A stretch of 64,000 bases of DNA from Pedobacter chitinilyticus (lineage in GTDB: Bacteria > Bacteroidota > Bacteroidia > Sphingobacteriales > Sphingobacteriaceae): positions 537,096-601,095 of the forward strand of contig NZ_QMHN01000003.1 in the NCBI RefSeq assembly GCF_003313385.1, read 5' to 3'. Shown piece by piece: positions 1-64,000 of the stretch. The stretch's first letter is position 1. Each line of letters starts with the position of its first letter. The position numbers and the translations under genes were made by a program. The notes beneath the pieces are model-generated. The model did not search any database. It was given only the letters and a program-made list of their open reading frames with translations, and was not told where the DNA came from.

Positions 1-2
1 AA

Positions 3-572
3 TATCTAAAAGATGAAGTGTTGGTAGAAACAGATACCAATTCTAAAATTAGAGCGAAAAAGATCATTTATTGCACTGGTTATGAAAGTGCAAAGCTCAT
101 TCCAGAGAAAATAGTGAATTTAAAAAGCACTTATGCGATGGTTAGCGAACGTATGAATGGCGCTACCTCTGCCATTTATGATACGCTTTTTTGGAATACA
201 GATAGCCCATATTTGTATATGCGGAGTACTGCAGATCACCGTCTTTTGGTAGGGGGTGAAGACGAAAATTTTAGAAATCCAGTATTGCGAGATGCCTTGT
301 TAAACAAAAAAGAGAAGAAACTTTTGAAGGCCATCAATAAGCTGATGCCCAATATTGACTTCATTGCCGACTTTGCTTGGTGTGGTACTTTTGGCGAAAC
401 AAAGGATGGATTGCCTTACATTGGCCCTCACCCCAAATTCCCAAACAGTTATTTTTGCTTGGGATTTGGAGGGAATGGAATTACGTTCTCGGTAATAGGG
501 GCCAATATGATCGTGGGAATGCTACGAAACGAAATAGATCCCCTAGCTTATTTTTTTAGGTTTGGCAGGTAA
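3..572 (+). CDS. FAD-dependent oxidoreductase (DAO family), C-terminal part
   Basis: The frame is open from the first bases of the window, so the gene starts upstream and only about the last 189 residues are visible. The protein ends with a stretch containing GFGGNGITFS, which resembles the C-terminal FAD-contacting segment of D-amino-acid-oxidase-like (DAO) flavoproteins. The visible part also has the family's YCTGYES segment, which probably follows the FAD-binding Rossmann domain. Substrate cannot be told from this fragment; glycine, sarcosine or D-amino acid oxidation are all possible. The stop codon directly abuts the stop of the convergent lipoprotein gene with no spacer, so no independent terminator fits between them. 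Family assignment is fairly sure, function is not. Confidence 0.75.
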   Translation, partial: YLKDEVLVETDTNSKIRAKKIIYCTGYESAKLIPEKIVNLKSTYAMVSERMNGATSAIYDTLFWNTDSPYLYMRSTADHRLLVGGEDENFRNPVLRDALLNKKEKKLLKAINKLMPNIDFIADFAWCGTFGETKDGLPYIGPHPKFPNSYFCLGFGGNGITFSVIGANMIVGMLRNEIDPLAYFFRFGR

Positions 573-1274
573 TTATTGATGTACAATGATTTGCCCGTTG
601 AAAGTCCTTTCATTAGCATCTGGGGTAACTTTCCCGCCTGCAAGTACGGTATAGAAAGTACCTTTTACAAGTGTTCTTTCAACCGTAGCTTTTACGGTGG
701 TAGTTGAAGCGCCTTTGATTTCTAATACTTTTGCACCAGGATCAACGGCTACAAACCCGCTGTAGGCCTTATACGCTTTATTGGTAGCAAGATTAGTAGT
801 GGCATCTTTAATGCCTAAATCTAAAGCCGCTGCATCTGGAGATAGGTTGATAAAACGAACATAAGCTTTTTCCGTAGAGGTGTTTGAAAAGTCATCAGTT
901 AAAAGTAGCCCGTCGAAATTACCGCTAGTACCTACCAGATATAAGGTAGAAAAAGCGCTAGTTGCTATAGCAACATTTTTGGTATAAATAGAAGCAGTTT
1001 CGCCAGCTGTGGTGAACTTAACATCATAAGTGCCGGTATTAAGTTGGGCATATTTTATGCCGCCAGCATAAGGTAGTGCGGCACTATTGGCTTTCGTAGT
1101 GTTAATATACGCATCGTAAGTGGTTGAGCTAGGAGAAGCATTGTAGATACTTAGAGATCCATAGTTTGCAACTGGTGTGTCACTTTTTCCACAAGCAGAA
1201 ATTAAAGTAACTGCGGCAATCGCAAGCAAAAGAAATAAAGCTTTGAATGATGATTTTGTATAGGTTGTATTCAT
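573..1274 (-). CDS. DUF4397-type exported lipoprotein
   Basis: 233 residues. The N-terminus is a lipoprotein signal: charged start, hydrophobic run, then a lipobox ISAC with the acylated Cys near residue 28, followed by GKSD. The mature part carries features of DUF4397 (RFINLSPDAAALDLGI, then a conserved beta-rich stretch ending in YTVLAGG). DUF4397 proteins are secreted or surface proteins of unknown biochemical function, common in Bacteroidota. It is monocistronic and convergent with the upstream oxidoreductase, sharing a zero-length boundary. A second DUF4397 lipoprotein occurs in the third SusC/SusD module at about 48.0 kb. Probably anchored in the outer membrane; ligand unknown. Confidence 0.8.
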   Translation of the reverse strand: MNTTYTKSSFKALFLLLAIAAVTLISACGKSDTPVANYGSLSIYNASPSSTTYDAYINTTKANSAALPYAGGIKYAQLNTGTYDVKFTTAGETASIYTKNVAIATSAFSTLYLVGTSGNFDGLLLTDDFSNTSTEKAYVRFINLSPDAAALDLGIKDATTNLATNKAYKAYSGFVAVDPGAKVLEIKGASTTTVKATVERTLVKGTFYTVLAGGKVTPDANERTFNGQIIVHQ

Positions 1275-1523
1275 GTTAAAGAGTTGATGACAATTTAGTC
1301 TGTCTGAAAATTAAGTTATAAATATACAAATATTGGTTTTATCGATTTTATTTCGATGTTAAACTTTGTTAAATAAAGGATTTCGAATGCTAGCGGTCGA
1401 TTTCTTTTAAGGCAATACGCAAGGTTAATCTGTTTCGCTACAAGTGGGACATAAATATCAGATATTCCTGCTTTTTCGAATATTAAGGAATGTTAAACAA
1501 AATGTAAAAAAATACGAATTCTA
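1275..1523. other. intergenic stretch without recognised gene
   Basis: AT-rich spacer between the divergent DUF4397 lipoprotein and the arginine operon leader. No open frame with coding character was seen on either strand. It must hold the promoter of the minus-strand lipoprotein gene, but no clear TAnnTTTG match could be fixed. Confidence 0.5.
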
Positions 1524-1554
1524 TTGCACAACTCAATTTTTATTTAAACCTTTG
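1524..1554 (+). promoter_or_regulatory. putative promoter of the arginine operon
   Basis: TTG at 1524-1526, 20 bases, then AACCTTTG at 1547-1554. This is one base off the Bacteroidota -7 consensus TAnnTTTG with a -33 TTG at the usual spacing. Transcription would begin near 1560, giving a leader of about 260 bases before the first structural gene. Confidence 0.45.
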
Positions 1555-1640
1555 CGGCACAATCAATTCAATAGTATTGATTTTATAAAAAAGTGAGTAA
1601 ACAAATCGTCCATAAATTATCTGTTTTAGAGGCCAAAAGC

Positions 1641-1727
1641 ATGGCCCCTAACGGCTATTTTATTGAACGTTTACGACCCGTATTCCATATCACTACAAGT
1701 CGGCAACTCTTTACGCCGCGGATTTAA
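1641..1727 (+). CDS. possible Arg-rich leader peptide of the arginine operon
   Basis: A 28-codon frame starts at ATG 1641 (AGAGG eight bases upstream) and stops at 1725-1727. The same frame can start earlier at GTG 1593 (44 codons). The last 19 codons contain four arginines: CGT 1668, CGA 1674, CGG 1701 and CGG 1719. The stop codon lies inside a 7-bp hairpin (1723-1729 with 1744-1750). A short Arg-containing frame followed by hairpins and then arg genes is the classic layout of a translation-sensing attenuator. No family match is known to me, so it could equally be chance. Low confidence as a real peptide. Confidence 0.3.
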   Translation: MAPNGYFIERLRPVFHITTSRQLFTPRI

Positions 1728-1771
1728 GTCATACCCGTAGGGAACTTAAACCCATGAGGAATTGATCCTCA
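1723..1771 (+). promoter_or_regulatory. two consecutive hairpins in the arginine operon leader
   Basis: Hairpin one pairs TTTAAGT (1723-1729) with ACTTAAA (1744-1750). Hairpin two is TGAGGA-ATTGA-TCCTCA at 1755-1771, a perfect 6-bp stem with a 5-base loop, followed by ATAAAAA. An upstream GGCC...GGCC pair (1631-1646) overlaps the start of the possible leader frame. The arrangement could serve attenuation or a riboswitch-like control, but I recognise no known RNA class here. Confidence 0.35.
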
Positions 1772-1819
1772 ATAAAAACCCAATTAACAAGAATACCATA
1801 TTTTTTCGTTAAAGAATTA

Positions 1820-2518
1820 ATGAATAATAACGATTTTATAGTGCAAGTTGCACTTCCTGAACATCGTGTTTTTGCTGAAGAAATAGTTGAAGAAATGGCT
1901 GAATCAGCAAAGGCTAGAGGAACAGGTATCGCTAAACGTTCGCCAGAATACGTAGCTGGCAAAATGCAGGAAGGAAAGTCGGTAATCGCTTTCCATAAGG
2001 ATGGAACGTGGGCTGGATTTTGCTACATCGAAACTTGGAGTCATGGCCAATTTGTGGCCAATTCTGGCTTAATTGTAAGCCCTAAATTCCGTAAAGCAGG
2101 ATTGGCAAAAGCCATTAAAGAGGAAATCTTCGCCTTGTCAAGAAAGCTATATCCAAAAGCAAAAATATTTGGTTTAACTACTGGATTGGCCGTAATGAAG
2201 ATCAACTCTGACTTAGGCTATGAGCCCGTAACCTACTCGGAACTTACCCAAGATGAAGAATTTTGGAAAGGCTGCCAAAGCTGTGTCAACTTCGAAATCC
2301 TTAAAATGAAGGAACGTAAGAACTGCATGTGTACCGCAATGTTGTACGATCCAAAAGAAAAGAAACACGAAGCAGCCAAAGAATTTGCGGAAGAGTTGCA
2401 GAAAAAGCCGAAGCTTTATGAAAGATTTATGCGTATTAAGCAGCGTTTAATCGAAAAAAATAAAGGAAATAACGATTTGAAATCGCTGTTGTTGTTTTTG
2501 GCTTTGATAAGTAAATAG
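1820..2518 (+). CDS. GNAT acyltransferase, candidate first enzyme of arginine synthesis
   Basis: 232 residues, GNAT fold. The acyl-CoA phosphate-binding motif is seen as KFRKAGLAKAI (residues 89-99) after a beta-strand GLIVSP. The C-terminal part has two cysteine pairs (C152/C155 and C169/C171) that may bind a metal. It is the first structural gene of an arginine cluster, about 90 bases before argG. No canonical ArgA or ArgJ is visible in the cluster, so this GNAT is a natural candidate for glutamate N-acyltransferase (N-acetyl or, given the ArgF' residue, N-succinyl). The family assignment is firm; the substrate is inferred from context. The second GNAT at 3910 is the alternative candidate. 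Confidence 0.75.
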   Translation: MNNNDFIVQVALPEHRVFAEEIVEEMAESAKARGTGIAKRSPEYVAGKMQEGKSVIAFHKDGTWAGFCYIETWSHGQFVANSGLIVSPKFRKAGLAKAIKEEIFALSRKLYPKAKIFGLTTGLAVMKINSDLGYEPVTYSELTQDEEFWKGCQSCVNFEILKMKERKNCMCTAMLYDPKEKKHEAAKEFAEELQKKPKLYERFMRIKQRLIEKNKGNNDLKSLLLFLALISK

Positions 2519-2529
2519 AAAATTAATTA

Positions 2530-2592
2530 ATGAACCACCTAAGATTCCTTAGTGTATTAAAGCTTCGGTTTTCTTAGGTCTCTAAGGTGGTT
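2530..2592. repeat. palindromic intergenic repeat (CCACCTAAG type)
   Basis: AACCACCTAAG on the left faces CTAAGGTGGTT on the right across about 40 bases, giving an imperfect hairpin. It fills the spacer between the GNAT gene and argG. It resembles the short palindromic elements scattered through other spacers here but belongs to a different sequence family. Confidence 0.55.
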
Positions 2593-2610
2593 AAAATAGG
2601 TAAATACGAA

Positions 2611-3801
2611 ATGAAAAAGAAAGTTGTTTTAGCATTTAGCGGAGGTTTAGATACCTCATTCTGTTGCATCCATTTAACTAAAGACAGAAATTTAGAAGTA
2701 CACTCTGTAGTGGTAAATACTGGTGGTTTTTCTGAAGAAGAGTTAAAGGAAATTGAAGCACGGGCTTATGCTTTAGGTGTAACATCGCACGCTGCGGTTG
2801 ATGAAACCGAAAACTATTACAACGACAGCATCAAGTATTTGATTTTTGGTAATGTATTAAAAAATGCTACTTATCCACTATCGGTAAGTGCGGAGCGTGT
2901 TTGCCAAGCTACGGCAATTGCCAATTACGTAAAGAAAATTGGTGCTGATTATGTAGCTCATGGAAGTACTGGTGCGGGAAATGATCAAGTGCGTTTTGAT
3001 ATGATTTTCAATATCCTGATTCCTAATGTAGAAATCATTACGCCAATTAGAGATTTAAAATTATCACGCGAAGCAGAAATTGAATATTTAGCCAAACACG
3101 GTGTGGTTTATACGGCTGAGAAAGCAAAATATTCGATTAACAAAGGTTTGTGGGGTACTTCAGTAGGTGGTGCAGAAACATTGACTTCTAACCAAACTTT
3201 ACCAGAAAGTGCTTGGCCAACTCAAGTAACTGAAACAGAATCTAAGAAAGTAGAATTAATTTTTGAAAAAGGTGAATTGGTTGCGGTTGATGGCGAGAAG
3301 TTGGAACCCGTAAGAGCTATCCAGAAATTGCAAGCTATTGCTGCTCCTTTTGGTGTTGGCCGTGATATCCACGTTGGCGATACTATTATTGGCATTAAAG
3401 GTCGTGTAGGCTTTGAGGCAGCAGGGCCGATGGTTATCATCAAAGCTCACCACGCTTTAGAGAAACACACCTTAACCAAATGGCAGTTGAGCTGGAAAGA
3501 GAACTTGTCTTCTTTCTATGGTAACTGGTTGCATGAAGGTCAATTCCACGATCCAATTATGAGAGATATGGAGGCTTTCTTGACTTCTACACAAAGCACC
3601 GTTAACGGAAAAGTATTTGTAGAGTTGTTGCCATATCGTTTCCACATCATTGGTATCGAAAGTGCTAACGATTTAATGAGTAATAAATTTGGTAGCTACG
3701 GAGAAATGAATAATGCTTGGTCTGGAGAAGACGTAAAAGGTTTTTCTAAAATATTCGGTAACCAAGTAATGATTTGGCATAAAGTAAATACTGAGAAGTA
3801 G
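2611..3801 (+). CDS. argG: argininosuccinate synthase
   Basis: 396 residues, the usual length. It joins citrulline and aspartate using ATP to make argininosuccinate, the penultimate step of arginine synthesis, in the cytoplasm. The PP-loop ATP-binding motif SGGLDTS is at residues 10-16. ATG 2611 is chosen because the family begins with the short MKKKVVLAFSGG strand; an upstream GTG at 2587 would only add eight residues from within the palindromic spacer. It is second in the arginine cluster; such clusters with GNAT, argG, argC, argD, argF' and argB are typical of Bacteroidota. Confidence 0.96.
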   Translation: MKKKVVLAFSGGLDTSFCCIHLTKDRNLEVHSVVVNTGGFSEEELKEIEARAYALGVTSHAAVDETENYYNDSIKYLIFGNVLKNATYPLSVSAERVCQATAIANYVKKIGADYVAHGSTGAGNDQVRFDMIFNILIPNVEIITPIRDLKLSREAEIEYLAKHGVVYTAEKAKYSINKGLWGTSVGGAETLTSNQTLPESAWPTQVTETESKKVELIFEKGELVAVDGEKLEPVRAIQKLQAIAAPFGVGRDIHVGDTIIGIKGRVGFEAAGPMVIIKAHHALEKHTLTKWQLSWKENLSSFYGNWLHEGQFHDPIMRDMEAFLTSTQSTVNGKVFVELLPYRFHIIGIESANDLMSNKFGSYGEMNNAWSGEDVKGFSKIFGNQVMIWHKVNTEK

Positions 3802-3847
3802 AAGGAGAGTCCGAAAGACAGAAAAGTCTAAAAGGTTTCTGATCCTT

Positions 3848-3877
3848 GTCGTCATTGCGAGGTACGAAGCAATCTTA
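3848..3877 (+). repeat. half copy of GTCATTGCGAGG repeat
   Basis: CGTCATTGCGAGGTACGAAGC sits in the spacer between argG and the second GNAT gene. It matches the left arm of the complete palindrome at 6621-6683 but has no matching right arm nearby, so it is a degenerate or half copy. Confidence 0.7.
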
Positions 3878-3909
3878 TGAATTGTCGAAGGATTAACTAT
3901 TATTAGATA

Positions 3910-4368
3910 ATGAGTAAAATAGAAATTAAACGTATTGACCAAAATGAAGCAAACTTAGTTGTTGGCTTGTTTAATCAGTACAGAATATTTTACGGTAAAT
4001 TCTCTGATTTAGGAATGGCAAAGGATTTCATCGACGCCCGACTGGAGAATAACGAATCGGTGATTTTTGTAGCGTTGGATGAAAATAATCCTGTAGGATT
4101 TACACAGCTTTATCCGAAGTACTCATCGGTAAGGCTGGTTAAAAATTGGATATTGAACGATTTGTTTGTCAATCCAGAATACCGTAAACAAGGAATCGGG
4201 GAGGCGCTTATTAAAACGGTCATGGATTTTGCGAAAGGACAAGGCGCTGTCTATGTTCAGCTAGAAACAGCCGTTGATAATTTTACAGCGCAAAGTCTTT
4301 ACGAACAAATTGGTTTTGTAAAGCAAGGGCCAGATGAAGAGTTTTTACTTTATAAAATTGAACTATAA
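3910..4368 (+). CDS. GNAT family N-acetyltransferase
   Basis: 152 residues, compact single-domain GNAT. The acetyl-CoA pyrophosphate-binding motif appears as RKQGIGEAL around residues 97-105, after the strand LNDLFVNPEY, and the C-terminus has the typical SLYEQIGFV segment. It sits between argG and argC in the same direction with short spacers, so it is probably co-transcribed. Its substrate is unknown. It may be a glutamate or ornithine acyltransferase acting in the pathway, or an unrelated small-molecule acetyltransferase carried along. It has no close resemblance to the larger GNAT that opens the cluster. Confidence 0.85.
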   Translation: MSKIEIKRIDQNEANLVVGLFNQYRIFYGKFSDLGMAKDFIDARLENNESVIFVALDENNPVGFTQLYPKYSSVRLVKNWILNDLFVNPEYRKQGIGEALIKTVMDFAKGQGAVYVQLETAVDNFTAQSLYEQIGFVKQGPDEEFLLYKIEL

Positions 4369-4411
4369 AATAGAGGGATAAAGATATCCTTAAACATTCA
4401 ACTTTAAACTA

Positions 4412-5392
4412 ATGAAAATAAAGGCAGGAATTATTGGAGGAGCAGGTTATACTGGAGGCGAGATGTTACGCATCTTGGTTAATCACCCACAAGTAGAAAT
4501 TGCTTTTGTAAATAGCAGCAGCAATGCTGGAAATCTAATTTCAGATATACACACTGATTTATTCGGGGATACTGACCTGAAATTTACAGACCAAATTTCG
4601 CAAGACATTGACGTGCTATTTTTATGTGTTGGCCACGGCGATGCAAAGAAATTTTTGGAAGTAAACCCAATAAACGAAAAAGTTAAAATCATCGATTTAT
4701 CGCAGGACTTTAGATTAGCTCAAAACTCGCAATTTGCAACCCGTAACTTCGTTTATGGCTTGCCAGAATTGAATAAGGAAAAAATCCAAACTGCACAAAA
4801 CATTGCTAATCCAGGTTGTTTTGCAACTTGTATCCAAATGGGCTTATTGCCACTGGCTTCAAGAGGTTTGCTACAAAGTGAAGTGCATATTAATGCCACT
4901 ACGGGGTCAACTGGAGCAGGTCAGAGTTTGAGCAAAACCTCACATTTCAGTTGGAGAAATAATAATCTTTCGATTTATAAGGCTTTCGAGCACCAGCACT
5001 TAGGTGAAATAGGCGAGAGCCTAACTCAGCTGCAAGGCGAAGTAAAAGAAGCTTTAAACTTCATCCCACAGCGTGGTGATTTTACCAGAGGGATTTTGGC
5101 AGCGATGTACATTGAAAGCGATTTGACCGAAGAAGCAGCATATGAACTTTACGAAAGCTATTATGCCAGTCATCCATTCACTCATGTAAGTCGGAAAAAC
5201 ATCGATTTAAAACAGGTGGTAAATACCAACAAGTGCTTGATCCATTTGGAAAAACATGGCAACAAATTATTTATCATCAGCATCATCGATAACCTTTTAA
5301 AAGGCGCCAGTGGACAAGCCGTACAAAATATGAATTTAATGTTTGGCTTGGAAGAAACAGTAGGGCTGAAATTGAAAGCAGCTAATTTTTAA
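4412..5392 (+). CDS. argC: N-acetyl (or N-succinyl)-gamma-glutamyl-phosphate reductase
   Basis: 326 residues. It reduces N-acyl-glutamyl phosphate to the semialdehyde with NADPH. The N-terminal Rossmann motif GGAGYTGGE is at residues 9-17 and the catalytic cysteine is C136 in NPGCFATC. The gene follows the small GNAT gene by 43 bases and precedes argD in the same direction. The acyl group may be succinyl rather than acetyl, following the prediction for the downstream transcarbamylase. The family assignment is secure. Confidence 0.95.
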   Translation: MKIKAGIIGGAGYTGGEMLRILVNHPQVEIAFVNSSSNAGNLISDIHTDLFGDTDLKFTDQISQDIDVLFLCVGHGDAKKFLEVNPINEKVKIIDLSQDFRLAQNSQFATRNFVYGLPELNKEKIQTAQNIANPGCFATCIQMGLLPLASRGLLQSEVHINATTGSTGAGQSLSKTSHFSWRNNNLSIYKAFEHQHLGEIGESLTQLQGEVKEALNFIPQRGDFTRGILAAMYIESDLTEEAAYELYESYYASHPFTHVSRKNIDLKQVVNTNKCLIHLEKHGNKLFIISIIDNLLKGASGQAVQNMNLMFGLEETVGLKLKAANF

Positions 5393-5399
5393 ACAACCT

Positions 5400-5463
5400 G
5401 TCATGCTGAGCCCGTCGAAGCATCTGCAAGCGATGAAACAGATCCTTCGTTCCTCAGGATGAC
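5400..5463. repeat. GTCATGCTGAGC palindromic repeat, copy 1
   Basis: A 64-base element beginning GTCATGCTGAGC and ending CAGGATGAC fills the argC-argD spacer. Its two ends are inverted (GTCAT and ATGAC). Related copies occur at 9705-9768 and 14717-14773, in each case directly upstream of an arginine gene or its neighbour. Confidence 0.8.
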
Positions 5464-5478
5464 AACAACCACAAAAAA

Positions 5479-6609
5479 ATGAACTTATACGACGTATATC
5501 CATTAAACGACATAGAAATCACTAAAGCATCAGGCAGCAATGTTTGGGATGCTAACGGACAACAATATTTAGACCTGTATGGCGGTCATGCGGTAATTAG
5601 CATTGGCCATACCAACCCGCATTATGTGCAACGTTTAACCGAGCAGTTAAACAAAGTAGGCTTTTACTCTAACTCTATCAAAATTCCTTTGCAAGTACAA
5701 TTGGCAGAGAAATTAGGTCAGGTTTCTGGTAAAACCGATTACCAATTATTCTTATGTAACTCTGGAGCGGAAGCTAACGAAAACGCGTTGAAATTGGCTT
5801 CTTTTTACAACGGTAGAAAGAAAGTCATTGCCTTTAAAGGTGCTTTTCACGGTCGTACCTCATTGGCTGTTGCAGCTACGGATAACCCGAAAATTGTAGC
5901 ACCAGTTAACGAGACTGAAAACATTATTTTCTTGCCTCATAATGATGAGCAAGCTTTGGTAGATGAATTTGCAAAACATGGAAATGAAATTGCAGCGGTA
6001 ATTCTTGAAGGCATTCAAGGTGTGGGCGGAATTAGAGAAGCCTCAAAAAGCTTCTTACAAAAAATACGTTCACTTTGTGATGAATATAATGCCGTATACA
6101 TTGCTGATAGTGTACAATGTGGCTATGGCAGAACTGGACAATTCTATTCGCACGATTGGGCTGGCGTAGATGCTGATATTTATACTATGGCTAAGGGAAT
6201 GGGCAATGGGTTTCCAATTGCAGGGATTTCAATTGCTCCAAAATTTAAGCCTTGGCACGGACAGCTGGGAACCACTTTTGGCGGTAACCATTTGGCTTGT
6301 GCTGCAGCATTAGCGGTATTGGAAGTCATCGAGAAAGATAACTTAATGAAAAATGCCGAAGAAGTAGGTGCTTATCTGATTGAAGAGCTAAAGAAATTTG
6401 AGCAAGTGAAGGAGGTGCGTGGAAGAGGCTTGATGATTGGTATTGAATTGCCTGAAGAACTAGCACATGTAAAAAAAGAGCTGTTGTTTAAGCATTTTAT
6501 CTTTACAGGTGAAGCAAAGCCTAACGTAATCCGTTTATTGCCAGCATTGAACTTGACCAAGAAACATGCAGATACGTTCCTAAAGGCATTTGGCGAATTA
6601 GTGAAGTAA
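5479..6609 (+). CDS. argD: acylornithine aminotransferase (class III PLP enzyme)
   Basis: 376 residues. It converts N-acyl-glutamate semialdehyde to N-acyl-ornithine with glutamate as amino donor. The class III aminotransferase signature is visible: NSGAEANE (94-101), the PLP-stacking FKGAFHGRT segment (119-127), D210 in IADSVQCGYGRTG, and the Schiff-base lysine K239 in TMAKGMGNG. The common DE-x-Q motif reads D-S-V-Q here, a substitution at the Glu position. It lies between argC and argF' in a single direction. Ornithine or 4-aminobutyrate aminotransferases are close relatives, but context favours the arginine pathway. Confidence 0.92.
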   Translation: MNLYDVYPLNDIEITKASGSNVWDANGQQYLDLYGGHAVISIGHTNPHYVQRLTEQLNKVGFYSNSIKIPLQVQLAEKLGQVSGKTDYQLFLCNSGAEANENALKLASFYNGRKKVIAFKGAFHGRTSLAVAATDNPKIVAPVNETENIIFLPHNDEQALVDEFAKHGNEIAAVILEGIQGVGGIREASKSFLQKIRSLCDEYNAVYIADSVQCGYGRTGQFYSHDWAGVDADIYTMAKGMGNGFPIAGISIAPKFKPWHGQLGTTFGGNHLACAAALAVLEVIEKDNLMKNAEEVGAYLIEELKKFEQVKEVRGRGLMIGIELPEELAHVKKELLFKHFIFTGEAKPNVIRLLPALNLTKKHADTFLKAFGELVK

Positions 6610-6620
6610 TATAAACTAAC

Positions 6621-6683
6621 CGTCATTGCGAGGCACGAAGCAATCTTAAAGCTATAGAGATTGCTTCGTGCCTCGCAATGACG
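6621..6683. repeat. perfect GTCATTGCGAGG palindrome
   Basis: A 26-bp perfect inverted repeat: left arm 6621-6646 starting CGTCATTGCGAGGCACGAAG, right arm 6658-6683 ending CTCGCAATGACG, with an 11-base loop. It is in the argD-argF' spacer and would form a strong RNA hairpin within the operon transcript. Half copies exist at 3848 and 8691. It looks like a REP-type mobile palindrome rather than a terminator, as no T-run follows. Confidence 0.9.
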
Positions 6684-6745
6684 ATATAATATAGAGAAAA
6701 ACAGTAGAGGAAAACCCTATACCTTAAACCTTATACCTTTTAAAT

Positions 6746-7726
6746 ATGAAGTTGTTTTCTTCCGTAAATGATGTAACCGACATCAAGCAGTTAGTAGCAA
6801 GTGCTTTGGCATTAAAGGCTAACCCTTATGCGCATAGCGATTTGGGCAAAAACAAAACCCTTGGACTGGTGTTTATGAACCCAAGTTTGCGTACTCGTTT
6901 AAGCACCCAAAAGGCAGCCCTTAATTTAGGGATGAACGTGATGGTGATGAACATGGACAAGGAAGGTTGGGCTTTGGAAACACAGGATGGTGTGATCATG
7001 AATGGTACGACCGTGGAGCATATTCGTGAAGCTGCTGCCGTGATGGGCGAGTATTGTGATGTACTAGGCTTACGTTCGTTCCCCAAGCTGCAAAACAGAG
7101 AAGAAGACTATAACGAGGAGTTTTTTAACAAATTCGTGAAGTTTTGCGGCGTACCAGTGGTAAGCTTAGAAAGTGCCACCAGACACCCGTTGCAAAGTCT
7201 AGCGGATTTGGTGACCATACATGAAACTTGGGAGACCTATCGTATTGATGCCAAGGCTAAACCAAAAGTGGTGTTGGCTTGGGCACCCCATATCAAACCT
7301 TTGCCGCAGGCAGTTCCAAACTCGTTTGCAGAGTGGATGAGCAGAGCGCAAGCAGAAGGAATGTTAGATTTTACCATCGCCCAACCTGAAGGTTTTGAAC
7401 TTAATGAAAACTTTACTTCTGGCGCTAAAATTTCTCATGATCTAGATGAAGCTATTGCTGATGCAGATTATGTCTATGTGAAGAACTGGAGCAGCTACAA
7501 GGAATATGGCAAACTGTTAGATTTTCCAGAGGGATGGATGATGGATAACGAGAAGTTGAAATTGACCAGCAATGCAAAAGTAATGCACTGTTTGCCTGTT
7601 CGTAGAGACTTGGAATTGGCTTCTGAAATATTGGATGGGCCAAACTCCTTAGTCATACACGAAGCTGGAAACAGATTATGGTCTGCACAGGCGGTACTAA
7701 AAGCAATGTTGGAAGAAATAAAATAG
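6746..7726 (+). CDS. argF': N-succinylornithine (or N-acetylornithine) carbamoyltransferase
   Basis: 326 residues. It transfers the carbamoyl group from carbamoyl phosphate to an N-acylated ornithine, yielding N-acyl-citrulline. The carbamoyl-phosphate site is seen as NPSLRTRLST (45-54) and the ornithine-side motif as HCLPVRRD. The protein aligns from residue 1 with the Bacteroides fragilis N-succinylornithine enzyme as I remember it. The residue that sets acyl specificity (Glu92 in the acetylornithine enzyme of Xanthomonas, Pro90 in B. fragilis) is V90 here, in TTVEH. Published mutants changing Glu92 to Pro, Ser or Val switched preference to succinylornithine, so a succinyl pathway is predicted. 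Confidence 0.93.
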   Translation: MKLFSSVNDVTDIKQLVASALALKANPYAHSDLGKNKTLGLVFMNPSLRTRLSTQKAALNLGMNVMVMNMDKEGWALETQDGVIMNGTTVEHIREAAAVMGEYCDVLGLRSFPKLQNREEDYNEEFFNKFVKFCGVPVVSLESATRHPLQSLADLVTIHETWETYRIDAKAKPKVVLAWAPHIKPLPQAVPNSFAEWMSRAQAEGMLDFTIAQPEGFELNENFTSGAKISHDLDEAIADADYVYVKNWSSYKEYGKLLDFPEGWMMDNEKLKLTSNAKVMHCLPVRRDLELASEILDGPNSLVIHEAGNRLWSAQAVLKAMLEEIK

Positions 7727-7734
7727 TTAAGAGT

Positions 7735-7801
7735 TTTGGGTTACGAGTTACAGGTGTAAATGCCTAAGCTCATAACTCATAACTTATAACCCATAACCTA
7801 A
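7735..7801. repeat. imperfect inverted repeat of TTATGAGTTATG type
   Basis: GGGTTACGAGTTAC on the left is partly complementary to CATAACTTATAACCC on the right across the argF'-argB spacer, which also contains the tandem words CATAACTCATAAC. It looks like another short intergenic repeat family, degenerate in this copy. Confidence 0.4.
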
Positions 7802-7804
7802 AAC

Positions 7805-8593
7805 ATGCAAAAACTAACCATCATAAAAATAGGCGGAAACGTTATTGACAACTCCGAAAACCTATACCGCTTTTTGGAAGATTTTACTTCTTTAGAAGGT
7901 CCTAAAATATTGATTCACGGAGGGGGTAAAATCGCTACTGAAACCAGTGCTTCTTTAGGAATTGAAGCAAAAATGGTAGATGGACGCAGGATTACAGATA
8001 TTGAAACGCTGCGTGTGGTGACCATGGTTTATGCAGGGCTGATTAACAAAAACATTGTTGCGCAACTGCAAGCAAAAGGAGCCAATGCCATTGGTTTAAC
8101 TGGCGCTGATGGCAATATCATTAAAGCTAAAAAGCGTCCTGTAAAGGAGATTGACTACGGCTTTGTAGGCGATTTGGATGAAAACTCTGTTTCGGTTACT
8201 TCTTTAGCACACTTATTACAAGCTGGTTTTGTGCCAGTGCTTTGCGCCATTACGCATGATGGCGAGACACAATTGCTGAATACCAATGCGGATACGATTG
8301 CTTCGGCAGTGGCGGTGGCAATGTCGGCCCAATATGAAACACATTTGGTATATTGCTTTGAGAAAAAAGGTGTATTAAAAGATGTGAATGATGATGCTAC
8401 GGTAGTAAGGGAAATCCGTTCTGTAGACTTTGAACCGCTAAAAGCTGATGGAACTGTAGCAGGAGGAATGATTCCTAAATTGCACAATGCTTTTGAGGCG
8501 ATTAATAAAGGAGTTACTTCGGTTTATATCGGCAAAGCCGATGAGTTGAATGAAATAGCGTTAGGTACGTTTGGCACGAAATTAAGCCCCTAA
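7805..8593 (+). CDS. argB: acetylglutamate (or succinylglutamate) kinase
   Basis: 262 residues, amino acid kinase fold. It phosphorylates the gamma-carboxyl of N-acyl-glutamate with ATP. Seen are the N-terminal IKIGGN (K8, G10, G11), the acyl-glutamate loop HGGGK (38-42) and the C-terminal GGMIPK segment. The N-terminal helix that makes arginine-sensitive kinases hexameric is absent, so arginine feedback on this enzyme is not expected; this is inference from length. The last codons and stop lie at the edge of a GC-rich repeat (CCCCTAAACCCCC), so the repeat may have set the current C-terminus (LSP). Confidence 0.93.
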   Translation: MQKLTIIKIGGNVIDNSENLYRFLEDFTSLEGPKILIHGGGKIATETSASLGIEAKMVDGRRITDIETLRVVTMVYAGLINKNIVAQLQAKGANAIGLTGADGNIIKAKKRPVKEIDYGFVGDLDENSVSVTSLAHLLQAGFVPVLCAITHDGETQLLNTNADTIASAVAVAMSAQYETHLVYCFEKKGVLKDVNDDATVVREIRSVDFEPLKADGTVAGGMIPKLHNAFEAINKGVTSVYIGKADELNEIALGTFGTKLSP

Positions 8594-8672
8594 ACCCCCT
8601 GGGGGGACTTTTTTTAAGCGCTTTGCAATTCCCCTCTTTTAGAGGGGTGCCCGAAGGGTGGGGTGTTTTTGA
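8586..8672. repeat. GC-rich intergenic repeat (CCCCTCTTTTAGAGGGG type)
   Basis: Starting inside the end of argB, CCCCTAAACCCCCTGGGGGG is followed by CCCCTCTTTTAGAGGGGTG and GGGTGGGGTG. The C/G runs are mutually complementary and can form nested hairpins. A related element is at 25556-25650 beside nagB. The composition is unlike the surrounding AT-rich DNA. Confidence 0.7.
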
Positions 8673-8893
8673 GTTTAATATACTTTTTGTCGTCATTGCG
8701 AGGTACGATGTTACGCTTGGAGTAGTATTGCAATGTGCTTGCGTTCTAAACCTGATAGCAGCGAACACGAAGTGCAACGGAGTAAAGCGGATAGCAGGGC
8801 TAAACATTAAAAAGAGCATCACTACTGCTTTTCAATTAAAATAAAACCATCGAAGCATCGGTGAAATCATAAAATCTGGGTAATCACAAAAAG
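8594..8893. other. repeat-filled spacer between argB and proC
   Basis: About 300 bases with no credible gene. It contains the GC-rich repeat, then a half copy of the GTCATTGCGAGG element (8691-8711) running into unrelated sequence. Short open frames here cross the repeats and have no start signal or domain. Confidence 0.6.
8691..8711 (+). repeat. half copy of GTCATTGCGAGG repeat
   Basis: CGTCATTGCGAGGTACGAT matches the left arm of the palindrome at 6621, after which similarity is lost. Confidence 0.65.
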
Positions 8894-9697
8894 ATGAAAA
8901 AAATAACCATTATCGGCAGCGGAAATATTGGACTTTCTTTAGCAAAAGGACTCGTAAATAAAGCTTATTGCAAGGCAGAGAACATTACTTTAACCCGCAG
9001 AAACATTAAGTTGATGACGGAAGAAGTAGCCGCTGGATTTAAAGTGAGCGATGATAACTTGGCCGCTATTGAAGGGGCTGATATTGTAGTGTTGGGAGTT
9101 TTGCCGCAACAGTTAAAGAAAGTTTTAGTGCAACTGGCTCCCGCGGTAAATCCAGAAAAGCAACTTTTCGTTTCAGTAGTTTCAGGAGTAACCTGTGCGG
9201 ATGTGCGTAAGGAGCTTGGCGAAAATGTACAGGTTATTAGGGCAATGCCAAATACGGCCATTTCTATTGGACAAAGCATGACCTGCATTGCTACAGATAG
9301 CGCAACTGATGAAAATTTAAACGAAGTAGTGACTTTGTTTGAAACCGTTGGTGCCGTAGTGACCATTCAGGAAGATTTAATGACCTCGGCAACGGCTTTG
9401 TGTGCCTGTGGGATTGCCTTCTTTTTGCGCAGCATTAGAGCTGCTTCGCAGGGCGGTGTAGAGATTGGTTTCCATGCGCACGATGCTTTGAAAATGGCAG
9501 TGCAAACGGCTAAAGGAGCAGCAGATTTATTGTTATTGAACGAAACCCATCCAGAAACTGAAATAGATAAAGTAACTTCGCCCAAAGGTTGTACTATTGC
9601 AGGCTTAAATGAAATGGAACATAATGGTTTCAGTTCATCGCTAATTAAAGGAATTAAACTTTCGGCTAAAAAAGCAGGCGGGTTATACAACGAATAA
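8894..9697 (+). CDS. proC: pyrroline-5-carboxylate reductase
   Basis: 267 residues. It reduces pyrroline-5-carboxylate to proline with NAD(P)H in the cytoplasm. The N-terminal dinucleotide motif is GSGNIGLSLA (8-17); RAMPNTAISIGQS and the C-terminal TSPKGCTIAGL segment, which carries the family signature, are also visible. Placement inside the arginine cluster links proline and arginine metabolism at the glutamate-semialdehyde branch. It is flanked by repeat-containing spacers on both sides, so polycistronic transcription is likely but not certain. Confidence 0.93.
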   Translation: MKKITIIGSGNIGLSLAKGLVNKAYCKAENITLTRRNIKLMTEEVAAGFKVSDDNLAAIEGADIVVLGVLPQQLKKVLVQLAPAVNPEKQLFVSVVSGVTCADVRKELGENVQVIRAMPNTAISIGQSMTCIATDSATDENLNEVVTLFETVGAVVTIQEDLMTSATALCACGIAFFLRSIRAASQGGVEIGFHAHDALKMAVQTAKGAADLLLLNETHPETEIDKVTSPKGCTIAGLNEMEHNGFSSSLIKGIKLSAKKAGGLYNE

Positions 9698-9704
9698 ATA
9701 ATCT

Positions 9705-9768
9705 GTCATGCTGAGCTTGTCGAAGCATCTGTAAGCGATGAAAAAGATTCCTCGTTCCTCGGAATGAC
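9705..9768. repeat. GTCATGCTGAGC palindromic repeat, copy 2
   Basis: GTCATGCTGAGCTTGTCGAAG at the left and CCTCGGAATGAC at the right, 64 bases long like copy 1 at 5400. It fills the proC to M20 deacylase spacer, ending 12 bases before the next start codon. Confidence 0.8.
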
Positions 9769-9780
9769 AATAAAGTTTTT

Positions 9781-10842
9781 ATGGTAGAAAAGTTAATTAA
9801 AGAAAGTACTGAATTATTGCGTGATTTAATCCGCATTCAGTCTTTTAGTAAGGAAGAAGATAGAACGGCAAATTTAATTGCACAGTTTTTAGGTGAGCAT
9901 GGCATTAAAACGCATCGTAAGCTGAACAATGTTTGGGCTTACAACAAGCATTTTGATGCGTCGAAACCTACGGTGTTGCTTAATTCGCATCATGATACCG
10001 TAAAACCGAATTCGGGCTATACCCGTGATCCTTACGATGCTGCTATTGAGGATGGCAAATTGTTTGGCTTGGGAAGTAATGATGCAGGTGGCTGTTTGGT
10101 ATCGCTGATTGCTACTTTCTTGTACTTTTACGAGCAGGAGGGTTTAAAATATAACTTCTGTTTAGCGGCAACTGCCGAAGAAGAAATTTCAGGAAATGAT
10201 GGATTGGAATTAGTGATTCCAGATTTGGGCGAACTTGAATTTGCCATTGTGGGTGAACCTACTGAGATGCACCTAGCTATCGCTGAAAAAGGCTTGCTAG
10301 TGATTGATTGCACGGCCCACGGTAAAGCAGGACATGCGGCACGTGAAGAAGGTGAAAATGCGATTTACAAAGCGCTTCCAGATATCGAATGGTTCCGTAA
10401 TTACCAATTTCCTAAAGTGTCCGAAGTTTTTGGCCCAGTAAAAATGACGGTAACTATTATCAATGCAGGCTCACAACACAATGTAGTGCCCGCTAATTGC
10501 ACTTTTACGGTTGATGTGAGGGTAACCGATGCCTATACCAATGAAGAGGTGGTAGAAATCATTAAACAACACGTGAGCTGCGAAGTGAAACCTCGTTCGG
10601 TAAGGTTAAAGCCGTCTTCTATTGATAAAAATCATCCTATTGTTAAATCAGGAATTGCATTGGGCAAAACCACTTATGGTTCACCTACCACTTCTGACCA
10701 AGCATTGTTATCTATTCCATCTTTAAAATGTGGACCAGGGTTCTCTGGCCGTTCTCACATGGCCGATGAATTTTTGTACGTAGATGAAATTAGACAGGGC
10801 ATTGAAGGCTATATTGCCATGCTGAAGCCTGTAGTATCTTAA
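9781..10842 (+). CDS. argE: M20 family deacylase, probable N-acyl-ornithine/citrulline deacylase
   Basis: 353 residues, di-zinc M20 peptidase family. Metal and catalytic residues are visible: H70-x-D72 in NSHHDTV, the bridging D101 in GSNDAGG, and the E133/E134 pair in TAEEE. A dimerisation domain follows (about 170-280) and a late zinc histidine occurs in GRSHMADEF. In a pathway using an acyl-ornithine transcarbamylase this enzyme should remove the acyl group from N-acyl-citrulline before ArgG. DapE (succinyl-diaminopimelate) and carboxypeptidase G are homologues, but context argues for ArgE function. It ends the main co-directional block. Confidence 0.88.
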   Translation: MVEKLIKESTELLRDLIRIQSFSKEEDRTANLIAQFLGEHGIKTHRKLNNVWAYNKHFDASKPTVLLNSHHDTVKPNSGYTRDPYDAAIEDGKLFGLGSNDAGGCLVSLIATFLYFYEQEGLKYNFCLAATAEEEISGNDGLELVIPDLGELEFAIVGEPTEMHLAIAEKGLLVIDCTAHGKAGHAAREEGENAIYKALPDIEWFRNYQFPKVSEVFGPVKMTVTIINAGSQHNVVPANCTFTVDVRVTDAYTNEEVVEIIKQHVSCEVKPRSVRLKPSSIDKNHPIVKSGIALGKTTYGSPTTSDQALLSIPSLKCGPGFSGRSHMADEFLYVDEIRQGIEGYIAMLKPVVS

Positions 10843-10843
10843 A

Positions 10844-10890
10844 AATTTAGGAAACAAAGTTTTGAATTCAACGATTTTGTTTCCTAAATT
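10844..10890. terminator. long stem-loop after the arginine block
   Basis: Perfect 15-bp stem: AATTTAGGAAACAAA (10844-10858) pairs with 10876-10890 across a 17-base loop, directly after the argE-like stop. No T-run follows on the plus strand, so it may stabilise the 3' end or terminate weakly. Confidence 0.6.
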
Positions 10891-11001
10891 CGAGTATTAA
10901 AATCTCTTTATAAATATTGCCTAAAAGCAGTTCTTGCTTATTTGTCGGACATATAGATTTTCCGAAGGTTATTTTTATTACCCAAATTTTATAAAGAGAT
11001 C

Positions 11002-11640
11002 ATGACTAATCATCATCATATTGCCGTGATTGGCGGCACAGGAAAATCAGGAAAATACTTAGTGAAAAAGTTGTTGGAAAAAGGCTTCCGTATTAAAATG
11101 CTATTGCGAAATCCTGACCAATTGGAACTTCATCATCCCGCTATTGAAAAGGTAAAGGGAGACGCCCGAAACACAGCCGATATAGTGCATTTACTGAAGG
11201 ATTGTACGGCGGTATTGAGCACCTTGGGACAACCAAAAGGCGAACCGCCTATTTTTAGCACGGCTACCATTAACGTATTAAATGCAATGCAAAAGCTAAA
11301 TGTAAAACGTTACATCGTGATTACTGGTTTGAGCGTCGATACGCCTAATGATCATAAAAGCGAGCAGGTGCAACAAGCTACGGATTGGATGCGGTCCAAT
11401 TATGGTCCAACTACTACCGATAAGCAAGTTGAATATGAGCTGTTAGCCCAAAGTGAGATAGATTGGACTTTAGTAAGGTTGCCACTCATTGAGCAGACGG
11501 ATGTAGCTAATGGAATTAAAGTGAATCTTGAAGACTGTCCAGGGGATTATATTAGCGCGACAGATTTAGCCAATTTTATCATTGAGCAATTAGACAGTGC
11601 CGAATATATTGGAAAGGCGCCATTTATTGCTAGCATTTAA
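11002..11640 (+). CDS. NAD(P)-binding SDR/NmrA-like protein
   Basis: 212 residues, atypical short-chain dehydrogenase of the NAD(P)H-binding (SDR_a5/NmrA) type. The dinucleotide motif GGTGKSGKYLV is at residues 11-21, followed by a basic residue after the second strand (LLRNPDQ), typical for NADP binding. There is no canonical YxxxK at the expected place, so it may be a redox sensor or atypical reductase. It is separated from the argE-like gene by a stem-loop and 160 bases, hence probably its own unit, and is convergent with the S9 peptidase. Substrate unknown. Confidence 0.8.
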   Translation: MTNHHHIAVIGGTGKSGKYLVKKLLEKGFRIKMLLRNPDQLELHHPAIEKVKGDARNTADIVHLLKDCTAVLSTLGQPKGEPPIFSTATINVLNAMQKLNVKRYIVITGLSVDTPNDHKSEQVQQATDWMRSNYGPTTTDKQVEYELLAQSEIDWTLVRLPLIEQTDVANGIKVNLEDCPGDYISATDLANFIIEQLDSAEYIGKAPFIASI

Positions 11641-11645
11641 AAGCA

Positions 11646-11672
11646 AAAAGGCGGTGAAACTCACCGCCTTTT
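11646..11672. terminator. bidirectional terminator
   Basis: Stem AAAAGGCGGTGA / TCACCGCCTTTT with a three-base loop, 12 bp, between the convergent SDR and S9 peptidase genes. A-run and T-run on both sides allow intrinsic termination in both directions. Confidence 0.92.
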
Positions 11673-11675
11673 CTT

Positions 11676-14543
11676 TTAGTTGCCTGCTTCGTCAAAAGCT
11701 CTAGCTTCCAAATGTTTTTCCATATCCAATCGGTTAACCCCTTTGCTCCACCATTCAGGAGCAGGTTTTCCTTTCAACATGTAGTCAAAATATTCCATCA
11801 TACGTACCGCATAATCTTTACGATTTGGCAATTTGGCAATACCGTGGTTTTCGCCTTTGTAGGTAATCATTACTACTGGCTTGTTCAATCTTCTTAAACC
11901 ATTATAGTACTCAATCCCTTGGGTAAAATCAACAGCACCATCTTTATCATTGTGCAATAACAACAATGGCGTTTTCACGTTTTTAATGTGATAAATTGGT
12001 GAGTTGCGAGCAAAAGCATCCCAGTTGTCCCAATAACCTGGTGTTAAACGACCTTGGCTAGCTTCAAAAATTGCTTGGTTGGTACCACCGCTGTTCCAAT
12101 AAATTAAACTGTACATACTGATCATGTTGGTCAGTGGAGCACCTGCAGCAGCCGCTTTAAAGATGTTGGTTTGGGTAATCAAGAAAGAAGTTTGGTAACC
12201 ACCCCAAGAGTGACCATGGATCGCTACGTTTTTCTCATCTACCACACCAGTGGCAATTGCTGCTTTTACAGCTGGCACTACACATGCTACTGCCGACATT
12301 CCTGGGTCGTTTAGTTTGTATTTGATATCTGGCATCAACACGGCATAACCGTTGCTAAGATACATCCCTGCATTAAAACCACCACCAGGGAAACCTGGCA
12401 TGCTGTAGTTGTTTAAGCCATCAGTTAAACGCTCATAAATGTAGGTAATGGTTGGATACGATTTTCCCGCTTGGTAGTTGGCAGGCAAGTAAAGGGCTGC
12501 CTGTAAAGTATCGCCATGCGCACTCACATACTTAATCAATTTCACGCCCGAGGTCCAAGCATACTTAGCTTGATCTGGTGTGTTGGTGTTTACCTGTTTT
12601 GGTGCCGCTAAATCGCTGCTAGCGCTAGCATAATATACAGGAGATTGCGCATAATTACTTTTGGTAAAAGCAAAAACTTTAGCGTTTTCAGCTTTGGTTA
12701 AAACGCCATAACTATTGGCATCGGTAAATAATACATTGATTTTTGATTTGCCTGCTGGAAGGATTCCAATACCCATGTCTTTTGTTTCGTTATTGAAGAC
12801 GGTAAAGTATTGGTCTTTGCTTAGGTCGGTACCTTTTTCGTTAGCATAAATGCGATATCTGCCAGCCACCGCTGTTTTTTTGTTTTTCCAGTTGTCAGAT
12901 AGAGCCGTTACTGATTTACCGTCTGCAGAAATCTTCCATAAATCATAGTTGTCCATGATCAGCGCATACTTCGAATCCGACGACCAACCATAATTGGTAG
13001 TGGCAGGTTTGGTTACGTTATGGTCATCTAACTGATCCACAAAAGAAGCCTTGATGTTTCCAGTAAGGTTAGCTTTTTGACCAGTTTCAAAATTCACACT
13101 GTAAAATACGCCATCCACATAATAGCTGGCCATTTTACCATCGGGAGCTACCAATAAACGACCGCCGTTATTGCCGTACATTTTTTCGAACAATACCTTT
13201 TTGGTGCCTGTTTTAAGGTCAATTAAGTAAATGTCAGAATAACTTTGACCATCCAAATTACCCATCAGTTCGTACTTGGTATTGTCGTAACCAATGGCAT
13301 ATAATTGCTTTGGAGCAACACTTACAGAGCGCATGTTGCTATCGGCAAGTTGTGTGAATTTTTTATCCGCAATGCGATAAGAACTGACGTAGCTGAAGTT
13401 TTTATCTCTCATTTCTTGGGTTTGCTGTGCAGATTGAAGGCGTCTATCTTGCCAGTTCCAAATGATCATATCTGGTTTCTCGATATCATCTTTTTTCACT
13501 TCTGGTGCAGGAGCAGCTTTAGCCTTTGCAGCACTATCCACTTTAACCTCTGGTTTCCCTTTGGCTTTAGCACTATCTGCTTTTTTATCTTCTTTTTTGA
13601 TCAAGGTATTGATGCCAAAAAACAAAGTGCTTTGATCATCTGACCAGTATGGAGTAGCATTGGCGTTGATGCCCATTTCTTTGGTGAAATTGCTGTCGTC
13701 AATACCATTGTAAATTACTTTCGCGGTTAAATCGCCATTGATTTTGTTGATGCCGATTACGCTTAACACTTCATCTTTGTATTTGTCGTTTTTGTTAGCT
13801 TTTAGTAAAGCAAAGGCGGTTCCATCCTCGTTCCACGTAATGCTTTTATAAACTGCTTTGTCATTATCTAAAGCCGTAATGGTGCCAGTTTTCATGTCTC
13901 TTAAGAAAAGACCGTTACCGTTTTGTCCATTGGCATCAACTGTGTAGGCCAATTTATCACCTGCTTTGTTAAAAGCATATTCACCAACATTACCTAGATT
14001 AAAGCTTTTTTTACTAGCCAAATGATATAAAAGTACATCAGTTCCTTTGGCCGCATCTTTGTCTTTTGGAGCAGTTTCCAGTGGAGCAAATTGTATGGCG
14101 ATCCAATCAGCAGCATCTCCAGAAAAACCAAAGGTTCTTACTTTTTCAAAAGTAGTTTGTTTGTTGTCTGCCAATGAAACCAATAACAATTTGTCGTACA
14201 AAGGTTTCATTGTTTTTCTAGCGGCTTTGGCTTCTGCATCTTTTGCAGATACTTTAAAAGCAGCATACTTTGAATTTTTGGAGAATAAAGTAAAGGTAGG
14301 CGTAGCACCAATAGGGTAGCTGTAGCTTAAGGTGTCAAAGGTTTTTTTGATCACCATTTTAAGGTCGCCTTCTGTTGGTCCTGTTGCCCAAGCACTCCAT
14401 TGGCCATCGCCAGAAAGTGCATTTCCTCGGTTATAGTTCCATTTAGAGACATCCTTCCAAGTAAGCGCAGGCTTTACCTGAGCCTGTGTAGAGGTTACAA
14501 ACATCCCACCGAGAAGTAATAGAGATAAGGTTATTTTCTTCAT
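11676..14543 (-). CDS. exported S9 family peptidase (prolyl oligopeptidase/DPP-like)
   Basis: 955 residues with an N-terminal signal peptide ending near TQAQ (residue 21). The first two thirds form a beta-propeller-like region with an inserted low-complexity Ala/Lys stretch around residues 320-350. The C-terminal alpha/beta hydrolase domain has the nucleophile S779 in GHSWGGYQ, the probable acid D868 in HNDKDGAV, and H900 in GENHGIA. It should cleave oligopeptides in the periplasm. It lies on the opposite strand between the arginine block and argH and is flanked by a bidirectional terminator, so it is an independent gene interrupting the arginine cluster. Confidence 0.9.
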   Translation of the reverse strand: MKKITLSLLLLGGMFVTSTQAQVKPALTWKDVSKWNYNRGNALSGDGQWSAWATGPTEGDLKMVIKKTFDTLSYSYPIGATPTFTLFSKNSKYAAFKVSAKDAEAKAARKTMKPLYDKLLLVSLADNKQTTFEKVRTFGFSGDAADWIAIQFAPLETAPKDKDAAKGTDVLLYHLASKKSFNLGNVGEYAFNKAGDKLAYTVDANGQNGNGLFLRDMKTGTITALDNDKAVYKSITWNEDGTAFALLKANKNDKYKDEVLSVIGINKINGDLTAKVIYNGIDDSNFTKEMGINANATPYWSDDQSTLFFGINTLIKKEDKKADSAKAKGKPEVKVDSAAKAKAAPAPEVKKDDIEKPDMIIWNWQDRRLQSAQQTQEMRDKNFSYVSSYRIADKKFTQLADSNMRSVSVAPKQLYAIGYDNTKYELMGNLDGQSYSDIYLIDLKTGTKKVLFEKMYGNNGGRLLVAPDGKMASYYVDGVFYSVNFETGQKANLTGNIKASFVDQLDDHNVTKPATTNYGWSSDSKYALIMDNYDLWKISADGKSVTALSDNWKNKKTAVAGRYRIYANEKGTDLSKDQYFTVFNNETKDMGIGILPAGKSKINVLFTDANSYGVLTKAENAKVFAFTKSNYAQSPVYYASASSDLAAPKQVNTNTPDQAKYAWTSGVKLIKYVSAHGDTLQAALYLPANYQAGKSYPTITYIYERLTDGLNNYSMPGFPGGGFNAGMYLSNGYAVLMPDIKYKLNDPGMSAVACVVPAVKAAIATGVVDEKNVAIHGHSWGGYQTSFLITQTNIFKAAAAGAPLTNMISMYSLIYWNSGGTNQAIFEASQGRLTPGYWDNWDAFARNSPIYHIKNVKTPLLLLHNDKDGAVDFTQGIEYYNGLRRLNKPVVMITYKGENHGIAKLPNRKDYAVRMMEYFDYMLKGKPAPEWWSKGVNRLDMEKHLEARAFDEAGN

Positions 14544-14560
14544 AATTTATGGTCTTTGTA

Positions 14561-14568
14561 CAAATGTA
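14561..14568 (-). promoter_or_regulatory. -7 promoter element of the S9 peptidase gene
   Basis: On the minus strand this reads TACATTTG, a full match to TAnnTTTG, about 18 bases before the start codon. This implies a very short 5' leader. Confidence 0.5.
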
Positions 14569-14671
14569 TATGATTTACTTCACAAAGTTGTATGTTTTGG
14601 ACTTATTAATGCATCAATGTTGCAATTTTAGAGTTCGTCGCTTTGCTTTACCATCTTGCGTGTAATTATTG

Positions 14672-14679
14672 TATTTTTG
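14672..14679 (+). promoter_or_regulatory. -7 promoter element upstream of argH
   Basis: TATTTTTG matches TAnnTTTG and is followed by CAGC. It shows that argH probably has its own promoter, consistent with its separation from the rest of the cluster. No well-spaced -33 element is obvious. Confidence 0.5.
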
Positions 14680-14716
14680 CAGCAGAATAATAGAAACGAA
14701 CTAAATAAGTCGCTTT

Positions 14717-14773
14717 GTCATGCTGAGCATAGCGAAGAATCTGAAAATAGATTCCTCCTAACATCGGAATGAC
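14717..14773. repeat. GTCATGCTGAGC palindromic repeat, copy 3
   Basis: GTCATGCTGAGCATAGCGAAG on the left and TCGGAATGAC on the right. It lies between the argH promoter and the argH start, so it is transcribed in the leader. It contains an in-frame ATG (14769) that would give a spurious longer ArgH. Confidence 0.8.
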
Positions 14774-14798
14774 AACAGAACACAACAAAATACACGTA

Positions 14799-16130
14799 AT
14801 GAAGATCTGGCAGAAAAATGTAGATGTAAACCAATTTGTAGAAAACTTCACGGTAGGAAAGGATCGAGAATTGGATTTGCAGATGGCAAAATTTGATGTA
14901 TTGGGCTCGTTGGCTCATACGCAAATGTTGGAAACCATTAACCTGCTTACTGCTGAGGAACTTAAAGAAGTGCAACTGGCGCTTAAAGAGATTTACAAGG
15001 AAATTGAAGCAGGAAGTTTTACGATAGAAGATAGTGTAGAAGATGTGCACTCGCAGGTAGAATGGCTATTGACTCAACGCATTGGTGAAGCTGGAAAGAA
15101 AATCCACAGCGGACGTTCACGTAATGACCAAGTTTTGGTAGACCTGAAACTTTATTTCAGAAGCTGCATTGAAGAAATGGTTGGAAACACGCAAGAATTG
15201 TTTAACCAGTTAATTTCCCTAAGCAATCAACATAAAGATAAATTGTTGCCAGGCTACACTCACTTGCAAATTGCGATGCCGTCATCTTTTGGTTTGTGGT
15301 TTGGGGCTTATGCAGAAAGCTTGGCCGATGACATGGAACTGATGTTGGCGGCATGGAAAATCACCAACAAAAATCCATTAGGTTCTGCTGCGGGCTATGG
15401 TTCTTCGTTCCCCTTAAATAGAACGTTGACTACTGAATTGTTAGGTTTCGAAAGTTTGAACCATAACGTGGTATATGCGCAAATGGGTCGCGGTAAAACA
15501 GAACGTATTTTGGCACAGGCCATGTCGTCGGTAGCGGCAACTTTGGCTAAAATGGCCATGGATGTCTGCCTTTTCATCAACCAAAATTTCGGTTTCATCA
15601 GTTTTCCTTCGGAGCTAACTACGGGCAGTAGCATTATGCCGCACAAAAAAAATCCTGATGTTTTTGAGTTGGTAAGATCTCGTTGCAATAAAATCCAAGC
15701 TTTGCCAAACGAAATTGCCATGATGACCACCAATTTGCCATCAGGCTATCACAGAGATTTGCAGTTGCTTAAAGAGAACCTTTTTCCAGCATTTATTTCC
15801 TTAAATGAATGTTTGGAAATCACCACGTTTATGCTGCAACATATCTCTATTAAAGATGATATTCTGAAGGATAAAAAATACGATTACCTTTTCAGTGTTG
15901 AGGTGGTAAATGATTTGGCTTTGCAAGGCGTGCCTTTTAGAGAAGCTTACAAAATTGTGGGTGAACAGATTGATAATGGGACCTTTAAACCTCAATATGA
16001 ATTGAAACATACTCACGAAGGAAGCATTGGCAACTTAATGAATGCGGAAATTGCCGAAGCGATGAATCAAACTTTAAAAGGTTTCGGTTTCGAAAAAGTG
16101 AATAAAGCCATTGCTAATTTAATTGCCTAA
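14799..16130 (+). CDS. argH: argininosuccinate lyase
   Basis: 443 residues from ATG 14799. It splits argininosuccinate into arginine and fumarate, the last step of arginine synthesis. The fumarase/aspartase superfamily signature GSSIMPHKKNPD is present, as are HSGRSRNDQ and TAEEL segments typical of ArgH. ATG 14799 is preferred over ATG 14769 because the latter falls inside a mobile palindrome and family members begin MKIWQK-like. Its stop overlaps the start of the next gene (TAATG), so the two are translationally coupled. Confidence 0.95.
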   Translation: MKIWQKNVDVNQFVENFTVGKDRELDLQMAKFDVLGSLAHTQMLETINLLTAEELKEVQLALKEIYKEIEAGSFTIEDSVEDVHSQVEWLLTQRIGEAGKKIHSGRSRNDQVLVDLKLYFRSCIEEMVGNTQELFNQLISLSNQHKDKLLPGYTHLQIAMPSSFGLWFGAYAESLADDMELMLAAWKITNKNPLGSAAGYGSSFPLNRTLTTELLGFESLNHNVVYAQMGRGKTERILAQAMSSVAATLAKMAMDVCLFINQNFGFISFPSELTTGSSIMPHKKNPDVFELVRSRCNKIQALPNEIAMMTTNLPSGYHRDLQLLKENLFPAFISLNECLEITTFMLQHISIKDDILKDKKYDYLFSVEVVNDLALQGVPFREAYKIVGEQIDNGTFKPQYELKHTHEGSIGNLMNAEIAEAMNQTLKGFGFEKVNKAIANLIA

Positions 16131-16915
16131 TGAAACTCAAATATAGTTTCCTATTGGCCTTGGTGCTAGTTAGTTTGAACCTATTGGCCCAAAAAGCAGA
16201 TACAATTACGATCGTTTCGTACAACATTCATCATGGCAATCCACCAGCAAAACCTGGGGTAATAGATTTGGATGCCATTGCCAATGTGCTCGCCAATGAA
16301 AAACCTGATTTTGTGGCGTTGCAGGAGGTAGATGTGAACATCAACCGTTCGGGAAATGTAAACCAAGCGGAATATTTGGCCAAAAAGCTGAACATGTATT
16401 TCTATTTTGCCAAAGCCATTGATCACGATGGTGGAGACTATGGTGTTGCGGTACTTTCAAAATATCCAATATCAGAACAGCACAGCTTAAAATTTTCAAG
16501 GATAGAAGGACTTAAGGCAGAAGACAGGGTCTTGGCCGTTGTTTCCGTTAAGCTTGGAAATGGAAAGAAAATCACTTTCGGTTCTACCCATTTAGACCAT
16601 CAAAAAGATGAAGCCTTACGATTGCTTCAGGTTTCTGAAATTGTGAAATATGCCGAAAACGAGAAGGGTGCATTCATTGTTGCTGGCGATTTTAATGCCG
16701 TACCAAGTTCGGCCACTATACAGCTTTTGGACAAAAGTTTTATACGAACATGCGACAACTGTGGTTTTACCATTCCAGTAGTTACGCCCAAAAGAGCCAT
16801 CGATTTCATCGCTTTTAAGCCTAACAGAAAAATCTCGATATTTAGTCATGAAGTCATTCAGGAGCACCAAGCTTCGGACCATTTGCCTATCGTTGCCAAA
16901 ATTATCCTTAAATGA
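16130..16915 (+). CDS. exported endonuclease/exonuclease/phosphatase family protein
   Basis: 261 residues with a signal peptide ending near LLAQ (residue 20). The EEP fold is shown by SYNIHHG near the mature N-terminus, LQEVDVN (metal-binding Glu), AGDFNAVP (Asp/Asn pair) and the terminal SDHLPI motif with the catalytic His. Substrates of secreted Bacteroidota members include phosphodiesters, sphingomyelin or inositol phosphates; which applies here is unknown. The gene overlaps the argH stop by one base, suggesting co-transcription, but no metabolic link is evident. Confidence 0.88.
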   Translation: MKLKYSFLLALVLVSLNLLAQKADTITIVSYNIHHGNPPAKPGVIDLDAIANVLANEKPDFVALQEVDVNINRSGNVNQAEYLAKKLNMYFYFAKAIDHDGGDYGVAVLSKYPISEQHSLKFSRIEGLKAEDRVLAVVSVKLGNGKKITFGSTHLDHQKDEALRLLQVSEIVKYAENEKGAFIVAGDFNAVPSSATIQLLDKSFIRTCDNCGFTIPVVTPKRAIDFIAFKPNRKISIFSHEVIQEHQASDHLPIVAKIILK

Positions 16916-16922
16916 TATTTTC

Positions 16923-16966
16923 ACTTGTCATTCCTAGGGAAGTATAACGACGAGGAGTCGCTTGCG
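16923..16966. repeat. degenerate GTCATTCC-type repeat remnant
   Basis: CTTGTCATTCCTAGGGAAG followed by CGAGGAGTCGCTTGCGGG resembles a decayed member of the palindromic families seen elsewhere. The inverted partner is not clear. Confidence 0.35.
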
Positions 16967-17095
16967 GGTTTATTTAAGTTCTTGTTGGTTTCTTTTTTGT
17001 TGTGTTTTGAAATGAAGTAAAAGATAATTTAGAATAAATCAAAACAAAATGAAATATATATTTGGTTATACAAAACAATCTATAACCAAAATCTC

Positions 17096-18484
17096 ATGAA
17101 CCGTAGAAATTTACTTAAAACACTTTCGCTTACCGTGGGGGCTTCCATTGTAGGTACAGAGGTGTTGGCCAAAATTGGCGAACGTTCCTTCTTGTATAAC
17201 ATTCCAGATAACCCCAATCACAAAAGTTTGGATAAACCAGTGACCGCAATTACCATCGGCGCTGGAAATAGAGGCATGGTGTATGGTGGTTTCGCGGCAA
17301 AATTTACTGATCAAATTAAAATTATCGGCGTTGCCGAACCAAACTCCTTTAGAAACGACAGGTACGCGAAGATCCATAACATACTAGCGGAAAATCGTTT
17401 GAACACTTGGGAAGACGTATTTAAAAGGCCGAAATTTGCTGATGCAGTGATCATTTCTACACCAGATAATCTGCACTACGAGCCTTGCATGAAGGCTTTG
17501 GCCATGGGGTACGATATCCTTTTAGAAAAACCCATTGCCCCAACAGAAAAGGAATGCAGAGACATTTTAAACTTGGCAAAGAAAAACAACCGAATTGTCG
17601 CGGTTTGTCATGTGTTAAGATACGCCCCTTACTTTGTAAAAATGAAGGAGCTTATTGCCAATGGCGCTATTGGGGAAGTGATCAGTATCCAACATTTTGA
17701 GCCTATTGAGCATACGCACATGGCCCATTCTTATGTGAGGGGAAATTGGCATAACTCCAAAGAAACCACACCCATCATCTTGGCCAAATCATGCCACGAT
17801 TTAGATATTGTAAAGTGGGTGATTAACAAACCAAGTAAGAAAATATCTGCCATGGGCGATTTAAAATGGTTTAGAAAGGAAAATGCTCCACAGGGGAGTA
17901 CAGCCCGTTGTACCGATGGTTGTAAAATAGAAAGAGAGTGCCCGTACTCGGCGATTAAAGAATATGTTGAACTTAACAAACGTACTTCCGTTTTTGATGT
18001 GCCAGCGGGAATCAAAGACCGTAAAGGTTTTATCACCGAAAAATTAAAAACCACCAACTATGGCCGTTGTGTGTACAGAATGGAGAATGACCAGCCCGAT
18101 CACTATGTCACCAATATCCAGTTTGCCGATAGTGTAACCGCAAGTTTCTCGATGGAAGCTTTCACTTCGTATCATGGCCGAAGAACCCGAGTAATGGGCT
18201 CGATGGGTGATTTAGTTGGCGACATGACTGAATTGGTGCATTACGATTTTAGGACTCGAAAAGACACCAAGTTTGTTCCTAAAGCAGAGGATGTAGAAGA
18301 ATATAAAAATAGTGGTCATGGTGGTGGAGATTGGTTGCTGGTGCGTGACTTTGTACAAGCTGTAGCGCAAAAGAATCCAGCGTTACTTACTTCAACCATT
18401 GATGAATCTATTGAAAGCCACGTGATGGGCTTTATGGCTGAAGAAAGCCGTAAGAAAAATAAAGTGATGGATATCAAGATGTAG
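17096..18484 (+). CDS. Tat-exported Gfo/Idh/MocA family oxidoreductase
   Basis: 462 residues. The N-terminus MNRRNLLKTLS followed by a moderately hydrophobic stretch resembles a twin-arginine signal, so the protein is probably folded with its NAD(P) before export to the periplasm. The Rossmann motif is seen as TIGAGNRGMVYGG (about 52-64) and the Gfo/Idh catalytic-face motif as EKPIAPTEKE; HDLDIVKW follows in the second domain. Some exported relatives are NAD-dependent glycosidases (GH109) or sugar dehydrogenases. A -7-like TATATTTG lies at 17057-17064, and a terminator follows the gene. Substrate unknown. Confidence 0.88.
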   Translation: MNRRNLLKTLSLTVGASIVGTEVLAKIGERSFLYNIPDNPNHKSLDKPVTAITIGAGNRGMVYGGFAAKFTDQIKIIGVAEPNSFRNDRYAKIHNILAENRLNTWEDVFKRPKFADAVIISTPDNLHYEPCMKALAMGYDILLEKPIAPTEKECRDILNLAKKNNRIVAVCHVLRYAPYFVKMKELIANGAIGEVISIQHFEPIEHTHMAHSYVRGNWHNSKETTPIILAKSCHDLDIVKWVINKPSKKISAMGDLKWFRKENAPQGSTARCTDGCKIERECPYSAIKEYVELNKRTSVFDVPAGIKDRKGFITEKLKTTNYGRCVYRMENDQPDHYVTNIQFADSVTASFSMEAFTSYHGRRTRVMGSMGDLVGDMTELVHYDFRTRKDTKFVPKAEDVEEYKNSGHGGGDWLLVRDFVQAVAQKNPALLTSTIDESIESHVMGFMAEESRKKNKVMDIKM

Positions 18485-18546
18485 TTTTTCGATTAAACTC
18501 TGAGTGTTTAGTTGATTAGTTCCAAAATCCTACAAAAACGAGTGCA

Positions 18547-18582
18547 AAAAAAATCCCGCTAGAAAACCTAACGGGATTTTTT
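18547..18582. terminator. bidirectional terminator
   Basis: AAAAAATCCCGCTAG and CTAACGGGATTTTTT form a stem with one wobble and a five-base loop, flanked by A- and T-runs. It separates the convergent oxidoreductase and coiled-coil protein genes. Confidence 0.9.
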
Positions 18583-18596
18583 ACATCGTTTTAAAC

Positions 18597-19508
18597 CTAT
18601 TTAAGCTCAATTTCTGATTTTCCCATCTGGAACCCATCAGCATATAAGAAGATGCCGTATACGCCCTTAATAAAAGCTCTAGGGTTAATCCAGTCAATCT
18701 TGTATCTCGTCTCATCATTGTTGTAGGAAATCTCTATCGCTCTGCTGTATTGCATTTGCTGGCCATCGGCCTCAAACATATTGTTCTCATCGGCAATTAA
18801 ATTCCCTGCTGGATCAATTACCCTTAAAAAAATCTTGTGATAGGTTTTTTCGGCCAAGTCGTTGGGCACAATCGCAAAATCAATGGTTAGTTTATTCGCT
18901 GTGCTGGCCTTGGACACTATAGAAGTCTTACCATTGTCCTTTACCCTAAAGGCTATAATGCTAATGTCCGAAGACTTTAGTGAAGAGCCTACTTTTACCT
19001 TGCGGTTAAGGTTCTTGTTTTCTCTCCTTAAATTTTCTGTTTGTTCGTTATAATTGTTGATACTAGTTTTTAAACTGTCTCGTTCTGTTTTCAAAAAAGA
19101 ATTTTCTTGTTCCAAAATGGCAATTTGGTTGTTGTAGCTTTTCACAAAATCTCGCAGCGAGTTAATTTGTTTATGTGCTTCATCCAGTTCCTTTTGGGTG
19201 AGTTCGCCCTTTTTTAAGGCCAGTTTAAGTTCTGCTATTTTTTCCCTTGCTAGTTTTTGTTCCTCAATAAGTCTGTCGTTAAGGGTTACATTCAAGAGGT
19301 TCACTCGGTCGAGTTCGACTTCAATTTTTTCCACCTCTAATTTTAAACGATCTTTTTCTGTACTGATGGTAACAAACCTGCTGGTTTGCTGTTGGTCTCT
19401 AAAATAGAGATAACCATTTATGCCTAGCAATGCAACAATTACAACGATGAGAAAATAAACCTTATTCCGATCTACCTTGTTATCTACAGCTTTTTCTTGT
19501 GTTTGCAT
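18597..19508 (-). CDS. single-pass membrane protein with coiled coil, unknown function
   Basis: 303 residues. A short charged N-terminus is followed by one membrane segment (VYFLIVVIVALLGINGYLYF, about 18-37). Residues about 45-170 are rich in Leu, Glu and Lys with heptad spacing and form a long coiled coil. The C-terminal third is beta-rich (IAFRVKDNGK, LRVIDPAGN, YGIFLYADG), resembling a small sensor or binding domain. No cysteines or catalytic motifs are evident. Probably an inner-membrane protein with the coiled coil in the periplasm. I know no named family with certainty; homologues occur widely in Sphingobacteria as hypothetical proteins. Confidence 0.75.
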   Translation of the reverse strand: MQTQEKAVDNKVDRNKVYFLIVVIVALLGINGYLYFRDQQQTSRFVTISTEKDRLKLEVEKIEVELDRVNLLNVTLNDRLIEEQKLAREKIAELKLALKKGELTQKELDEAHKQINSLRDFVKSYNNQIAILEQENSFLKTERDSLKTSINNYNEQTENLRRENKNLNRKVKVGSSLKSSDISIIAFRVKDNGKTSIVSKASTANKLTIDFAIVPNDLAEKTYHKIFLRVIDPAGNLIADENNMFEADGQQMQYSRAIEISYNNDETRYKIDWINPRAFIKGVYGIFLYADGFQMGKSEIELK

Positions 19509-19656
19509 TATTTTTTGAGTCTCTTAAAATAAAATCTGTAGCGCTAATGATTTGCTAACTTAACAAAAAATCAAAAAAGTATAAAAATAATGTCACTTTT
19601 GTATTTAAACACTAAAAAGTTCGTTACCTATTTAGCGTATCAACAAATCATTCAGA

Positions 19657-21213
19657 ATGTTCAAATTCCTATCCAAGTATAACATCGCATTTGCACTTTT
19701 TCTTTCGATTGCTTCCGCTTCTACATTAAACGCTCAACAAGAATCAAAAATTGTACCCAAACGCGAATTTAGAGGCGTATGGGTGGCAACAGTTACCAAT
19801 ATCGACTGGCCTTCTAAACAGGGACTTAATGCAGATCAGCAAAAACAGGAGCTGATAGCGATTTTAGACCAGCATCATCGTAACGGAATAAATGCAATTA
19901 TTTTACAGGTGAGGCCTACGGCTGATGCATTATATGCTAAATCTAGAGAACTATGGAGTCATTGGTTGTTGGGTAAACAGGGCGCCACGCCAGCACCTGG
20001 ATATGATCCTTTAGCTTTTGCCATTAAAGAAGCCCATGAGCGTGGCATGGAACTACATGCTTGGTTCAATCCTTACAGAGCTACCATGTCGGCTAGGGCA
20101 GTAACTCATCCAGATCATATTACCAATAAAAGACCCGAACTGTTTTATACTTACGGTGGTCAAAAGTTATTTGATCCAGGGATTGCTGAAAATAGAGAAT
20201 ACATTACGCAAGTAATTTTGGATGTGGTAAAAGGCTATGATATTGATGGGGTGCACTTTGACGATTATTTCTATCCTTATCGCATCTCAGGTCAAGTCAT
20301 TAACGATTCGGCTACGTTTGCGAAATATCCCAATGGTTTTACGAAGGTAGATGATTGGAGAAGAAACAATGTAGATATGTTGGTGAAGATGGTGAACGAC
20401 AGTGTTCATTACTATAAAAAACACATCAAATTTGGTATTAGCCCTTTTGGCATTTGGCGAAATTTTAGAGAGGATACTTTAGGCTCTAAAACCAACGGCC
20501 TATCCAACTATGGGGAACTTTATGCCGATTCTAGAAAATGGATTAAGGAAGGTTGGGTAGATTATATCAACCCTCAAATTTATTTCTCTTTTTCAAGAGC
20601 TGCGGCTCCATTTAAGGTATTGTTGGATTGGTGGAGCAATAATACGTATGGTAGACACCTGTATATTGGACAGGCTGCTTATTTAATCCATAATGGTACC
20701 ACCAAACGAGAGCCTGCTTGGGCAAAGCCAAATGAAATACCTAATCAAATTAGAGCAATAAGAGCAAATAACAGAGTGCAGGGGAGTATTTATTTTAGTT
20801 CAAAATCCCTTTCAACGGTAGCTCGTGGTTTAGCAGATTCTTTGAGGAACAATTTTTATAAATACCCTGCTTTGCCTCCTCAAATGCCTTGGATAGATGA
20901 CATCGCTCCCAATGAACCTCAACATTTAACGGCAGAAGCCCAAAACGATGGCATCAATATTAAATGGACCAAACCTTTGAAAGCCAAAGATGGCGAAACC
21001 GCATCTGGATATGTAGTTTACCGTTTTGATGAAGGTGAGAAGATCACGGTGTTGGATGCTAAAAATATTGTAAACATCACTTTTGAGGATTATCCCTTTT
21101 TTCTGGATACTAACGTAGAAAAAGGAAAGCGTTACAGTTATTTGGTTACGGCGCTTGATCGTATTAAAAATGAAAGCACTCCAAGTGGACCAGTGGGTGT
21201 AGAGGCTAAATAG
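19657..21213 (+). CDS. exported glycoside hydrolase-like (GHL10/DUF187) protein with Fn3-like tail
   Basis: 518 residues with a signal peptide ending near LNAQQ (residue 28). The main domain (about 37-390) matches the GHL10 family: it starts REFRGVWVATVTNIDWPSK and contains YDIDGVHFDDYFYPY, whose Asp residues are candidates for the active site, and WVDYINPQIYFSF. The C-terminal 90 residues look like a fibronectin type III module. YngK of Bacillus and related proteins are thought to act on cell-wall or N-acetylhexosamine glycans, but activity is poorly known. It fits the general amino-sugar theme of the window. A single-gene unit followed by two hairpins. Confidence 0.88.
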   Translation: MFKFLSKYNIAFALFLSIASASTLNAQQESKIVPKREFRGVWVATVTNIDWPSKQGLNADQQKQELIAILDQHHRNGINAIILQVRPTADALYAKSRELWSHWLLGKQGATPAPGYDPLAFAIKEAHERGMELHAWFNPYRATMSARAVTHPDHITNKRPELFYTYGGQKLFDPGIAENREYITQVILDVVKGYDIDGVHFDDYFYPYRISGQVINDSATFAKYPNGFTKVDDWRRNNVDMLVKMVNDSVHYYKKHIKFGISPFGIWRNFREDTLGSKTNGLSNYGELYADSRKWIKEGWVDYINPQIYFSFSRAAAPFKVLLDWWSNNTYGRHLYIGQAAYLIHNGTTKREPAWAKPNEIPNQIRAIRANNRVQGSIYFSSKSLSTVARGLADSLRNNFYKYPALPPQMPWIDDIAPNEPQHLTAEAQNDGINIKWTKPLKAKDGETASGYVVYRFDEGEKITVLDAKNIVNITFEDYPFFLDTNVEKGKRYSYLVTALDRIKNESTPSGPVGVEAK

Positions 21214-21219
21214 AAAAAA

Positions 21220-21247
21220 GCCTACGAAACATTTAAGCTCCGTAGGC
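21220..21247 (+). terminator. hairpin after the GHL10 gene
   Basis: GCCTACG (21220-21226) pairs with CGTAGGC (21241-21247), preceded by an A-run directly after the stop codon. No strong T-run follows. Confidence 0.55.
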
Positions 21248-21330
21248 CATCTGTATTTGGGTTAGTTGTATTTGTGTGTGATCATCTATTACGTAGAAGT
21301 CAGAGAAAACGCTACAAGATGTAGGATAAT

Positions 21331-21362
21331 AAAAAAGGACGACCAATTGGTCGTCCTTTTTT
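21331..21362. terminator. bidirectional terminator
   Basis: A perfect palindrome, AAAAAAGGACGACCAA and its complement ending in TTTTTT, between the convergent GHL10 and M16 protease genes. Confidence 0.93.
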
Positions 21363-21381
21363 ATGTATTGAAATCCGTAGA

Positions 21382-24243
21382 TTAATTTTCTGGCAATAAT
21401 ACCAAGCGGATGTAATTATCTCCGTTTAGATATTTTTGGGCAGCAGCTTTAGTTGCTTCTACCGTTACGCCATTAATGCGTGCGGTATTCCCTAAAACTT
21501 GATCTAAGTTTTCACCATATTTTAAGCGATTGGTCAGGTAATTTACCCAGAAAGCATTTTCGCGAAGGCTCAATTCCTCTTGTCTTAGTTCTTCAGACTT
21601 GAATTTCTGCAAATCTTCTGCGGTAACACCATTTTGTTTGAAGGTATTTACTTCTTCCAATGCGGCATTAACTAGTTTTTCTACATTGGCCTTCGCACAG
21701 TTAAATGAAATGGTAAAGAAGTATTGTGCTGTTGGATATTTTTGAACGCTTAACGAAACACCAGGACTATAAACACCACTTTCTTTCTCACGAAGACGTT
21801 CTGTGATTTTGATATCTAATGAGGCTTTTAAAGCATCTAACATCACATTGTTTTCCGCATTGTAAGTGTAGTTGTCATGGAATACCAACTGAACGGTTAC
21901 TTTATCTTCTAACCCCTTTTTAACCGCTTTATTTACTTTACCTTTCGGAGGATTAACGCCATTGTCAACAAAATTCTCGTTTCTGTTTAACGAAGGTAAG
22001 CTTGCTAAATAAGTAGTAATAAATGGCTTTATCTTCTCTACATCGAAATTGCCTACAAACACGAAAGTTTGCCCACTCGCATCAGCGAAACGATCTTTGT
22101 AGAAAGCATAAGCCTTATCTAAATTGATCTTATCGATATCCGAAAGATTGGTAGGCATGCCACGTTTGTGGTAGTTGGCCATCACTGCTTGTACAGTATC
22201 TGCAAAAACACTGGTAGGGCTACTATTTTTATTAGCGGTAATTACTTTAAAGTCGCTGATGTTTTTGTTGAAGATTTCAGGGTCCTTGCGAGGATTGGTT
22301 GCATAAGCGTAAATCAACTGGAAAGCAGTTTCAAGATCTTTTGGCGAAGCACTTCCTGAAAAGCCCTGGTAAAGATCGTTGATGTATGCACCGGCTGAAG
22401 CCGTTTTTCCTGCCAAGTACTTGCTCAATTGGGTAGGATTAAAATCGCCTACGCCACTTTGTGCAATAAGGTTGGCATTATCAGCCGATTGAAAATCGTC
22501 GTCTTTAGCTAATGATGAACCTCCTTTTGCAAACGAGGTAAAAATGATTTGGTCATTTTTAAAATCGGTAGGCTTTAATACTACTTTAACCCCATTGCTT
22601 AAGGTTAACGAGGTTACACCAATTTTATCATTTTTGGTTTCGTTAACAATCGTTCCAGCTTTTGGTGCTTGGGCAATCAACGGTTTGTTTACGGTATTGT
22701 CAACATAAGGAGTTACTCGGTTGCGAGCATTTTTAATGGCGGCCAACAGAGCCGCTTCGGTTGGTAGGTTCTCTTTTTCCTTTTCAGGTGCCTGAACCAC
22801 GATGATTTGGTTGGTTTTGGTCACCATTGCTTTTGCAGCAGTGTTGATATCAGCTAATGTGATATTTTGTAATGTTTTTTTAGATAACTCATAAGAATAC
22901 TCTGCAGAAGGCATCGCAGCACCAATCAAAAAGTTGTTAAGGTATTGTTGTACAAGGGCTGCCGACTTGGTTTTGTCTTTTTCCTTAAATTGCTTCTCTA
23001 CACCAGCTTCCATTTTTTTCTTTGCTGTTTCCAATTCGCCTGCTGTGAAGCCAAACTTGGCCATACGTTCGTTTTCGGCAACGGCTGCAACAATTGCTTT
23101 TTGTAATTCAGCGCCTGTTTTAGCTACAGCTACCGTTTGTAAGGCACTAATATCCCAAATTAACCCACCTTGATACGGTGCATAGGCACTTTGTGCAAAT
23201 AAGAATGGAGCATTTCCTTTTTGGGTAATTTCGGCTAAGCGGGCAGCCATCATGCTGTTGATCAGGCTTTGCGTTAATTGTAATTTATAGTCGCTTTCTG
23301 TTTTTATGGGGCCTTGTTTCTGCTTGTAAATTACTTGGGCAACGTTGTATGGTTGTTCCTTATCAGTTACCAGTTTGATCAACGGTTGCGCGTTATCAGG
23401 GATAGTGTAATAAGGCCTAGCCCTCTCATTAGCTGGGTTGGTTAAACCCGAGAAATTAGCGATAATAAGTTTCTCAACTTCGTTCACATCAAAATCACCA
23501 ACAGCAATTACCGATTGAAGATTTGGGCGGTACCAATCTTTGTAGAAATTACGGATTTTATCGTGGGTGAAAGTTTGCAGTAATTGAATATCGCCAATAG
23601 GCAAACGTTTAGCATACTGGGAATTGCCTAATAACAATGGCAAAAGTTGTTTTCTGATCCTTTCACCAGCATCTTTACCACGTTGACGGTCTTCTTCAAT
23701 AATTACGCCACGTTCGTTGTCAATTTCTTTGCCATCCATGGTTACTTTTCCGGCCCAGTTTGCCAAAATTTTGAAACCAGTTTTGAAAACTTCGGCGCTA
23801 TCTGTGGGAATCGGTAATTGATAGACGGTTTGGTTAAAGCCAGTATAAGCGTTAAGGTCGGCTCCAAAACGTACTCCTGCTTTTTGCAGGTAATTGATGA
23901 TTTCGTTTTTAGGGAAGTCTTTGGCTCCATTAAAAGCCATGTGCTCAGTAAAGTGCGCCAAACCTAGTTGGTCATCATTTTCCATCAAAGAGCCAATCTT
24001 GTTTCCTAAGTATAATTCGGCTCTGTTTTTAGGTTCAACATTTTTTTTGATGTAGTACACCAGTCCATTAGGTAGTTTTCCAATCCTAACACTAGGATCG
24101 TTAGGGATAGTGGTGCTTGTTGCCGGCTTAGCGGTAGTTTTGGCCACTGAAGCTTTGGCTGGGGCTTTTTTTTGTGCAATTGCTGGTTGAACTAACACTA
24201 ATGAAAGTGCGCCCACCGCAAGTAAATGCAAGTTTTTCTTCAT
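21382..24243 (-). CDS. exported M16 family metallopeptidase (two-domain)
   Basis: 953 residues with a signal peptide ending near AIAQ (residue 24). The inverted zinc motif HxxEH is present as HFTEH (97-101), with the distal glutamate in the NERGVIIEEDRQ segment about 75 residues later. The second half is an inactive M16-like repeat without the motif, giving the usual tandem clam-shell arrangement (pitrilysin/PqqL-like length). It should degrade peptides in the periplasm. The gene is followed by a bidirectional terminator and lies about 90 bases from the upstream NagX-like gene on the same strand. Confidence 0.92.
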   Translation of the reverse strand: MKKNLHLLAVGALSLVLVQPAIAQKKAPAKASVAKTTAKPATSTTIPNDPSVRIGKLPNGLVYYIKKNVEPKNRAELYLGNKIGSLMENDDQLGLAHFTEHMAFNGAKDFPKNEIINYLQKAGVRFGADLNAYTGFNQTVYQLPIPTDSAEVFKTGFKILANWAGKVTMDGKEIDNERGVIIEEDRQRGKDAGERIRKQLLPLLLGNSQYAKRLPIGDIQLLQTFTHDKIRNFYKDWYRPNLQSVIAVGDFDVNEVEKLIIANFSGLTNPANERARPYYTIPDNAQPLIKLVTDKEQPYNVAQVIYKQKQGPIKTESDYKLQLTQSLINSMMAARLAEITQKGNAPFLFAQSAYAPYQGGLIWDISALQTVAVAKTGAELQKAIVAAVAENERMAKFGFTAGELETAKKKMEAGVEKQFKEKDKTKSAALVQQYLNNFLIGAAMPSAEYSYELSKKTLQNITLADINTAAKAMVTKTNQIIVVQAPEKEKENLPTEAALLAAIKNARNRVTPYVDNTVNKPLIAQAPKAGTIVNETKNDKIGVTSLTLSNGVKVVLKPTDFKNDQIIFTSFAKGGSSLAKDDDFQSADNANLIAQSGVGDFNPTQLSKYLAGKTASAGAYINDLYQGFSGSASPKDLETAFQLIYAYATNPRKDPEIFNKNISDFKVITANKNSSPTSVFADTVQAVMANYHKRGMPTNLSDIDKINLDKAYAFYKDRFADASGQTFVFVGNFDVEKIKPFITTYLASLPSLNRNENFVDNGVNPPKGKVNKAVKKGLEDKVTVQLVFHDNYTYNAENNVMLDALKASLDIKITERLREKESGVYSPGVSLSVQKYPTAQYFFTISFNCAKANVEKLVNAALEEVNTFKQNGVTAEDLQKFKSEELRQEELSLRENAFWVNYLTNRLKYGENLDQVLGNTARINGVTVEATKAAAQKYLNGDNYIRLVLLPEN

Positions 24244-24336
24244 TGATATAAAATTAGTTAAGTGGATGATTTCCTGAAATTAGAGATTGTTTGTGTAATA
24301 AAGTTACAAATAGATATGAGTATTGAAACATCATCT

Positions 24337-25485
24337 TTAAACTTTGATAATGATATTGCGTTTGTACATTACCCATAGAATAACATACCAGAAAAGTACA
24401 AATGCAATGGCGTAAGCTAAAGAAGCATTCAAAGGGTTTGCAAAACTAGAAGCAAACCAAGCCTTGTTGACGTAATTTAGCGCACCTATCTTTTCGCCCT
24501 CAAAGTCAATTTTAATCATGTTCAATAATCGTGGCATTAGGCCCGATAAAAAGAAAACCGTGATGGCATTTACGCCATAAACTACAAAAGGCTTAGTAAA
24601 ACGGTTGTACTGGTTCACATCAATCAGCCAATAGGAAAGTGACAGAATAAGGGTTGCCCATCCGCCAGTGTACAAAACAAAAGAACTTGTCCATAATGAC
24701 TTGTTAATAGGAAAGCTTAGGTCCCAAACAAGTCCGCCAATGATGGTTAAAGTGCCCACACAAAACAACCAAGAGATTTTGGTGGCGGCGTCGATGGTTT
24801 TGTTTTTTAGGTAAACCCCAACCAGCACCCCAAATAAACAAGTACCGATGGCGGGAATAGTGCTTAAAATGCCTTCTGGATCCCATGTTTTAGCTGCTTT
24901 CCATAAATGTGCTTCTGTTAAAATGGTGCGGTCAAGCCAAGCACCCAAATTGGTTTCTTTCTCTAAATTTGCAAAGCCTACACCTGGTACAGGTACAAAA
25001 GTCATTAGTGCCCAATAACCAAAAAGAAATATCACAATGGCTTGAAATAGCCTCTTGTTGTTCAGTTTCAAAAACAACACTGCAGAAATGAAAAACACTA
25101 CAGCAATACGTTGTAAGACTCCAGGGATTCTCACTGTTTTTAAAGATTCCACAAAATTGAAATCGCTAAAGTTTCTTGGGAAGAAGGCCAGTATGAAGCC
25201 CAGAAGGAAAAGGGTGAAAGCTCTTTTGAGTGCTTTTAAGATCGTTTTTCCGTGAGTGCTTTGGTCTTCTCTTTTACTGCCCATGGCATAGGCGATAGAA
25301 ACACCTACGATGAATAAGAAAAAGGGAAATACTAAATCGGTAGGAGTACAGCCGTTCCATGCGGCATGTTCCAAGGGAGCGTAAATATGAGCCCAACTTC
25401 CAGGGTTGTTCACCAGAATCATGGCGGCAACTGTTAAGCCCCTAAAAAAGTCAAGAGATAATAGTCGTTGTGGTTTGGTTTCCAT
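24337..25485 (-). CDS. nagX: NagX-like integral membrane protein (DUF5009/DUF1624, acyltransferase-like)
   Basis: 382 residues with about ten hydrophobic segments. The N-terminus has the family block RLLSLDFFRGLTVAAMILVN, followed by a conserved WNGCTPTDLVFPFFLFIVG segment. The family is related to heparan-alpha-glucosaminide N-acetyltransferase; bacterial NagX is linked to chitin-oligosaccharide and GlcNAc use, where it may transport or acetylate amino sugars. Its position on the same strand just downstream of the nagB-PIG-L fusion supports an amino-sugar role. Biochemical function is unproven. Confidence 0.82.
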   Translation of the reverse strand: METKPQRLLSLDFFRGLTVAAMILVNNPGSWAHIYAPLEHAAWNGCTPTDLVFPFFLFIVGVSIAYAMGSKREDQSTHGKTILKALKRAFTLFLLGFILAFFPRNFSDFNFVESLKTVRIPGVLQRIAVVFFISAVLFLKLNNKRLFQAIVIFLFGYWALMTFVPVPGVGFANLEKETNLGAWLDRTILTEAHLWKAAKTWDPEGILSTIPAIGTCLFGVLVGVYLKNKTIDAATKISWLFCVGTLTIIGGLVWDLSFPINKSLWTSSFVLYTGGWATLILSLSYWLIDVNQYNRFTKPFVVYGVNAITVFFLSGLMPRLLNMIKIDFEGEKIGALNYVNKAWFASSFANPLNASLAYAIAFVLFWYVILWVMYKRNIIIKV

Positions 25486-25555
25486 TGCGTTTAAATAAAA
25501 AAATATCTTCTATGTTTTAGTTTGTGTAAACTAAAGATAGAAGATATTTATCAAA

Positions 25556-25648
25556 CCCTCTCTGCCCTTTGGGCATCTCTCCCTAAAAAAGGGAGAGAAA
25601 GTAATGATTGCTATTCCCTCTCCTTCCAAGGAGAGGGTTAGGGAGGGG
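25556..25648. repeat. GC-rich intergenic repeat (CCCTCTC/GGGAGAG type)
   Basis: ACCCTCTCTGCCC, TCTCCCTAAAAAAGGGAGAG, CCCTCTCCTTCCAAGGAGAGGG and GGGAGGGGTTT form two nested hairpins and a long outer pairing. It ends exactly at the nagB stop codon. It is of the same general type as the element at 8586-8672 after argB, which likewise touches a stop codon. Confidence 0.7.
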
Positions 25649-25649
25649 T

Positions 25650-27569
25650 TTAAAAATGAAATCTCACAAAAGCTTCCATCGCTTCGTAATCGGCCAAACC
25701 TAAATCATCATAGATTCGAGCGGTCTCACGATTTCTGTCTTCTGCTCTTTGCCAGAATTCTCGAGGGTCATCACCTGGGAATACAGGAATATCCTTTTGA
25801 GACTGGTGTTTGAAAATAGCTAATTTCTTGCGCTCTACTTCGTTAGGGCTCAATGGAACTGCCATTTCAATTTCGTGTGGTTCAAATTCGTGCCAAGCGC
25901 CACGGTACATCCATAACCAGCAATCGTTAACCCAATCTTCAGTTGTTTTCAAGCGTCTTAAAGCTTCCACAATAATGTTAAAACAAACGATGTGCGTTCC
26001 GTGTGGATCTTCAAAATCACCAGCAGCAAAAACTTGATGTGGTTTAACTTGTTGAAGCAGCTCCATGGTTAATTGAACATCAATCTCAGAAACTGGATTT
26101 TTCTTCACTTTACCTGTTTCGTAGAAAGGAAGCGCCATGAAATGGATGTGCTCATCTGGCAATCCCGAGAAACGGGCACCAGCAATAGCTTCACCTTTTC
26201 TGATCAATCCTTTAACCAATTTGATTTCTTCGGTATCTACCTGATTAGGACGTTTGTTCGCCATAAACTCACGCATTTCCTCGTAAGTTTTTCTCATGTT
26301 GGTTTGATCGATACCCATTTTTTCAGAGAAATCGATATTGAACTCAACAAAACGCAATACATCGTCATCCCAAACCGCAGTGTTACCAGAAGTTTGGTAA
26401 GCTACGTGTACTTCGTGCCCTTGGTCAGCCAATCTAATGAAAGTACCGCCCATTGAAATCACGTCATCATCAGGGTGTGGTGAGAATACGATCGCTCTTT
26501 TCTTCGCTGGATTTGCCCTTTCTGGACGTTGACTGTCGTCGGCATTTGGTTTACCTCCTGGCCATCCAGTAATGGTGTGCTGTAATTTATTGAAAATATC
26601 AATGTTGATGTCATAAACAGGACCATGCTCGGTCGCTAATTGCGCCATACCATGGTTGTTATAGTCATCTTCTGTTAATTTAAGAATTGGTTTTTTCAGA
26701 TGTCTAGCCAACCAAATTACCGCTTTGCGGGTGAGCGCTGGTTGCCAATCACAATCTCTAGCCAACCAAGGAGTGTTAAATCTGGTTAAGCACGATGCTG
26801 CATCTTCATCCAAAATGAACTCCACATTATCCGAAAGTTGAAGGTAAGTAGCAGGAACTTCACTCGAAATTTCTCCCTCTACTGCCTTCTTGATAATCGA
26901 AGCCTTTTTCTTGTTCCAAGCCATTAAAATAATTTCTTTGGCTTTGAAAATGGTACCGATACCCATGGTAATGGCCTTGGTTGGTACGTTAGATTTACCA
27001 CCGAAATCACGGGCAGCATCCCTACGGGTAAGGTCGTCCAAAGTAACTAGGCGAGTGCCTGAGTTTGGTGCCGAACCTGGTTCGTTAAAACCAATGTGTC
27101 CCGTACGTCCAATACCTAAAATCTGAATATCCAGTCCGCCAACACTTTCTATTTTCTTTTCGTAATTTAAACAGAAAGCTGGAATTTCTTCAAGTTTTAA
27201 GGTGCCATCAGGAATATGCACATTGTTTTTGTCGATGTCGATATGATTGAAAAGGTTTTCATTCATAAACACAACGTAGCTTTGTACTGCGTTAGGCTGC
27301 ATTGGATAGTACTCATCCAAGTTAAAGGTAATTACATTTTTGAAGCTAAGACCTTCTTCTTTATGTAATCTAACCAGCTCCGCATAAACCGCAACTGGGG
27401 TTGCACCAGTAGCTAGGCCTAATACGGCTTTTTCATTTTTTTGTTGTTTTTCTTTGATTAGCGAAGCGATGCGGTTCGCAACACTTAAAGAAGCCTCCTT
27501 TGGATTTTTAAAAATACTTACGGGAAGCTTTTCGAACCTCGTTTCTTCTAATAGATTTAATCTTGCCAT
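25650..27569 (-). CDS. nagB: glucosamine-6-phosphate deaminase fused to a PIG-L (LmbE) deacetylase-like domain
   Basis: 639 residues from ATG at 27567-27569. Residues about 1-280 are a NagB domain: NLDEYYP (D85) and GIGRTGHIGFNEPGS with H158 and E163. The position equivalent to E. coli Asp141 is T156, a substitution at a catalytic residue. Residues about 355-639 are a PIG-L/LmbE domain with SPHPDDDVISMGG (363-375), a zinc site used by GlcNAc deacetylases. The predicted joint activity is deacetylation of GlcNAc-6-phosphate followed by deamination and isomerisation to fructose-6-phosphate, which could replace a separate NagA. A longer frame upstream adds 51 hydrophobic residues but is not homologous. 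Divergent from anmK. Confidence 0.9.
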   Translation of the reverse strand: MARLNLLEETRFEKLPVSIFKNPKEASLSVANRIASLIKEKQQKNEKAVLGLATGATPVAVYAELVRLHKEEGLSFKNVITFNLDEYYPMQPNAVQSYVVFMNENLFNHIDIDKNNVHIPDGTLKLEEIPAFCLNYEKKIESVGGLDIQILGIGRTGHIGFNEPGSAPNSGTRLVTLDDLTRRDAARDFGGKSNVPTKAITMGIGTIFKAKEIILMAWNKKKASIIKKAVEGEISSEVPATYLQLSDNVEFILDEDAASCLTRFNTPWLARDCDWQPALTRKAVIWLARHLKKPILKLTEDDYNNHGMAQLATEHGPVYDINIDIFNKLQHTITGWPGGKPNADDSQRPERANPAKKRAIVFSPHPDDDVISMGGTFIRLADQGHEVHVAYQTSGNTAVWDDDVLRFVEFNIDFSEKMGIDQTNMRKTYEEMREFMANKRPNQVDTEEIKLVKGLIRKGEAIAGARFSGLPDEHIHFMALPFYETGKVKKNPVSEIDVQLTMELLQQVKPHQVFAAGDFEDPHGTHIVCFNIIVEALRRLKTTEDWVNDCWLWMYRGAWHEFEPHEIEMAVPLSPNEVERKKLAIFKHQSQKDIPVFPGDDPREFWQRAEDRNRETARIYDDLGLADYEAMEAFVRFHF

Positions 27570-27833
27570 TAATCTTTGGTTTTTATTGAACGGAGCAGTA
27601 AATATAGGACAGTTAAATAGAAAAAAAAATAGATAGAACTTGCAAAAACCTTCAAGTAGGATAAAAACCCACTTTAAAGGCTTGTTTAGGGCTTTATACT
27701 TTTTAAAAAAATTAAAAAACATTCGGTTTGCTCACTTTTAGAGGTGGGTTAAGTAGGCTAAAATCAAAAATGCTTATTATTTTTAGCTAAACATCTTGTA
27801 CATTACGCCTCCCAAATCTTAAGCTTGTTTGTC

Positions 27834-29033
27834 ATGAAAAATCAGATAGAAGACTTTTATCAAAAATCTCAAAAAGAAGAAAAACTTATCATCGGTTTAA
27901 TGTCGGGTACCTCAATGGACGGACTAGATATTGCTCTTTGTTCATTTAAAGGACATGGCAGTAATACGGAAATTAAGTTGCTCAATTTTAAAACAGGAGA
28001 TTATTCAGAAACTTTCCGCAAGCAGGTGAAGGGGATTTTTTCTAAGCGAGAGGTGGATTTGGAAATGGTGTGTTTGATGAATGAACAGGTGGCGCTTACA
28101 CATGCCGCTCTGATTAACGAAGCTATTGCAGAATGGGGTTACCAAAATTCGCAAGTAGATTTTATTGCCAGCCATGGCCAAACCATTTATCATGCGCCAA
28201 AATCTCTGCATCAGCAACAAGGTTTGCCTAATGGGACTTTACAAATTGGTGATGGTGATCATATTGCGGTAAACACAGGGATTGTTACGCTAAGCGATTT
28301 TAGGCAAAAGCACATTGCTGCTGGTGGCGAAGGGGCACCGTTAGCCGTTTATGGTGACTATTTGATCTTTTCAAAAACAGGCGAAGATCGGATCATGTTG
28401 AACATCGGGGGTATTGCTAATTTTACCTATTTGCCAGGAGATTTAGATGCCTCGAAGGTTTTTTCTACAGATGTTGGGCCAGGCAATACATTAATGGATC
28501 AATACGTGCAGAAGCATTTTGAAGGCTTGTATTATGATAAGGATGCGGCCATTGCAAAGCGAGGTCATGTAAATAGTGCATTACTGGAAGCTTTGCTGGC
28601 AAACGACTTTTTCAAGGCCGAATTTCCCAAAACTACAGGGCCAGAACTTTTCAGCTTAGCCTACTTGGAACTTGCACAGCAAGAAAGTAATACCCAAAAC
28701 TTAAGCCCTGAAGATGTAATGGCTACTTTATGCCATTGTTCTGCTTATGGCATTATAGAAGCGATCAAAAGAGCTTTAGTGAAGCTGTCAAATCCTGTGC
28801 TGTATTTAAGTGGTGGTGGTATGCACAATCCTTTGTTGTTATCGTTGCTAAAACAGGAACTTCCTCAAATTTCCTTTAAAACCACTGCTGATTTGGAGAT
28901 TGAGCCCGACGCTAAGGAAGCGGTTTTATTTGCACTATTAGCCAATGAGACCTTGAGTGGAAGCCAAACTTATTTTGGCGAAAGAGAAGGCGTGCCGTCT
29001 GTATGTATGGGCAAAATAAGTTTACCCAAGTAA
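27834..29033 (+). CDS. anmK: anhydro-N-acetylmuramic acid kinase
   Basis: 399 residues from ATG 27834. It cleaves the 1,6-anhydro ring and phosphorylates anhydroMurNAc to MurNAc-6-phosphate in peptidoglycan recycling. The ATP site appears as IGLMSGTSMDGLDIAL, and further motifs are SHGQTIYH, FSTDVGPGNTLMD and YLSGGGMHNPLL. It is divergent from the nagB-PIG-L fusion, so the two share an intergenic control region and form a functional amino-sugar pair (MurNAc-6-P would be converted to GlcNAc-6-P by a MurQ etherase not seen here). Confidence 0.95.
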   Translation: MKNQIEDFYQKSQKEEKLIIGLMSGTSMDGLDIALCSFKGHGSNTEIKLLNFKTGDYSETFRKQVKGIFSKREVDLEMVCLMNEQVALTHAALINEAIAEWGYQNSQVDFIASHGQTIYHAPKSLHQQQGLPNGTLQIGDGDHIAVNTGIVTLSDFRQKHIAAGGEGAPLAVYGDYLIFSKTGEDRIMLNIGGIANFTYLPGDLDASKVFSTDVGPGNTLMDQYVQKHFEGLYYDKDAAIAKRGHVNSALLEALLANDFFKAEFPKTTGPELFSLAYLELAQQESNTQNLSPEDVMATLCHCSAYGIIEAIKRALVKLSNPVLYLSGGGMHNPLLLSLLKQELPQISFKTTADLEIEPDAKEAVLFALLANETLSGSQTYFGEREGVPSVCMGKISLPK

Positions 29034-29396
29034 AATTTTATCACAACCTTTTCAACTTTCAATAATTAAAAATATTCATTTTTTGAATAGATAATATTTT
29101 AACGACAATAAGGTATTTATTTGAATTTTCATAATTTATTGATTTTTAAATATTTAAGTGTTGTTTTTTTGCTTTTCGACTTTTTGGTCGTTGTCTTTTG
29201 CTCCGCTTAATTTGGAGAGGATGCAAAAAAGTTTCTGTCTGGTTTGCAAGTAATAGCAGTATTGCTGAATTTTTTTTTTCGTTTTTAAAAGTTTACTTGC
29301 AGTTTAATGCAAACAATTGCAGATATTTACATCAACTTAGAGCTTTTTGGAATCAAATGCGCTGAGCTTACAACTAACCACTTATTCACATCAAGT
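29034..29396 (+). promoter_or_regulatory. leader of the first SusC/SusD operon
   Basis: About 360 AT-rich bases without a gene. A long T-run (29270s) and the element GATATTTAC (29322-29330) are present 66 bases before the SusC start. The same ATATTTAC core stands before all four SusC genes, so it is the likely -7 region. The start-like codons between 29307 and 29397 belong to a frame without homology. Confidence 0.5.
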
Positions 29397-32300
29397 ATGA
29401 AGAGAATCTACACTTCATGGCGGTCAAAATGGAGGATACTCTGTATGTCGCCCATCTTTTTGCTGTTTTTTTTAACAGCAAATGCACAAACCAATCGTTA
29501 CGTTATTAGCGGAAAAGTCACCGAAGAGGGGACCAATGCACCAGTTCCAGGAGCGGGAATTAAGGTGCAGGGGACTAATTTTGCAGTGGCTGCAGGTAGC
29601 GATGGTACGTATTCATTAGTCGCCAATTTAGCGCCAGGAAATTACCAAGTTTCGGTTACATTTATTGGTTATAAAACGGCAAGCCAACAAATTACGCTAG
29701 GCTCAAATAACAACGTTACCGCTAATTTCACCATGGGGCAAGACGCCATGGGGCTTGATGAGGTCATTGTCACAGGTACTTCGCAAGGAACTACACGTAA
29801 GCAGTTGGGTAACTATATCTCTACTGTAAAAGGTGACGATTTAAATAAAGCGCCTAGTGGTAATGTACTCGCTTCTATGCAAGGTAAAATTGCTGGTGCA
29901 CAAATTAGCCAGAACTCGGGTGATCCAGCAGGCGGAATGTCTGTGAAATTACGTGGTATCAGTTCTGCTAACTCTTCTACAGATCCTTTGTATATCATCG
30001 ACGGGGTGATAATGAATAATACCACTACAAGGGTGACCAACACTTCTGGTAACTATGATGGAAGCGGCTTTGTGGGTAATATTGGACAAAATAGAATGGT
30101 AGATATTAACCCTGCCGATATCGAAAGAGTAGAGGTATTGAACGGAGCGTCGGCCGCTGCGATTTATGGATCGAGAGCAAATGCTGGAGTTATTCAAATC
30201 TTTACCAAAAAAGGTGTTGCTGGTAAAACTCAAGTGAGTTTTAATACCAATTTTACTATTAGCGAATTGCGCAAGAAAATCGAAGTAAACCAATCGCCAG
30301 TGAAATTTGGAGGAAGTGTTGATGCTGTAACACAAGATGTACTTACGCCGACATTAACGACTACTAGTCCTGTGACGAGATACGATTATCAGGACTATAT
30401 ATTTAGGACTGGAGTTGGCACAGATAACAACTTGTCTATTTCTGGCGGTAATGAAAATACAAAAGTATATTCGTCTTTTGGATATTTTAACAATCAGGGT
30501 ATTATCAAAAACACTGATTTTAGGAAGTATAACTTCAGAACAAATTTAGATCAGAAATTAAATAACTGGGCTAGTTTATCTGCGGGCTTAAACTATATCA
30601 AAAGTGCAGCAAATGAGAAGCCAGATGGCAACTCTTTCTTTTCGCCAATGAACTCAGTAACTATTATCGGTAACTTCCACGATATTTGGAGAAGAGATGC
30701 CAACGGTAACTTAATGGCTGTAGGAGAGAGAGGGAGGGTAAATCCAGTTTCTGTAATTGAAGATATTAAACAAAGGCAGGAGGTAGACAGGATCATTGCA
30801 AATTCAACCTTAAAACTAAATCCAATAAAAAATTTAACAATTGATTTAACTTTAGGTGTGGATAATTCTTCGCAAAACGGAACAACCTATATTCCGCCAT
30901 ATACCTATAATGTTAACGTAGATTTTTTTGGGGGAGGAACAAGTTTAGACGGGACACAAAATGGTTACGCGAGCACGGCTTCCAATAAAACATTTATGTT
31001 TAATAACGAGATTAATGCGACGTATCAAGGTAAAATTTCCGATCTGTTAAGCTCGGTTACTCAAGTTGGATATTCTTATCAATATGAAAGAGGAAGGTAT
31101 CAACTACTGCAAGGCAGAGGTATGGCTCCCAAAATATCTACAGTTAACGGAGCTGCTACGGCGCTGCCAGGAGCTGACGGTAGAACGGAATTGTCTATCA
31201 GCGGAGCATATTTGCAACAAAATTTCAAGTACAAAGATCATTTGTTTTTAACAGGTGCGTTACGTATGGACGAATCGTCTGTGTTTGGAAAGGATAATAG
31301 GAATCAGGTTTATGTAAAAGCAAGTTTAAGTTATGTACTTTCTTCTGCAGATTATTGGAAGAATGCCAGTATGTCTTCTTGGTGGAATACTTTTAAGTTA
31401 AGAGCTGCTTATGGTCAGTCGGGTAACTTAACGGGTATTGGACCTTATGATCGTATCAATGCCTATAATGGTCAGGCGTTTATAGAGTACATTTCTTTGT
31501 TCAGTCCATTTCAGTTAGCTAACGAGAATATCAAACCAGAGCGCCAGGATGAATTGGAAGTGGGAACAGATTTAGGATTTTTCAGTAATAGATTAAACTT
31601 AAGTTTCAACTATTATAATAAGAAAGTGAAGGATCTATTGTTGCCACAAGTAATTGCACCTTCAGAAGGTTACACCAGCTTCTTAAATAATATCGGGTCT
31701 TTAAAAAATACTGGTTTTGAAGTTGTTTTAGGCGGAACTCCAATTAAAACGAATGATTTTAGCTGGAACACCAATGTAATTTTCAATAGAAATAGAAATG
31801 AGGCCTACAATATCGGAGCGATGAGGTTATTGAGTACTAATCCAGGAGCACCTGTAGCCATCATTGATGGCCAGCCTCTGGGAGTATTCTATGGAACTTA
31901 TTTTGCAAGAAATTCGGATGGAAGTTTAGTTACTAATGCAGCGGGCATTCCTCAACAAGCTAGAGATGGTGCTGGTAATCCATTAAGGAAAGTGTTAGGA
32001 AATCCTAATCCAGATTACAATTGGTCGTTCGTAAATGACTTCAGCTACAAGCGATTTGGTTTACGGGTTCAATTGGACGGCGTGCAGGGTGGAGATGTGT
32101 GGAATGCAGACTGGAGAACAAGACAGGGAGTGGGTAATGGTAAAGTGGCTGAGCAAGAGCAATTAGGCCAATTGCCAAGAGGCTACGTTGCTGGCGTGTA
32201 CGCTATTGAAGAATGGAGGATAGATGACGGTTCTTTTGTGAAATTAAGAGAGATCTCTTTAAGTTATAATATTGGTAAAGTAAAGTCTATCAGTAATTTG

Positions 32301-32462
32301 ACGGTAGTGTTGAGTGGAAGGAATCTAATATCTTGGGATAAATACAAAGGTTATGATCCTGAATTAAATTCGGCAGGACAATCTACGATCTTAAGAAATA
32401 TCGATTTTGGTTCGGTGCCAATCCCTAGAACCTTTAGTTTAGGGTTACAGGTTAAATTTTAA
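29397..32462 (+). CDS. SusC/RagA family TonB-linked outer membrane protein, module 1
   Basis: 1021 residues from ATG 29397, chosen because the hydrophobic signal SPIFLLFFLTANAQ follows within 31 residues. Order: signal peptide, carboxypeptidase-regulatory-like domain (ISGKVTEEGTNAPVPGAG, about 37-120), plug domain with the SusC signature SGDPAGGMSVKLRGISS and NGASAAAIYGSRANAGVI, then a 22-stranded barrel ending in SLGLQVKF. There is no N-terminal STN domain, so it is not an ECF-sigma/anti-sigma transducer. With the following SusD it imports a glycan or oligopeptide. The signal peptide has an unusually long basic and aromatic n-region (RIYTSWRSKWRILC). Confidence 0.93.
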   Translation: MKRIYTSWRSKWRILCMSPIFLLFFLTANAQTNRYVISGKVTEEGTNAPVPGAGIKVQGTNFAVAAGSDGTYSLVANLAPGNYQVSVTFIGYKTASQQITLGSNNNVTANFTMGQDAMGLDEVIVTGTSQGTTRKQLGNYISTVKGDDLNKAPSGNVLASMQGKIAGAQISQNSGDPAGGMSVKLRGISSANSSTDPLYIIDGVIMNNTTTRVTNTSGNYDGSGFVGNIGQNRMVDINPADIERVEVLNGASAAAIYGSRANAGVIQIFTKKGVAGKTQVSFNTNFTISELRKKIEVNQSPVKFGGSVDAVTQDVLTPTLTTTSPVTRYDYQDYIFRTGVGTDNNLSISGGNENTKVYSSFGYFNNQGIIKNTDFRKYNFRTNLDQKLNNWASLSAGLNYIKSAANEKPDGNSFFSPMNSVTIIGNFHDIWRRDANGNLMAVGERGRVNPVSVIEDIKQRQEVDRIIANSTLKLNPIKNLTIDLTLGVDNSSQNGTTYIPPYTYNVNVDFFGGGTSLDGTQNGYASTASNKTFMFNNEINATYQGKISDLLSSVTQVGYSYQYERGRYQLLQGRGMAPKISTVNGAATALPGADGRTELSISGAYLQQNFKYKDHLFLTGALRMDESSVFGKDNRNQVYVKASLSYVLSSADYWKNASMSSWWNTFKLRAAYGQSGNLTGIGPYDRINAYNGQAFIEYISLFSPFQLANENIKPERQDELEVGTDLGFFSNRLNLSFNYYNKKVKDLLLPQVIAPSEGYTSFLNNIGSLKNTGFEVVLGGTPIKTNDFSWNTNVIFNRNRNEAYNIGAMRLLSTNPGAPVAIIDGQPLGVFYGTYFARNSDGSLVTNAAGIPQQARDGAGNPLRKVLGNPNPDYNWSFVNDFSYKRFGLRVQLDGVQGGDVWNADWRTRQGVGNGKVAEQEQLGQLPRGYVAGVYAIEEWRIDDGSFVKLREISLSYNIGKVKSISNLTVVLSGRNLISWDKYKGYDPELNSAGQSTILRNIDFGSVPIPRTFSLGLQVKF

Positions 32463-32478
32463 TGGTTTAGGAGGATAA

Positions 32479-33816
32479 ATGATGAAAAATTTTAAGAAAA
32501 ATTCAATATATATAGCCTGCAGCCTCTTAACGCTAACAGGCATGATGTCTTCATGTAAAAAGGACTTTGAAGACCCTTCAAGAGCGAGTACAGAAGTAGC
32601 GTTGGGTTCTAGCCAAGCCCTATCTGCAGTAGCAATGGGGGTTAATCGCACCTATACATTGAGTAGAACAGGTGTTTTGTTTAATTCAGTTACCGCTTCA
32701 GGTTTTGCTAGTAATGAGCTTAGGTTGCTGAATGCAGGTAATATTCCCGAATTGCAACTCAGTACAGGCGGAAGCGCTGTAGATGGAACAAATACTATTT
32801 TGTTTAATATGTGGGCGTCTTCGTTGAAAGTGATTGATGAAAGCAACAAAGTGATCGCAGGCGCTGAAGCATTGGGTGATAAAAATTATGCCGCAGGCTT
32901 GATAGGTTATGTGACTGTTTTTAAGGCGCTTTCTTTAGGTACGCTATCTTCTTTTTGGGAGAAAGTACCCGTAACTATAGGCAAAGCAGCACCTTTTGTT
33001 GATAGGATGGATGGTTATAAGGCTGCTATTGCAGCAATAGATAATGCTTTGACCAAAATAACGGCTAACCCTATCTCCACACAGTTTAATAGTACCGTTA
33101 ATAATATCAACATCGTAAATGCGCTACATGCATTAAAGGCCAGATATGCTTTGTTTTCTGGACAATACGCAATAGCATTAAGTGAGGCTAATGCGGTGGT
33201 TACGCCAACAGTGATTCCTCCAAATAAAAACACAATTACTTCTGCCGATATTTCGCCGTTTAAGTTTGATGCTGCAAATGTTAATATCATAGCATCTGTG
33301 GCGAGTTCAAATAACGTTTTTCAGCCAACGGATGCGAATTTGGGTTTGACAGGAACATTAGTTCCAGATGCAAATGATAAGCGTATTCCATTTTACACAA
33401 TAATGGCAGGTAGCCCAGCTAGCTTGCGTATGGCGGGTTTTGCTACTTCAGTAACTGGATCTTTCCCCATTTTCCTGCCTGGAGAAATTCCTTTGATTAA
33501 AGCAGAGGCTTACGCACGTCAAACTACTCCAGATTTGAATAGCGCATTAACTGAATTAAATAAGGTAATAACCAAAACAACGGATGTTTTCGGTGTTGGT
33601 GCAAGTTTAACCGCTTTAACTGGCCCTTATACCCAGCCGCAGTTGTTGGAGCTTATTTATAAGCATCGTTGTATTGAGCTATTTGCTTCAGGTTTAAAGC
33701 TCGAAGATATGCGCAGGTTTGGAAGGCCAGTGGCGGAGATGAAGCGTCGTTTTATGCCATACCCTTTCCAAGAGAGAGATAATAATCCGAATACCCCTGC
33801 AAACCCAACATTTTAA
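32479..33816 (+). CDS. SusD/RagB family nutrient-binding lipoprotein, module 1
   Basis: 445 residues. The lipobox is MMSSC with acylated Cys near residue 26, followed by KKDFED. The C-terminal SusD-type segment LIYKHRCIELFASGLKLEDMRRFGRP is typical of the TPR-containing SusD fold. It follows its SusC by 16 bases and caps that barrel at the cell surface. The start could be ATG 32479 or the adjacent ATG 32482. It ends the two-gene operon at a strong bidirectional terminator. Ligand unknown; no glycosidase is encoded in this module. Confidence 0.9.
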   Translation: MMKNFKKNSIYIACSLLTLTGMMSSCKKDFEDPSRASTEVALGSSQALSAVAMGVNRTYTLSRTGVLFNSVTASGFASNELRLLNAGNIPELQLSTGGSAVDGTNTILFNMWASSLKVIDESNKVIAGAEALGDKNYAAGLIGYVTVFKALSLGTLSSFWEKVPVTIGKAAPFVDRMDGYKAAIAAIDNALTKITANPISTQFNSTVNNINIVNALHALKARYALFSGQYAIALSEANAVVTPTVIPPNKNTITSADISPFKFDAANVNIIASVASSNNVFQPTDANLGLTGTLVPDANDKRIPFYTIMAGSPASLRMAGFATSVTGSFPIFLPGEIPLIKAEAYARQTTPDLNSALTELNKVITKTTDVFGVGASLTALTGPYTQPQLLELIYKHRCIELFASGLKLEDMRRFGRPVAEMKRRFMPYPFQERDNNPNTPANPTF

Positions 33817-33820
33817 AATA

Positions 33821-33848
33821 AAAAAGTCCCGTACGTACGGGACTTTTT
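33821..33848. terminator. bidirectional terminator
   Basis: Perfect 28-base palindrome AAAAAGTCCCGTAC/GTACGGGACTTTTT between SusD 1 and the convergent DeoR-type regulator gene. Confidence 0.94.
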
Positions 33849-33857
33849 TATTTCTGT

Positions 33858-34604
33858 TTAAATAATCTGTAAATCTTTCGCTTGATAAGCCTTTAAGATA
33901 TCGTCGTCCGCATCTAATTCGGTGACTAAGTAGCTGATGTTTTCTAGGCCCGCTACCTTTAAGCGTAGGGTAATCCCCAATTTCTCAGAGATACATAGGA
34001 TTGCGGTTTTTTTAGAAGAAGCAATCATGGCCTTTTTCAACTGATTGATTTCCCAATCGGTATCTGTAACGCCGTCTGCAGTATGTAAAGCACTGGTTCC
34101 CATTAGGCAAAGGTCTGCTCTAATGTCAGCCAATTGGCTAATTACATGGCCACCATAGCTGATTTGTGAGTTTTTTGCAAAAAGACCGCCAATTAAAATC
34201 ACCTCTATTTTTTCATATTTTGCCAATTCAACCGCTACCAAAGGGCTTATGGTGATGAAAGTGGCATGTAAATGTTGAGGGAGCTGTTTGGCCAACTCGA
34301 TCACGGTAGTACCACCACCAGTTAAAATCACCATTCCATCTTTAATGAGTGATGCTGTTTTTTTTGCGATACCGATTTTAGCGTCTTTAGCATAAACCTT
34401 ACTGTCGTCAAAAGTTGATTGATAAGATTTAGAAAGTGCACCTCCGTGGACTTTGGTGAGCAGATTGTCATCCGCAAGCTCTTGTAAATCTCTTCTGATC
34501 GTATCTTCAGATACATTTAATAACTCGACCAAATCAGAGCTTAATACACGGTTGTGCAGATTGATTTGGCGCATTATGATGTTATGTCTTTCTTTTTTTA
34601 ACAT
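33858..34604 (-). CDS. DeoR family transcriptional repressor
   Basis: 248 residues from the start at 34604. The N-terminal winged helix has the DeoR signature (LVELLNVSEDTIRRDLQELA, then LLTKVHGGAL), and the C-terminal domain is a sugar-phosphate-sensing DeoRC fold with GGTTVIELAKQLP and CLMGTSALH segments. DeoR proteins typically repress sugar or amino-sugar genes and are released by phosphorylated sugars. The gene is divergent from SusC 2, and the shared intergenic DNA carries 10-bp-spaced TGCGG direct repeats that could be its operators. A longer frame upstream (to 34661) lacks homology and is not used. Confidence 0.92.
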   Translation of the reverse strand: MLKKERHNIIMRQINLHNRVLSSDLVELLNVSEDTIRRDLQELADDNLLTKVHGGALSKSYQSTFDDSKVYAKDAKIGIAKKTASLIKDGMVILTGGGTTVIELAKQLPQHLHATFITISPLVAVELAKYEKIEVILIGGLFAKNSQISYGGHVISQLADIRADLCLMGTSALHTADGVTDTDWEINQLKKAMIASSKKTAILCISEKLGITLRLKVAGLENISYLVTELDADDDILKAYQAKDLQII

Positions 34605-34688
34605 TTTTCTATTATAGTATTTGGCAAGCTCAAGGTAGTAAAAAATATCCTTAATAATCAATAGTAGCGTGTTTTGATATGAATTTTG

Positions 34689-34750
34689 TGCGGAGTTTTG
34701 CGGAGTTTATGCGGTATTTATTAAATTTTTAGCAAAATTTTGCGGGTTTT
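34689..34750 (+). promoter_or_regulatory. candidate operator cluster: tandem TGCGGAGTTT repeats
   Basis: TGCGGAGTTT occurs at 34689 and again directly at 34699; TGCGGTATTT follows at 34710 and TGCGGGTTTT at 34741. Three copies lie at 10-11 bp spacing, one helical turn. A related pair, TGCGTGGTTT and TGCAGGGTTT, also 10 bp apart, stands upstream of SusC 3 (43024-43043). DeoR-type repressors bind such direct repeats, and the DeoR gene is adjacent. Confidence 0.55.
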
Positions 34751-34764
34751 ATAAAAATAAATAT

Positions 34765-34809
34765 GATATTTACAGCTATGTTCAAAAAAATGCGTTAATA
34801 TGCGTTTTT
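34765..34809 (+). promoter_or_regulatory. SusC 2 promoter element and downstream direct repeat
   Basis: GATATTTAC (34765-34773) is the likely -7 region. Sixteen bases later comes ATGCGTTAAT followed by ATGCGTTTTT (34790-34809). The same 20 bases occur upstream of SusC 3 at 43137-43156, again exactly 16 bases after a TATATTTAC. The shared geometry suggests an operator just downstream of the transcription start. Confidence 0.65.
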
Positions 34810-34847
34810 AATTTGAAGCTAATTTTTTAATAACCAAATTAAAATTT

Positions 34848-37800
34848 ATGAAAAGAAAACTACTCATGTTATTCTTGAGTGCGTTTTTGCTGACGATGAA
34901 TCTAATGGCTCAGCAAATAACGATTACGGGTAAGGTAACATCTGCAGATGATAAACTCGGAATACCGGGTGTTTCTGTGAGGGTTAAAGGGGGAACCAAC
35001 AGTGTTCAGTCCAATTCGGATGGAGCTTATACCATCGGTGCAAAAGCTGGAGAAGTACTCATATTCTCTTACATCGGATTTATTTCTGAAGAAAGAACAG
35101 TTGGTGACGCGAAAACGATCAACGTTGAGTTAAAATCCGATTCTAAAGTGCTTAATGAAGTAGTGGTTACAGCATTAGGTATCGAAAGAAGCAAAAAGTC
35201 ACTGTCTTACTCGGTACAAACCGTAAAAGGAGACGATTTGAGAAATGCTAATCAATCTAATATCATCAACGCTTTGCAGGGACAAATCGCAGGGGCTCAA
35301 ATCAGTGCTTCGGGTGGTTCTCCAGGTTTGCCTTCAGAAATTATCTTAAGGGGGTCAACGACCCTTTCTGGCGATAATCAGCCTTTGATGATTGTTGACG
35401 GTATTCGCGTGAACAATAATGCTTCTAATGGAACAGTAAACCGTTTATCGGATTTTAACCCTGAAGATATTGAAGACATCACCATCTTAAAAGGTGCCGC
35501 TGCTGCTGCACTTTACGGGATTGATGCCGCTTCGGGAGCAATCATTATTACCACAAAAAGTGGTAAAGCAGGTAGTTTACAGATTTCGGGTTCATACAAG
35601 TCATTTGTAGAAACTATGGGTAGAACTCCTCGTCAACAAGCAATTTATACTACAGGTACGGGCGGTATTTATGATGAAACTTCTGGAAGCTCATGGGGAA
35701 GAAAATTCCGTTATGACGAGAAGATCTATAACAACATCAATCGCTTTTTTGAAACAGCACTTACCCATGATGCCAACTTCAATGTGAACGGCGGATCGGA
35801 GAAATTGAACTATTATGTTTCTGGGGGCTATCGTAACGCAGGTTCTATGATTCCTAATACCGATCAAGAAAAGATTAACTTGATGGTAAAAGGAACGGCC
35901 AAATTGAGTAAAAAAATTGAATTAACTACATCTGCTAGCTATATCAAAAATGATATTCAAGAAGGTTTGGTAGGTGCTGGAGCTGGCGGCTGGATCAACA
36001 GCATTTTGTTGTATCCACGTCGTTATGATATTTTAAGCTACCAAAAGCCGAATGGCGATCCGTTATATGCTTATGTAGAACCAGGTAACGAAAACCAAGC
36101 TAGAATTTCTCCTATGTGGGGTGTAATGCGTAACCCTAGAAATAACAATGTGGATAGGTTCTTGGTGAATAACAATATCACCTATAAGCCTATTGCTGGA
36201 TTGACTTTGGCTTATAGGTTAGGTCAGGATTTTACCTCCACCAAATATAGAAGAGTAATTACTCCGGGCACACCTTCATCTACAGCTTTTAATGGTTTCG
36301 TTGCGGAGAATAACTCGGAAACTAAATTTATCACTTCTAACTTCACCGCTACTTACGACAAGAAAATCGCTCCTGATTTGAGATTAACGGCAATAGCAGG
36401 CGGTAGCAGCGAGTATTACGATAATAGAGGGGTGAGTTATGAGGCTACTGGTTTTTTAGTGAGCGATATTTTCTCCCCTAACGTGGTAAACAGAGAGAAT
36501 GTAATCGTTACAGAAGCTATCGCACGTAGACAACGTTATGCTGTTTTTGGAGATGTGAGATTGGAATATAAAAACATCGCATCCATTGGGGTAACTGGTC
36601 GTAACGACTGGACTTCTACCTTGCCAGCAAATGCAAGAACATTTTTCTCGCCATCTTATTCAGCAAGCTTAACCTATTCGGAGCTTTTTGAAAACAGTAA
36701 AGATTGGTATGGTAAATTAAGAGCAAGTTACGCTCGCGTAGGTAAAGATGCGCCTATTTATAGAACCAACAGTAATTTGAGACAAGCTTACACCATTGGC
36801 GGTGGTTTCGTGAACGATCCAACTGGAGGAAACCCAGACTTAGGTCCTGAAAAAACACAAGAGCTAGAGTTTGGTACAGAGTTAAGTTTCTTCAAAAATA
36901 GATTGAACATTGATGTGGCGGTTTACGAAAGAAAAAGTATCGATATGATCATGACCCCTAGGGTGCCTTTGCCATCTGGATATGTTATCATGACTTTCAA
37001 TGCGGGATCTTTAAGGAATAGAGGGGTAGAGTTTTCGGTAAGCGGAACTCCAATTAAAACAGAAAACTTCACTTGGACTGCCACTTTAAACGGTTGGAAA
37101 AACAGATCGAAGATGTTGAATTTTGCTGGTGATATCGTGACCTTTATCTATACCAACGCACAGCTTAATGCAGGTGCAGCAGCAACCACCCTTAATAAAC
37201 CAGTTTTAGGGATTGTAGGTTCTGACTACAGAAGAAACCCTGATGGATACGTGGTTGTAGATGCCAATGGCTATCCAATTATTGATAACAGCACTAAGGA
37301 GCGTTACATCGGAAACAGAGAGCCAGATTTCAATTTCGGTTTAATCAATAACTTTAAATACAAGCAATTCAGCTTGTCGTTCCTTTGGGATTTCAGAATC
37401 GGTGGCGATATCTTAAACGCGAGCCTCCAAGGAATGATGTCTAACGGTATCGCTTATGATATAGGCGAATGGAGAGATAAAGAATTTGTATTTAACGGCG
37501 TAGTACAACAAGGCGATGGTACCTATGTTAAAAACAACAAGAAGGTAGTTTTAGACTATAGCTACTTCGCCAACAACTACTATCAGGTAGGAACTAACTT
37601 TGTGGAGAAAGTAAATTGGGCTCGGGTTCGCTACATTAACTTGGGCTACCAATTGCCAACTTCCTTTGCCAATAGGTTAGGTCTTAAAGGTGCAAGATTT
37701 GAGTTGGGAGCACAAAATCCATTTGTAATTACCAATTACTCAGGTGGCGATCCTGAGGTGAACAGCGCAGGCCCAAATGCTGGTGGCTCTGGTGCAAGTA

Positions 37801-37871
37801 CTATGGGGGTTGACAATGGTGCAATTCCTTTGCCGCGTACTTTTTCATTGGGTATAAACATCACGCTTTAA
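34848..37871 (+). CDS. SusC/RagA family TonB-linked outer membrane protein, module 2
   Basis: 1007 residues. Signal peptide ends near LMAQQ (residue 22); then the carboxypeptidase-like domain starts ITITGKVTSADD, the plug has SGGSPGLPSEIILRGSTTLSG and KGAAAAALYGIDAASGAI, and the barrel ends in SLGINITL. No STN domain. It is the first gene of a five-gene unit (SusC, SusD, two lipoproteins, GH18) and is probably controlled by the divergent DeoR-type regulator. The N-terminal 80 residues resemble SusC 3 and SusC 4 more than SusC 1, suggesting tandem duplication. Probable cargo is an N-acetylhexosamine-containing oligosaccharide, inferred from GH18. Confidence 0.93.
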   Translation: MKRKLLMLFLSAFLLTMNLMAQQITITGKVTSADDKLGIPGVSVRVKGGTNSVQSNSDGAYTIGAKAGEVLIFSYIGFISEERTVGDAKTINVELKSDSKVLNEVVVTALGIERSKKSLSYSVQTVKGDDLRNANQSNIINALQGQIAGAQISASGGSPGLPSEIILRGSTTLSGDNQPLMIVDGIRVNNNASNGTVNRLSDFNPEDIEDITILKGAAAAALYGIDAASGAIIITTKSGKAGSLQISGSYKSFVETMGRTPRQQAIYTTGTGGIYDETSGSSWGRKFRYDEKIYNNINRFFETALTHDANFNVNGGSEKLNYYVSGGYRNAGSMIPNTDQEKINLMVKGTAKLSKKIELTTSASYIKNDIQEGLVGAGAGGWINSILLYPRRYDILSYQKPNGDPLYAYVEPGNENQARISPMWGVMRNPRNNNVDRFLVNNNITYKPIAGLTLAYRLGQDFTSTKYRRVITPGTPSSTAFNGFVAENNSETKFITSNFTATYDKKIAPDLRLTAIAGGSSEYYDNRGVSYEATGFLVSDIFSPNVVNRENVIVTEAIARRQRYAVFGDVRLEYKNIASIGVTGRNDWTSTLPANARTFFSPSYSASLTYSELFENSKDWYGKLRASYARVGKDAPIYRTNSNLRQAYTIGGGFVNDPTGGNPDLGPEKTQELEFGTELSFFKNRLNIDVAVYERKSIDMIMTPRVPLPSGYVIMTFNAGSLRNRGVEFSVSGTPIKTENFTWTATLNGWKNRSKMLNFAGDIVTFIYTNAQLNAGAAATTLNKPVLGIVGSDYRRNPDGYVVVDANGYPIIDNSTKERYIGNREPDFNFGLINNFKYKQFSLSFLWDFRIGGDILNASLQGMMSNGIAYDIGEWRDKEFVFNGVVQQGDGTYVKNNKKVVLDYSYFANNYYQVGTNFVEKVNWARVRYINLGYQLPTSFANRLGLKGARFELGAQNPFVITNYSGGDPEVNSAGPNAGGSGASTMGVDNGAIPLPRTFSLGINITL

Positions 37872-37883
37872 GAGACAGGAGTT

Positions 37884-39455
37884 ATGAAAAAGATAGTAAG
37901 AAATATTCTAGCGATACTTGCTGTGGTTACAGTAAGTGCGTGTAATAAATTAGATTTAAACGTAAACCCGGTACAGCCAGTAACCGTACCGCCTAAACAA
38001 AGGCTTCCGGCAATCCAAGCCAATTTAGCTTACTCGCTATATTCGCAGGCACGTTTTGGGGCTTATCACAGTTATTATTTCACCACCAGAACAGGGAATA
38101 GTAATGCCATTACCGATACTTGGAATTACAATAGCATTACCCGTATGGGTGCTTGGAGATGGCATTATTTTGATGTAGGTTCAAACATCAACCAAATGGT
38201 GAAGAGAGCTGCCGAAGAAAGCTCAAACAACTATGTTGGTGTAGGTAAAATTATAATGGCATTAAGCTATTTGTCTGCTACCGATGTGTTTGGTGATATG
38301 CCTTTCAAAGAAGCTTATATCGGTTCTTTCAATCCAGTTTACGATCCTCAAGAGCAAATTTTTGCAGGAGTAGAGAACTTATTGAATGAAGGGATCACTG
38401 CTTTGGACAATGTAAGTCCTTTGGCTGAAACCATGGATGCAAAATCAGACTTGATTTACAACGGTGATTTAAATAAATGGAAAGCATTGGCAAAAGGCGT
38501 TAAAGCGAGGTTGAAATTGAGAACAGCCAACTTCAAAAATGGCAACCAAGAATTGTTGACGATTGTTAATGATGCCTTGACTAATTTCAACGATGCAGTA
38601 TTCAAATATCCAGAAGTAAGTACTACTGGTTGGACACACAACCTTTGGGGACCTTCGGACCCTCCTCCAGCTGGAGAAGCTTTCCAGTTTGCTGATATTA
38701 GAAGTGATTTGGTAAATACCTTGCCTACAGATTTCTTGATGAGGGCACTTACCGTTGACGATGGAACCACGCCAGCAGGTAGCCCTATCGTTTATGATCC
38801 TAGACTTCTTAAATTGACTACACCAGGAAAAAACAACAAATATCTTGGTGCAAAAATGTCAGAAGGATTAAGAGATGTGAACCTGCCTACAGGAACTACT
38901 TTTGATGATTTTGCTAAGCTTCACGGTGGTTATTGGACTAAAGACGGTTCGCCTTATCCAGTAATGATCAAAGAAGAGTTATTGTTTATCAAAGCAGAAA
39001 CCCAATTTCATCTTAATGATTTAACAGGTGCATTGGCCTCTTACAAAGAAGGTATCCGTGTCAATATGGAGCGTTTAGGAGTAACCGAGGGTCAAATTCT
39101 CAACTATTTGGGCGATCAAAGAAAGGTGGCGCAAAGCGAAGCAACATTGGATCTGTCTAAAATCATGATGCAGAAATATATTGCCCTTTATCTACAAGGA
39201 GAAACTTGGTCTGATATGAAGAGATATGGTTATAAACCATCTGTATATAAAAATGATTTAAATGGAGTTACCTATGCGATCTATTATCCAAGATACGCTT
39301 TGGCAGAGTGGGCTGGTAAATATGTTCAGCGTTTCCCTTATGATCCACAAACAGAATATGTTTATAATCCAAAGGAGATAGAAAGATTAGGTGCTAAAGC
39401 TAGAGACTGGGCTTTTAAGCCTGTTTGGTGGGTTCAAAACTCAACATTAAAGTAA
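37884..39455 (+). CDS. SusD-like lipoprotein, module 2
   Basis: 523 residues. Lipobox VSAC places the lipidated Cys at about residue 20, followed by NKLDLNVNPVQP. The sequence has the features of the SusD-like_2 type: FGAYHSYYFTTR, MALSYLSATDVFGDMPFKEAY and the C-terminal LYLQGETWSDMKRYGYKP. It follows SusC 2 by 12 bases and should form the lid of that transporter. It probably binds the glycan fragment released by the GH18 enzyme of the same operon. Confidence 0.92.
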   Translation: MKKIVRNILAILAVVTVSACNKLDLNVNPVQPVTVPPKQRLPAIQANLAYSLYSQARFGAYHSYYFTTRTGNSNAITDTWNYNSITRMGAWRWHYFDVGSNINQMVKRAAEESSNNYVGVGKIIMALSYLSATDVFGDMPFKEAYIGSFNPVYDPQEQIFAGVENLLNEGITALDNVSPLAETMDAKSDLIYNGDLNKWKALAKGVKARLKLRTANFKNGNQELLTIVNDALTNFNDAVFKYPEVSTTGWTHNLWGPSDPPPAGEAFQFADIRSDLVNTLPTDFLMRALTVDDGTTPAGSPIVYDPRLLKLTTPGKNNKYLGAKMSEGLRDVNLPTGTTFDDFAKLHGGYWTKDGSPYPVMIKEELLFIKAETQFHLNDLTGALASYKEGIRVNMERLGVTEGQILNYLGDQRKVAQSEATLDLSKIMMQKYIALYLQGETWSDMKRYGYKPSVYKNDLNGVTYAIYYPRYALAEWAGKYVQRFPYDPQTEYVYNPKEIERLGAKARDWAFKPVWWVQNSTLK

Positions 39456-39461
39456 AAAGAG

Positions 39462-40238
39462 ATGAAAAACAATATGAAAAGATATATAGGCGTTTTATCG
39501 ATTTGTTTGTTGGCTTTGGCTTCATGCAAAAAGAATGACCCCATCACAGAGCTAGGTTCAACCAACAATGAATTTGCCAGCCAATTGAGGGTGACCTATA
39601 ATAATACTAGGCCAGTTTTTGGTGATACTTTAATTGTAAGCGCTTCAACTTGGCAGAGAGATGATAAGTTTCAAAAAGTAGCATTTTACGAAACATTGGT
39701 TGAAAACGTAGGGATACAATTAGCGCTAAAAAACGGTACATCCATCATTACAAAAACTAATGACGAAGCTACTTTGGTTTTGGTAGATTCTATAGCTAAA
39801 AAACAAGTGGCTTTAGAAGTAAAGGCAACTGATTTGGACAAATACTGGGTGACCTCGACAAACAACTATGTCATTAATCATCCATATAAGGTAGAAAGAA
39901 AAACTGGCAAGTATCCAAATGACGCAACGTTAATCAATGGAATGAGTGATAACGAGTTTAATACCCTAAAAGGGTTACTGGCTTATACCATGACCAGAAA
40001 CGATTATTTGGCATTATTCCCAACAGCTCCAACGACACATTTCACCACTGGAGGAACTTATGTGTTAAGCGCTACTGGAATGAAAAATTTGAGAGATAAC
40101 TGTACTAGAGCGATGTTGGTGGCGATCGTAAATACGATTAAAAAAGTAGGTAACTACAGCATCACTATTGATGTAAATGCGGTGACACCAACCAATACCA
40201 TTACGGCCGCTACCAGAACATTTGATATTACCTTATAA
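39462..40238 (+). CDS. surface lipoprotein of unknown family in SusCD module 2
   Basis: 258 residues (or 254 from ATG 39474). The signal ends in a lipobox LASC followed by KKND. The mature protein is Thr/Asn-rich and beta-predicted; no domain is recognised. It lies six bases after SusD and before the PKD lipoprotein, the place usually held by SusE/SusF or surface glycan-binding proteins, so a ligand-binding role is inferred. It has the segment WQRDDKFQKVAFYETL and a helical patch near residue 165 (MSDNEFNTLKGLLAY). Confidence 0.75.
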   Translation: MKNNMKRYIGVLSICLLALASCKKNDPITELGSTNNEFASQLRVTYNNTRPVFGDTLIVSASTWQRDDKFQKVAFYETLVENVGIQLALKNGTSIITKTNDEATLVLVDSIAKKQVALEVKATDLDKYWVTSTNNYVINHPYKVERKTGKYPNDATLINGMSDNEFNTLKGLLAYTMTRNDYLALFPTAPTTHFTTGGTYVLSATGMKNLRDNCTRAMLVAIVNTIKKVGNYSITIDVNAVTPTNTITAATRTFDITL

Positions 40239-40248
40239 TAATAAGATC

Positions 40249-41877
40249 ATGAAGAAATTTAAATTATTACTACTCTTGATTGGCCTTATTTATTTGGGCT
40301 GTTCTAAAGAAGAGATAACCAATATTGGACAGCAGGGAAACTATGCTGCTAATTTTGATTTTCCAGCGGGTGTAGTTAATGCGCCAGCAAAAGTGGTGCT
40401 TACCAACCGTTCAAAAAATGCGGATAAGTATCGTTGGGAATACACAGGAGGAAAAACCCTAAACAAAAGTGGTTTAACCAATGTATCAGTATCGGAAAAA
40501 ATGGTGCCAGATACTATTTTGTATGAACTTCCAGGAGAATATACTGTAAAATTGACTACTTGGCAAGGAGATAAGCCACAAGAAATCAGCAAAAAAATCA
40601 CTTTAGTGAAAATGCAACCACGGATTATTGCACCTGCAAACATTGCTGTGTTTGAGGATGTTCAATTTGATGCTCGTGCGTTTAATTATCCTGGTCAAAC
40701 GGTAACCTACTCATGGGACTTTGGCGCTGCAGGTACATTTAACGTTAAAAACCCAGTGGTTAAATTTACAACAGATGGCGAGCATACCATTAAATTAACC
40801 GTTAACGATGGACAAGAAACATTAACCACCGAAATTAAGGTACAAGTGAAAGGCGAATTGGCGAAAACCATATACTTTACAGATGTCATCACCAAGAAAA
40901 TTTATGCTTACAAGCTTACGGTGTTAAGCCCGTCAGTTCCGGTAGCCCTTCCTGGGGTAACCACAGGGCCTAGTCCTTTGGGCCTTTCTGTAGCCGGTAA
41001 TAAACTATACTATTCAGAGGCTGGACTTGGCTTAAGATTTAGTAGCGGTGTTGCAGCTGAAGGTGATGGTTATTTGAAATCGTTTAATTTGGATGGATCA
41101 GGCGAAAAACTTATTACTAAGAATACCGGAGCAACTGCTTACAATTTAGATCCTTGGTTGCATACTGTTGATAAAGATGGCAATTTATGGTGGGGTACCA
41201 GAAACAATGGCGTTCACGTAATCAATGCGGCATCAACGGAGGCTCCATATCCGGCTTTCAGGATTAGAGGAAATACAAGTACTGGGTTTAGTTCTAGCTC
41301 ACACTTTTACTCGGGTATCAGAGAAGTTGGCGATGAAATATGGGTTTCTTTCACGGGTAACGGCGGAAGAGGCTTGCATAAATTCAAGAAGACAGGGGAG
41401 TTTATAAGCGAAATCACAGCTTTGAAAGATATTGGTATCAGGCAATTTGTGGTAGATGCTAAAAACAATATGATCTATTTGGCAATTAACCGTGCTACAG
41501 CTTATGAGCCGGGTATCTATAGATGTGATATGAACGGCGGAAACATTACGCCTATCTATAATACACCTTCAGTAATGGGCTTTGCTACCGCAACTTCATT
41601 TAGTGACCAGGGCTATGTTCCTACTGGAGCTTTCCCAACAGGAGAGTCTATTTATGTGACTGGCATGGAACTGGATCAAGATGAGAATGGAAATGGCTAT
41701 CTATATTTTGGTTACAGAAACAGGGCCGACTCTTTCGGAACAAACGCGCCTCAGTCTGTGGGTTCAGGAGCAAACTCGGGTATTTTGCGCTATAAATTAG
41801 ACGGCACTCAGGCAGTTAGTTTCTTAATTAAAGGCTATGCACCTTATGGTATTGCAATAGATCACGTTAAACGATAA
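40249..41877 (+). CDS. lipoprotein with PKD domains and C-terminal propeller-like region
   Basis: 542 residues from ATG 40249. Lipobox YLGC with Cys near residue 18. Residues about 30-120 and 120-210 look like two PKD/Ig-like domains; the second has the diagnostic YSWDFGAAG and the first RWEYTGGK. Residues about 215-542 have repeated segments of the form of an NHL/SMP-30-like propeller (IYFTDVITKKIYAY, NKLYYSEAG, NLWWGTRNNG, NMIYLAINR). PKD modules often present catalytic or binding domains at the cell surface. A glycan-binding or docking role in this operon is inferred. No catalytic motif was recognised. Confidence 0.82.
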   Translation: MKKFKLLLLLIGLIYLGCSKEEITNIGQQGNYAANFDFPAGVVNAPAKVVLTNRSKNADKYRWEYTGGKTLNKSGLTNVSVSEKMVPDTILYELPGEYTVKLTTWQGDKPQEISKKITLVKMQPRIIAPANIAVFEDVQFDARAFNYPGQTVTYSWDFGAAGTFNVKNPVVKFTTDGEHTIKLTVNDGQETLTTEIKVQVKGELAKTIYFTDVITKKIYAYKLTVLSPSVPVALPGVTTGPSPLGLSVAGNKLYYSEAGLGLRFSSGVAAEGDGYLKSFNLDGSGEKLITKNTGATAYNLDPWLHTVDKDGNLWWGTRNNGVHVINAASTEAPYPAFRIRGNTSTGFSSSSHFYSGIREVGDEIWVSFTGNGGRGLHKFKKTGEFISEITALKDIGIRQFVVDAKNNMIYLAINRATAYEPGIYRCDMNGGNITPIYNTPSVMGFATATSFSDQGYVPTGAFPTGESIYVTGMELDQDENGNGYLYFGYRNRADSFGTNAPQSVGSGANSGILRYKLDGTQAVSFLIKGYAPYGIAIDHVKR

Positions 41878-41883
41878 AATAAT

Positions 41884-41912
41884 AACCGCCTGTGCTTACG
41901 GTATGGGCGGTT
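41884..41912 (+). terminator. hairpin between PKD lipoprotein and GH18 gene
   Basis: AACCGCC (41884-41890) pairs with GGCGGTT (41906-41912). No T-run follows, and the next gene starts 14 bases later. It may reduce read-through or protect the upstream mRNA rather than end transcription. Confidence 0.5.
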
Positions 41913-41925
41913 AGCTAAATAGATT

Positions 41926-42936
41926 ATGAAAAGATTTTTTTTATTAGGGGTTGCGGCCTTGATGATGCTGGCTTCCTGCCAAAAGGATATTGCACAAGTG
42001 CCAGATGGTTATGGTGCGAAAGAATTTGTGAAGCCATCAACACCCTATGTGGCAGACAAAAGCTTTAAAAGGGTAGCTTACTTCCCTGCCTATAGAGCAA
42101 TTAGTGATATTGATACCACTTCATTAGATCACTTAACACACGTAATTTTTTCTTTCCTAAAACCTAGGGCTGATGGAGTATTGGTTTTGGATGATTCGAG
42201 AGAAAGTGTGAAAAATGTAGTGGCTTTAGCAAAAAGACATAAATGTAAGATTGTAATTGCTTTAAATGGTGATAGCAAAATTTACACAACCCTAATTTCA
42301 AACCCCACCACAAGAAAGGCATTGGTGCAAAGTATTGTGAATTATGCAATCCAAAATCAATTTGATGGGGTAGATATGGATTGGGAATACCCAAATGCTA
42401 CCAAAGGAAATGACGTTACTTTTGGAGTGTTTATGCAAGAACTATCCACAGAATTACACAGCTGGCATAAAACCTTGAGCATGGCGGTTACAGCGGGCAT
42501 TTTTGCAGGACCAGTGAAAGACGGAATTAACCAAGCGGCAATAGATGCTTGTGATTTTGTAAATTTAATGGCTTATGATGGCATTGGAACTGATGCCGCT
42601 AGACCTAACGACCACTCTTCATACGCGATGGCCGAAAGGGTTTTGAATATCTGGCTAACAGATAAAAACCTTCCAAAAGAGAAGGCTGTATTAGGCTTGC
42701 CTGCTTATGGCAAAACGGCTGGAAATACAGCCATGGCTTTCAAGGATTTGTTAAAAGCAGGTGCAGATAAAAATGGATCAGAGTTTACGGTTGGAACCAG
42801 CACCTACTACTATAACGGTATTCCAACCATTAAGCAGAAATTTGCTTTGGCGCAAACTAGTGCCAATGGCATCATGTTTTGGGAATTGGCCCAAGATGCA
42901 GTTGGTGAAAACTCGTTAGTTAAGGCAGCAAAATAA
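41926..42936 (+). CDS. glycoside hydrolase family 18 lipoprotein (chitinase or endo-N-acetylglucosaminidase type)
   Basis: 336 residues. Lipobox LASC with Cys at residue 18. The GH18 catalytic motif DxxDxDxE is complete: D147, D150, D152 and E154 in FDGVDMDWEYP, with the catalytic acid E154. The upstream barrel strand motif HVIFSFL and the downstream VNLMAYDG and PAYGK segments also fit. The enzyme uses substrate-assisted catalysis and cleaves next to N-acetylhexosamines in chitin or N-glycan cores. Being a lipoprotein at the end of a SusCD operon, it probably cuts polymer at the cell surface for import through SusC 2. Confidence 0.93.
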   Translation: MKRFFLLGVAALMMLASCQKDIAQVPDGYGAKEFVKPSTPYVADKSFKRVAYFPAYRAISDIDTTSLDHLTHVIFSFLKPRADGVLVLDDSRESVKNVVALAKRHKCKIVIALNGDSKIYTTLISNPTTRKALVQSIVNYAIQNQFDGVDMDWEYPNATKGNDVTFGVFMQELSTELHSWHKTLSMAVTAGIFAGPVKDGINQAAIDACDFVNLMAYDGIGTDAARPNDHSSYAMAERVLNIWLTDKNLPKEKAVLGLPAYGKTAGNTAMAFKDLLKAGADKNGSEFTVGTSTYYYNGIPTIKQKFALAQTSANGIMFWELAQDAVGENSLVKAAK

Positions 42937-42956
42937 GCCTAAAATAAACCCACATT

Positions 42957-42986
42957 AAAAAAGCACCCAATGGAGGGTGCTTTTTT
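42957..42986 (+). terminator. terminator of the GH18 operon
   Basis: AAAAAAGCACCC and GGGTGCTTTTTT form a 12-bp stem with a six-base loop and a T-run, 20 bases after the GH18 stop. Confidence 0.93.
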
Positions 42987-43023
42987 GTTGGAATTAATTC
43001 CTGATCTATAAGGTTTTAACTTG

Positions 43024-43156
43024 TGCGTGGTTTTGCAGGGTTTTACAAGAAAAAAATGGCTTATTGTTAAAATTTGTTAAAAGTTTCTTTTTTAAACGAA
43101 TAACATTTGTTTATATTTACTTAAGCTTTATTTAAAATGCGTTAATATGCGTTTTT
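43024..43156 (+). promoter_or_regulatory. SusC 3 promoter with shared operator-like repeats
   Basis: TGCGTGGTTT (43024) and TGCAGGGTTT (43034) are 10 bp apart and resemble the TGCGGAGTTT series before SusC 2. TATATTTAC (43112-43120) is the likely -7 region. After 16 bases follow ATGCGTTAAT and ATGCGTTTTT (43137-43156), identical in sequence and spacing to the SusC 2 promoter. Confidence 0.6.
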
Positions 43157-43203
43157 ATAAATTGCCAAACAAACAACAAATTAATTATTAACCAAACAAA
43201 TTT

Positions 43204-46200
43204 ATGAAACAAAAACTACTCATGTTGCTCATGGGGGCTTTTCTATTCGTTCTGCAAGCAGTTGCACAGCAAGTTACCATATCAGGTAAAGTGACCTCTG
43301 CAGAAGATGGGCAGCCAATACCAGGGGCAACGGTAAGAATCAAGGGCACTACCTCTGCGGTGCAAACGAATGTTGCGGGAGTATATTCTATTAAAGCAAA
43401 TAAAGGGACAACGCTTCAATTTGTTTTTCTAGGTACTGTTACGCAAGAAAGAACGATTGGCGATGCCACAACTATTAACGTCGCATTAAAAGAAGATGCA
43501 AATTCTTTAAAGGAAGTAACGGTTACTACTGCTTACAACGTAGAAAGAGACAAGAAAAGTATAGGTTACTCCCTGTCTAAAGTTGATGGAGATGAAGTAA
43601 CTCAAACTGGAAGAGAAAATTTTGTAAACGGTTTAGCAGGAAGGGTGCCAGGTTTGGCAATTAATCCAACAAGTGGCGATCCAGGAGCTTCATCTCAAAT
43701 TGTTTTGCGTGGTATCGTTTCTTTAAGCGGCGATAACCAGCCGTTAATGGTAGTGGACGGTGTTCCGATAGACAACACCGTAGTTAACCAAATGAATACT
43801 ACTATTCAAGGAAACAACAGAAATCAAGACTACACGAACAGGGCATCTGATATTAACCCAGCAGATATCGAGAGCTATACGATTTTGAAAGGACCAGAAG
43901 CAACGGCCTTATATGGTAACCTTGGAGCTAACGGAGCTATTGTAATTACAACTAAGAAAGCAAAAGCTGGAAAAGCCAGCGTTTCCTATAATGGTTCCCT
44001 TAGGATTGAAACCGTAAATCGTGCACCAGAAGTACAGCAAGTTTATAGCCAAGGAGATGCGAATGGTATTTTTTTAGGCGGTTCCACCAGTTACTTTGGG
44101 CCTAAATACTCGCCAGGGCTACAAATCTATGATAATATTGGCAGTTTTTTTAGAACAGGAACAGCGCAAAAAAACAACTTGGTTTTTGAAGGCGGGAAAG
44201 AATCGTTTACTTACCGTTGGTCATCAGAATATGTTAACAATCAGGGGTCTATCCCTAATACCGAATATAAGCGATTTGTAACTTCTTTGGCGGGACAGGC
44301 TGCCCTCTCCGACGCTATTAAATTAACTACTCGTTTTAGTTACACAAACGCATATAATAGAAAGGCAAACAAAGGCCTAGGTGGTTATCTAATGGGATTG
44401 CTTCTTTATCCTTCTAGGTATGATATCAATAATTGGATTGATCCACTTGGAAACCGCGTATTAACGACAGGAACCATATACACGGAAACTGACAGTCCGT
44501 TATGGGATGTCAATAAGAACTTAGCAGACGATAGAACAAACAGTTTCTTGTTAAATACAAACGTAACCATTAAACCTAATAAGTGGTTAAATGTAACGGC
44601 TATTTTTGGAGCTAACGTTTCGAGTACGGATGGTAAACTGGTTTATCACGCCCAATCGTATTATGGCTCTGGGAGCTCAACAGCAAATAGAGGAGGTGTG
44701 ATCAATACCTATAATCAGTTTAACAAAACTTTCGATGGATCGTTAACTGCGTCTGCAAGACATAAATTTGGGAAGTTTAATAACACCTATATCATAGGTG
44801 CAAATGCATCAGATGTTAATCTAACTACCAACTCTGCTCGTGGACAAAATATGTACGATCCTGATTTCTACAGTATCAATAATACATTGCCAACTACACA
44901 ATCAGCGAGGTTAGCTATTTCACGTAGACGTAATGCAGGTGTATTTGCTCAAGCTATTTTAGGCTACGAACAGTTATTGTATTTAACGCTTTCCGGCAGG
45001 GTGGATGCGGCTTCACGTATGTTGCCTAACAATCCGTACTTCGCTTACCCATCCGCGAGTTTGGCTTTTAACTTTAGTGAGCTAGAAGCTGTTAAAAAAT
45101 TAGAATGGTTAAGTAGTGGTAAACTAAGAAGTTCATTTGGTATTACTGGTAAAGAGCCATACAGGTATTATGCCTTAGCACCTAAATTAGTTGCAAATAC
45201 TACTAGTGGTGGTGGTTTTAGTTACGATATAGCCGCAGGGCCAAATCCAGACTTAGTGCCAGAAAAAACAATAGATTTTGAAGTTGGTACAGAATTAGGC
45301 TTTTTAAAGGATCGTATTTCGGTTGACTTTACCTATTACCAACGTGAAAGCCGTGACCAAATTATCGCTCCTCGACTTTCATACGGAACAGGCTCTGTAA
45401 TTAGAATATTAAATGGTGGTAGCGTAAAAAACAAAGGTGTTGAGGTGCAGTTGAAAGGTTCTCCTTTACGTAAAAAGGATTTCAACTGGGATATGACTTT
45501 TAACTTTACACATAATAAAGGCATTGTAAATACAATTGCTGAAGAATTGCCAGAGTACTATGATTCGGATACTTGGATTGCAAATGGAGCCAGAGGATCA
45601 ACCATTCCTGGTAAAAGTACGCTCGCTATTGGTGGCTGGGTGAATGAGAAAAACAATAGAGGCGATTTGTTGATTAACCCATCTACGGGTACTCCTGTGC
45701 TAAAAAGTTCTTCAGAATTTGAATACTTAGGTGATAGGGCTCCTAAGTTTACCTTGGGTTACCTTAATAGCTTTAGATATAAAAACTTAACCCTTTCTTT
45801 CTTATTGGACTTGAGAGTGGGCGGTGATGTTTACAATCAAACGGAATACGAGCTTTATAGAAGAGGTTTAAGTATTAAAACATTAGACAGAGAGCAGCCA
45901 AGGATTATCAAAGGAGTGCTAAAAGACGGTTTAGAGAACACTGCTAATCCGACAATTAATAATATTATGATCACTCCTTACACTTATTCGAACTATTATA
46001 GTAGTACGACGGGGAGTATCGCTCCAGAGCAATTTTTGGAAAAAAACATTAAAACACTGCGACTTAGAGATGTGACAATTGCATACGAACTACCTCAAAA
46101 GTTGGCAGCAAAAACGGGCTTCATCACAGCCGTTAGCTTATATGTAACTTTCACAGATTTGTTCTTGATTACTAACTATACAGGTATTGATCCAGATGTA

Positions 46201-46305
46201 AATGGTAATAATCCAGCTACTGGTGGTGCGGGAGGTTATGGTATCGATTACGGTAGTATGGGCCGTCCTAGAGGTGTAAATATGGGATTAAGAATTAGAT
46301 TATAA
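43204..46305 (+). CDS. SusC/RagA family TonB-linked outer membrane protein, module 3
   Basis: 1033 residues. Signal peptide to about AVAQQ (22), carboxypeptidase-like domain starting VTISGKVTSAEDG, plug with NPTSGDPGASSQIVLRGIVSL and KGPEATALYGNLGANGAI, barrel ending in NMGLRIRL. The plug motif reads GPEATALYGN rather than the common GAAAAALYG, marking a divergent paralogue. No STN domain. The promoter shares a 20-base repeat with that of SusC 2, so both are probably co-regulated. It heads a three-gene unit with SusD and a DUF4397 lipoprotein. Confidence 0.93.
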   Translation: MKQKLLMLLMGAFLFVLQAVAQQVTISGKVTSAEDGQPIPGATVRIKGTTSAVQTNVAGVYSIKANKGTTLQFVFLGTVTQERTIGDATTINVALKEDANSLKEVTVTTAYNVERDKKSIGYSLSKVDGDEVTQTGRENFVNGLAGRVPGLAINPTSGDPGASSQIVLRGIVSLSGDNQPLMVVDGVPIDNTVVNQMNTTIQGNNRNQDYTNRASDINPADIESYTILKGPEATALYGNLGANGAIVITTKKAKAGKASVSYNGSLRIETVNRAPEVQQVYSQGDANGIFLGGSTSYFGPKYSPGLQIYDNIGSFFRTGTAQKNNLVFEGGKESFTYRWSSEYVNNQGSIPNTEYKRFVTSLAGQAALSDAIKLTTRFSYTNAYNRKANKGLGGYLMGLLLYPSRYDINNWIDPLGNRVLTTGTIYTETDSPLWDVNKNLADDRTNSFLLNTNVTIKPNKWLNVTAIFGANVSSTDGKLVYHAQSYYGSGSSTANRGGVINTYNQFNKTFDGSLTASARHKFGKFNNTYIIGANASDVNLTTNSARGQNMYDPDFYSINNTLPTTQSARLAISRRRNAGVFAQAILGYEQLLYLTLSGRVDAASRMLPNNPYFAYPSASLAFNFSELEAVKKLEWLSSGKLRSSFGITGKEPYRYYALAPKLVANTTSGGGFSYDIAAGPNPDLVPEKTIDFEVGTELGFLKDRISVDFTYYQRESRDQIIAPRLSYGTGSVIRILNGGSVKNKGVEVQLKGSPLRKKDFNWDMTFNFTHNKGIVNTIAEELPEYYDSDTWIANGARGSTIPGKSTLAIGGWVNEKNNRGDLLINPSTGTPVLKSSSEFEYLGDRAPKFTLGYLNSFRYKNLTLSFLLDLRVGGDVYNQTEYELYRRGLSIKTLDREQPRIIKGVLKDGLENTANPTINNIMITPYTYSNYYSSTTGSIAPEQFLEKNIKTLRLRDVTIAYELPQKLAAKTGFITAVSLYVTFTDLFLITNYTGIDPDVNGNNPATGGAGGYGIDYGSMGRPRGVNMGLRIRL

Positions 46306-46327
46306 TTTAGACCAAACGATTTTGAAC

Positions 46328-48007
46328 ATGAAATATATTAAAATGACCTGCCTAATCGCACTATTGATTGCCACTAGTGGATGTAAAAAATGGCTTGACG
46401 TAAATAGTGATCCAGCTACTCCTCAGGATGTTGCTGCCGAGTTCTATTTAGCACCAATGATTGCTAGGATGGCGGTTTCTGTAACAACGGATTACGCAAA
46501 TGCACAATTTAAATACACCCAAAATGTTGGGGCCCAAGTAGCATCTGATCCTATGGAAAGACATAGCTACTATAATACAGATAATGCCGGCGGTGTATTA
46601 TGGAGATTCGTATACATCGATGCGGGAAAGAATTTAGAAGAAATTATTACAAAATCTGAAGCCAAACAAAATAATACTTTGCTAGGTGTTGCATACGCCA
46701 TTAAAGCTTGGGGTTATCAAATGACCACGGATTCTCATGGACCTATTATTTTAAATGATGCACTTAAAGATCAGTTGACTTTTACTTATCAAGATCAGCC
46801 TGAAGTATATGCAAAAGTTAGAGAGTGGTGTTATTTGGCTCTTCAAAAATTAAATGCGCCAGATGGTTTGGTAAATCCTTCCTTGTTGAGGAATAATGAT
46901 TTTATTTTTGGTTCAGCCATTCCAGCAAATAACAGTTTGACCGCTTATAGAGAGAGATGGAAGAAGTTTGTATATGCAATATTGGCAACTCAATATAGCC
47001 ACTTAACTAACAAGCCAGAATTTAATACCAAGTATGCTGATAGCGTTGTTAAATTTGTTGATCTTTCATTTGGAGCAACAACTTTAAATTCTTCAGAAGA
47101 TGCTGCTATAAATTTTGAAGGCGTAAGTGCTGCAAATGCCAATCCTTTTAGCGTAACTGGAAATACACTTAACTCTGTAGCAAGTGCAGCTGCAGCTGCT
47201 CAAGTTGGTTCTGGCAGAATTGGTCAGCCTGTAATAAATTATTTGACAGGAGGTATGAGAGGAACGCCAGCAACCAATCCTACAATTACTACTACAACAC
47301 CTTATGATCCGAGACTATCTAGAATGGTTGCTCCAATGACAACTAATGTCTACAAAGGGGTTGTGGCTACTAGAGGCGATGTCCCAACCACGAAGACAAT
47401 TCCACACGTTTACGGCTCAGTTGCAGCTCCTTTCCCTGGTAAATATATCTTTGGACAAGGACTTACTGACGGGGTAAAATCTAGGCTACCATTATATACC
47501 TATTCTCAATTGCAATTTGCCAAGGCTGAAGCTTTATTTTTAAAAGGTGATTTAGGTGGAGCTTGGATTGCTTATGACCGAGGTATTAGAGGGCATATGG
47601 ATTTTGTGAATACTTTTGGCAGGTCAGGCCTAACTACTGCTCCAGCAATAACGTCAGCGGAAATTACAGCCTATATGACTTCATCCGAGGTTGCTCAAAA
47701 TGCAACTACTTTAACCCTTGCAGATATTATGGGCCAAAAATATGTAGCGCAATGGGGTTGGGCTGGACAAGAACAATGGTGCGATTTACGTAAATGGCAC
47801 TACAGAGCCGATATTTTTAAACAATTTAAACAATTGGATGCTTCGGAATTTGCAGCCACCATTAACGGCGTTGGAGCTTATGCTTATAGATTGAGGCCTA
47901 GATATAACTCAGAATATGTATGGAATAGGCCGGAATTACAAAAATGGGGTGGATTATTGCCAACATATTCTTATCAAGAAACTTGGTTTAGTTTACCTAC
48001 AAATTAA
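46328..48007 (+). CDS. SusD-like lipoprotein, module 3
   Basis: 559 residues from ATG 46328. Lipobox TSGC with Cys at residue 19, followed by KKWLDVNSDPATPQ, the same mature N-terminus type as SusD 4. SusD-like_2 features include NVGAQVASDPMERH, AYAIKAWGYQMTTDSHGPI and the C-terminal WGWAGQEQWCDLRKWHY. It follows SusC 3 by 22 bases. The stop TAA at 48005-48007 is one base before the next start, so the downstream DUF4397 gene is coupled. Confidence 0.92.
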   Translation: MKYIKMTCLIALLIATSGCKKWLDVNSDPATPQDVAAEFYLAPMIARMAVSVTTDYANAQFKYTQNVGAQVASDPMERHSYYNTDNAGGVLWRFVYIDAGKNLEEIITKSEAKQNNTLLGVAYAIKAWGYQMTTDSHGPIILNDALKDQLTFTYQDQPEVYAKVREWCYLALQKLNAPDGLVNPSLLRNNDFIFGSAIPANNSLTAYRERWKKFVYAILATQYSHLTNKPEFNTKYADSVVKFVDLSFGATTLNSSEDAAINFEGVSAANANPFSVTGNTLNSVASAAAAAQVGSGRIGQPVINYLTGGMRGTPATNPTITTTTPYDPRLSRMVAPMTTNVYKGVVATRGDVPTTKTIPHVYGSVAAPFPGKYIFGQGLTDGVKSRLPLYTYSQLQFAKAEALFLKGDLGGAWIAYDRGIRGHMDFVNTFGRSGLTTAPAITSAEITAYMTSSEVAQNATTLTLADIMGQKYVAQWGWAGQEQWCDLRKWHYRADIFKQFKQLDASEFAATINGVGAYAYRLRPRYNSEYVWNRPELQKWGGLLPTYSYQETWFSLPTN

Positions 48008-48008
48008 G

Positions 48009-48812
48009 ATGATTATGATAACGACGAAGATTTTTTCAAGAATATCAATCATGTCCTTTTTAGCAGTTGTTCTGTTTATTGGATGTGAAAAAAATAAAGA
48101 TAATGTGTTTTCAGAATATGAACTAGTTGATCAAACAACAAACGCATTTATTAAAGTGAATTATAATGTGGCCTTCTACAACAACCCTGGCGTGCAACTA
48201 AAAATTAATGGCACTCGTGTTACAGGCCTGCTTAACACTAGATACCCCTTTCCAGGAGGTGGATTTAATACTCTAGGAGGTTCTACAGGTGATTACTTTC
48301 CTGTGAAGCCTGGCAATACAGAAGTTTCATTGACCATTCCAAAAAGAGGGACGTCATTAGATTCTTTGGAAGTATATAAAACAACAGTTTCGCTAGCAGC
48401 ATCCAAAAAATACTCGCTGCATGTTGCAGATAGTTTGGTAAGAAAGAGCTTGTTAGTAGAAGAAGATGCTTCTCTACCAGACTCTGGTTATTTTAGGATG
48501 CGATTCGTTAATTTAATGGCCAACGTGCCTTCGATAGATTTGTATAATGGATCTGTTTTGGTTGCCGCAGCAGTACCTTTTATGGGAATTAGCGATTCAT
48601 TTACTTTGCCAAATGCTGCCCCAACTTCAACAGCTTGGAATATTAGAGTAGGGGGGTCAGCCGCAACATCAGCAGTGATTGCCACCTATACAAGCGCAAG
48701 TACAATTTTACAAAGAAGGGTTTATACTGCATTTGCAAATGGCTATAGTGGATACCCAACTAGCGGAACTGACCCGCGAAAGCCATATATCTCATTTTAC
48801 TACGTGAGATAA
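48009..48812 (+). CDS. DUF4397-type lipoprotein in SusCD module 3
   Basis: 267 residues from ATG 48009 (ATG 48015 also possible). Lipobox FIGC with Cys near residue 25, followed by EKNKDN. The mature part contains RFVNLMANVPSIDLYNG, the DUF4397 core, and a beta-rich remainder. It is directly coupled to the SusD 3 stop codon, so it is part of the transporter module, in the place of SusE/F-like surface binding proteins. It is distantly like the DUF4397 protein at the start of the window. A longer frame running back into SusD is a chance reading frame. Confidence 0.82.
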   Translation: MIMITTKIFSRISIMSFLAVVLFIGCEKNKDNVFSEYELVDQTTNAFIKVNYNVAFYNNPGVQLKINGTRVTGLLNTRYPFPGGGFNTLGGSTGDYFPVKPGNTEVSLTIPKRGTSLDSLEVYKTTVSLAASKKYSLHVADSLVRKSLLVEEDASLPDSGYFRMRFVNLMANVPSIDLYNGSVLVAAAVPFMGISDSFTLPNAAPTSTAWNIRVGGSAATSAVIATYTSASTILQRRVYTAFANGYSGYPTSGTDPRKPYISFYYVR

Positions 48813-48831
48813 GAGTAGTTTTTTACGATGA

Positions 48832-48860
48832 AAAGGCCCTGATGGATTCTCAGGGCCTTT
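48832..48860. terminator. bidirectional terminator
   Basis: AAAGGCCCTGA and TCAGGGCCTTT form an 11-bp stem with a seven-base loop between the convergent DUF4397 gene and the small secreted protein gene. Confidence 0.92.
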
Positions 48861-48879
48861 CTTATTTTAAAGATCCTTA

Positions 48880-49227
48880 TCAATAACAACTCGCAAAAAC
48901 CGTAAACGACGGATTAGAGCTGTCGATAGTAAAACTTGTAGAGCCTGTAGAAGTGGTAACACTATGGATAAGAGGCGGATTGCACGAATTTGTACCTGCG
49001 GATACAAGTTCATAATTACCATAAGGTACTTCTTCCGATCCGTAAGTGTCCACGGCATTGATGTAATAGTAAGTATTGGTGTCCGTGTTGTAAACAGTAG
49101 CCTGTCCACCCATTACAGTCATGTAGCTCACCTCCAATGTAACATAACCAGTGCTCATTTTGTTCTTGAACGAAGTTGCGGTAAATAGCAACATTACTAG
49201 AAATACTTTTGTGATTAGATTTTTCAT
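48880..49227 (-). CDS. small secreted protein of unknown function
   Basis: 115 residues. A classical signal peptide (MKNLITKVFLVMLLFTATSF) precedes a Ser/Thr- and Tyr-rich beta-predicted domain with two cysteines (C in SCNPP and the penultimate residue), which could form a disulphide. No lipobox and no known domain. It stands alone on the minus strand between two SusC/SusD modules. The 3' end is at a bidirectional terminator and the upstream 290 bases are shared with the SusC 4 promoter. Function cannot be assigned. Confidence 0.65.
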   Translation of the reverse strand: MKNLITKVFLVMLLFTATSFKNKMSTGYVTLEVSYMTVMGGQATVYNTDTNTYYYINAVDTYGSEEVPYGNYELVSAGTNSCNPPLIHSVTTSTGSTSFTIDSSNPSFTVFASCY

Positions 49228-49415
49228 ACTGCTTTAATTTTAGTTAAAAGTTAAGTTAAAATACTAATATCTATTTAATATTCAAATAGTTATTTGTTTT
49301 TTGTGTGCCGAATGAGAAATAGCATTTAATGATTTCTTTACCATGACGCTCAAAGCTAAAACCGCAAAAAGGTTAATATCCTCGTTGAATTATGCATAGC
49401 TGAACACATTTTCCT

Positions 49416-49424
49416 TATATTTAC
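49416..49424 (+). promoter_or_regulatory. SusC 4 promoter element
   Basis: TATATTTAC, as before SusC 3. A single AATGCGATTAATTA downstream (about 49480) recalls the ATGCGTTAAT repeat of the other two promoters, but the second half is missing, so control may differ. The rest of the 49228-49516 spacer shows nothing recognisable. Confidence 0.45.
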
Positions 49425-49516
49425 TATAATAAGAGTATAAACTGAATTATTATCGTAGAGATTGATAGTAGGTTTTTACGAATGCGATTAATTATTAACT
49501 ATTAACTAAACAGTTC

Positions 49517-52500
49517 ATGAAAAAAGGATTACTTACGCTAATCCTGTGCTCGTTCTTTTTAGCCATTCAGACAATGGCTCAACAAAAGACGATTACTGGA
49601 AAGGTAACTTCTGCAGATGATGGGATGCCAATACCTGGAGCATCCGTAAAAATCAAGGGAACAAACAATGGAACTCAAACAAGCACCGGTGGAACTTATT
49701 CCATCGTGGCTAAGCAGGGAGATGTACTACAGTTTATTTATTTAGGGATGAAAACCTCCGAAAAGGTGGTGGGTGCTTCGGATGTCATAGATATCGCTCT
49801 AGCCTCTGATAGCCAAGCTTTAGGCGAAGTGGTTGTCACGGCATTAGGTATCAAAAAAGAGAAAAGGGCAGTTGGATATGCCGTATCTGATTTAAATGCA
49901 GATGAATTAATGAAGAACAAAAATACCAACGTTGTCAATTCATTAGTGGGAAAAGTTCCAGGGGTTAACATAACGCAATTTGGTGGATCAGCTGGCGCTG
50001 GGGCTTCTATTACTATTCGAGGAGGTACCTCTTCTGCTGAGGGAAGGCAGAATCAGCCGTTATTTGTTGTCGACGGGATTATCTATGATAATACAACCTC
50101 AAGTACAGGTAATACTGGAACTGATGGATTATCCCGTAGTAATACCACTTATTCCAACAGGGTAATGGACATTAACCCTGAAGACATTGAAAATTTGTCA
50201 GTGTTAAAAGGTGCGGCAGCTGCTGCACTATATGGTTCAAGAGCGGCTGATGGAGCAATCATCATTACCACTAAAAGGGGTTCGGAGGGATCTGTGAGTG
50301 TTAACTATGCTACTAGATTAAGTACTTCTTGGGCAAATAAATTACCCGAAGTTCAAAGAGAATTTGGTGTAGGTGCTTATGCGGTAAATGGCACTTTCGA
50401 TGATGCGAATTCTTACAGTTCGTGGGGTAAGAAATTAACATCTGCCAATACTACTTATGATAACATAGGAACTTTCTTTCAAAATGCAAATGTTTTCGAT
50501 AACAACATCAATGTTTCTGGAGGATCAAAAAACGGAACCTTCTTTTTATCCGCATCTAATTTTGACCAATCTGGTATTGTTCCTAATACTGGTTACAATA
50601 AAACAACTTTTCGTTTAAATGGTCAGCAAAAATATGGGAAGCTAACCATTGATGCTAATGTTGCCTATTCTATTGCCGATATGGACAGAACCTTAACCAC
50701 CTCTGGATTGTATGGTGGAGGCGGCGTTGGAAGTATGGGTTCATTATATAATTGGCCAACAGTTTTTGATATTAAAAATTATATCAATATTGATGGAAGC
50801 CAATATCGCCCTTACGCAGCAACCTTAGATTTGCAAAGTGATATGGATAATCCATATTGGATCATCAACCAAAATGAATTGACCTCTAAAACCAAACGTA
50901 TTACTGGAGGTATCAACGCCAACTATAACATCACCAAATGGTGGGATTTGACCGCTCGTTTAGGTTATGATCAGCACGTTACTGATGATTATACCTACAT
51001 TTCGCCAGGATCCGCAGTTGCACCTTTGTATCAAAATGGTCGTTTAAGCAAAAATGATGCGGAGTACTCATTTTTGAGTACGATGGTAATGAATAACTTC
51101 CATAAAAAGTTTGGCGACTTCGAAACCCATTTAATGGTGGGGGCTACTACTGAGGATATGAATAGATTTACCCAAAACCATTGGGGATATGGTTTCATTA
51201 CAGCAGGAACCATTAGTTTAAATAACATAGCCAATACCAACAAGTTTTTTACTGATAGGACAACAAGACTGCGTCTAGTAGGTGTTTTTGGTGAAGCTGG
51301 AGTTTCTTACAAAAACATGGCTTACTTAACCGTTACCCAACGTAATGATTGGTCGTCGAGTTTGCCAGTTGATAATTATTCCTATTCTTATCCATCTGTA
51401 AGTGGATCGATGGTGTTTACAGAATTAATGCCTAAAAATAATATCCTTACTTACGGTAAAGTGAGGGCGAGCTGGGCACAAGCGGGCAAGGCTACTGATC
51501 CTTATGAGACTGCAACTTACACCAATCCTCCTTATATTATTGGGTCGAACACAGCTGTAGGAAATCAATGGGCTGCTGGTAACCCCGTTATCAAGCCCGA
51601 AATCCAAACTTCTTGGGAAGTAGGTGGAGAGTTCAGGTTCCTAAAAGGAAGAATTGGATTAGATTACACCTATTACTATAGTAAAACTAAAAATCAAATT
51701 GCAAAGCCACGTTTGTCAAATGCAGGGGGATTTATTTTTAGTTCATTAAATACGGGTTCCGTAATTAATAAGGGTATGGAAATTTCTTTGAGTGGCAAAC
51801 CAATTGATCAAAAAGATTTTACTTGGGATGTAATGCTGAATTTTTCTTATAACAAAGGTAGATTGGGAGAATTTTTGCCAGGAGTATCTTACTTCTATCC
51901 AACAGATGCCCAATTTGGAACGGTAAAGGCAGCTTCGATTCCTAATGGTGGTTTTTTCCTTGGCATGACAGGTCAATCTTACTATCGTGAATTAGATGGC
52001 AATGGTAACGAAATTCCTGGCGGACGTTACCAAGTTGATCCAACTACGGGCTTATATAGGATAAATAATAATAACCCAATTGTAGGTAATCGTGAACCAA
52101 GTTTTATCGGAGGGATTAATAACACTTTTCGTTATAAAAAACTATCCCTATCGGTATTGTTAGATATTCGAAAAGGCGGAGCAATATTTAACGGTACTGA
52201 GTATGCTTTAGTTTCAAATGGCTTAAGTAACAGAACTTTGCTTAATGACAGACAATCGGTAACGGTAACTGGTGTAAACAGCACCACAGGTGCAGAGTTT
52301 AACCAAACCTACGAAGCTGGTAAAACTTATACCATAGGCAGTACTACCGTTGCCGGTACAGCAATGATTCAACGCTATTGGGCAAATTATGCAGCTAATT
52401 CATATAATTTTATTACAAATGTTAATTGGTTAAAAATAAGGTCTGTGACCTTGTCTTATGATTTTGGCAGCTTAGTTAAGCAAGTTAAATTTATTAAAGG

Positions 52501-52672
52501 TTTGTCTGCTACTGCGGTAGGCACCAACTTATTAACCTGGACAAACTATAAAGGCATGGATCCAGAAGTAAGTGCTGCAGGTGGAACTGGTGGGGCAGGC
52601 TCAACAGGTATAGATTATTTGGGGGTTCCAGCCGTAGCTACTTTTACATTTGGATTAAATGTTAGATTTTAA
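49517..52672 (+). CDS. SusC/RagA family TonB-linked outer membrane protein, module 4
   Basis: 1051 residues. Signal peptide to about TMAQQ (22), carboxypeptidase-like domain from KTITGKVTSADDGMPIPGAS, plug with QFGGSAGAGASITIRGGTSS and KGAAAAALYGSRAADGAI, barrel ending in TFGLNVRF. No STN domain. N-terminal similarity to SusC 2 and SusC 3 points to duplication within this region. It is followed after 11 bases by its SusD. No enzyme gene accompanies this pair, so the cargo is unknown and may depend on enzymes elsewhere. Confidence 0.93.
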   Translation: MKKGLLTLILCSFFLAIQTMAQQKTITGKVTSADDGMPIPGASVKIKGTNNGTQTSTGGTYSIVAKQGDVLQFIYLGMKTSEKVVGASDVIDIALASDSQALGEVVVTALGIKKEKRAVGYAVSDLNADELMKNKNTNVVNSLVGKVPGVNITQFGGSAGAGASITIRGGTSSAEGRQNQPLFVVDGIIYDNTTSSTGNTGTDGLSRSNTTYSNRVMDINPEDIENLSVLKGAAAAALYGSRAADGAIIITTKRGSEGSVSVNYATRLSTSWANKLPEVQREFGVGAYAVNGTFDDANSYSSWGKKLTSANTTYDNIGTFFQNANVFDNNINVSGGSKNGTFFLSASNFDQSGIVPNTGYNKTTFRLNGQQKYGKLTIDANVAYSIADMDRTLTTSGLYGGGGVGSMGSLYNWPTVFDIKNYINIDGSQYRPYAATLDLQSDMDNPYWIINQNELTSKTKRITGGINANYNITKWWDLTARLGYDQHVTDDYTYISPGSAVAPLYQNGRLSKNDAEYSFLSTMVMNNFHKKFGDFETHLMVGATTEDMNRFTQNHWGYGFITAGTISLNNIANTNKFFTDRTTRLRLVGVFGEAGVSYKNMAYLTVTQRNDWSSSLPVDNYSYSYPSVSGSMVFTELMPKNNILTYGKVRASWAQAGKATDPYETATYTNPPYIIGSNTAVGNQWAAGNPVIKPEIQTSWEVGGEFRFLKGRIGLDYTYYYSKTKNQIAKPRLSNAGGFIFSSLNTGSVINKGMEISLSGKPIDQKDFTWDVMLNFSYNKGRLGEFLPGVSYFYPTDAQFGTVKAASIPNGGFFLGMTGQSYYRELDGNGNEIPGGRYQVDPTTGLYRINNNNPIVGNREPSFIGGINNTFRYKKLSLSVLLDIRKGGAIFNGTEYALVSNGLSNRTLLNDRQSVTVTGVNSTTGAEFNQTYEAGKTYTIGSTTVAGTAMIQRYWANYAANSYNFITNVNWLKIRSVTLSYDFGSLVKQVKFIKGLSATAVGTNLLTWTNYKGMDPEVSAAGGTGGAGSTGIDYLGVPAVATFTFGLNVRF

Positions 52673-52683
52673 TAAGACAGCTC

Positions 52684-54684
52684 ATGAAAAAGAATAAAAA
52701 TATTAAAAATATAATGCTAGCCTTTGCGCTAGTAGCTGGTTTAACATCTTGTAAAAAATGGTTAGATGTTAATGTAGATAAAGATAATCCAAATAACCAG
52801 AGCGTATTAGTGGAAAATAGATTGCCTTGGATACAGCATTTTTACATGTACTCTGCTGGGGTTGCCAATTTTCGTACGGCTGCTCAGGCGGGCGTATATT
52901 ACAGTAACAGTGCCAACACCAACTCTGTAACCACTACTTGGAAGCCTGCGGCTGGCCTTACTACAACACCTTACCAAACCTTTTTTGTATCTGTTTCATC
53001 TAATCTTACTGATATGTATGACATGGCTAAAAGTAAAGGTGCATATCATTATATGGCTGCAGCTAATGTATTTCATGCTTTGGGTTTTATGCAGATGTTA
53101 GATCTTTATGGTGAAATGCCTTATACTGATGCAACCTATGGTAATCCAAGTCCTAAATACGACAAAGGTAGAACCATTTATAACGGATGTATGGCCAAAT
53201 TAAATGAGGCGATTAGCTTGCTTAATAAAACCCAAGAAGTAGGAGCATCAGCTTTGGCGTCTGGTGATATGATGCACAAAGGAAATGTAGACAAATGGAT
53301 TAAATTGTGCTGGGGCTTAAAAGCTAGATATATGCTGAAGTTATCGAAGAAATCAGATTTATACAATGCTGATTCAATATTGTATTGTTTGGCAAGAGGG
53401 CCACAGTCTAATGCGGATAATGCTATCCTGCCTGGTCTTAATAACAGTATGGTTGTAGATTATTTAATTGGCGATCCTGTGGTGACTAATGGAAATTTCA
53501 ATTATGCAGCATATGGAAATAATCAACGTATTTCTCAATTCTATTATAATTTATTGACAAATATGCGTGGTTCGGGCATTGTAGATCCTCGGATGACCAA
53601 GATTGTGCCGGCAATGATGACGAATGTAAAATTAGATGGTAATGGTAGAGTTCAAAGCTATGATTGGACACGATCTATAGGGGTTGATTCGTATGGACCG
53701 TCTACCAGATTGTTAAAGTCTACCGCAACTTCAATAGCCTTGCCATCTTTTGCAAAAGCAAATACAAATATTACGTATACAATTGCGAATGCAGCTGATC
53801 GTGCAACCTTCATAGCAGATCTTGCTGCAAAAGGAAAAACTTATACCGTTTCAGGAAACAATGTGACTGTAACTTATAAAGCCGGTTCAATGTATATCAA
53901 TAGTACTAACTATATATTGGCAGGAGATACTACTTATGTAAATTTAAGGAGCAATGCTATTGCTACATCAGGTATTGCGGCACAGCCTGAAAGTAATGTA
54001 AATTGGTATGCTAATGTTGATGCGTTTACTGCGGGTGTGGTAGGTTCGACAGGCTCATTCCAAACACGTCCAGTTTCTGATTTTGAGGTTTTAACCTATC
54101 ATGAGATGTGTTTTATCGAAGCGGAAGTACAGATGCGTAAGGGAGCTACAGGTCCTGCTCATTTAGCTTATAAAAGAGGAGTTGAAGCCCATATCAATAT
54201 GATGCAAGCTAAGTTGACTGAATGGCAAGGGGTTTATGGAACTACTAACCCAGATATGAAGCCAATGAGTCAATCTGATATTACAAACTATTTAGCAAGT
54301 GCAGCAGTGGCTCAAAATGCTGGAGATTTAACCATGCGAGATATTATGTTGCAAAAATATGTTGCAATGGGATGCAGTCTTGAAAATTGGAACGATATGC
54401 GTCGTTTTAATTATAGTGCAGGTAATATTGGTGGTTTTGGTGTGGTATACCCTGGGTACGATAGAGGGCCTTTATTTACAGGTACAGCAGAGTTAACTGG
54501 AGGCGCAAAAACAGATCCAAAATATTGGATGCGTCGTTGGAGGCTACCAGCTACTTTAGAATTGCAGTATAACTCCGCAAATGCTCTTGCTGTAAATCCG
54601 AATGTAAATCAATTATTTATATGGTCGTTACCCGTTTGGTGGGATTGCGCTACCGATCAGGAATACGAGAGTTATCTGAAATAA
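52684..54684 (+). CDS. large SusD-like lipoprotein, module 4
   Basis: 666 residues, longer than the common 450-560. Lipobox LTSC with Cys near residue 23, followed by KKWLDVNVDKDNPNN as in SusD 3. The helical core is visible (MAAANVFHALGFMQMLDLYGEMPYT, and C-terminal LQKYVAMGCSLENWNDMRRFNYS). Extra length appears around residues 340-430, a beta-rich insert with many Thr and Asn that may be an additional ligand-contacting module. Pairs with SusC 4 as its surface lid. A stem-loop follows. Confidence 0.9.
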   Translation: MKKNKNIKNIMLAFALVAGLTSCKKWLDVNVDKDNPNNQSVLVENRLPWIQHFYMYSAGVANFRTAAQAGVYYSNSANTNSVTTTWKPAAGLTTTPYQTFFVSVSSNLTDMYDMAKSKGAYHYMAAANVFHALGFMQMLDLYGEMPYTDATYGNPSPKYDKGRTIYNGCMAKLNEAISLLNKTQEVGASALASGDMMHKGNVDKWIKLCWGLKARYMLKLSKKSDLYNADSILYCLARGPQSNADNAILPGLNNSMVVDYLIGDPVVTNGNFNYAAYGNNQRISQFYYNLLTNMRGSGIVDPRMTKIVPAMMTNVKLDGNGRVQSYDWTRSIGVDSYGPSTRLLKSTATSIALPSFAKANTNITYTIANAADRATFIADLAAKGKTYTVSGNNVTVTYKAGSMYINSTNYILAGDTTYVNLRSNAIATSGIAAQPESNVNWYANVDAFTAGVVGSTGSFQTRPVSDFEVLTYHEMCFIEAEVQMRKGATGPAHLAYKRGVEAHINMMQAKLTEWQGVYGTTNPDMKPMSQSDITNYLASAAVAQNAGDLTMRDIMLQKYVAMGCSLENWNDMRRFNYSAGNIGGFGVVYPGYDRGPLFTGTAELTGGAKTDPKYWMRRWRLPATLELQYNSANALAVNPNVNQLFIWSLPVWWDCATDQEYESYLK

Positions 54685-54701
54685 ATTTTGAGATAATCAA
54701 T

Positions 54702-54737
54702 GAAAGGCTGCCCAATGATGAATTGCGGTGGCCTTTC
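54702..54737 (+). terminator. terminator of module 4
   Basis: GAAAGGC (54702-54708) pairs with GCCTTTC (54731-54737), with a partial inner pairing CAAT/ATTG, 17 bases after the SusD stop. A short T-rich tract follows. Confidence 0.7.
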
Positions 54738-54886
54738 GTTTTAAATTTTGTTCTTTTTCGCTTGCGAGTACGACGTTGTTAAGTTGCCATGATTTTTTAA
54801 ATCCAAATAGTCATTTATCTCTTAATATTGCATTAAAAACGTTTCTTCAGCGTTGTAAATTCGTTATGATAGTCTTTTGTTTTTTA

Positions 54887-54894
54887 TATCTTTG
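54887..54894 (+). promoter_or_regulatory. -7 promoter element of the CsbD-like gene
   Basis: TATCTTTG, full match to TAnnTTTG, 17 bases before the start codon. Confidence 0.6.
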
Positions 54895-54911
54895 CCCAAA
54901 ACCCTTAACCC

Positions 54912-55127
54912 ATGGCAAGTTTTACCCTTACAACTGAGAGCTGGAACAAAGTAAAAACAAAGTTTTTAAGGAAATATCGTGAGTTGGCTGCAGTAGAAAT
55001 TCCATTCACTCCAGGACAGGAAGATCAACTTGTGCAACAACTAGCTAAATTGGTGAACAGGGACAATGCTTACATTGAGTTTACCATTCGTAAAGCTTTA
55101 GCCGATCCTGACGGAAATAGGCTTTAG
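54912..55127 (+). CDS. small CsbD-like protein
   Basis: 71 residues, no signal peptide. The pattern SWNKVKTKFLRKYRELA, then a Pro/acidic turn, then a second helix with QLVQQLAKLV resembles the two-helix layout of CsbD-type general stress proteins (W..vK.k...k...L), though the match is partial. It has its own promoter element close upstream, suggesting strong expression from a short leader. Function of CsbD proteins is unknown beyond stress induction. Placement as a CsbD relative is tentative. Confidence 0.6.
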   Translation: MASFTLTTESWNKVKTKFLRKYRELAAVEIPFTPGQEDQLVQQLAKLVNRDNAYIEFTIRKALADPDGNRL

Positions 55128-55217
55128 GCATTTCTATTTTATTCTTTTTTAGTAAATTTACTTTCCGTACTCTTTTTGGCAATAAGTTTAAAAGAGCGCT
55201 ATTTAAAAATTGGCGAT

Positions 55218-56906
55218 ATGAAGAAAGTAAAAATAGCACTATTGTGCACTGTCCTAGCCGTTACCTCACTTACCCTTGCCTTTAAGGAAGACCTATTTCA
55301 GGTATCCAAAAACTTGGATGTATTTGCATCCTTATATAAAGAGATCAACATCAATTATGTAGAGGAAACCAATGCTGGCGAACTGATGAAAAACGGCATT
55401 GATGCGATGCTGGGCAGTTTAGATCCCTATACGGAATACGTTCCCGAAACGGAAATTGAAGACTACAAATTAAAGTACGTAAGCACTCAATATGGTGGTA
55501 TTGGAGCGGGTACCTTAACCATTGACGGAAAACTTTTCGTAAATGAAGTGAGCGAAGGCTATCCCTCGCAAAAAGCAGATATACGTCCAGGAGATCAGAT
55601 TGTAAAAATCAATGGAGTAGAAACTACTGGAAAGCAAAGAGCTCAAATTAGCCAATTGTTGAGAGGCCCAAAAGGAACGCCTGTTAGCCTTACTTTGTTG
55701 AGGGATGGTGCTGTCATTAATAAATCACTGGTAAGAGAAGAAATTAAACAGCCTAATGTTTCCTACTCGGGCATGTTGGATGAGCAAGTGGGATATATCC
55801 GTTTAGATAAGTTTTTAGAGAACTCTGGACAAGAAGTAAAGGATGCCCTAGAAAACATCATGAAACAAAAGCCTAAGGGCCTTATTCTAGATTTGCGTAA
55901 TAATGGGGGTGGTATCCTGCAAGAGGCGGTTAAAATCGTTAACCTTTTTGTCGATAAAAATGTGTTGGTCGTAAGCCAAAAAGGCCGTAACCCAGAGAAG
56001 AGTGCGACTTACAAAACCATAGCTCCTGCCATGGCACCTAATTTGCCATTAGTTGTTTTAACTAATAGCGCTTCAGCTTCGGCATCGGAGATTGTGGCGG
56101 GCGCCCTGCAAGACTTAGATAGAGCCATTGTAGTAGGTCAGCGAAGCTACGGCAAGGGTTTGGTTCAGCAAACCTTTAATTTGCCTTACAACAGCTTAGT
56201 AAAGGTTACCGTAGCAAAATACTACACACCATCTGGCCGCTGCATTCAAGCATTGGATTATGCGCATAAAAAGCAAGATGGCACAGTGGGTAAATTTGCC
56301 GATAGCACCTTAAAGGCTTATGGTACTAAAGCGGGCAGAACCGTTTACGATGGCAATGGTATTTTTCCAGATGTAGTGGTAGACCCTGTAAAATACAGCC
56401 CAGTAACTTTAACCTTGTTCAATAAAAACTTATTCTTTGATTATGCCAATGAGTTTAAAAAAGCAAATAAAGTGGCTAGTGCAAAAGACTTCCAAATTAA
56501 TGATGCCCAGTATGCCCAGTTTGTGGCTTCATTGGCCAATAAGGATTACAGTTACACCTCTAAATCAGAACGCTTGTTGAGCGACCTAAAAGCGGAAGCA
56601 GAAAGAGAAAATAAAACAGCGGCTGTGAAAGCAGATTTGGAGGCCTTGAAGGTGAAAATGACTGGGGCTAAAAAAGATGATTTGACAAACCATAAGACAG
56701 AAATTAAAAGAGCCTTGGAAACACAAATTATCAGCCGTTATTTTCACGAAAAAGGAAGGATTGAGCAATCATTTCAATACGATAAAGAGATTGCCAAGGC
56801 CAAATCGTTATTTAATAACCAAAACCAAATGTTGGCTATTTTAAAAGGCGACGGCACTTATAAAACGATTGGTAGCGCTAAGCTTTCGGTAGACGAAGAG
56901 AATTAA
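55218..56906 (+). CDS. S41 family C-terminal processing peptidase
   Basis: 562 residues from ATG 55218; the upstream frame (to 55176) adds only a non-homologous stretch. N-terminal signal or anchor segment (IALLCTVLAVTSLTLAF), PDZ domain about residues 85-170 (GIGAGTLTIDGKLFVNEV, KADIRPGDQIVKINGVE), S41 domain with LDLRNNGGG (225-232), nucleophile S288 in SASASEIVAG and the general-base lysine K313 in YGKGLVQ. It is a Ser/Lys protease of the periplasm that trims or degrades proteins from their C-terminus (CtpA/Prc type). A helical C-terminal extension of about 120 residues is typical for Bacteroidota members. Confidence 0.94.
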   Translation: MKKVKIALLCTVLAVTSLTLAFKEDLFQVSKNLDVFASLYKEININYVEETNAGELMKNGIDAMLGSLDPYTEYVPETEIEDYKLKYVSTQYGGIGAGTLTIDGKLFVNEVSEGYPSQKADIRPGDQIVKINGVETTGKQRAQISQLLRGPKGTPVSLTLLRDGAVINKSLVREEIKQPNVSYSGMLDEQVGYIRLDKFLENSGQEVKDALENIMKQKPKGLILDLRNNGGGILQEAVKIVNLFVDKNVLVVSQKGRNPEKSATYKTIAPAMAPNLPLVVLTNSASASASEIVAGALQDLDRAIVVGQRSYGKGLVQQTFNLPYNSLVKVTVAKYYTPSGRCIQALDYAHKKQDGTVGKFADSTLKAYGTKAGRTVYDGNGIFPDVVVDPVKYSPVTLTLFNKNLFFDYANEFKKANKVASAKDFQINDAQYAQFVASLANKDYSYTSKSERLLSDLKAEAERENKTAAVKADLEALKVKMTGAKKDDLTNHKTEIKRALETQIISRYFHEKGRIEQSFQYDKEIAKAKSLFNNQNQMLAILKGDGTYKTIGSAKLSVDEEN

Positions 56907-56922
56907 TGTTTTAAAAGCATAT

Positions 56923-56960
56923 AAAAAAAGGAGTCCCGAACGTTCGGGACTCCTTTTTTT
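56923..56960. terminator. bidirectional terminator
   Basis: A perfect 38-base palindrome: 19-bp stem with a centre GAAC/GTTC flanked by seven A and seven T. It separates the convergent protease and ferredoxin genes. Confidence 0.95.
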
Positions 56961-56978
56961 ATATCAGCATGAATTTAA

Positions 56979-57305
56979 CTAGTAATCCATGGCGTGTAAT
57001 CTTACTTTTAAGCCTTCCATTTCAGGTTTTAATTGAATTTGACAGGCTAGCCTTGAATTAGGTAAAAGGTCAGGCAAAGTGTCTAGCATGGCGTATTCAT
57101 CATCGCTCATTTCGTTAAGCTTGTCTTCTCCCTCAAGCACGTCCACACAGCAGGTTGCACATAAAGCCATGCCTCCACAGGTTGCCAATACATCGTATTC
57201 GCTGGCTTTTAAAAACTCCATTAGGCTAAGGCCCATGTCTGTAGGGGCAACCAAATCAGCTACATTCCCTTCTCTGTCTTCAACGGTGATATTGATATCG
57301 CTCAT
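56979..57305 (-). CDS. 2Fe-2S ferredoxin
   Basis: 108 residues from ATG at 57303-57305 (a TTG four codons upstream is less likely). Cluster ligands are C43, C49, C52 and C88 in the order ATCGGMALCATCC and LACQ, the adrenodoxin-type C-x5-C-x2-C...C pattern. It carries electrons in the cytoplasm. The gene follows the ferredoxin reductase by about 20 bases on the same strand, so the two form a redox pair. The electron acceptor is not identifiable here. Confidence 0.93.
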   Translation of the reverse strand: MSDINITVEDREGNVADLVAPTDMGLSLMEFLKASEYDVLATCGGMALCATCCVDVLEGEDKLNEMSDDEYAMLDTLPDLLPNSRLACQIQLKPEMEGLKVRLHAMDY

Positions 57306-57325
57306 CTTATTGCTCAATATAATTC

Positions 57326-58336
57326 TTAAAACTCACTCACACCATTTACGGTGGTATATTTCATCGTGTATTTCACCCCAGGGTTCATGTACTGGTAAGC
57401 ACTGTGGCTCATTAATGCGGCTTCGTGGAAACCACATAAAATCAGCTTTAACTTATTGGTGTAAGTGTTGATGTCGCCAATAGCGTAAACCCCTGGAACA
57501 TTGGTTGAGTAGTCATCAACATTTACTTCAATAGCGCTTTTGCTAATGTTAAGTCCCCATTGCTCAATTGGTCCCAACTTAGGACTTAAACCAAACAAAG
57601 GAATTAAGTGGTCGGCTTCAACACTAATGGTTTCCATGGTTTTGTTATGGATGATTTCAACCGTTTCCAATTTACCTTCGCCATGTACGGCGTTTAGGTT
57701 GCTATTCAAAATCAAATTGATTTTACCTTTTTCGGCCAATTCCATTACTTTGGCAACTGAATCTGGAGCGCCTCTAAAGGCTTCGCTACGGTGTAGCAAG
57801 GTTAATTCGCTGCAAATTTCAGCTAGGAAAATAGTCCAGTCTAAGGCCGAGTCGCCACCGCCAGCAATCACCATCTTTTGGTCACGGTATTTTTCTGGAT
57901 CTAAGATCATGTAGTTTACACCACGACCGTTCTCAAATTTTTCTAATCCGGCAACAGCAGGCTTTCGAGGCTCGAAACATCCCAAACCACCAGCAATTAC
58001 CACTACTTTGGCTTCAATTACGGTGCCCATGTTAGTGGTTAATACGAAATCGCCTTCGCCTCTTTTTTCCAGCCCTTCAATACGCTCACCAAGGGTAAAA
58101 CCAGGATGGAAAGGCTTGGCTTGCTCCATCAAATTGTCAATCAGTTCTTGTGCCAATACTGACGGGAAACCTGGAATATCGTAAATAGGTTTTTTAGGGT
58201 ATATTTCTGATAGCTGACCGCCAACCTGTGGTAAGTAGTCAATTAAATGGCAGCGCATCTTCAACAAACCCGCTTCAAAAATTGCAAACAAACCAACTGG
58301 CCCAGCGCCTATAATAGCTATATCAGTAGAGATCAT
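57326..58336 (-). CDS. ferredoxin--NADP reductase, thioredoxin-reductase-like type
   Basis: 336 residues. N-terminal FAD motif IIGAGPVGLFAIFEAG (about 8-23), then YLPQVGGQL; the NADPH-binding motif is AGGGDSALDW; the C-terminal FAD segment is GVYAIGDINTY. The cysteine pair of thioredoxin reductase (CxxC between the domains) is absent, which marks the YumC-type ferredoxin/flavodoxin reductase. It transfers electrons between NADPH and the ferredoxin encoded directly downstream. Operon of two genes, divergent from the LpxH-like gene. Confidence 0.93.
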   Translation of the reverse strand: MISTDIAIIGAGPVGLFAIFEAGLLKMRCHLIDYLPQVGGQLSEIYPKKPIYDIPGFPSVLAQELIDNLMEQAKPFHPGFTLGERIEGLEKRGEGDFVLTTNMGTVIEAKVVVIAGGLGCFEPRKPAVAGLEKFENGRGVNYMILDPEKYRDQKMVIAGGGDSALDWTIFLAEICSELTLLHRSEAFRGAPDSVAKVMELAEKGKINLILNSNLNAVHGEGKLETVEIIHNKTMETISVEADHLIPLFGLSPKLGPIEQWGLNISKSAIEVNVDDYSTNVPGVYAIGDINTYTNKLKLILCGFHEAALMSHSAYQYMNPGVKYTMKYTTVNGVSEF

Positions 58337-58526
58337 ATTCTTAAAAATTTGTGCAAAAGTACAAAATTAAGTTTTAAATAACGGCACTTATTTAGATGAA
58401 TTCTAGATAGAAAGTGAAAAAATCTACTAAATCTATCGGAATTGCATTGTAACGGCCATTTATATTTAGTTTTCTCAAAGAAACGAAGTATTATTGGCAA
58501 AACTTAATTATTACTTAAAACTAAGC

Positions 58527-58534
58527 TATCTTTG
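58527..58534 (+). promoter_or_regulatory. -7 promoter element of the LpxH-like gene
   Basis: TATCTTTG, a full TAnnTTTG match, only eight bases before the ATG, so the mRNA would be nearly leaderless. Confidence 0.55.
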
Positions 58535-58542
58535 AAATTTAG

Positions 58543-59292
58543 ATGACCAAGAACATATATTTCGCATCAGATTTTCATTTAGGATCGCCTAATTACGAGG
58601 AGAGTAGGCTACGTGAGGACCGCATTGTAAAATGGCTGGATTGGATTACGCCTACTTGCAGCGAGCTGTTTTTAATGGGTGATGTGTTTGATTTTTGGTT
58701 TGAATACAAATATGTAGTGCCTAAGGGATTTGTAAGGTTGCAGGGCAAGTTGGCGAAAATGGCTGATAGCGGCATTAAAATCTATTTTTTTAAGGGCAAT
58801 CACGATATGTGGGTAAAGGACTATTTCACCAAGGAGATAGGGATGCAGATTGTGAACGATGAATTGGTGATTGAACGTAATGGCAAGAAGTTCTACCTGC
58901 ATCATGGGGATGGCCTAGGGCCTGGCGATAAGAAATATAAGTTTTTAAGGAAGGTTTTTAGAAATCCTGTTTGCCAGTGGTTGTTTGGTATTTTGCCTGC
59001 CAGTATAGGTATGGGCATTGCCAACGGTTGGTCGGCGCATAGCAGGGCGGCCAGTAAAACGGAAGAGGTTTTTTTAGGGGAGGAGAAAGAGTGGTTGGCC
59101 GTATATGCTAAAGAGCAACTGGAAAAGCAGCATTTTGATTATTTTGTGTTTGGACATAGGCATTTACCTTTAGAGATAAAGCTAAGTGATCGAAGTACTT
59201 ACGTTAATATTGGTGAGTGGTTAAATTACCAATCGTACGGGTTGTTTGACGGTGAGCAGCTGAGGTTGGAGTATTTTACCCCTAATCCCTAA
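58543..59292 (+). CDS. lpxH: UDP-2,3-diacylglucosamine diphosphatase-like metallophosphoesterase
   Basis: 249 residues, calcineurin-like phosphoesterase. All metal motifs are visible: ASDFHLG (8-14), GDVFDFWFEY, GNHDMW, HHGDGLGPGD and GHRHLP. The pattern DFHLG with GDVFDFW is that of LpxH/LpxG-type enzymes, which release lipid X from UDP-diacylglucosamine in lipid A synthesis at the inner membrane. The symbol follows family resemblance; a UDP-sugar pyrophosphatase with another substrate is possible. The next gene begins 18 bases after its stop. Confidence 0.85.
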   Translation: MTKNIYFASDFHLGSPNYEESRLREDRIVKWLDWITPTCSELFLMGDVFDFWFEYKYVVPKGFVRLQGKLAKMADSGIKIYFFKGNHDMWVKDYFTKEIGMQIVNDELVIERNGKKFYLHHGDGLGPGDKKYKFLRKVFRNPVCQWLFGILPASIGMGIANGWSAHSRAASKTEEVFLGEEKEWLAVYAKEQLEKQHFDYFVFGHRHLPLEIKLSDRSTYVNIGEWLNYQSYGLFDGEQLRLEYFTPNP

Positions 59293-59310
59293 AGGGAGAT
59301 TGAAGCAGTC

Positions 59311-60117
59311 ATGAAAAGGTTAATTGTTTTATTGCTTAATTGTTTTATTGTTTTGCTGCTGGATAGTGGCTTGGCACGAGCGCAATTGAAACAAGTAGCG
59401 AAAATAGATACGGTTGCAAAAGCTGTTTATGCGGATAATTTGGACAATGTTTACCTGCTTTCGGGCAGGGACGAGCTTTTGAAATATGACGCTAAGGGAG
59501 TATTGAAATGGCGCTACAGTAACAATCGTTTTGGTAAATTGTACAGCGTAGATGTTTCGGACCCGTTGAGGGTGGTGCTTTTTTATACCGATTTTCAGCA
59601 GGTAGTGGTACTGAACAATAACCTGAATGAGATTACCAGCTATTCTTTTGCAAAAAATGGTAATTTGTTGGTATCGGCAGTGGCTTCTGGGAATAATAAT
59701 AGTTTGTGGATTTTTGATAGGGCCAGTAATGTATTGGTTAAATTGAGCAGCAATTTTACGGAGGACATACGTTCGCCCAACCTTTTTCAATTGTTTGATG
59801 AGGCGGTTGATGTGAAGAAATTAGCGGCTTCGGACCAGTATGTATTTTTGCAACGTCGCAACAATGGCATATTGCAATTTGACAGGTTTGGTGGCTATTT
59901 GAGGGAACTGCCCATTGATAGTTTGACCGATTTTAACATTACGAGTAATATAATTGCTTACGTGAGCGACCATACCTTGGTGAAATACCATCCTGTTTCG
60001 TTCGAACAATCTAAACAGCAACTACCTGTTAGTGCCCCCATTAAGCAAGTGGCGGTAGGCAACAAATTAATTGCGGTGTTAACCGAAAAAGCCGTATTTT
60101 TGCTGTCCGATAATTAA
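59311..60117 (+). CDS. exported propeller-like protein of unknown function
   Basis: 268 residues. Signal peptide with a long hydrophobic core, ending near ARAQ (residue 25). The mature part shows six or so short beta repeats (NVYLLSGRDELLKYDAKGVLKWRYS, SLWIFDRASNVLVKL, YVFLQRRNNGILQFDRFGGYLREL), resembling half a WD/YVTN-type propeller. No catalytic motif. It lies 18 bases after the LpxH-like gene and so is likely co-transcribed. Homologues in Sphingobacteria are hypothetical; a role in the envelope is inferred from export and context. Confidence 0.75.
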   Translation: MKRLIVLLLNCFIVLLLDSGLARAQLKQVAKIDTVAKAVYADNLDNVYLLSGRDELLKYDAKGVLKWRYSNNRFGKLYSVDVSDPLRVVLFYTDFQQVVVLNNNLNEITSYSFAKNGNLLVSAVASGNNNSLWIFDRASNVLVKLSSNFTEDIRSPNLFQLFDEAVDVKKLAASDQYVFLQRRNNGILQFDRFGGYLRELPIDSLTDFNITSNIIAYVSDHTLVKYHPVSFEQSKQQLPVSAPIKQVAVGNKLIAVLTEKAVFLLSDN

Positions 60118-60187
60118 AGCATGTGATTTATTGCATTGTTTTTGGTTAAATAAACCCGATTGAAGCGGTTGTACTTTTGGCTTGGGT

Positions 60188-60236
60188 AAACCTCATAGGT
60201 TTGCTGGGCATGTGGCGGAGAAAACCTATGAGGTTT
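60188..60236. repeat. inverted repeat AAACCTCATAGGTTT
   Basis: AAACCTCATAGGTTT (60188-60202) faces AAACCTATGAGGTTT (60222-60236), a perfect 15-bp inverted repeat with a 19-base loop, in the spacer before prfA. It looks like another member of the set of intergenic palindromes. The rest of the 60118-60313 spacer is featureless. Confidence 0.85.
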
Positions 60237-60313
60237 GTGTGGGGCGCAAAAGACAAGAGTGGAAAGCGGGGCTTGCTTTGATTGTTGTTGGATATTGATT
60301 TTCTTAAAAATAT

Positions 60314-61387
60314 ATGTTAGATAAGTTAGAAGCCATTAAGTTGCGCTGGGAAGATGTGGAGGAGCAGTTGAGCAATCCTGACGTGATACAGGATATGAAG
60401 CGTTTTGCGGCGTTGAATAAAGAGTATAAAGACCTCACCAAAATTGTGGAAGAGTACAAGGTGTACAAAAACGTAATGAGCAATATTGAGGCAAACAAAG
60501 ATATTTTGAACAATGAGAAGGATCCTGAGATGAGGGAAATGGCGAAGGAGGAGCAGGATTTGTTATTGGTGCAGCAGGAGGAAATGGAGGAACGCATTAG
60601 GTTGATGTTGATTCCAAAGGACCCTGAGGATGCCAAGAATGCAGTATTTGAAATTCGTGGAGGTACAGGTGGTGATGAGGCGGCACTTTTTGCTGGCGAT
60701 TTGTACCGTATGTATACGCGTTATTTTGACACCAAGGGCTGGAAGGTTGAGGTGATGGACGTAACGGAGGGTACGGCTGGTGGTTATAAAGAGGTGATTT
60801 TGAAAGTAAGTGGCGATGATGTTTACGGTACACTGAAATATGAAAGTGGTGTGCACCGTGTACAACGTGTGCCTGATACGGAAACTCAGGGTAGGGTACA
60901 TACTTCGGCGGCTTCGGTGGCGGTATTGCCAGAGGCTGAGGAGATTGATTTTTACCTAAATCCTGCTGATATTGATTTGCAGACTTCGCGCTCTGGTGGT
61001 GCTGGTGGACAGAACGTAAACAAGGTAGAGACGAAGGTGCAGTTAACGCACAGGCCGTCGGGTATTGTAGTGGTGTGCCAGGTGGAACGTTCGCAGTTGG
61101 CCAATCGTGAACTGGCGATGGAGATGTTACGTTCGAAGTTGTATGACTTGGAGGTACAGAAGAAGCATGGCGATATTGCAGCGAAGCGTAAAACGATGGT
61201 GTCTACAGGTGATAGATCGGCTAAAATCAGAACGTACAATTATCCTCAGGGCCGTGTAACGGATCACCGTATTGGTTTAACGTTGTACAACCTACCAGCT
61301 ATTGTTGATGGAGATATTCAGGAGCTGATTGATAAGCTTCAGTTTGCGGAGAATGCCGAAAAAATGAAAGATGGCGCTGTAAGTTAG
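60314..61387 (+). CDS. prfA: peptide chain release factor 1
   Basis: 357 residues, the usual length. It recognises UAA and UAG and triggers peptide release. The GGQ motif with [14 protein letters not shown] is near residues 227-240, and the preceding [18 protein letters not shown] is characteristic. The anticodon-like region belongs to domain 2 before it. The start ATG 60314 gives the standard N-terminus [13 protein letters not shown]. It is followed by a terminator and then tRNA-Asp. Confidence 0.96.
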
Positions 61388-61410
61388 GACTACTTTTGTT
61401 AATTTATACG

Positions 61411-61439
61411 AAGCCTCGATATTTGTGTCGAGGCTTTTT
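61411..61439 (+). terminator. terminator of prfA
   Basis: AAGCCTCGA and TCGAGGCTT form a 9-bp stem with an eight-base loop and a T-run (TTTTTG), 23 bases after the prfA stop. Confidence 0.93.
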
Positions 61440-61518
61440 GTTTGTTACGAAGTAGCTTTTAATAAATAAACAATTGTAAATGAGGTGTTTTTTGTTTGGT
61501 GTTAAATTATTTTTAAAT

Positions 61519-61553
61519 TTTGTTGAATAAATGAAATATTCGCTCTATATTTG
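61519..61553 (+). promoter_or_regulatory. tRNA-Asp promoter
   Basis: TTTGTTG (61519-61525) as -33 region and TATATTTG (61546-61553) as -7 region, with 20 bases between the second TTG and the TATATTTG. This is a clean Bacteroidota promoter ahead of the tRNA. Confidence 0.75.
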
Positions 61554-61592
61554 CATCACCAAAACGGAAAACGCTTGTTTAACGTTGCGAAC

Positions 61593-61666
61593 GGTTCGGT
61601 AGTTCAGCTGGTTAGAATGCCGCCCTGTCACGGCGGAGGTCGCGGGTTCGAGTCCCGTCCGGACCG
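61593..61666 (+). tRNA. tRNA-Asp (GTC anticodon)
   Basis: 74 bases. Acceptor stem GGTTCGG/CCGGACC with discriminator G, D-loop AGCTGGTTAGAA, anticodon stem CCGCC/GGCGG around CTGTCAC with anticodon GTC, and T-loop GGGTTCGAGTCCC. No encoded CCA. A terminator follows directly. Confidence 0.96.
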
Positions 61667-61668
61667 CA

Positions 61669-61700
61669 AAAAAGCTTCAACAGAAATGTTGGAGCTTTTT
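61669..61700 (+). terminator. terminator of tRNA-Asp
   Basis: AAAAAGCTTCAACA and TGTTGGAGCTTTTT form a stem with one wobble and a GAAA loop, ending in a T-run. Confidence 0.92.
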
Positions 61701-61883
61701 GCTTTTATAGGGCTTTTGTTTTTTCTCGCAATCTGTTATTTTTATATGTACGCAACTTTGGTTCTTGTGCTTGAGATTTTGTGTAAGATGACTTGAGCTG
61801 TATTAATAGTTGCTTAGTAGTATCTATATTATAACTATCTTCCTTTTTTGCTGCGGGTAAAACTTTTCGTGATAGCTTAACCT

Positions 61884-61928
61884 TACATTTACAATCCAAT
61901 AAAAATAATTAGCTTTAAAAAACTAATT
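61884..61928 (+). promoter_or_regulatory. putative promoter and small hairpin before the sulfotransferase operon
   Basis: TACATTTAC (61884-61892) resembles the TATATTTAC elements of the SusC promoters. AATTAG/CTAATT (61907-61912 with 61923-61928) forms a weak hairpin immediately before the ATG and could mask translation initiation. The 61701-61883 part shows nothing. Confidence 0.35.
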
Positions 61929-61929
61929 T

Positions 61930-62871
61930 ATGAATGTAGTTTCTCCTTTAGCCAATTGGATTCCTTATCGCTTAGAATATATAGACCAGGATTGGTTGGT
62001 GCATTGGCTATATCTTGGCGACAAGCGGATGGATGATCCTTTTTTTGACGAGACCATACGTTATTGTAGATCGAAGCAAAGAAGAGTGTCGAGGTTTGAG
62101 AGCAGCAGTGGTGCCGCATTGCTTAAGGCTAATGATATGACGGCGCTCAAACCAAAGGCATTTGTTTTTCACGTTTCCAGATGCGGATCTACATTATTAA
62201 GTCAGGCATTTGCGCAATCTGAAAGCTGTATCAGTATTTCGGAAGCACCTTTACTGGATGAAATTCTAAGGTCTAATGAGCATGATCCTAGTGTTAGTAA
62301 TGCACAACGTGAGGAGTGGTTTAAAGCAGCATTGAGCTGGATGGGACAGTTAAGAACAGGTAGGGAATCTTCCTATATCATTAAGCTCGACAGCTGGCAC
62401 ATTCATTTTTATGGCTTGCTGCGTGAATGGTTTCCAGAGGTTCCTTTTTTCTTCCTAACTCGGCGCCCGGCGGAGGTTTTAGCTTCACACAAAAAAATGA
62501 AGGGGATCCATATGGTTCCTGGATTGGTGGACCCATTGCTTTTGAAAATGAAAGGATGGGATGGCGAGGCTGTTAAATGGGATTTTAATCTCTTTGCTGC
62601 TGGAGTATTGATGCATTACTACACTGAATTACGGGGAATTTTGGAGCTTGGCTCTAGATTTAATCGCTTTTTTGATTATAGCGAAGGTGCTAAGGAAATG
62701 CTGGAATCTTTTAGTGAGTTTACGGGAATTGAGCTGGAAACGAAAATGTATGAACGGTTAAAGTTCCACAGTAAATCAGCGGGCCTTACTTTTGATACTG
62801 AGCCTAAAGTGGAAGATGTTTCAACAGTGGCTTGTCGGGAAGCTTATAAGGAATTTATTAACGCCATCTAA
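61930..62871 (+). CDS. sulfotransferase family protein
   Basis: 313 residues, cytosolic (no signal). The 5'-phosphosulfate-binding loop of PAPS-dependent sulfotransferases is visible as FHVSRCGSTLLSQAF (80-94), and the 3'-phosphate site as FFLTRRPAEVLASHKK (174-189) with R178/R179 and S187. It should move sulfate from PAPS to a hydroxyl or amine of an unknown acceptor. The APS kinase gene begins 5 bases after its stop, so donor supply and use are coupled. The acceptor could be a secondary metabolite, a lipid or a peptide. First gene after the tRNA-Asp terminator. Confidence 0.85.
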   Translation: MNVVSPLANWIPYRLEYIDQDWLVHWLYLGDKRMDDPFFDETIRYCRSKQRRVSRFESSSGAALLKANDMTALKPKAFVFHVSRCGSTLLSQAFAQSESCISISEAPLLDEILRSNEHDPSVSNAQREEWFKAALSWMGQLRTGRESSYIIKLDSWHIHFYGLLREWFPEVPFFFLTRRPAEVLASHKKMKGIHMVPGLVDPLLLKMKGWDGEAVKWDFNLFAAGVLMHYYTELRGILELGSRFNRFFDYSEGAKEMLESFSEFTGIELETKMYERLKFHSKSAGLTFDTEPKVEDVSTVACREAYKEFINAI

Positions 62872-62876
62872 TTTTT

Positions 62877-63413
62877 ATGGGATTGATCTTTCAATTTTGT
62901 GGGCTTTCGGGGGCAGGAAAAACAACGCTGGCCAATGCGCTGTCTGATGAGTTGCAGGCTAAAGGGTATCGAGTGAAGGTGATTGATGGAGATGTTTACC
63001 GGCAGACTTTATGTAAGGACTTGGGGTTTAGTCGGGCAGATCGGATCGAAAATGTAAGTAGACTGGGTATTTACGCGGCATCTTTGCGTGAGGAGTTTGA
63101 CTTTATATTTATTGCGGTGATCAATCCTTATGAGGAAGGTAGGGAAGTAGTTAGACGTAGCTGCTGCGCCAAGCTGGTTTGGATAAAATGTGAAATTGAG
63201 ATACTGATCAATAGAGATACCAAGGGACTTTATCATAAGGCATTGCTCCCAGACGGTCATCCAGATAAAATCTATAACCTTACGGGTTTGAATGATGTTT
63301 TTGAAATACCTGTTGCTGCGGATCTGGTTATCGATACCGATTTGCTAAGTATTGAAGACAGTTTGCTTACTGCTATTGATTTTATAGTTGGCGATTTAAT
63401 GTTAGATTTATAA
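62877..63413 (+). CDS. cysC: adenylylsulfate (APS) kinase
   Basis: 178 residues. It phosphorylates APS to PAPS. P-loop FCGLSGAGKTTLA, then IDGDVYRQTL and the signature LGFSRADRIENVSRLG; a DTKGLYHKAL segment near residue 120 closes the APS site. It is slightly short at the C-terminus but complete in motifs. Neither ATP sulfurylase nor APS/PAPS reductase is visible here, so its neighbour the sulfotransferase, rather than cysteine synthesis, is its likely client. The next gene begins one base after its stop. Confidence 0.93.
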   Translation: MGLIFQFCGLSGAGKTTLANALSDELQAKGYRVKVIDGDVYRQTLCKDLGFSRADRIENVSRLGIYAASLREEFDFIFIAVINPYEEGREVVRRSCCAKLVWIKCEIEILINRDTKGLYHKALLPDGHPDKIYNLTGLNDVFEIPVAADLVIDTDLLSIEDSLLTAIDFIVGDLMLDL

Positions 63414-63414
63414 T

Positions 63415-64000
63415 ATGGCTTCTTCTCATTTAAAATTAGCGCTGACTTATGATGTGCAGCAACTCCGTCGGGAGCTAAAACATTGTTTGGGTAAACAATG
63501 GCCATTGCATTTTAATAATTTTGATTACGAGGGCGATTGGAGAAGTATTTCTCTGCGTTCGGCAAGTGGCAATATGGATGATATTTTCGCACATTCTGGA
63601 GATATGAGTTATGTGGATACGCCGTTAATGGCTGAAGTAGATTATATCAGGTCTGTTGTAGATTCTTGGAAATGTGAAAAAGAGTCGGTTCGTTTATTGG
63701 CGCTTTCGCCTGGGAGCGTCATCAAGCCACACAAAGATCGAGGATGTTCTTATCTGGATGGAAGCTTTAGAATCCATATTCCCATTCTGACTAATAAATC
63801 GGTGCTTTTTACGGTTGATGGAAAGGAATTATTTTTGGATGAAGGAACCTGTTGGTATATGGATTTTGGTAAGACGCACCATATTGAAAATAGGGGGGAG
63901 ACGAACCGAGTTCATTTGATTATGGATTGTATTAGAAATGAATGGACCGATGCTCTTTTTGCTAAAAATGCTTACGATTTTGAACTAGATCCAGTAGAAA
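63415..64000 (+). CDS. aspartyl/asparaginyl beta-hydroxylase-like dioxygenase, cut at the window end
   Basis: An open frame starts at ATG 63415, one base after the cysC stop, and runs off the window, giving 195 residues without a stop. It contains IKPHKDRG (103-110) followed by FRIHIPI (118-124) and later FGKTHHIENRGE (151-162), the double-stranded beta-helix pattern of the Asp/Asn beta-hydroxylase family with H106 and H155/H156 as likely iron ligands. Such enzymes use iron and 2-oxoglutarate to hydroxylate a peptide or small molecule. Directly coupled to cysC, so it forms one operon with the sulfotransferase. The C-terminus is unseen. Confidence 0.85.
   Translation, partial: MASSHLKLALTYDVQQLRRELKHCLGKQWPLHFNNFDYEGDWRSISLRSASGNMDDIFAHSGDMSYVDTPLMAEVDYIRSVVDSWKCEKESVRLLALSPGSVIKPHKDRGCSYLDGSFRIHIPILTNKSVLFTVDGKELFLDEGTCWYMDFGKTHHIENRGETNRVHLIMDCIRNEWTDALFAKNAYDFELDPVE

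Follow-up and report, generated by a model that had tools for sequence, protein, structure and literature searches.

Bacterial tyrosine sulfation is known from the raxX-raxSTAB system of Xanthomonas, whose precursor RaxX has 60 residues (PMC6637879, PMC4216712). Reworking of the C-terminal part of a gene-encoded peptide is known from RiPP pathways, in which PflC/PosC perform an oxidative cleavage at ARMD in that part of the peptide (PMC12636437), and from the nitrilobacillins (PMC13060819). The locus of Pedobacter chitinilyticus that we analysed resembles both to some extent. It combines a PAPS-dependent sulfotransferase-like protein (ST), an adenylylsulfate (APS) kinase (CysC) and an Fe(II)/2-oxoglutarate dioxygenase (AspH), and its candidate target is a tail-collar protein (COL). 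As in raxX-raxSTAB, a dedicated bacterial sulfotransferase would modify a ribosomally made, exported protein; unlike there, the hydroxylase is coupled or fused to ST, the residue proposed to be modified is the last Asn of a COL of about 200 residues, and counterparts of RaxX, RaxA and RaxB were not seen. The likeness to the RiPP pathways lies in enzymes whose site of action is the C-terminus, or close to it, of a genetically encoded product, and HExxH enzymes can be 2-oxoglutarate oxygenases. In contrast to those pathways, the candidate substrate here, which occurs in up to three copies, is a fibre-like folded protein, no short precursor peptide could be recognised among the ORFs of at least 60 aa in the 10 kb downstream, and the unit includes a sulfotransferase and an APS kinase.

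The single proteins also have described relatives. AspH shares its family and Fe/2OG motif with human ASPH (PF05118) and L-proline cis-4-hydroxylase (4p7w). ASPH lacks the acidic iron ligand, whereas the AspH family has an invariant H-x-D, and a two-His iron site of the ASPH type does not fit AspH, in which D108 is invariant. The proline enzymes use a free amino acid, unlike the candidate protein target of AspH. The collar domain of COL, with its invariant H-x-H, is common to the short tail fibre gp12 of phage T4 and the tail fibre of cyanophage A-1(L); the structure model of COL has low confidence (pLDDT 71) and supports just a T4 gp12-like collar. Unlike phage fibres, COL is encoded by bacteria from several phyla; a giant surface protein is its neighbour, and other phage genes are missing nearby. 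The loci of relatives also resemble the SprB/SprF adhesin loci of the type 9 secretion system (T9SS) in Bacteroidota: they encode a giant protein of repeats that has a type B sorting domain, next to a PorP/SprF gene (TIGR04131, 68 vs 35, for the giant protein of L161; PF11751, 124 bits, in L120). No described SprB locus, to our knowledge, includes COL or the tailoring enzymes, and our search of the open literature found nothing on non-phage collar triplets with these enzymes. The parts are of known kinds, and their combination and predicted target appear to be undescribed.

The window, by which we mean the whole stretch of 64,000 nucleotides analysed (G000:C4:537096-601095), lies on a contig that extends 10.2 kb beyond it. 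As the preliminary description had it, ST, CysC and AspH follow a tRNA-Asp gene on the same strand with gaps of 5 bases and then 1 base, and the coordinates and strands agreed (Table 1). The same description let the operon run past the window, which was not borne out: AspH stops 107 bases beyond the window, at window-equivalent 64107 on the contig continuation, and the following gene (u173) is convergent to it, so the operon consists of ST, CysC and AspH alone. The trio may be translationally coupled, as had been suggested; in relatives, AspH and ST mostly overlap by 1-8 bases. Upstream of tRNA-Asp, window positions 61500-61570 are 81% identical to C9:117564-117634, perhaps as a shared tRNA promoter.

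Table 1. Features of the trio and of its surroundings (positions in the window unless marked L004).
Feature	Position	Strand	Basis or remark
tRNA-Asp (GTC)	61593..61667	+	ARAGORN; upstream neighbour, outside the system
ST, PAPS-dependent sulfotransferase-like, 313 aa	61930..62871	+	family scan, alignment
CysC, adenylylsulfate (APS) kinase, 178 aa	62877..63413	+	family scans
AspH, Fe(II)/2-oxoglutarate dioxygenase, Asp_Arg_Hydrox family	63415..64000 in window	+	whole protein 230 aa, L004:4511-5203
u173, small protein, 173 aa	L004:5213-5734 (window-equivalent 64117-64638)	opposite to AspH	GDxxHEAGH motif
5'-nucleotidase-like (UshA-like)	L004:6789-7742		Tat-type signal; recurs beside COL genes
Peripla_BP_6 fold protein	L004:7930-9129		without obvious signal peptide; conserved beside COL and formyltransferase
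Methyltransferase	L004:11899-12903		in the COL locus of the window genome

The earlier family calls for CysC and AspH were confirmed by the scans. CysC matched APS_kinase PF01583 (E 9e-37, 126.9 bits vs a cut-off of 21.1) and passed TIGR00455 (143.2 bits, cut-off 138.7), and AspH passed PF05118 (65 bits, cut-off 22.6). For ST the call stood only in part: its Sulfotransfer_3 score of 20.9 bits is under the Pfam cut-off of 27, so that by sequence it may at best be a divergent member, and the motifs SRCGST (in SRCGSTLLSQ) and R178...S186, which we take to be those that bind PAPS (5'-PSB and 3'-PB), are intact and invariant across ST and 19 relatives (20 sequences aligned). The invariant residues of AspH are H106-x-D108, H155 and R165, and this H-x-D...H...R pattern is kept in all 80 of the 80 relatives checked. 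The best solved-structure match of AspH is 4p7w (E 5e-20), and its closest solved relatives are proline hydroxylases. The substrate of such enzymes has a free carboxylate, which suits a C-terminal residue as the target of AspH. Phage records gave just three weak partial matches to AspH, and for this reason an identity as a phage gene is not favoured.

In the family sample of 201 genomes, AspH was found in 27 (a 28th match, a fragment, was left out) and ST in 24; every ST genome has AspH (24/24), the two genes are adjacent in nearly all of these, and 23 of the 24 have CysC. Thus the co-occurrence is far from rare, and the pairing of hydroxylase and sulfotransferase first proposed from the window was sustained. 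It is strengthened by fusions of AspH with ST in at least four Bacteroidota (L066, L167, L179 and L184), to which an apparent one in Diaphorobacter can be added. Other fusions join AspH to u173 (L070), CysC to PhyH (L063, L164, L165, L166 and L170) and a methyltransferase to AspH (L194). Across the loci of relatives the gene set stays the same, and its order and orientation are shuffled. AspH followed by ST is the commonest arrangement, and the window order ST-CysC-AspH is, to judge from the gene orders, a rearrangement of it.

PAPS is made by APS kinase and used by sulfotransferases to sulfate hydroxyls, and C-H bonds are hydroxylated by Fe/2OG enzymes. APS kinase is also a common enzyme of sulfate assimilation, and on this ground the trio could be read as ordinary assimilation or as a chance grouping. 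However, CysD, CysN and CysH are grouped on contig C2, away from the trio, and cysteine genes were absent from the contig stretch downstream of AspH. CysH passes the APS_reductase model (242.5 vs 235.3) and fails PAPS_reductase TIGR02057 (160 vs 254); it also passes PRK02090 and TIGR00434, general models named phosphoadenylyl-sulfate reductase. Because CysH is of the APS reductase type, cysteine synthesis should not need PAPS. CysC is the one APS kinase of the window genome, and a second, weak match is a 43-residue P-loop stretch inside a 448-aa frame. With a sole APS kinase and a cysteine route that runs through CysD and CysN to an APS reductase, sulfation is the best explanation for CysC, and the earlier view of it as a dedicated kinase stands. 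Ordinary assimilation was rejected by the location on C2 and the type of CysH, and the constant company and fusions of ST and AspH speak against chance, so that we regard either explanation as extremely improbable.

The genes downstream of AspH include u173, a PhyH dioxygenase, a formyltransferase resembling ArnA/Fmt and three COL proteins (PF07484, E 4e-23 to 3e-27), the first of them encoded about 5 kb from AspH. Beside the COL genes is a secreted giant MBG-repeat protein, whose gene is cut by the contig end. A prophage or tailocin would have more phage structural genes by the collar proteins, and none were seen near COL among the scanned L004 proteins. COL probably belongs to a surface fibre or an adhesin and would reach the surface, although it has no signal peptide. 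The GDxxHEAGH motif of u173 is invariant in its alignment (A5), and the protein has no Pfam or NCBIfam match. HExxH proteins can be peptidases or 2-oxoglutarate oxygenases (PMC12636437), and since the AlphaFold model of u173 (pLDDT 93) matched no solved fold (best E 1.2), it does not decide between the two. In the UshA-like 5'-nucleotidase the metal motifs are altered (TNDLNG, GANE and GHQN) and look degenerate by eye, and the protein is perhaps a pseudoenzyme. The Peripla_BP_6 protein, which is perhaps cytosolic given the missing signal peptide, is also found beside COL and a formyltransferase in Deinococcus (L144). Members of the methyltransferase family are found repeatedly in COL loci, both of Pedobacter and of Pseudoalteromonas (L140:12654-13961), and the one in L194 is fused to AspH.

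In three samples, AspH depended strictly on COL. COL was present in all 27 AspH genomes of the family, compared to 61/201 overall (p 7e-17), in 23/23 of the phylum vs 97/396 (p 1e-15), and in 11/11 among the Collimonas relatives in the Betaproteobacteria vs 41/191 (p 1e-8); all three p values ignore kinship. The phylum count of AspH leaves out a weaker match (G244, E 1e-28) in a genome without COL, and the betaproteobacterial count leaves out one partial match (G684). The dependence holds without linkage: in Flavobacterium all AspH genomes have COL, though the two are unlinked, and in most of these loci AspH has u173 as its constant partner, the pair adjoining a Dph6-like gene at a distance from COL and with no ST adjacent. 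Against the reading that COL is the target, some AspH-ST-CysC units of Chitinophaga and P. cryoconitis have no COL in the 10 kb of flank searched. L146 carries AspH, ST, PhyH, CysC and FMT on one strand behind COL, the giant protein and a SprF-like gene. COL loci that lack AspH keep COL and the giant protein, and often also PorP/SprF, the binding protein and the formyltransferase, which makes the trio an optional module within a broader COL locus. Plasmids of Aminobacter, Deinococcus, Comamonas and Spirosoma also carry three COL genes by the gene of a very large protein. In L069, L079 and L082 a collagen-like G-x-T repeat protein replaces the giant MBG protein at the COL locus.

The COL of AspH loci end in [F/Y]-P-x-R-N-COOH. 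This pattern was first spotted while listing those COL, and the loci concerned stay in the family part of our set; the phylum-wide COL loci were chosen by COL match, blind to their C-termini. In the joint set of 220 COL from 102 genomes, a terminal Asn is found in 91/105 COL of genomes with AspH and in 25/115 of those without it, and at least one such COL in 47/47 and 22/55 of the genomes, respectively. Among 571 features of the COL alignment, the terminal Asn is the one most strongly linked to AspH (phi 0.71, next independent feature 0.43). Many COL of AspH genomes are related, and Asn ends occur without AspH too, so the signal might come from a single COL clade of common descent that travelled with AspH by chance. 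Yet when the COL tree was built with the final six residues removed, 16 independent pairs on it gave 10.3 concordant vs 0.4 discordant (median p 0.002). Contrasts within one genus and within one genome point the same way: COL of G349, which lacks AspH, end in PSRS, and of the two COL loci in G476 the one linked to AspH ends in PSRN and the unlinked one does not. A replicate in the Betaproteobacteria, another phylum, is weaker but in the same direction (11/11 with AspH vs 8/16 without, p 0.008, ignoring kinship). We therefore consider chance ancestry quite unlikely.

AspH and the C-terminal Asn of COL are not coupled symmetrically. The Asn ends in 22 of the 55 genomes without AspH mean that the residue is not diagnostic of the enzyme, and it looks necessary, not sufficient. 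An exception is L192, which has AspH and ST and whose COL end in PPRG and PSPT. In genomes without AspH the last COL residue is mostly Ser (e.g. PSRS), Asn, Pro or Asp, and the residues other than Asn may track other tailoring enzymes. Because the terminal Asn follows AspH in Flavobacterium, where ST is not adjacent, it is AspH that seems to read the residue.

On these grounds we lean towards the view that the trio is a protein-tailoring unit. CysDN would make APS in trans, CysC would phosphorylate it to PAPS, AspH would hydroxylate the C-terminal Asn of the cell's own COL, and ST would most likely move sulfate from PAPS onto the new hydroxyl. The substrate missing from the preliminary description is probably COL, and its terminal Asn as the site, hydroxy-Asn as the product and the sulfate on that hydroxyl are what we infer. 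The earlier idea that a hydroxyl is added and then sulfated is thus supported as far as the pairing of the enzymes goes, and its second half, that this same hydroxyl receives the sulfate, is our extrapolation. COL, whose genes are next to that of the giant MBG-repeat protein, is probably a component of such a surface fibre or adhesin, whose tip or attachment the added negative charge would alter.

Instead of COL, the enzymes might modify the secreted giant protein with its repeats, or a collagen-like protein, and COL would be just a partner of it. Besides COL, the locus constantly includes the giant MBG/YDG protein, a collagen-like protein takes its place in the three loci named above, and the apparent AspH-ST fusion of Diaphorobacter is encoded divergently from an IPTL-CTERM surface protein, without a COL in the vicinity. 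Nevertheless, the C-termini of the giant proteins vary independently of AspH and hold no counterpart to the terminal Asn of COL. A REN end, noted in three relatives, was considered as a second match and fails generally. Moreover, the giant proteins have signal peptides, and those of Bacteroidota also have T9SS sorting domains, whereas PAPS and the enzymes are presumably cytosolic. A target of this kind is in our opinion unlikely. We think it similarly improbable that the trio makes a small molecule, in which case AspH would hydroxylate a free or carrier-bound amino acid, ST would sulfate it, and the product would decorate a lipid or sugar. This would agree with the free L-proline used by the closest solved relatives of AspH, with the ArnA/Fmt-like formyltransferase and with a cytosolic binding-protein-like gene that could hold a ligand. 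On the other hand, the labelled neighbours include no recurrent genes for NRPS, PKS or the synthesis of lipids or sugars, and a small-molecule role explains neither the dependence on COL when the genes are unlinked nor the terminal Asn.

If COL is the target, the last residue of P-x-R-N would be lost in proteomics, because trypsin cuts after the Arg, and the modification may have escaped tryptic surveys. We put forward only tentatively that a sulfated terminus on a surface fibre, made by a dedicated enzyme set in at least two phyla, represents a modification and a fibre system that were undescribed before. COL-type proteins are present in the 97 of 396 sampled Bacteroidota genomes mentioned above and public records annotate them as 'tail fiber protein' and nothing more. 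With the enzyme and the precise residue both named by a gene pattern, the nature of these proteins and the way they are made can be tested directly, and if the prediction is true, a C-terminal hydroxy-Asn, or its sulfate, would join the few known protein sulfations of bacteria.
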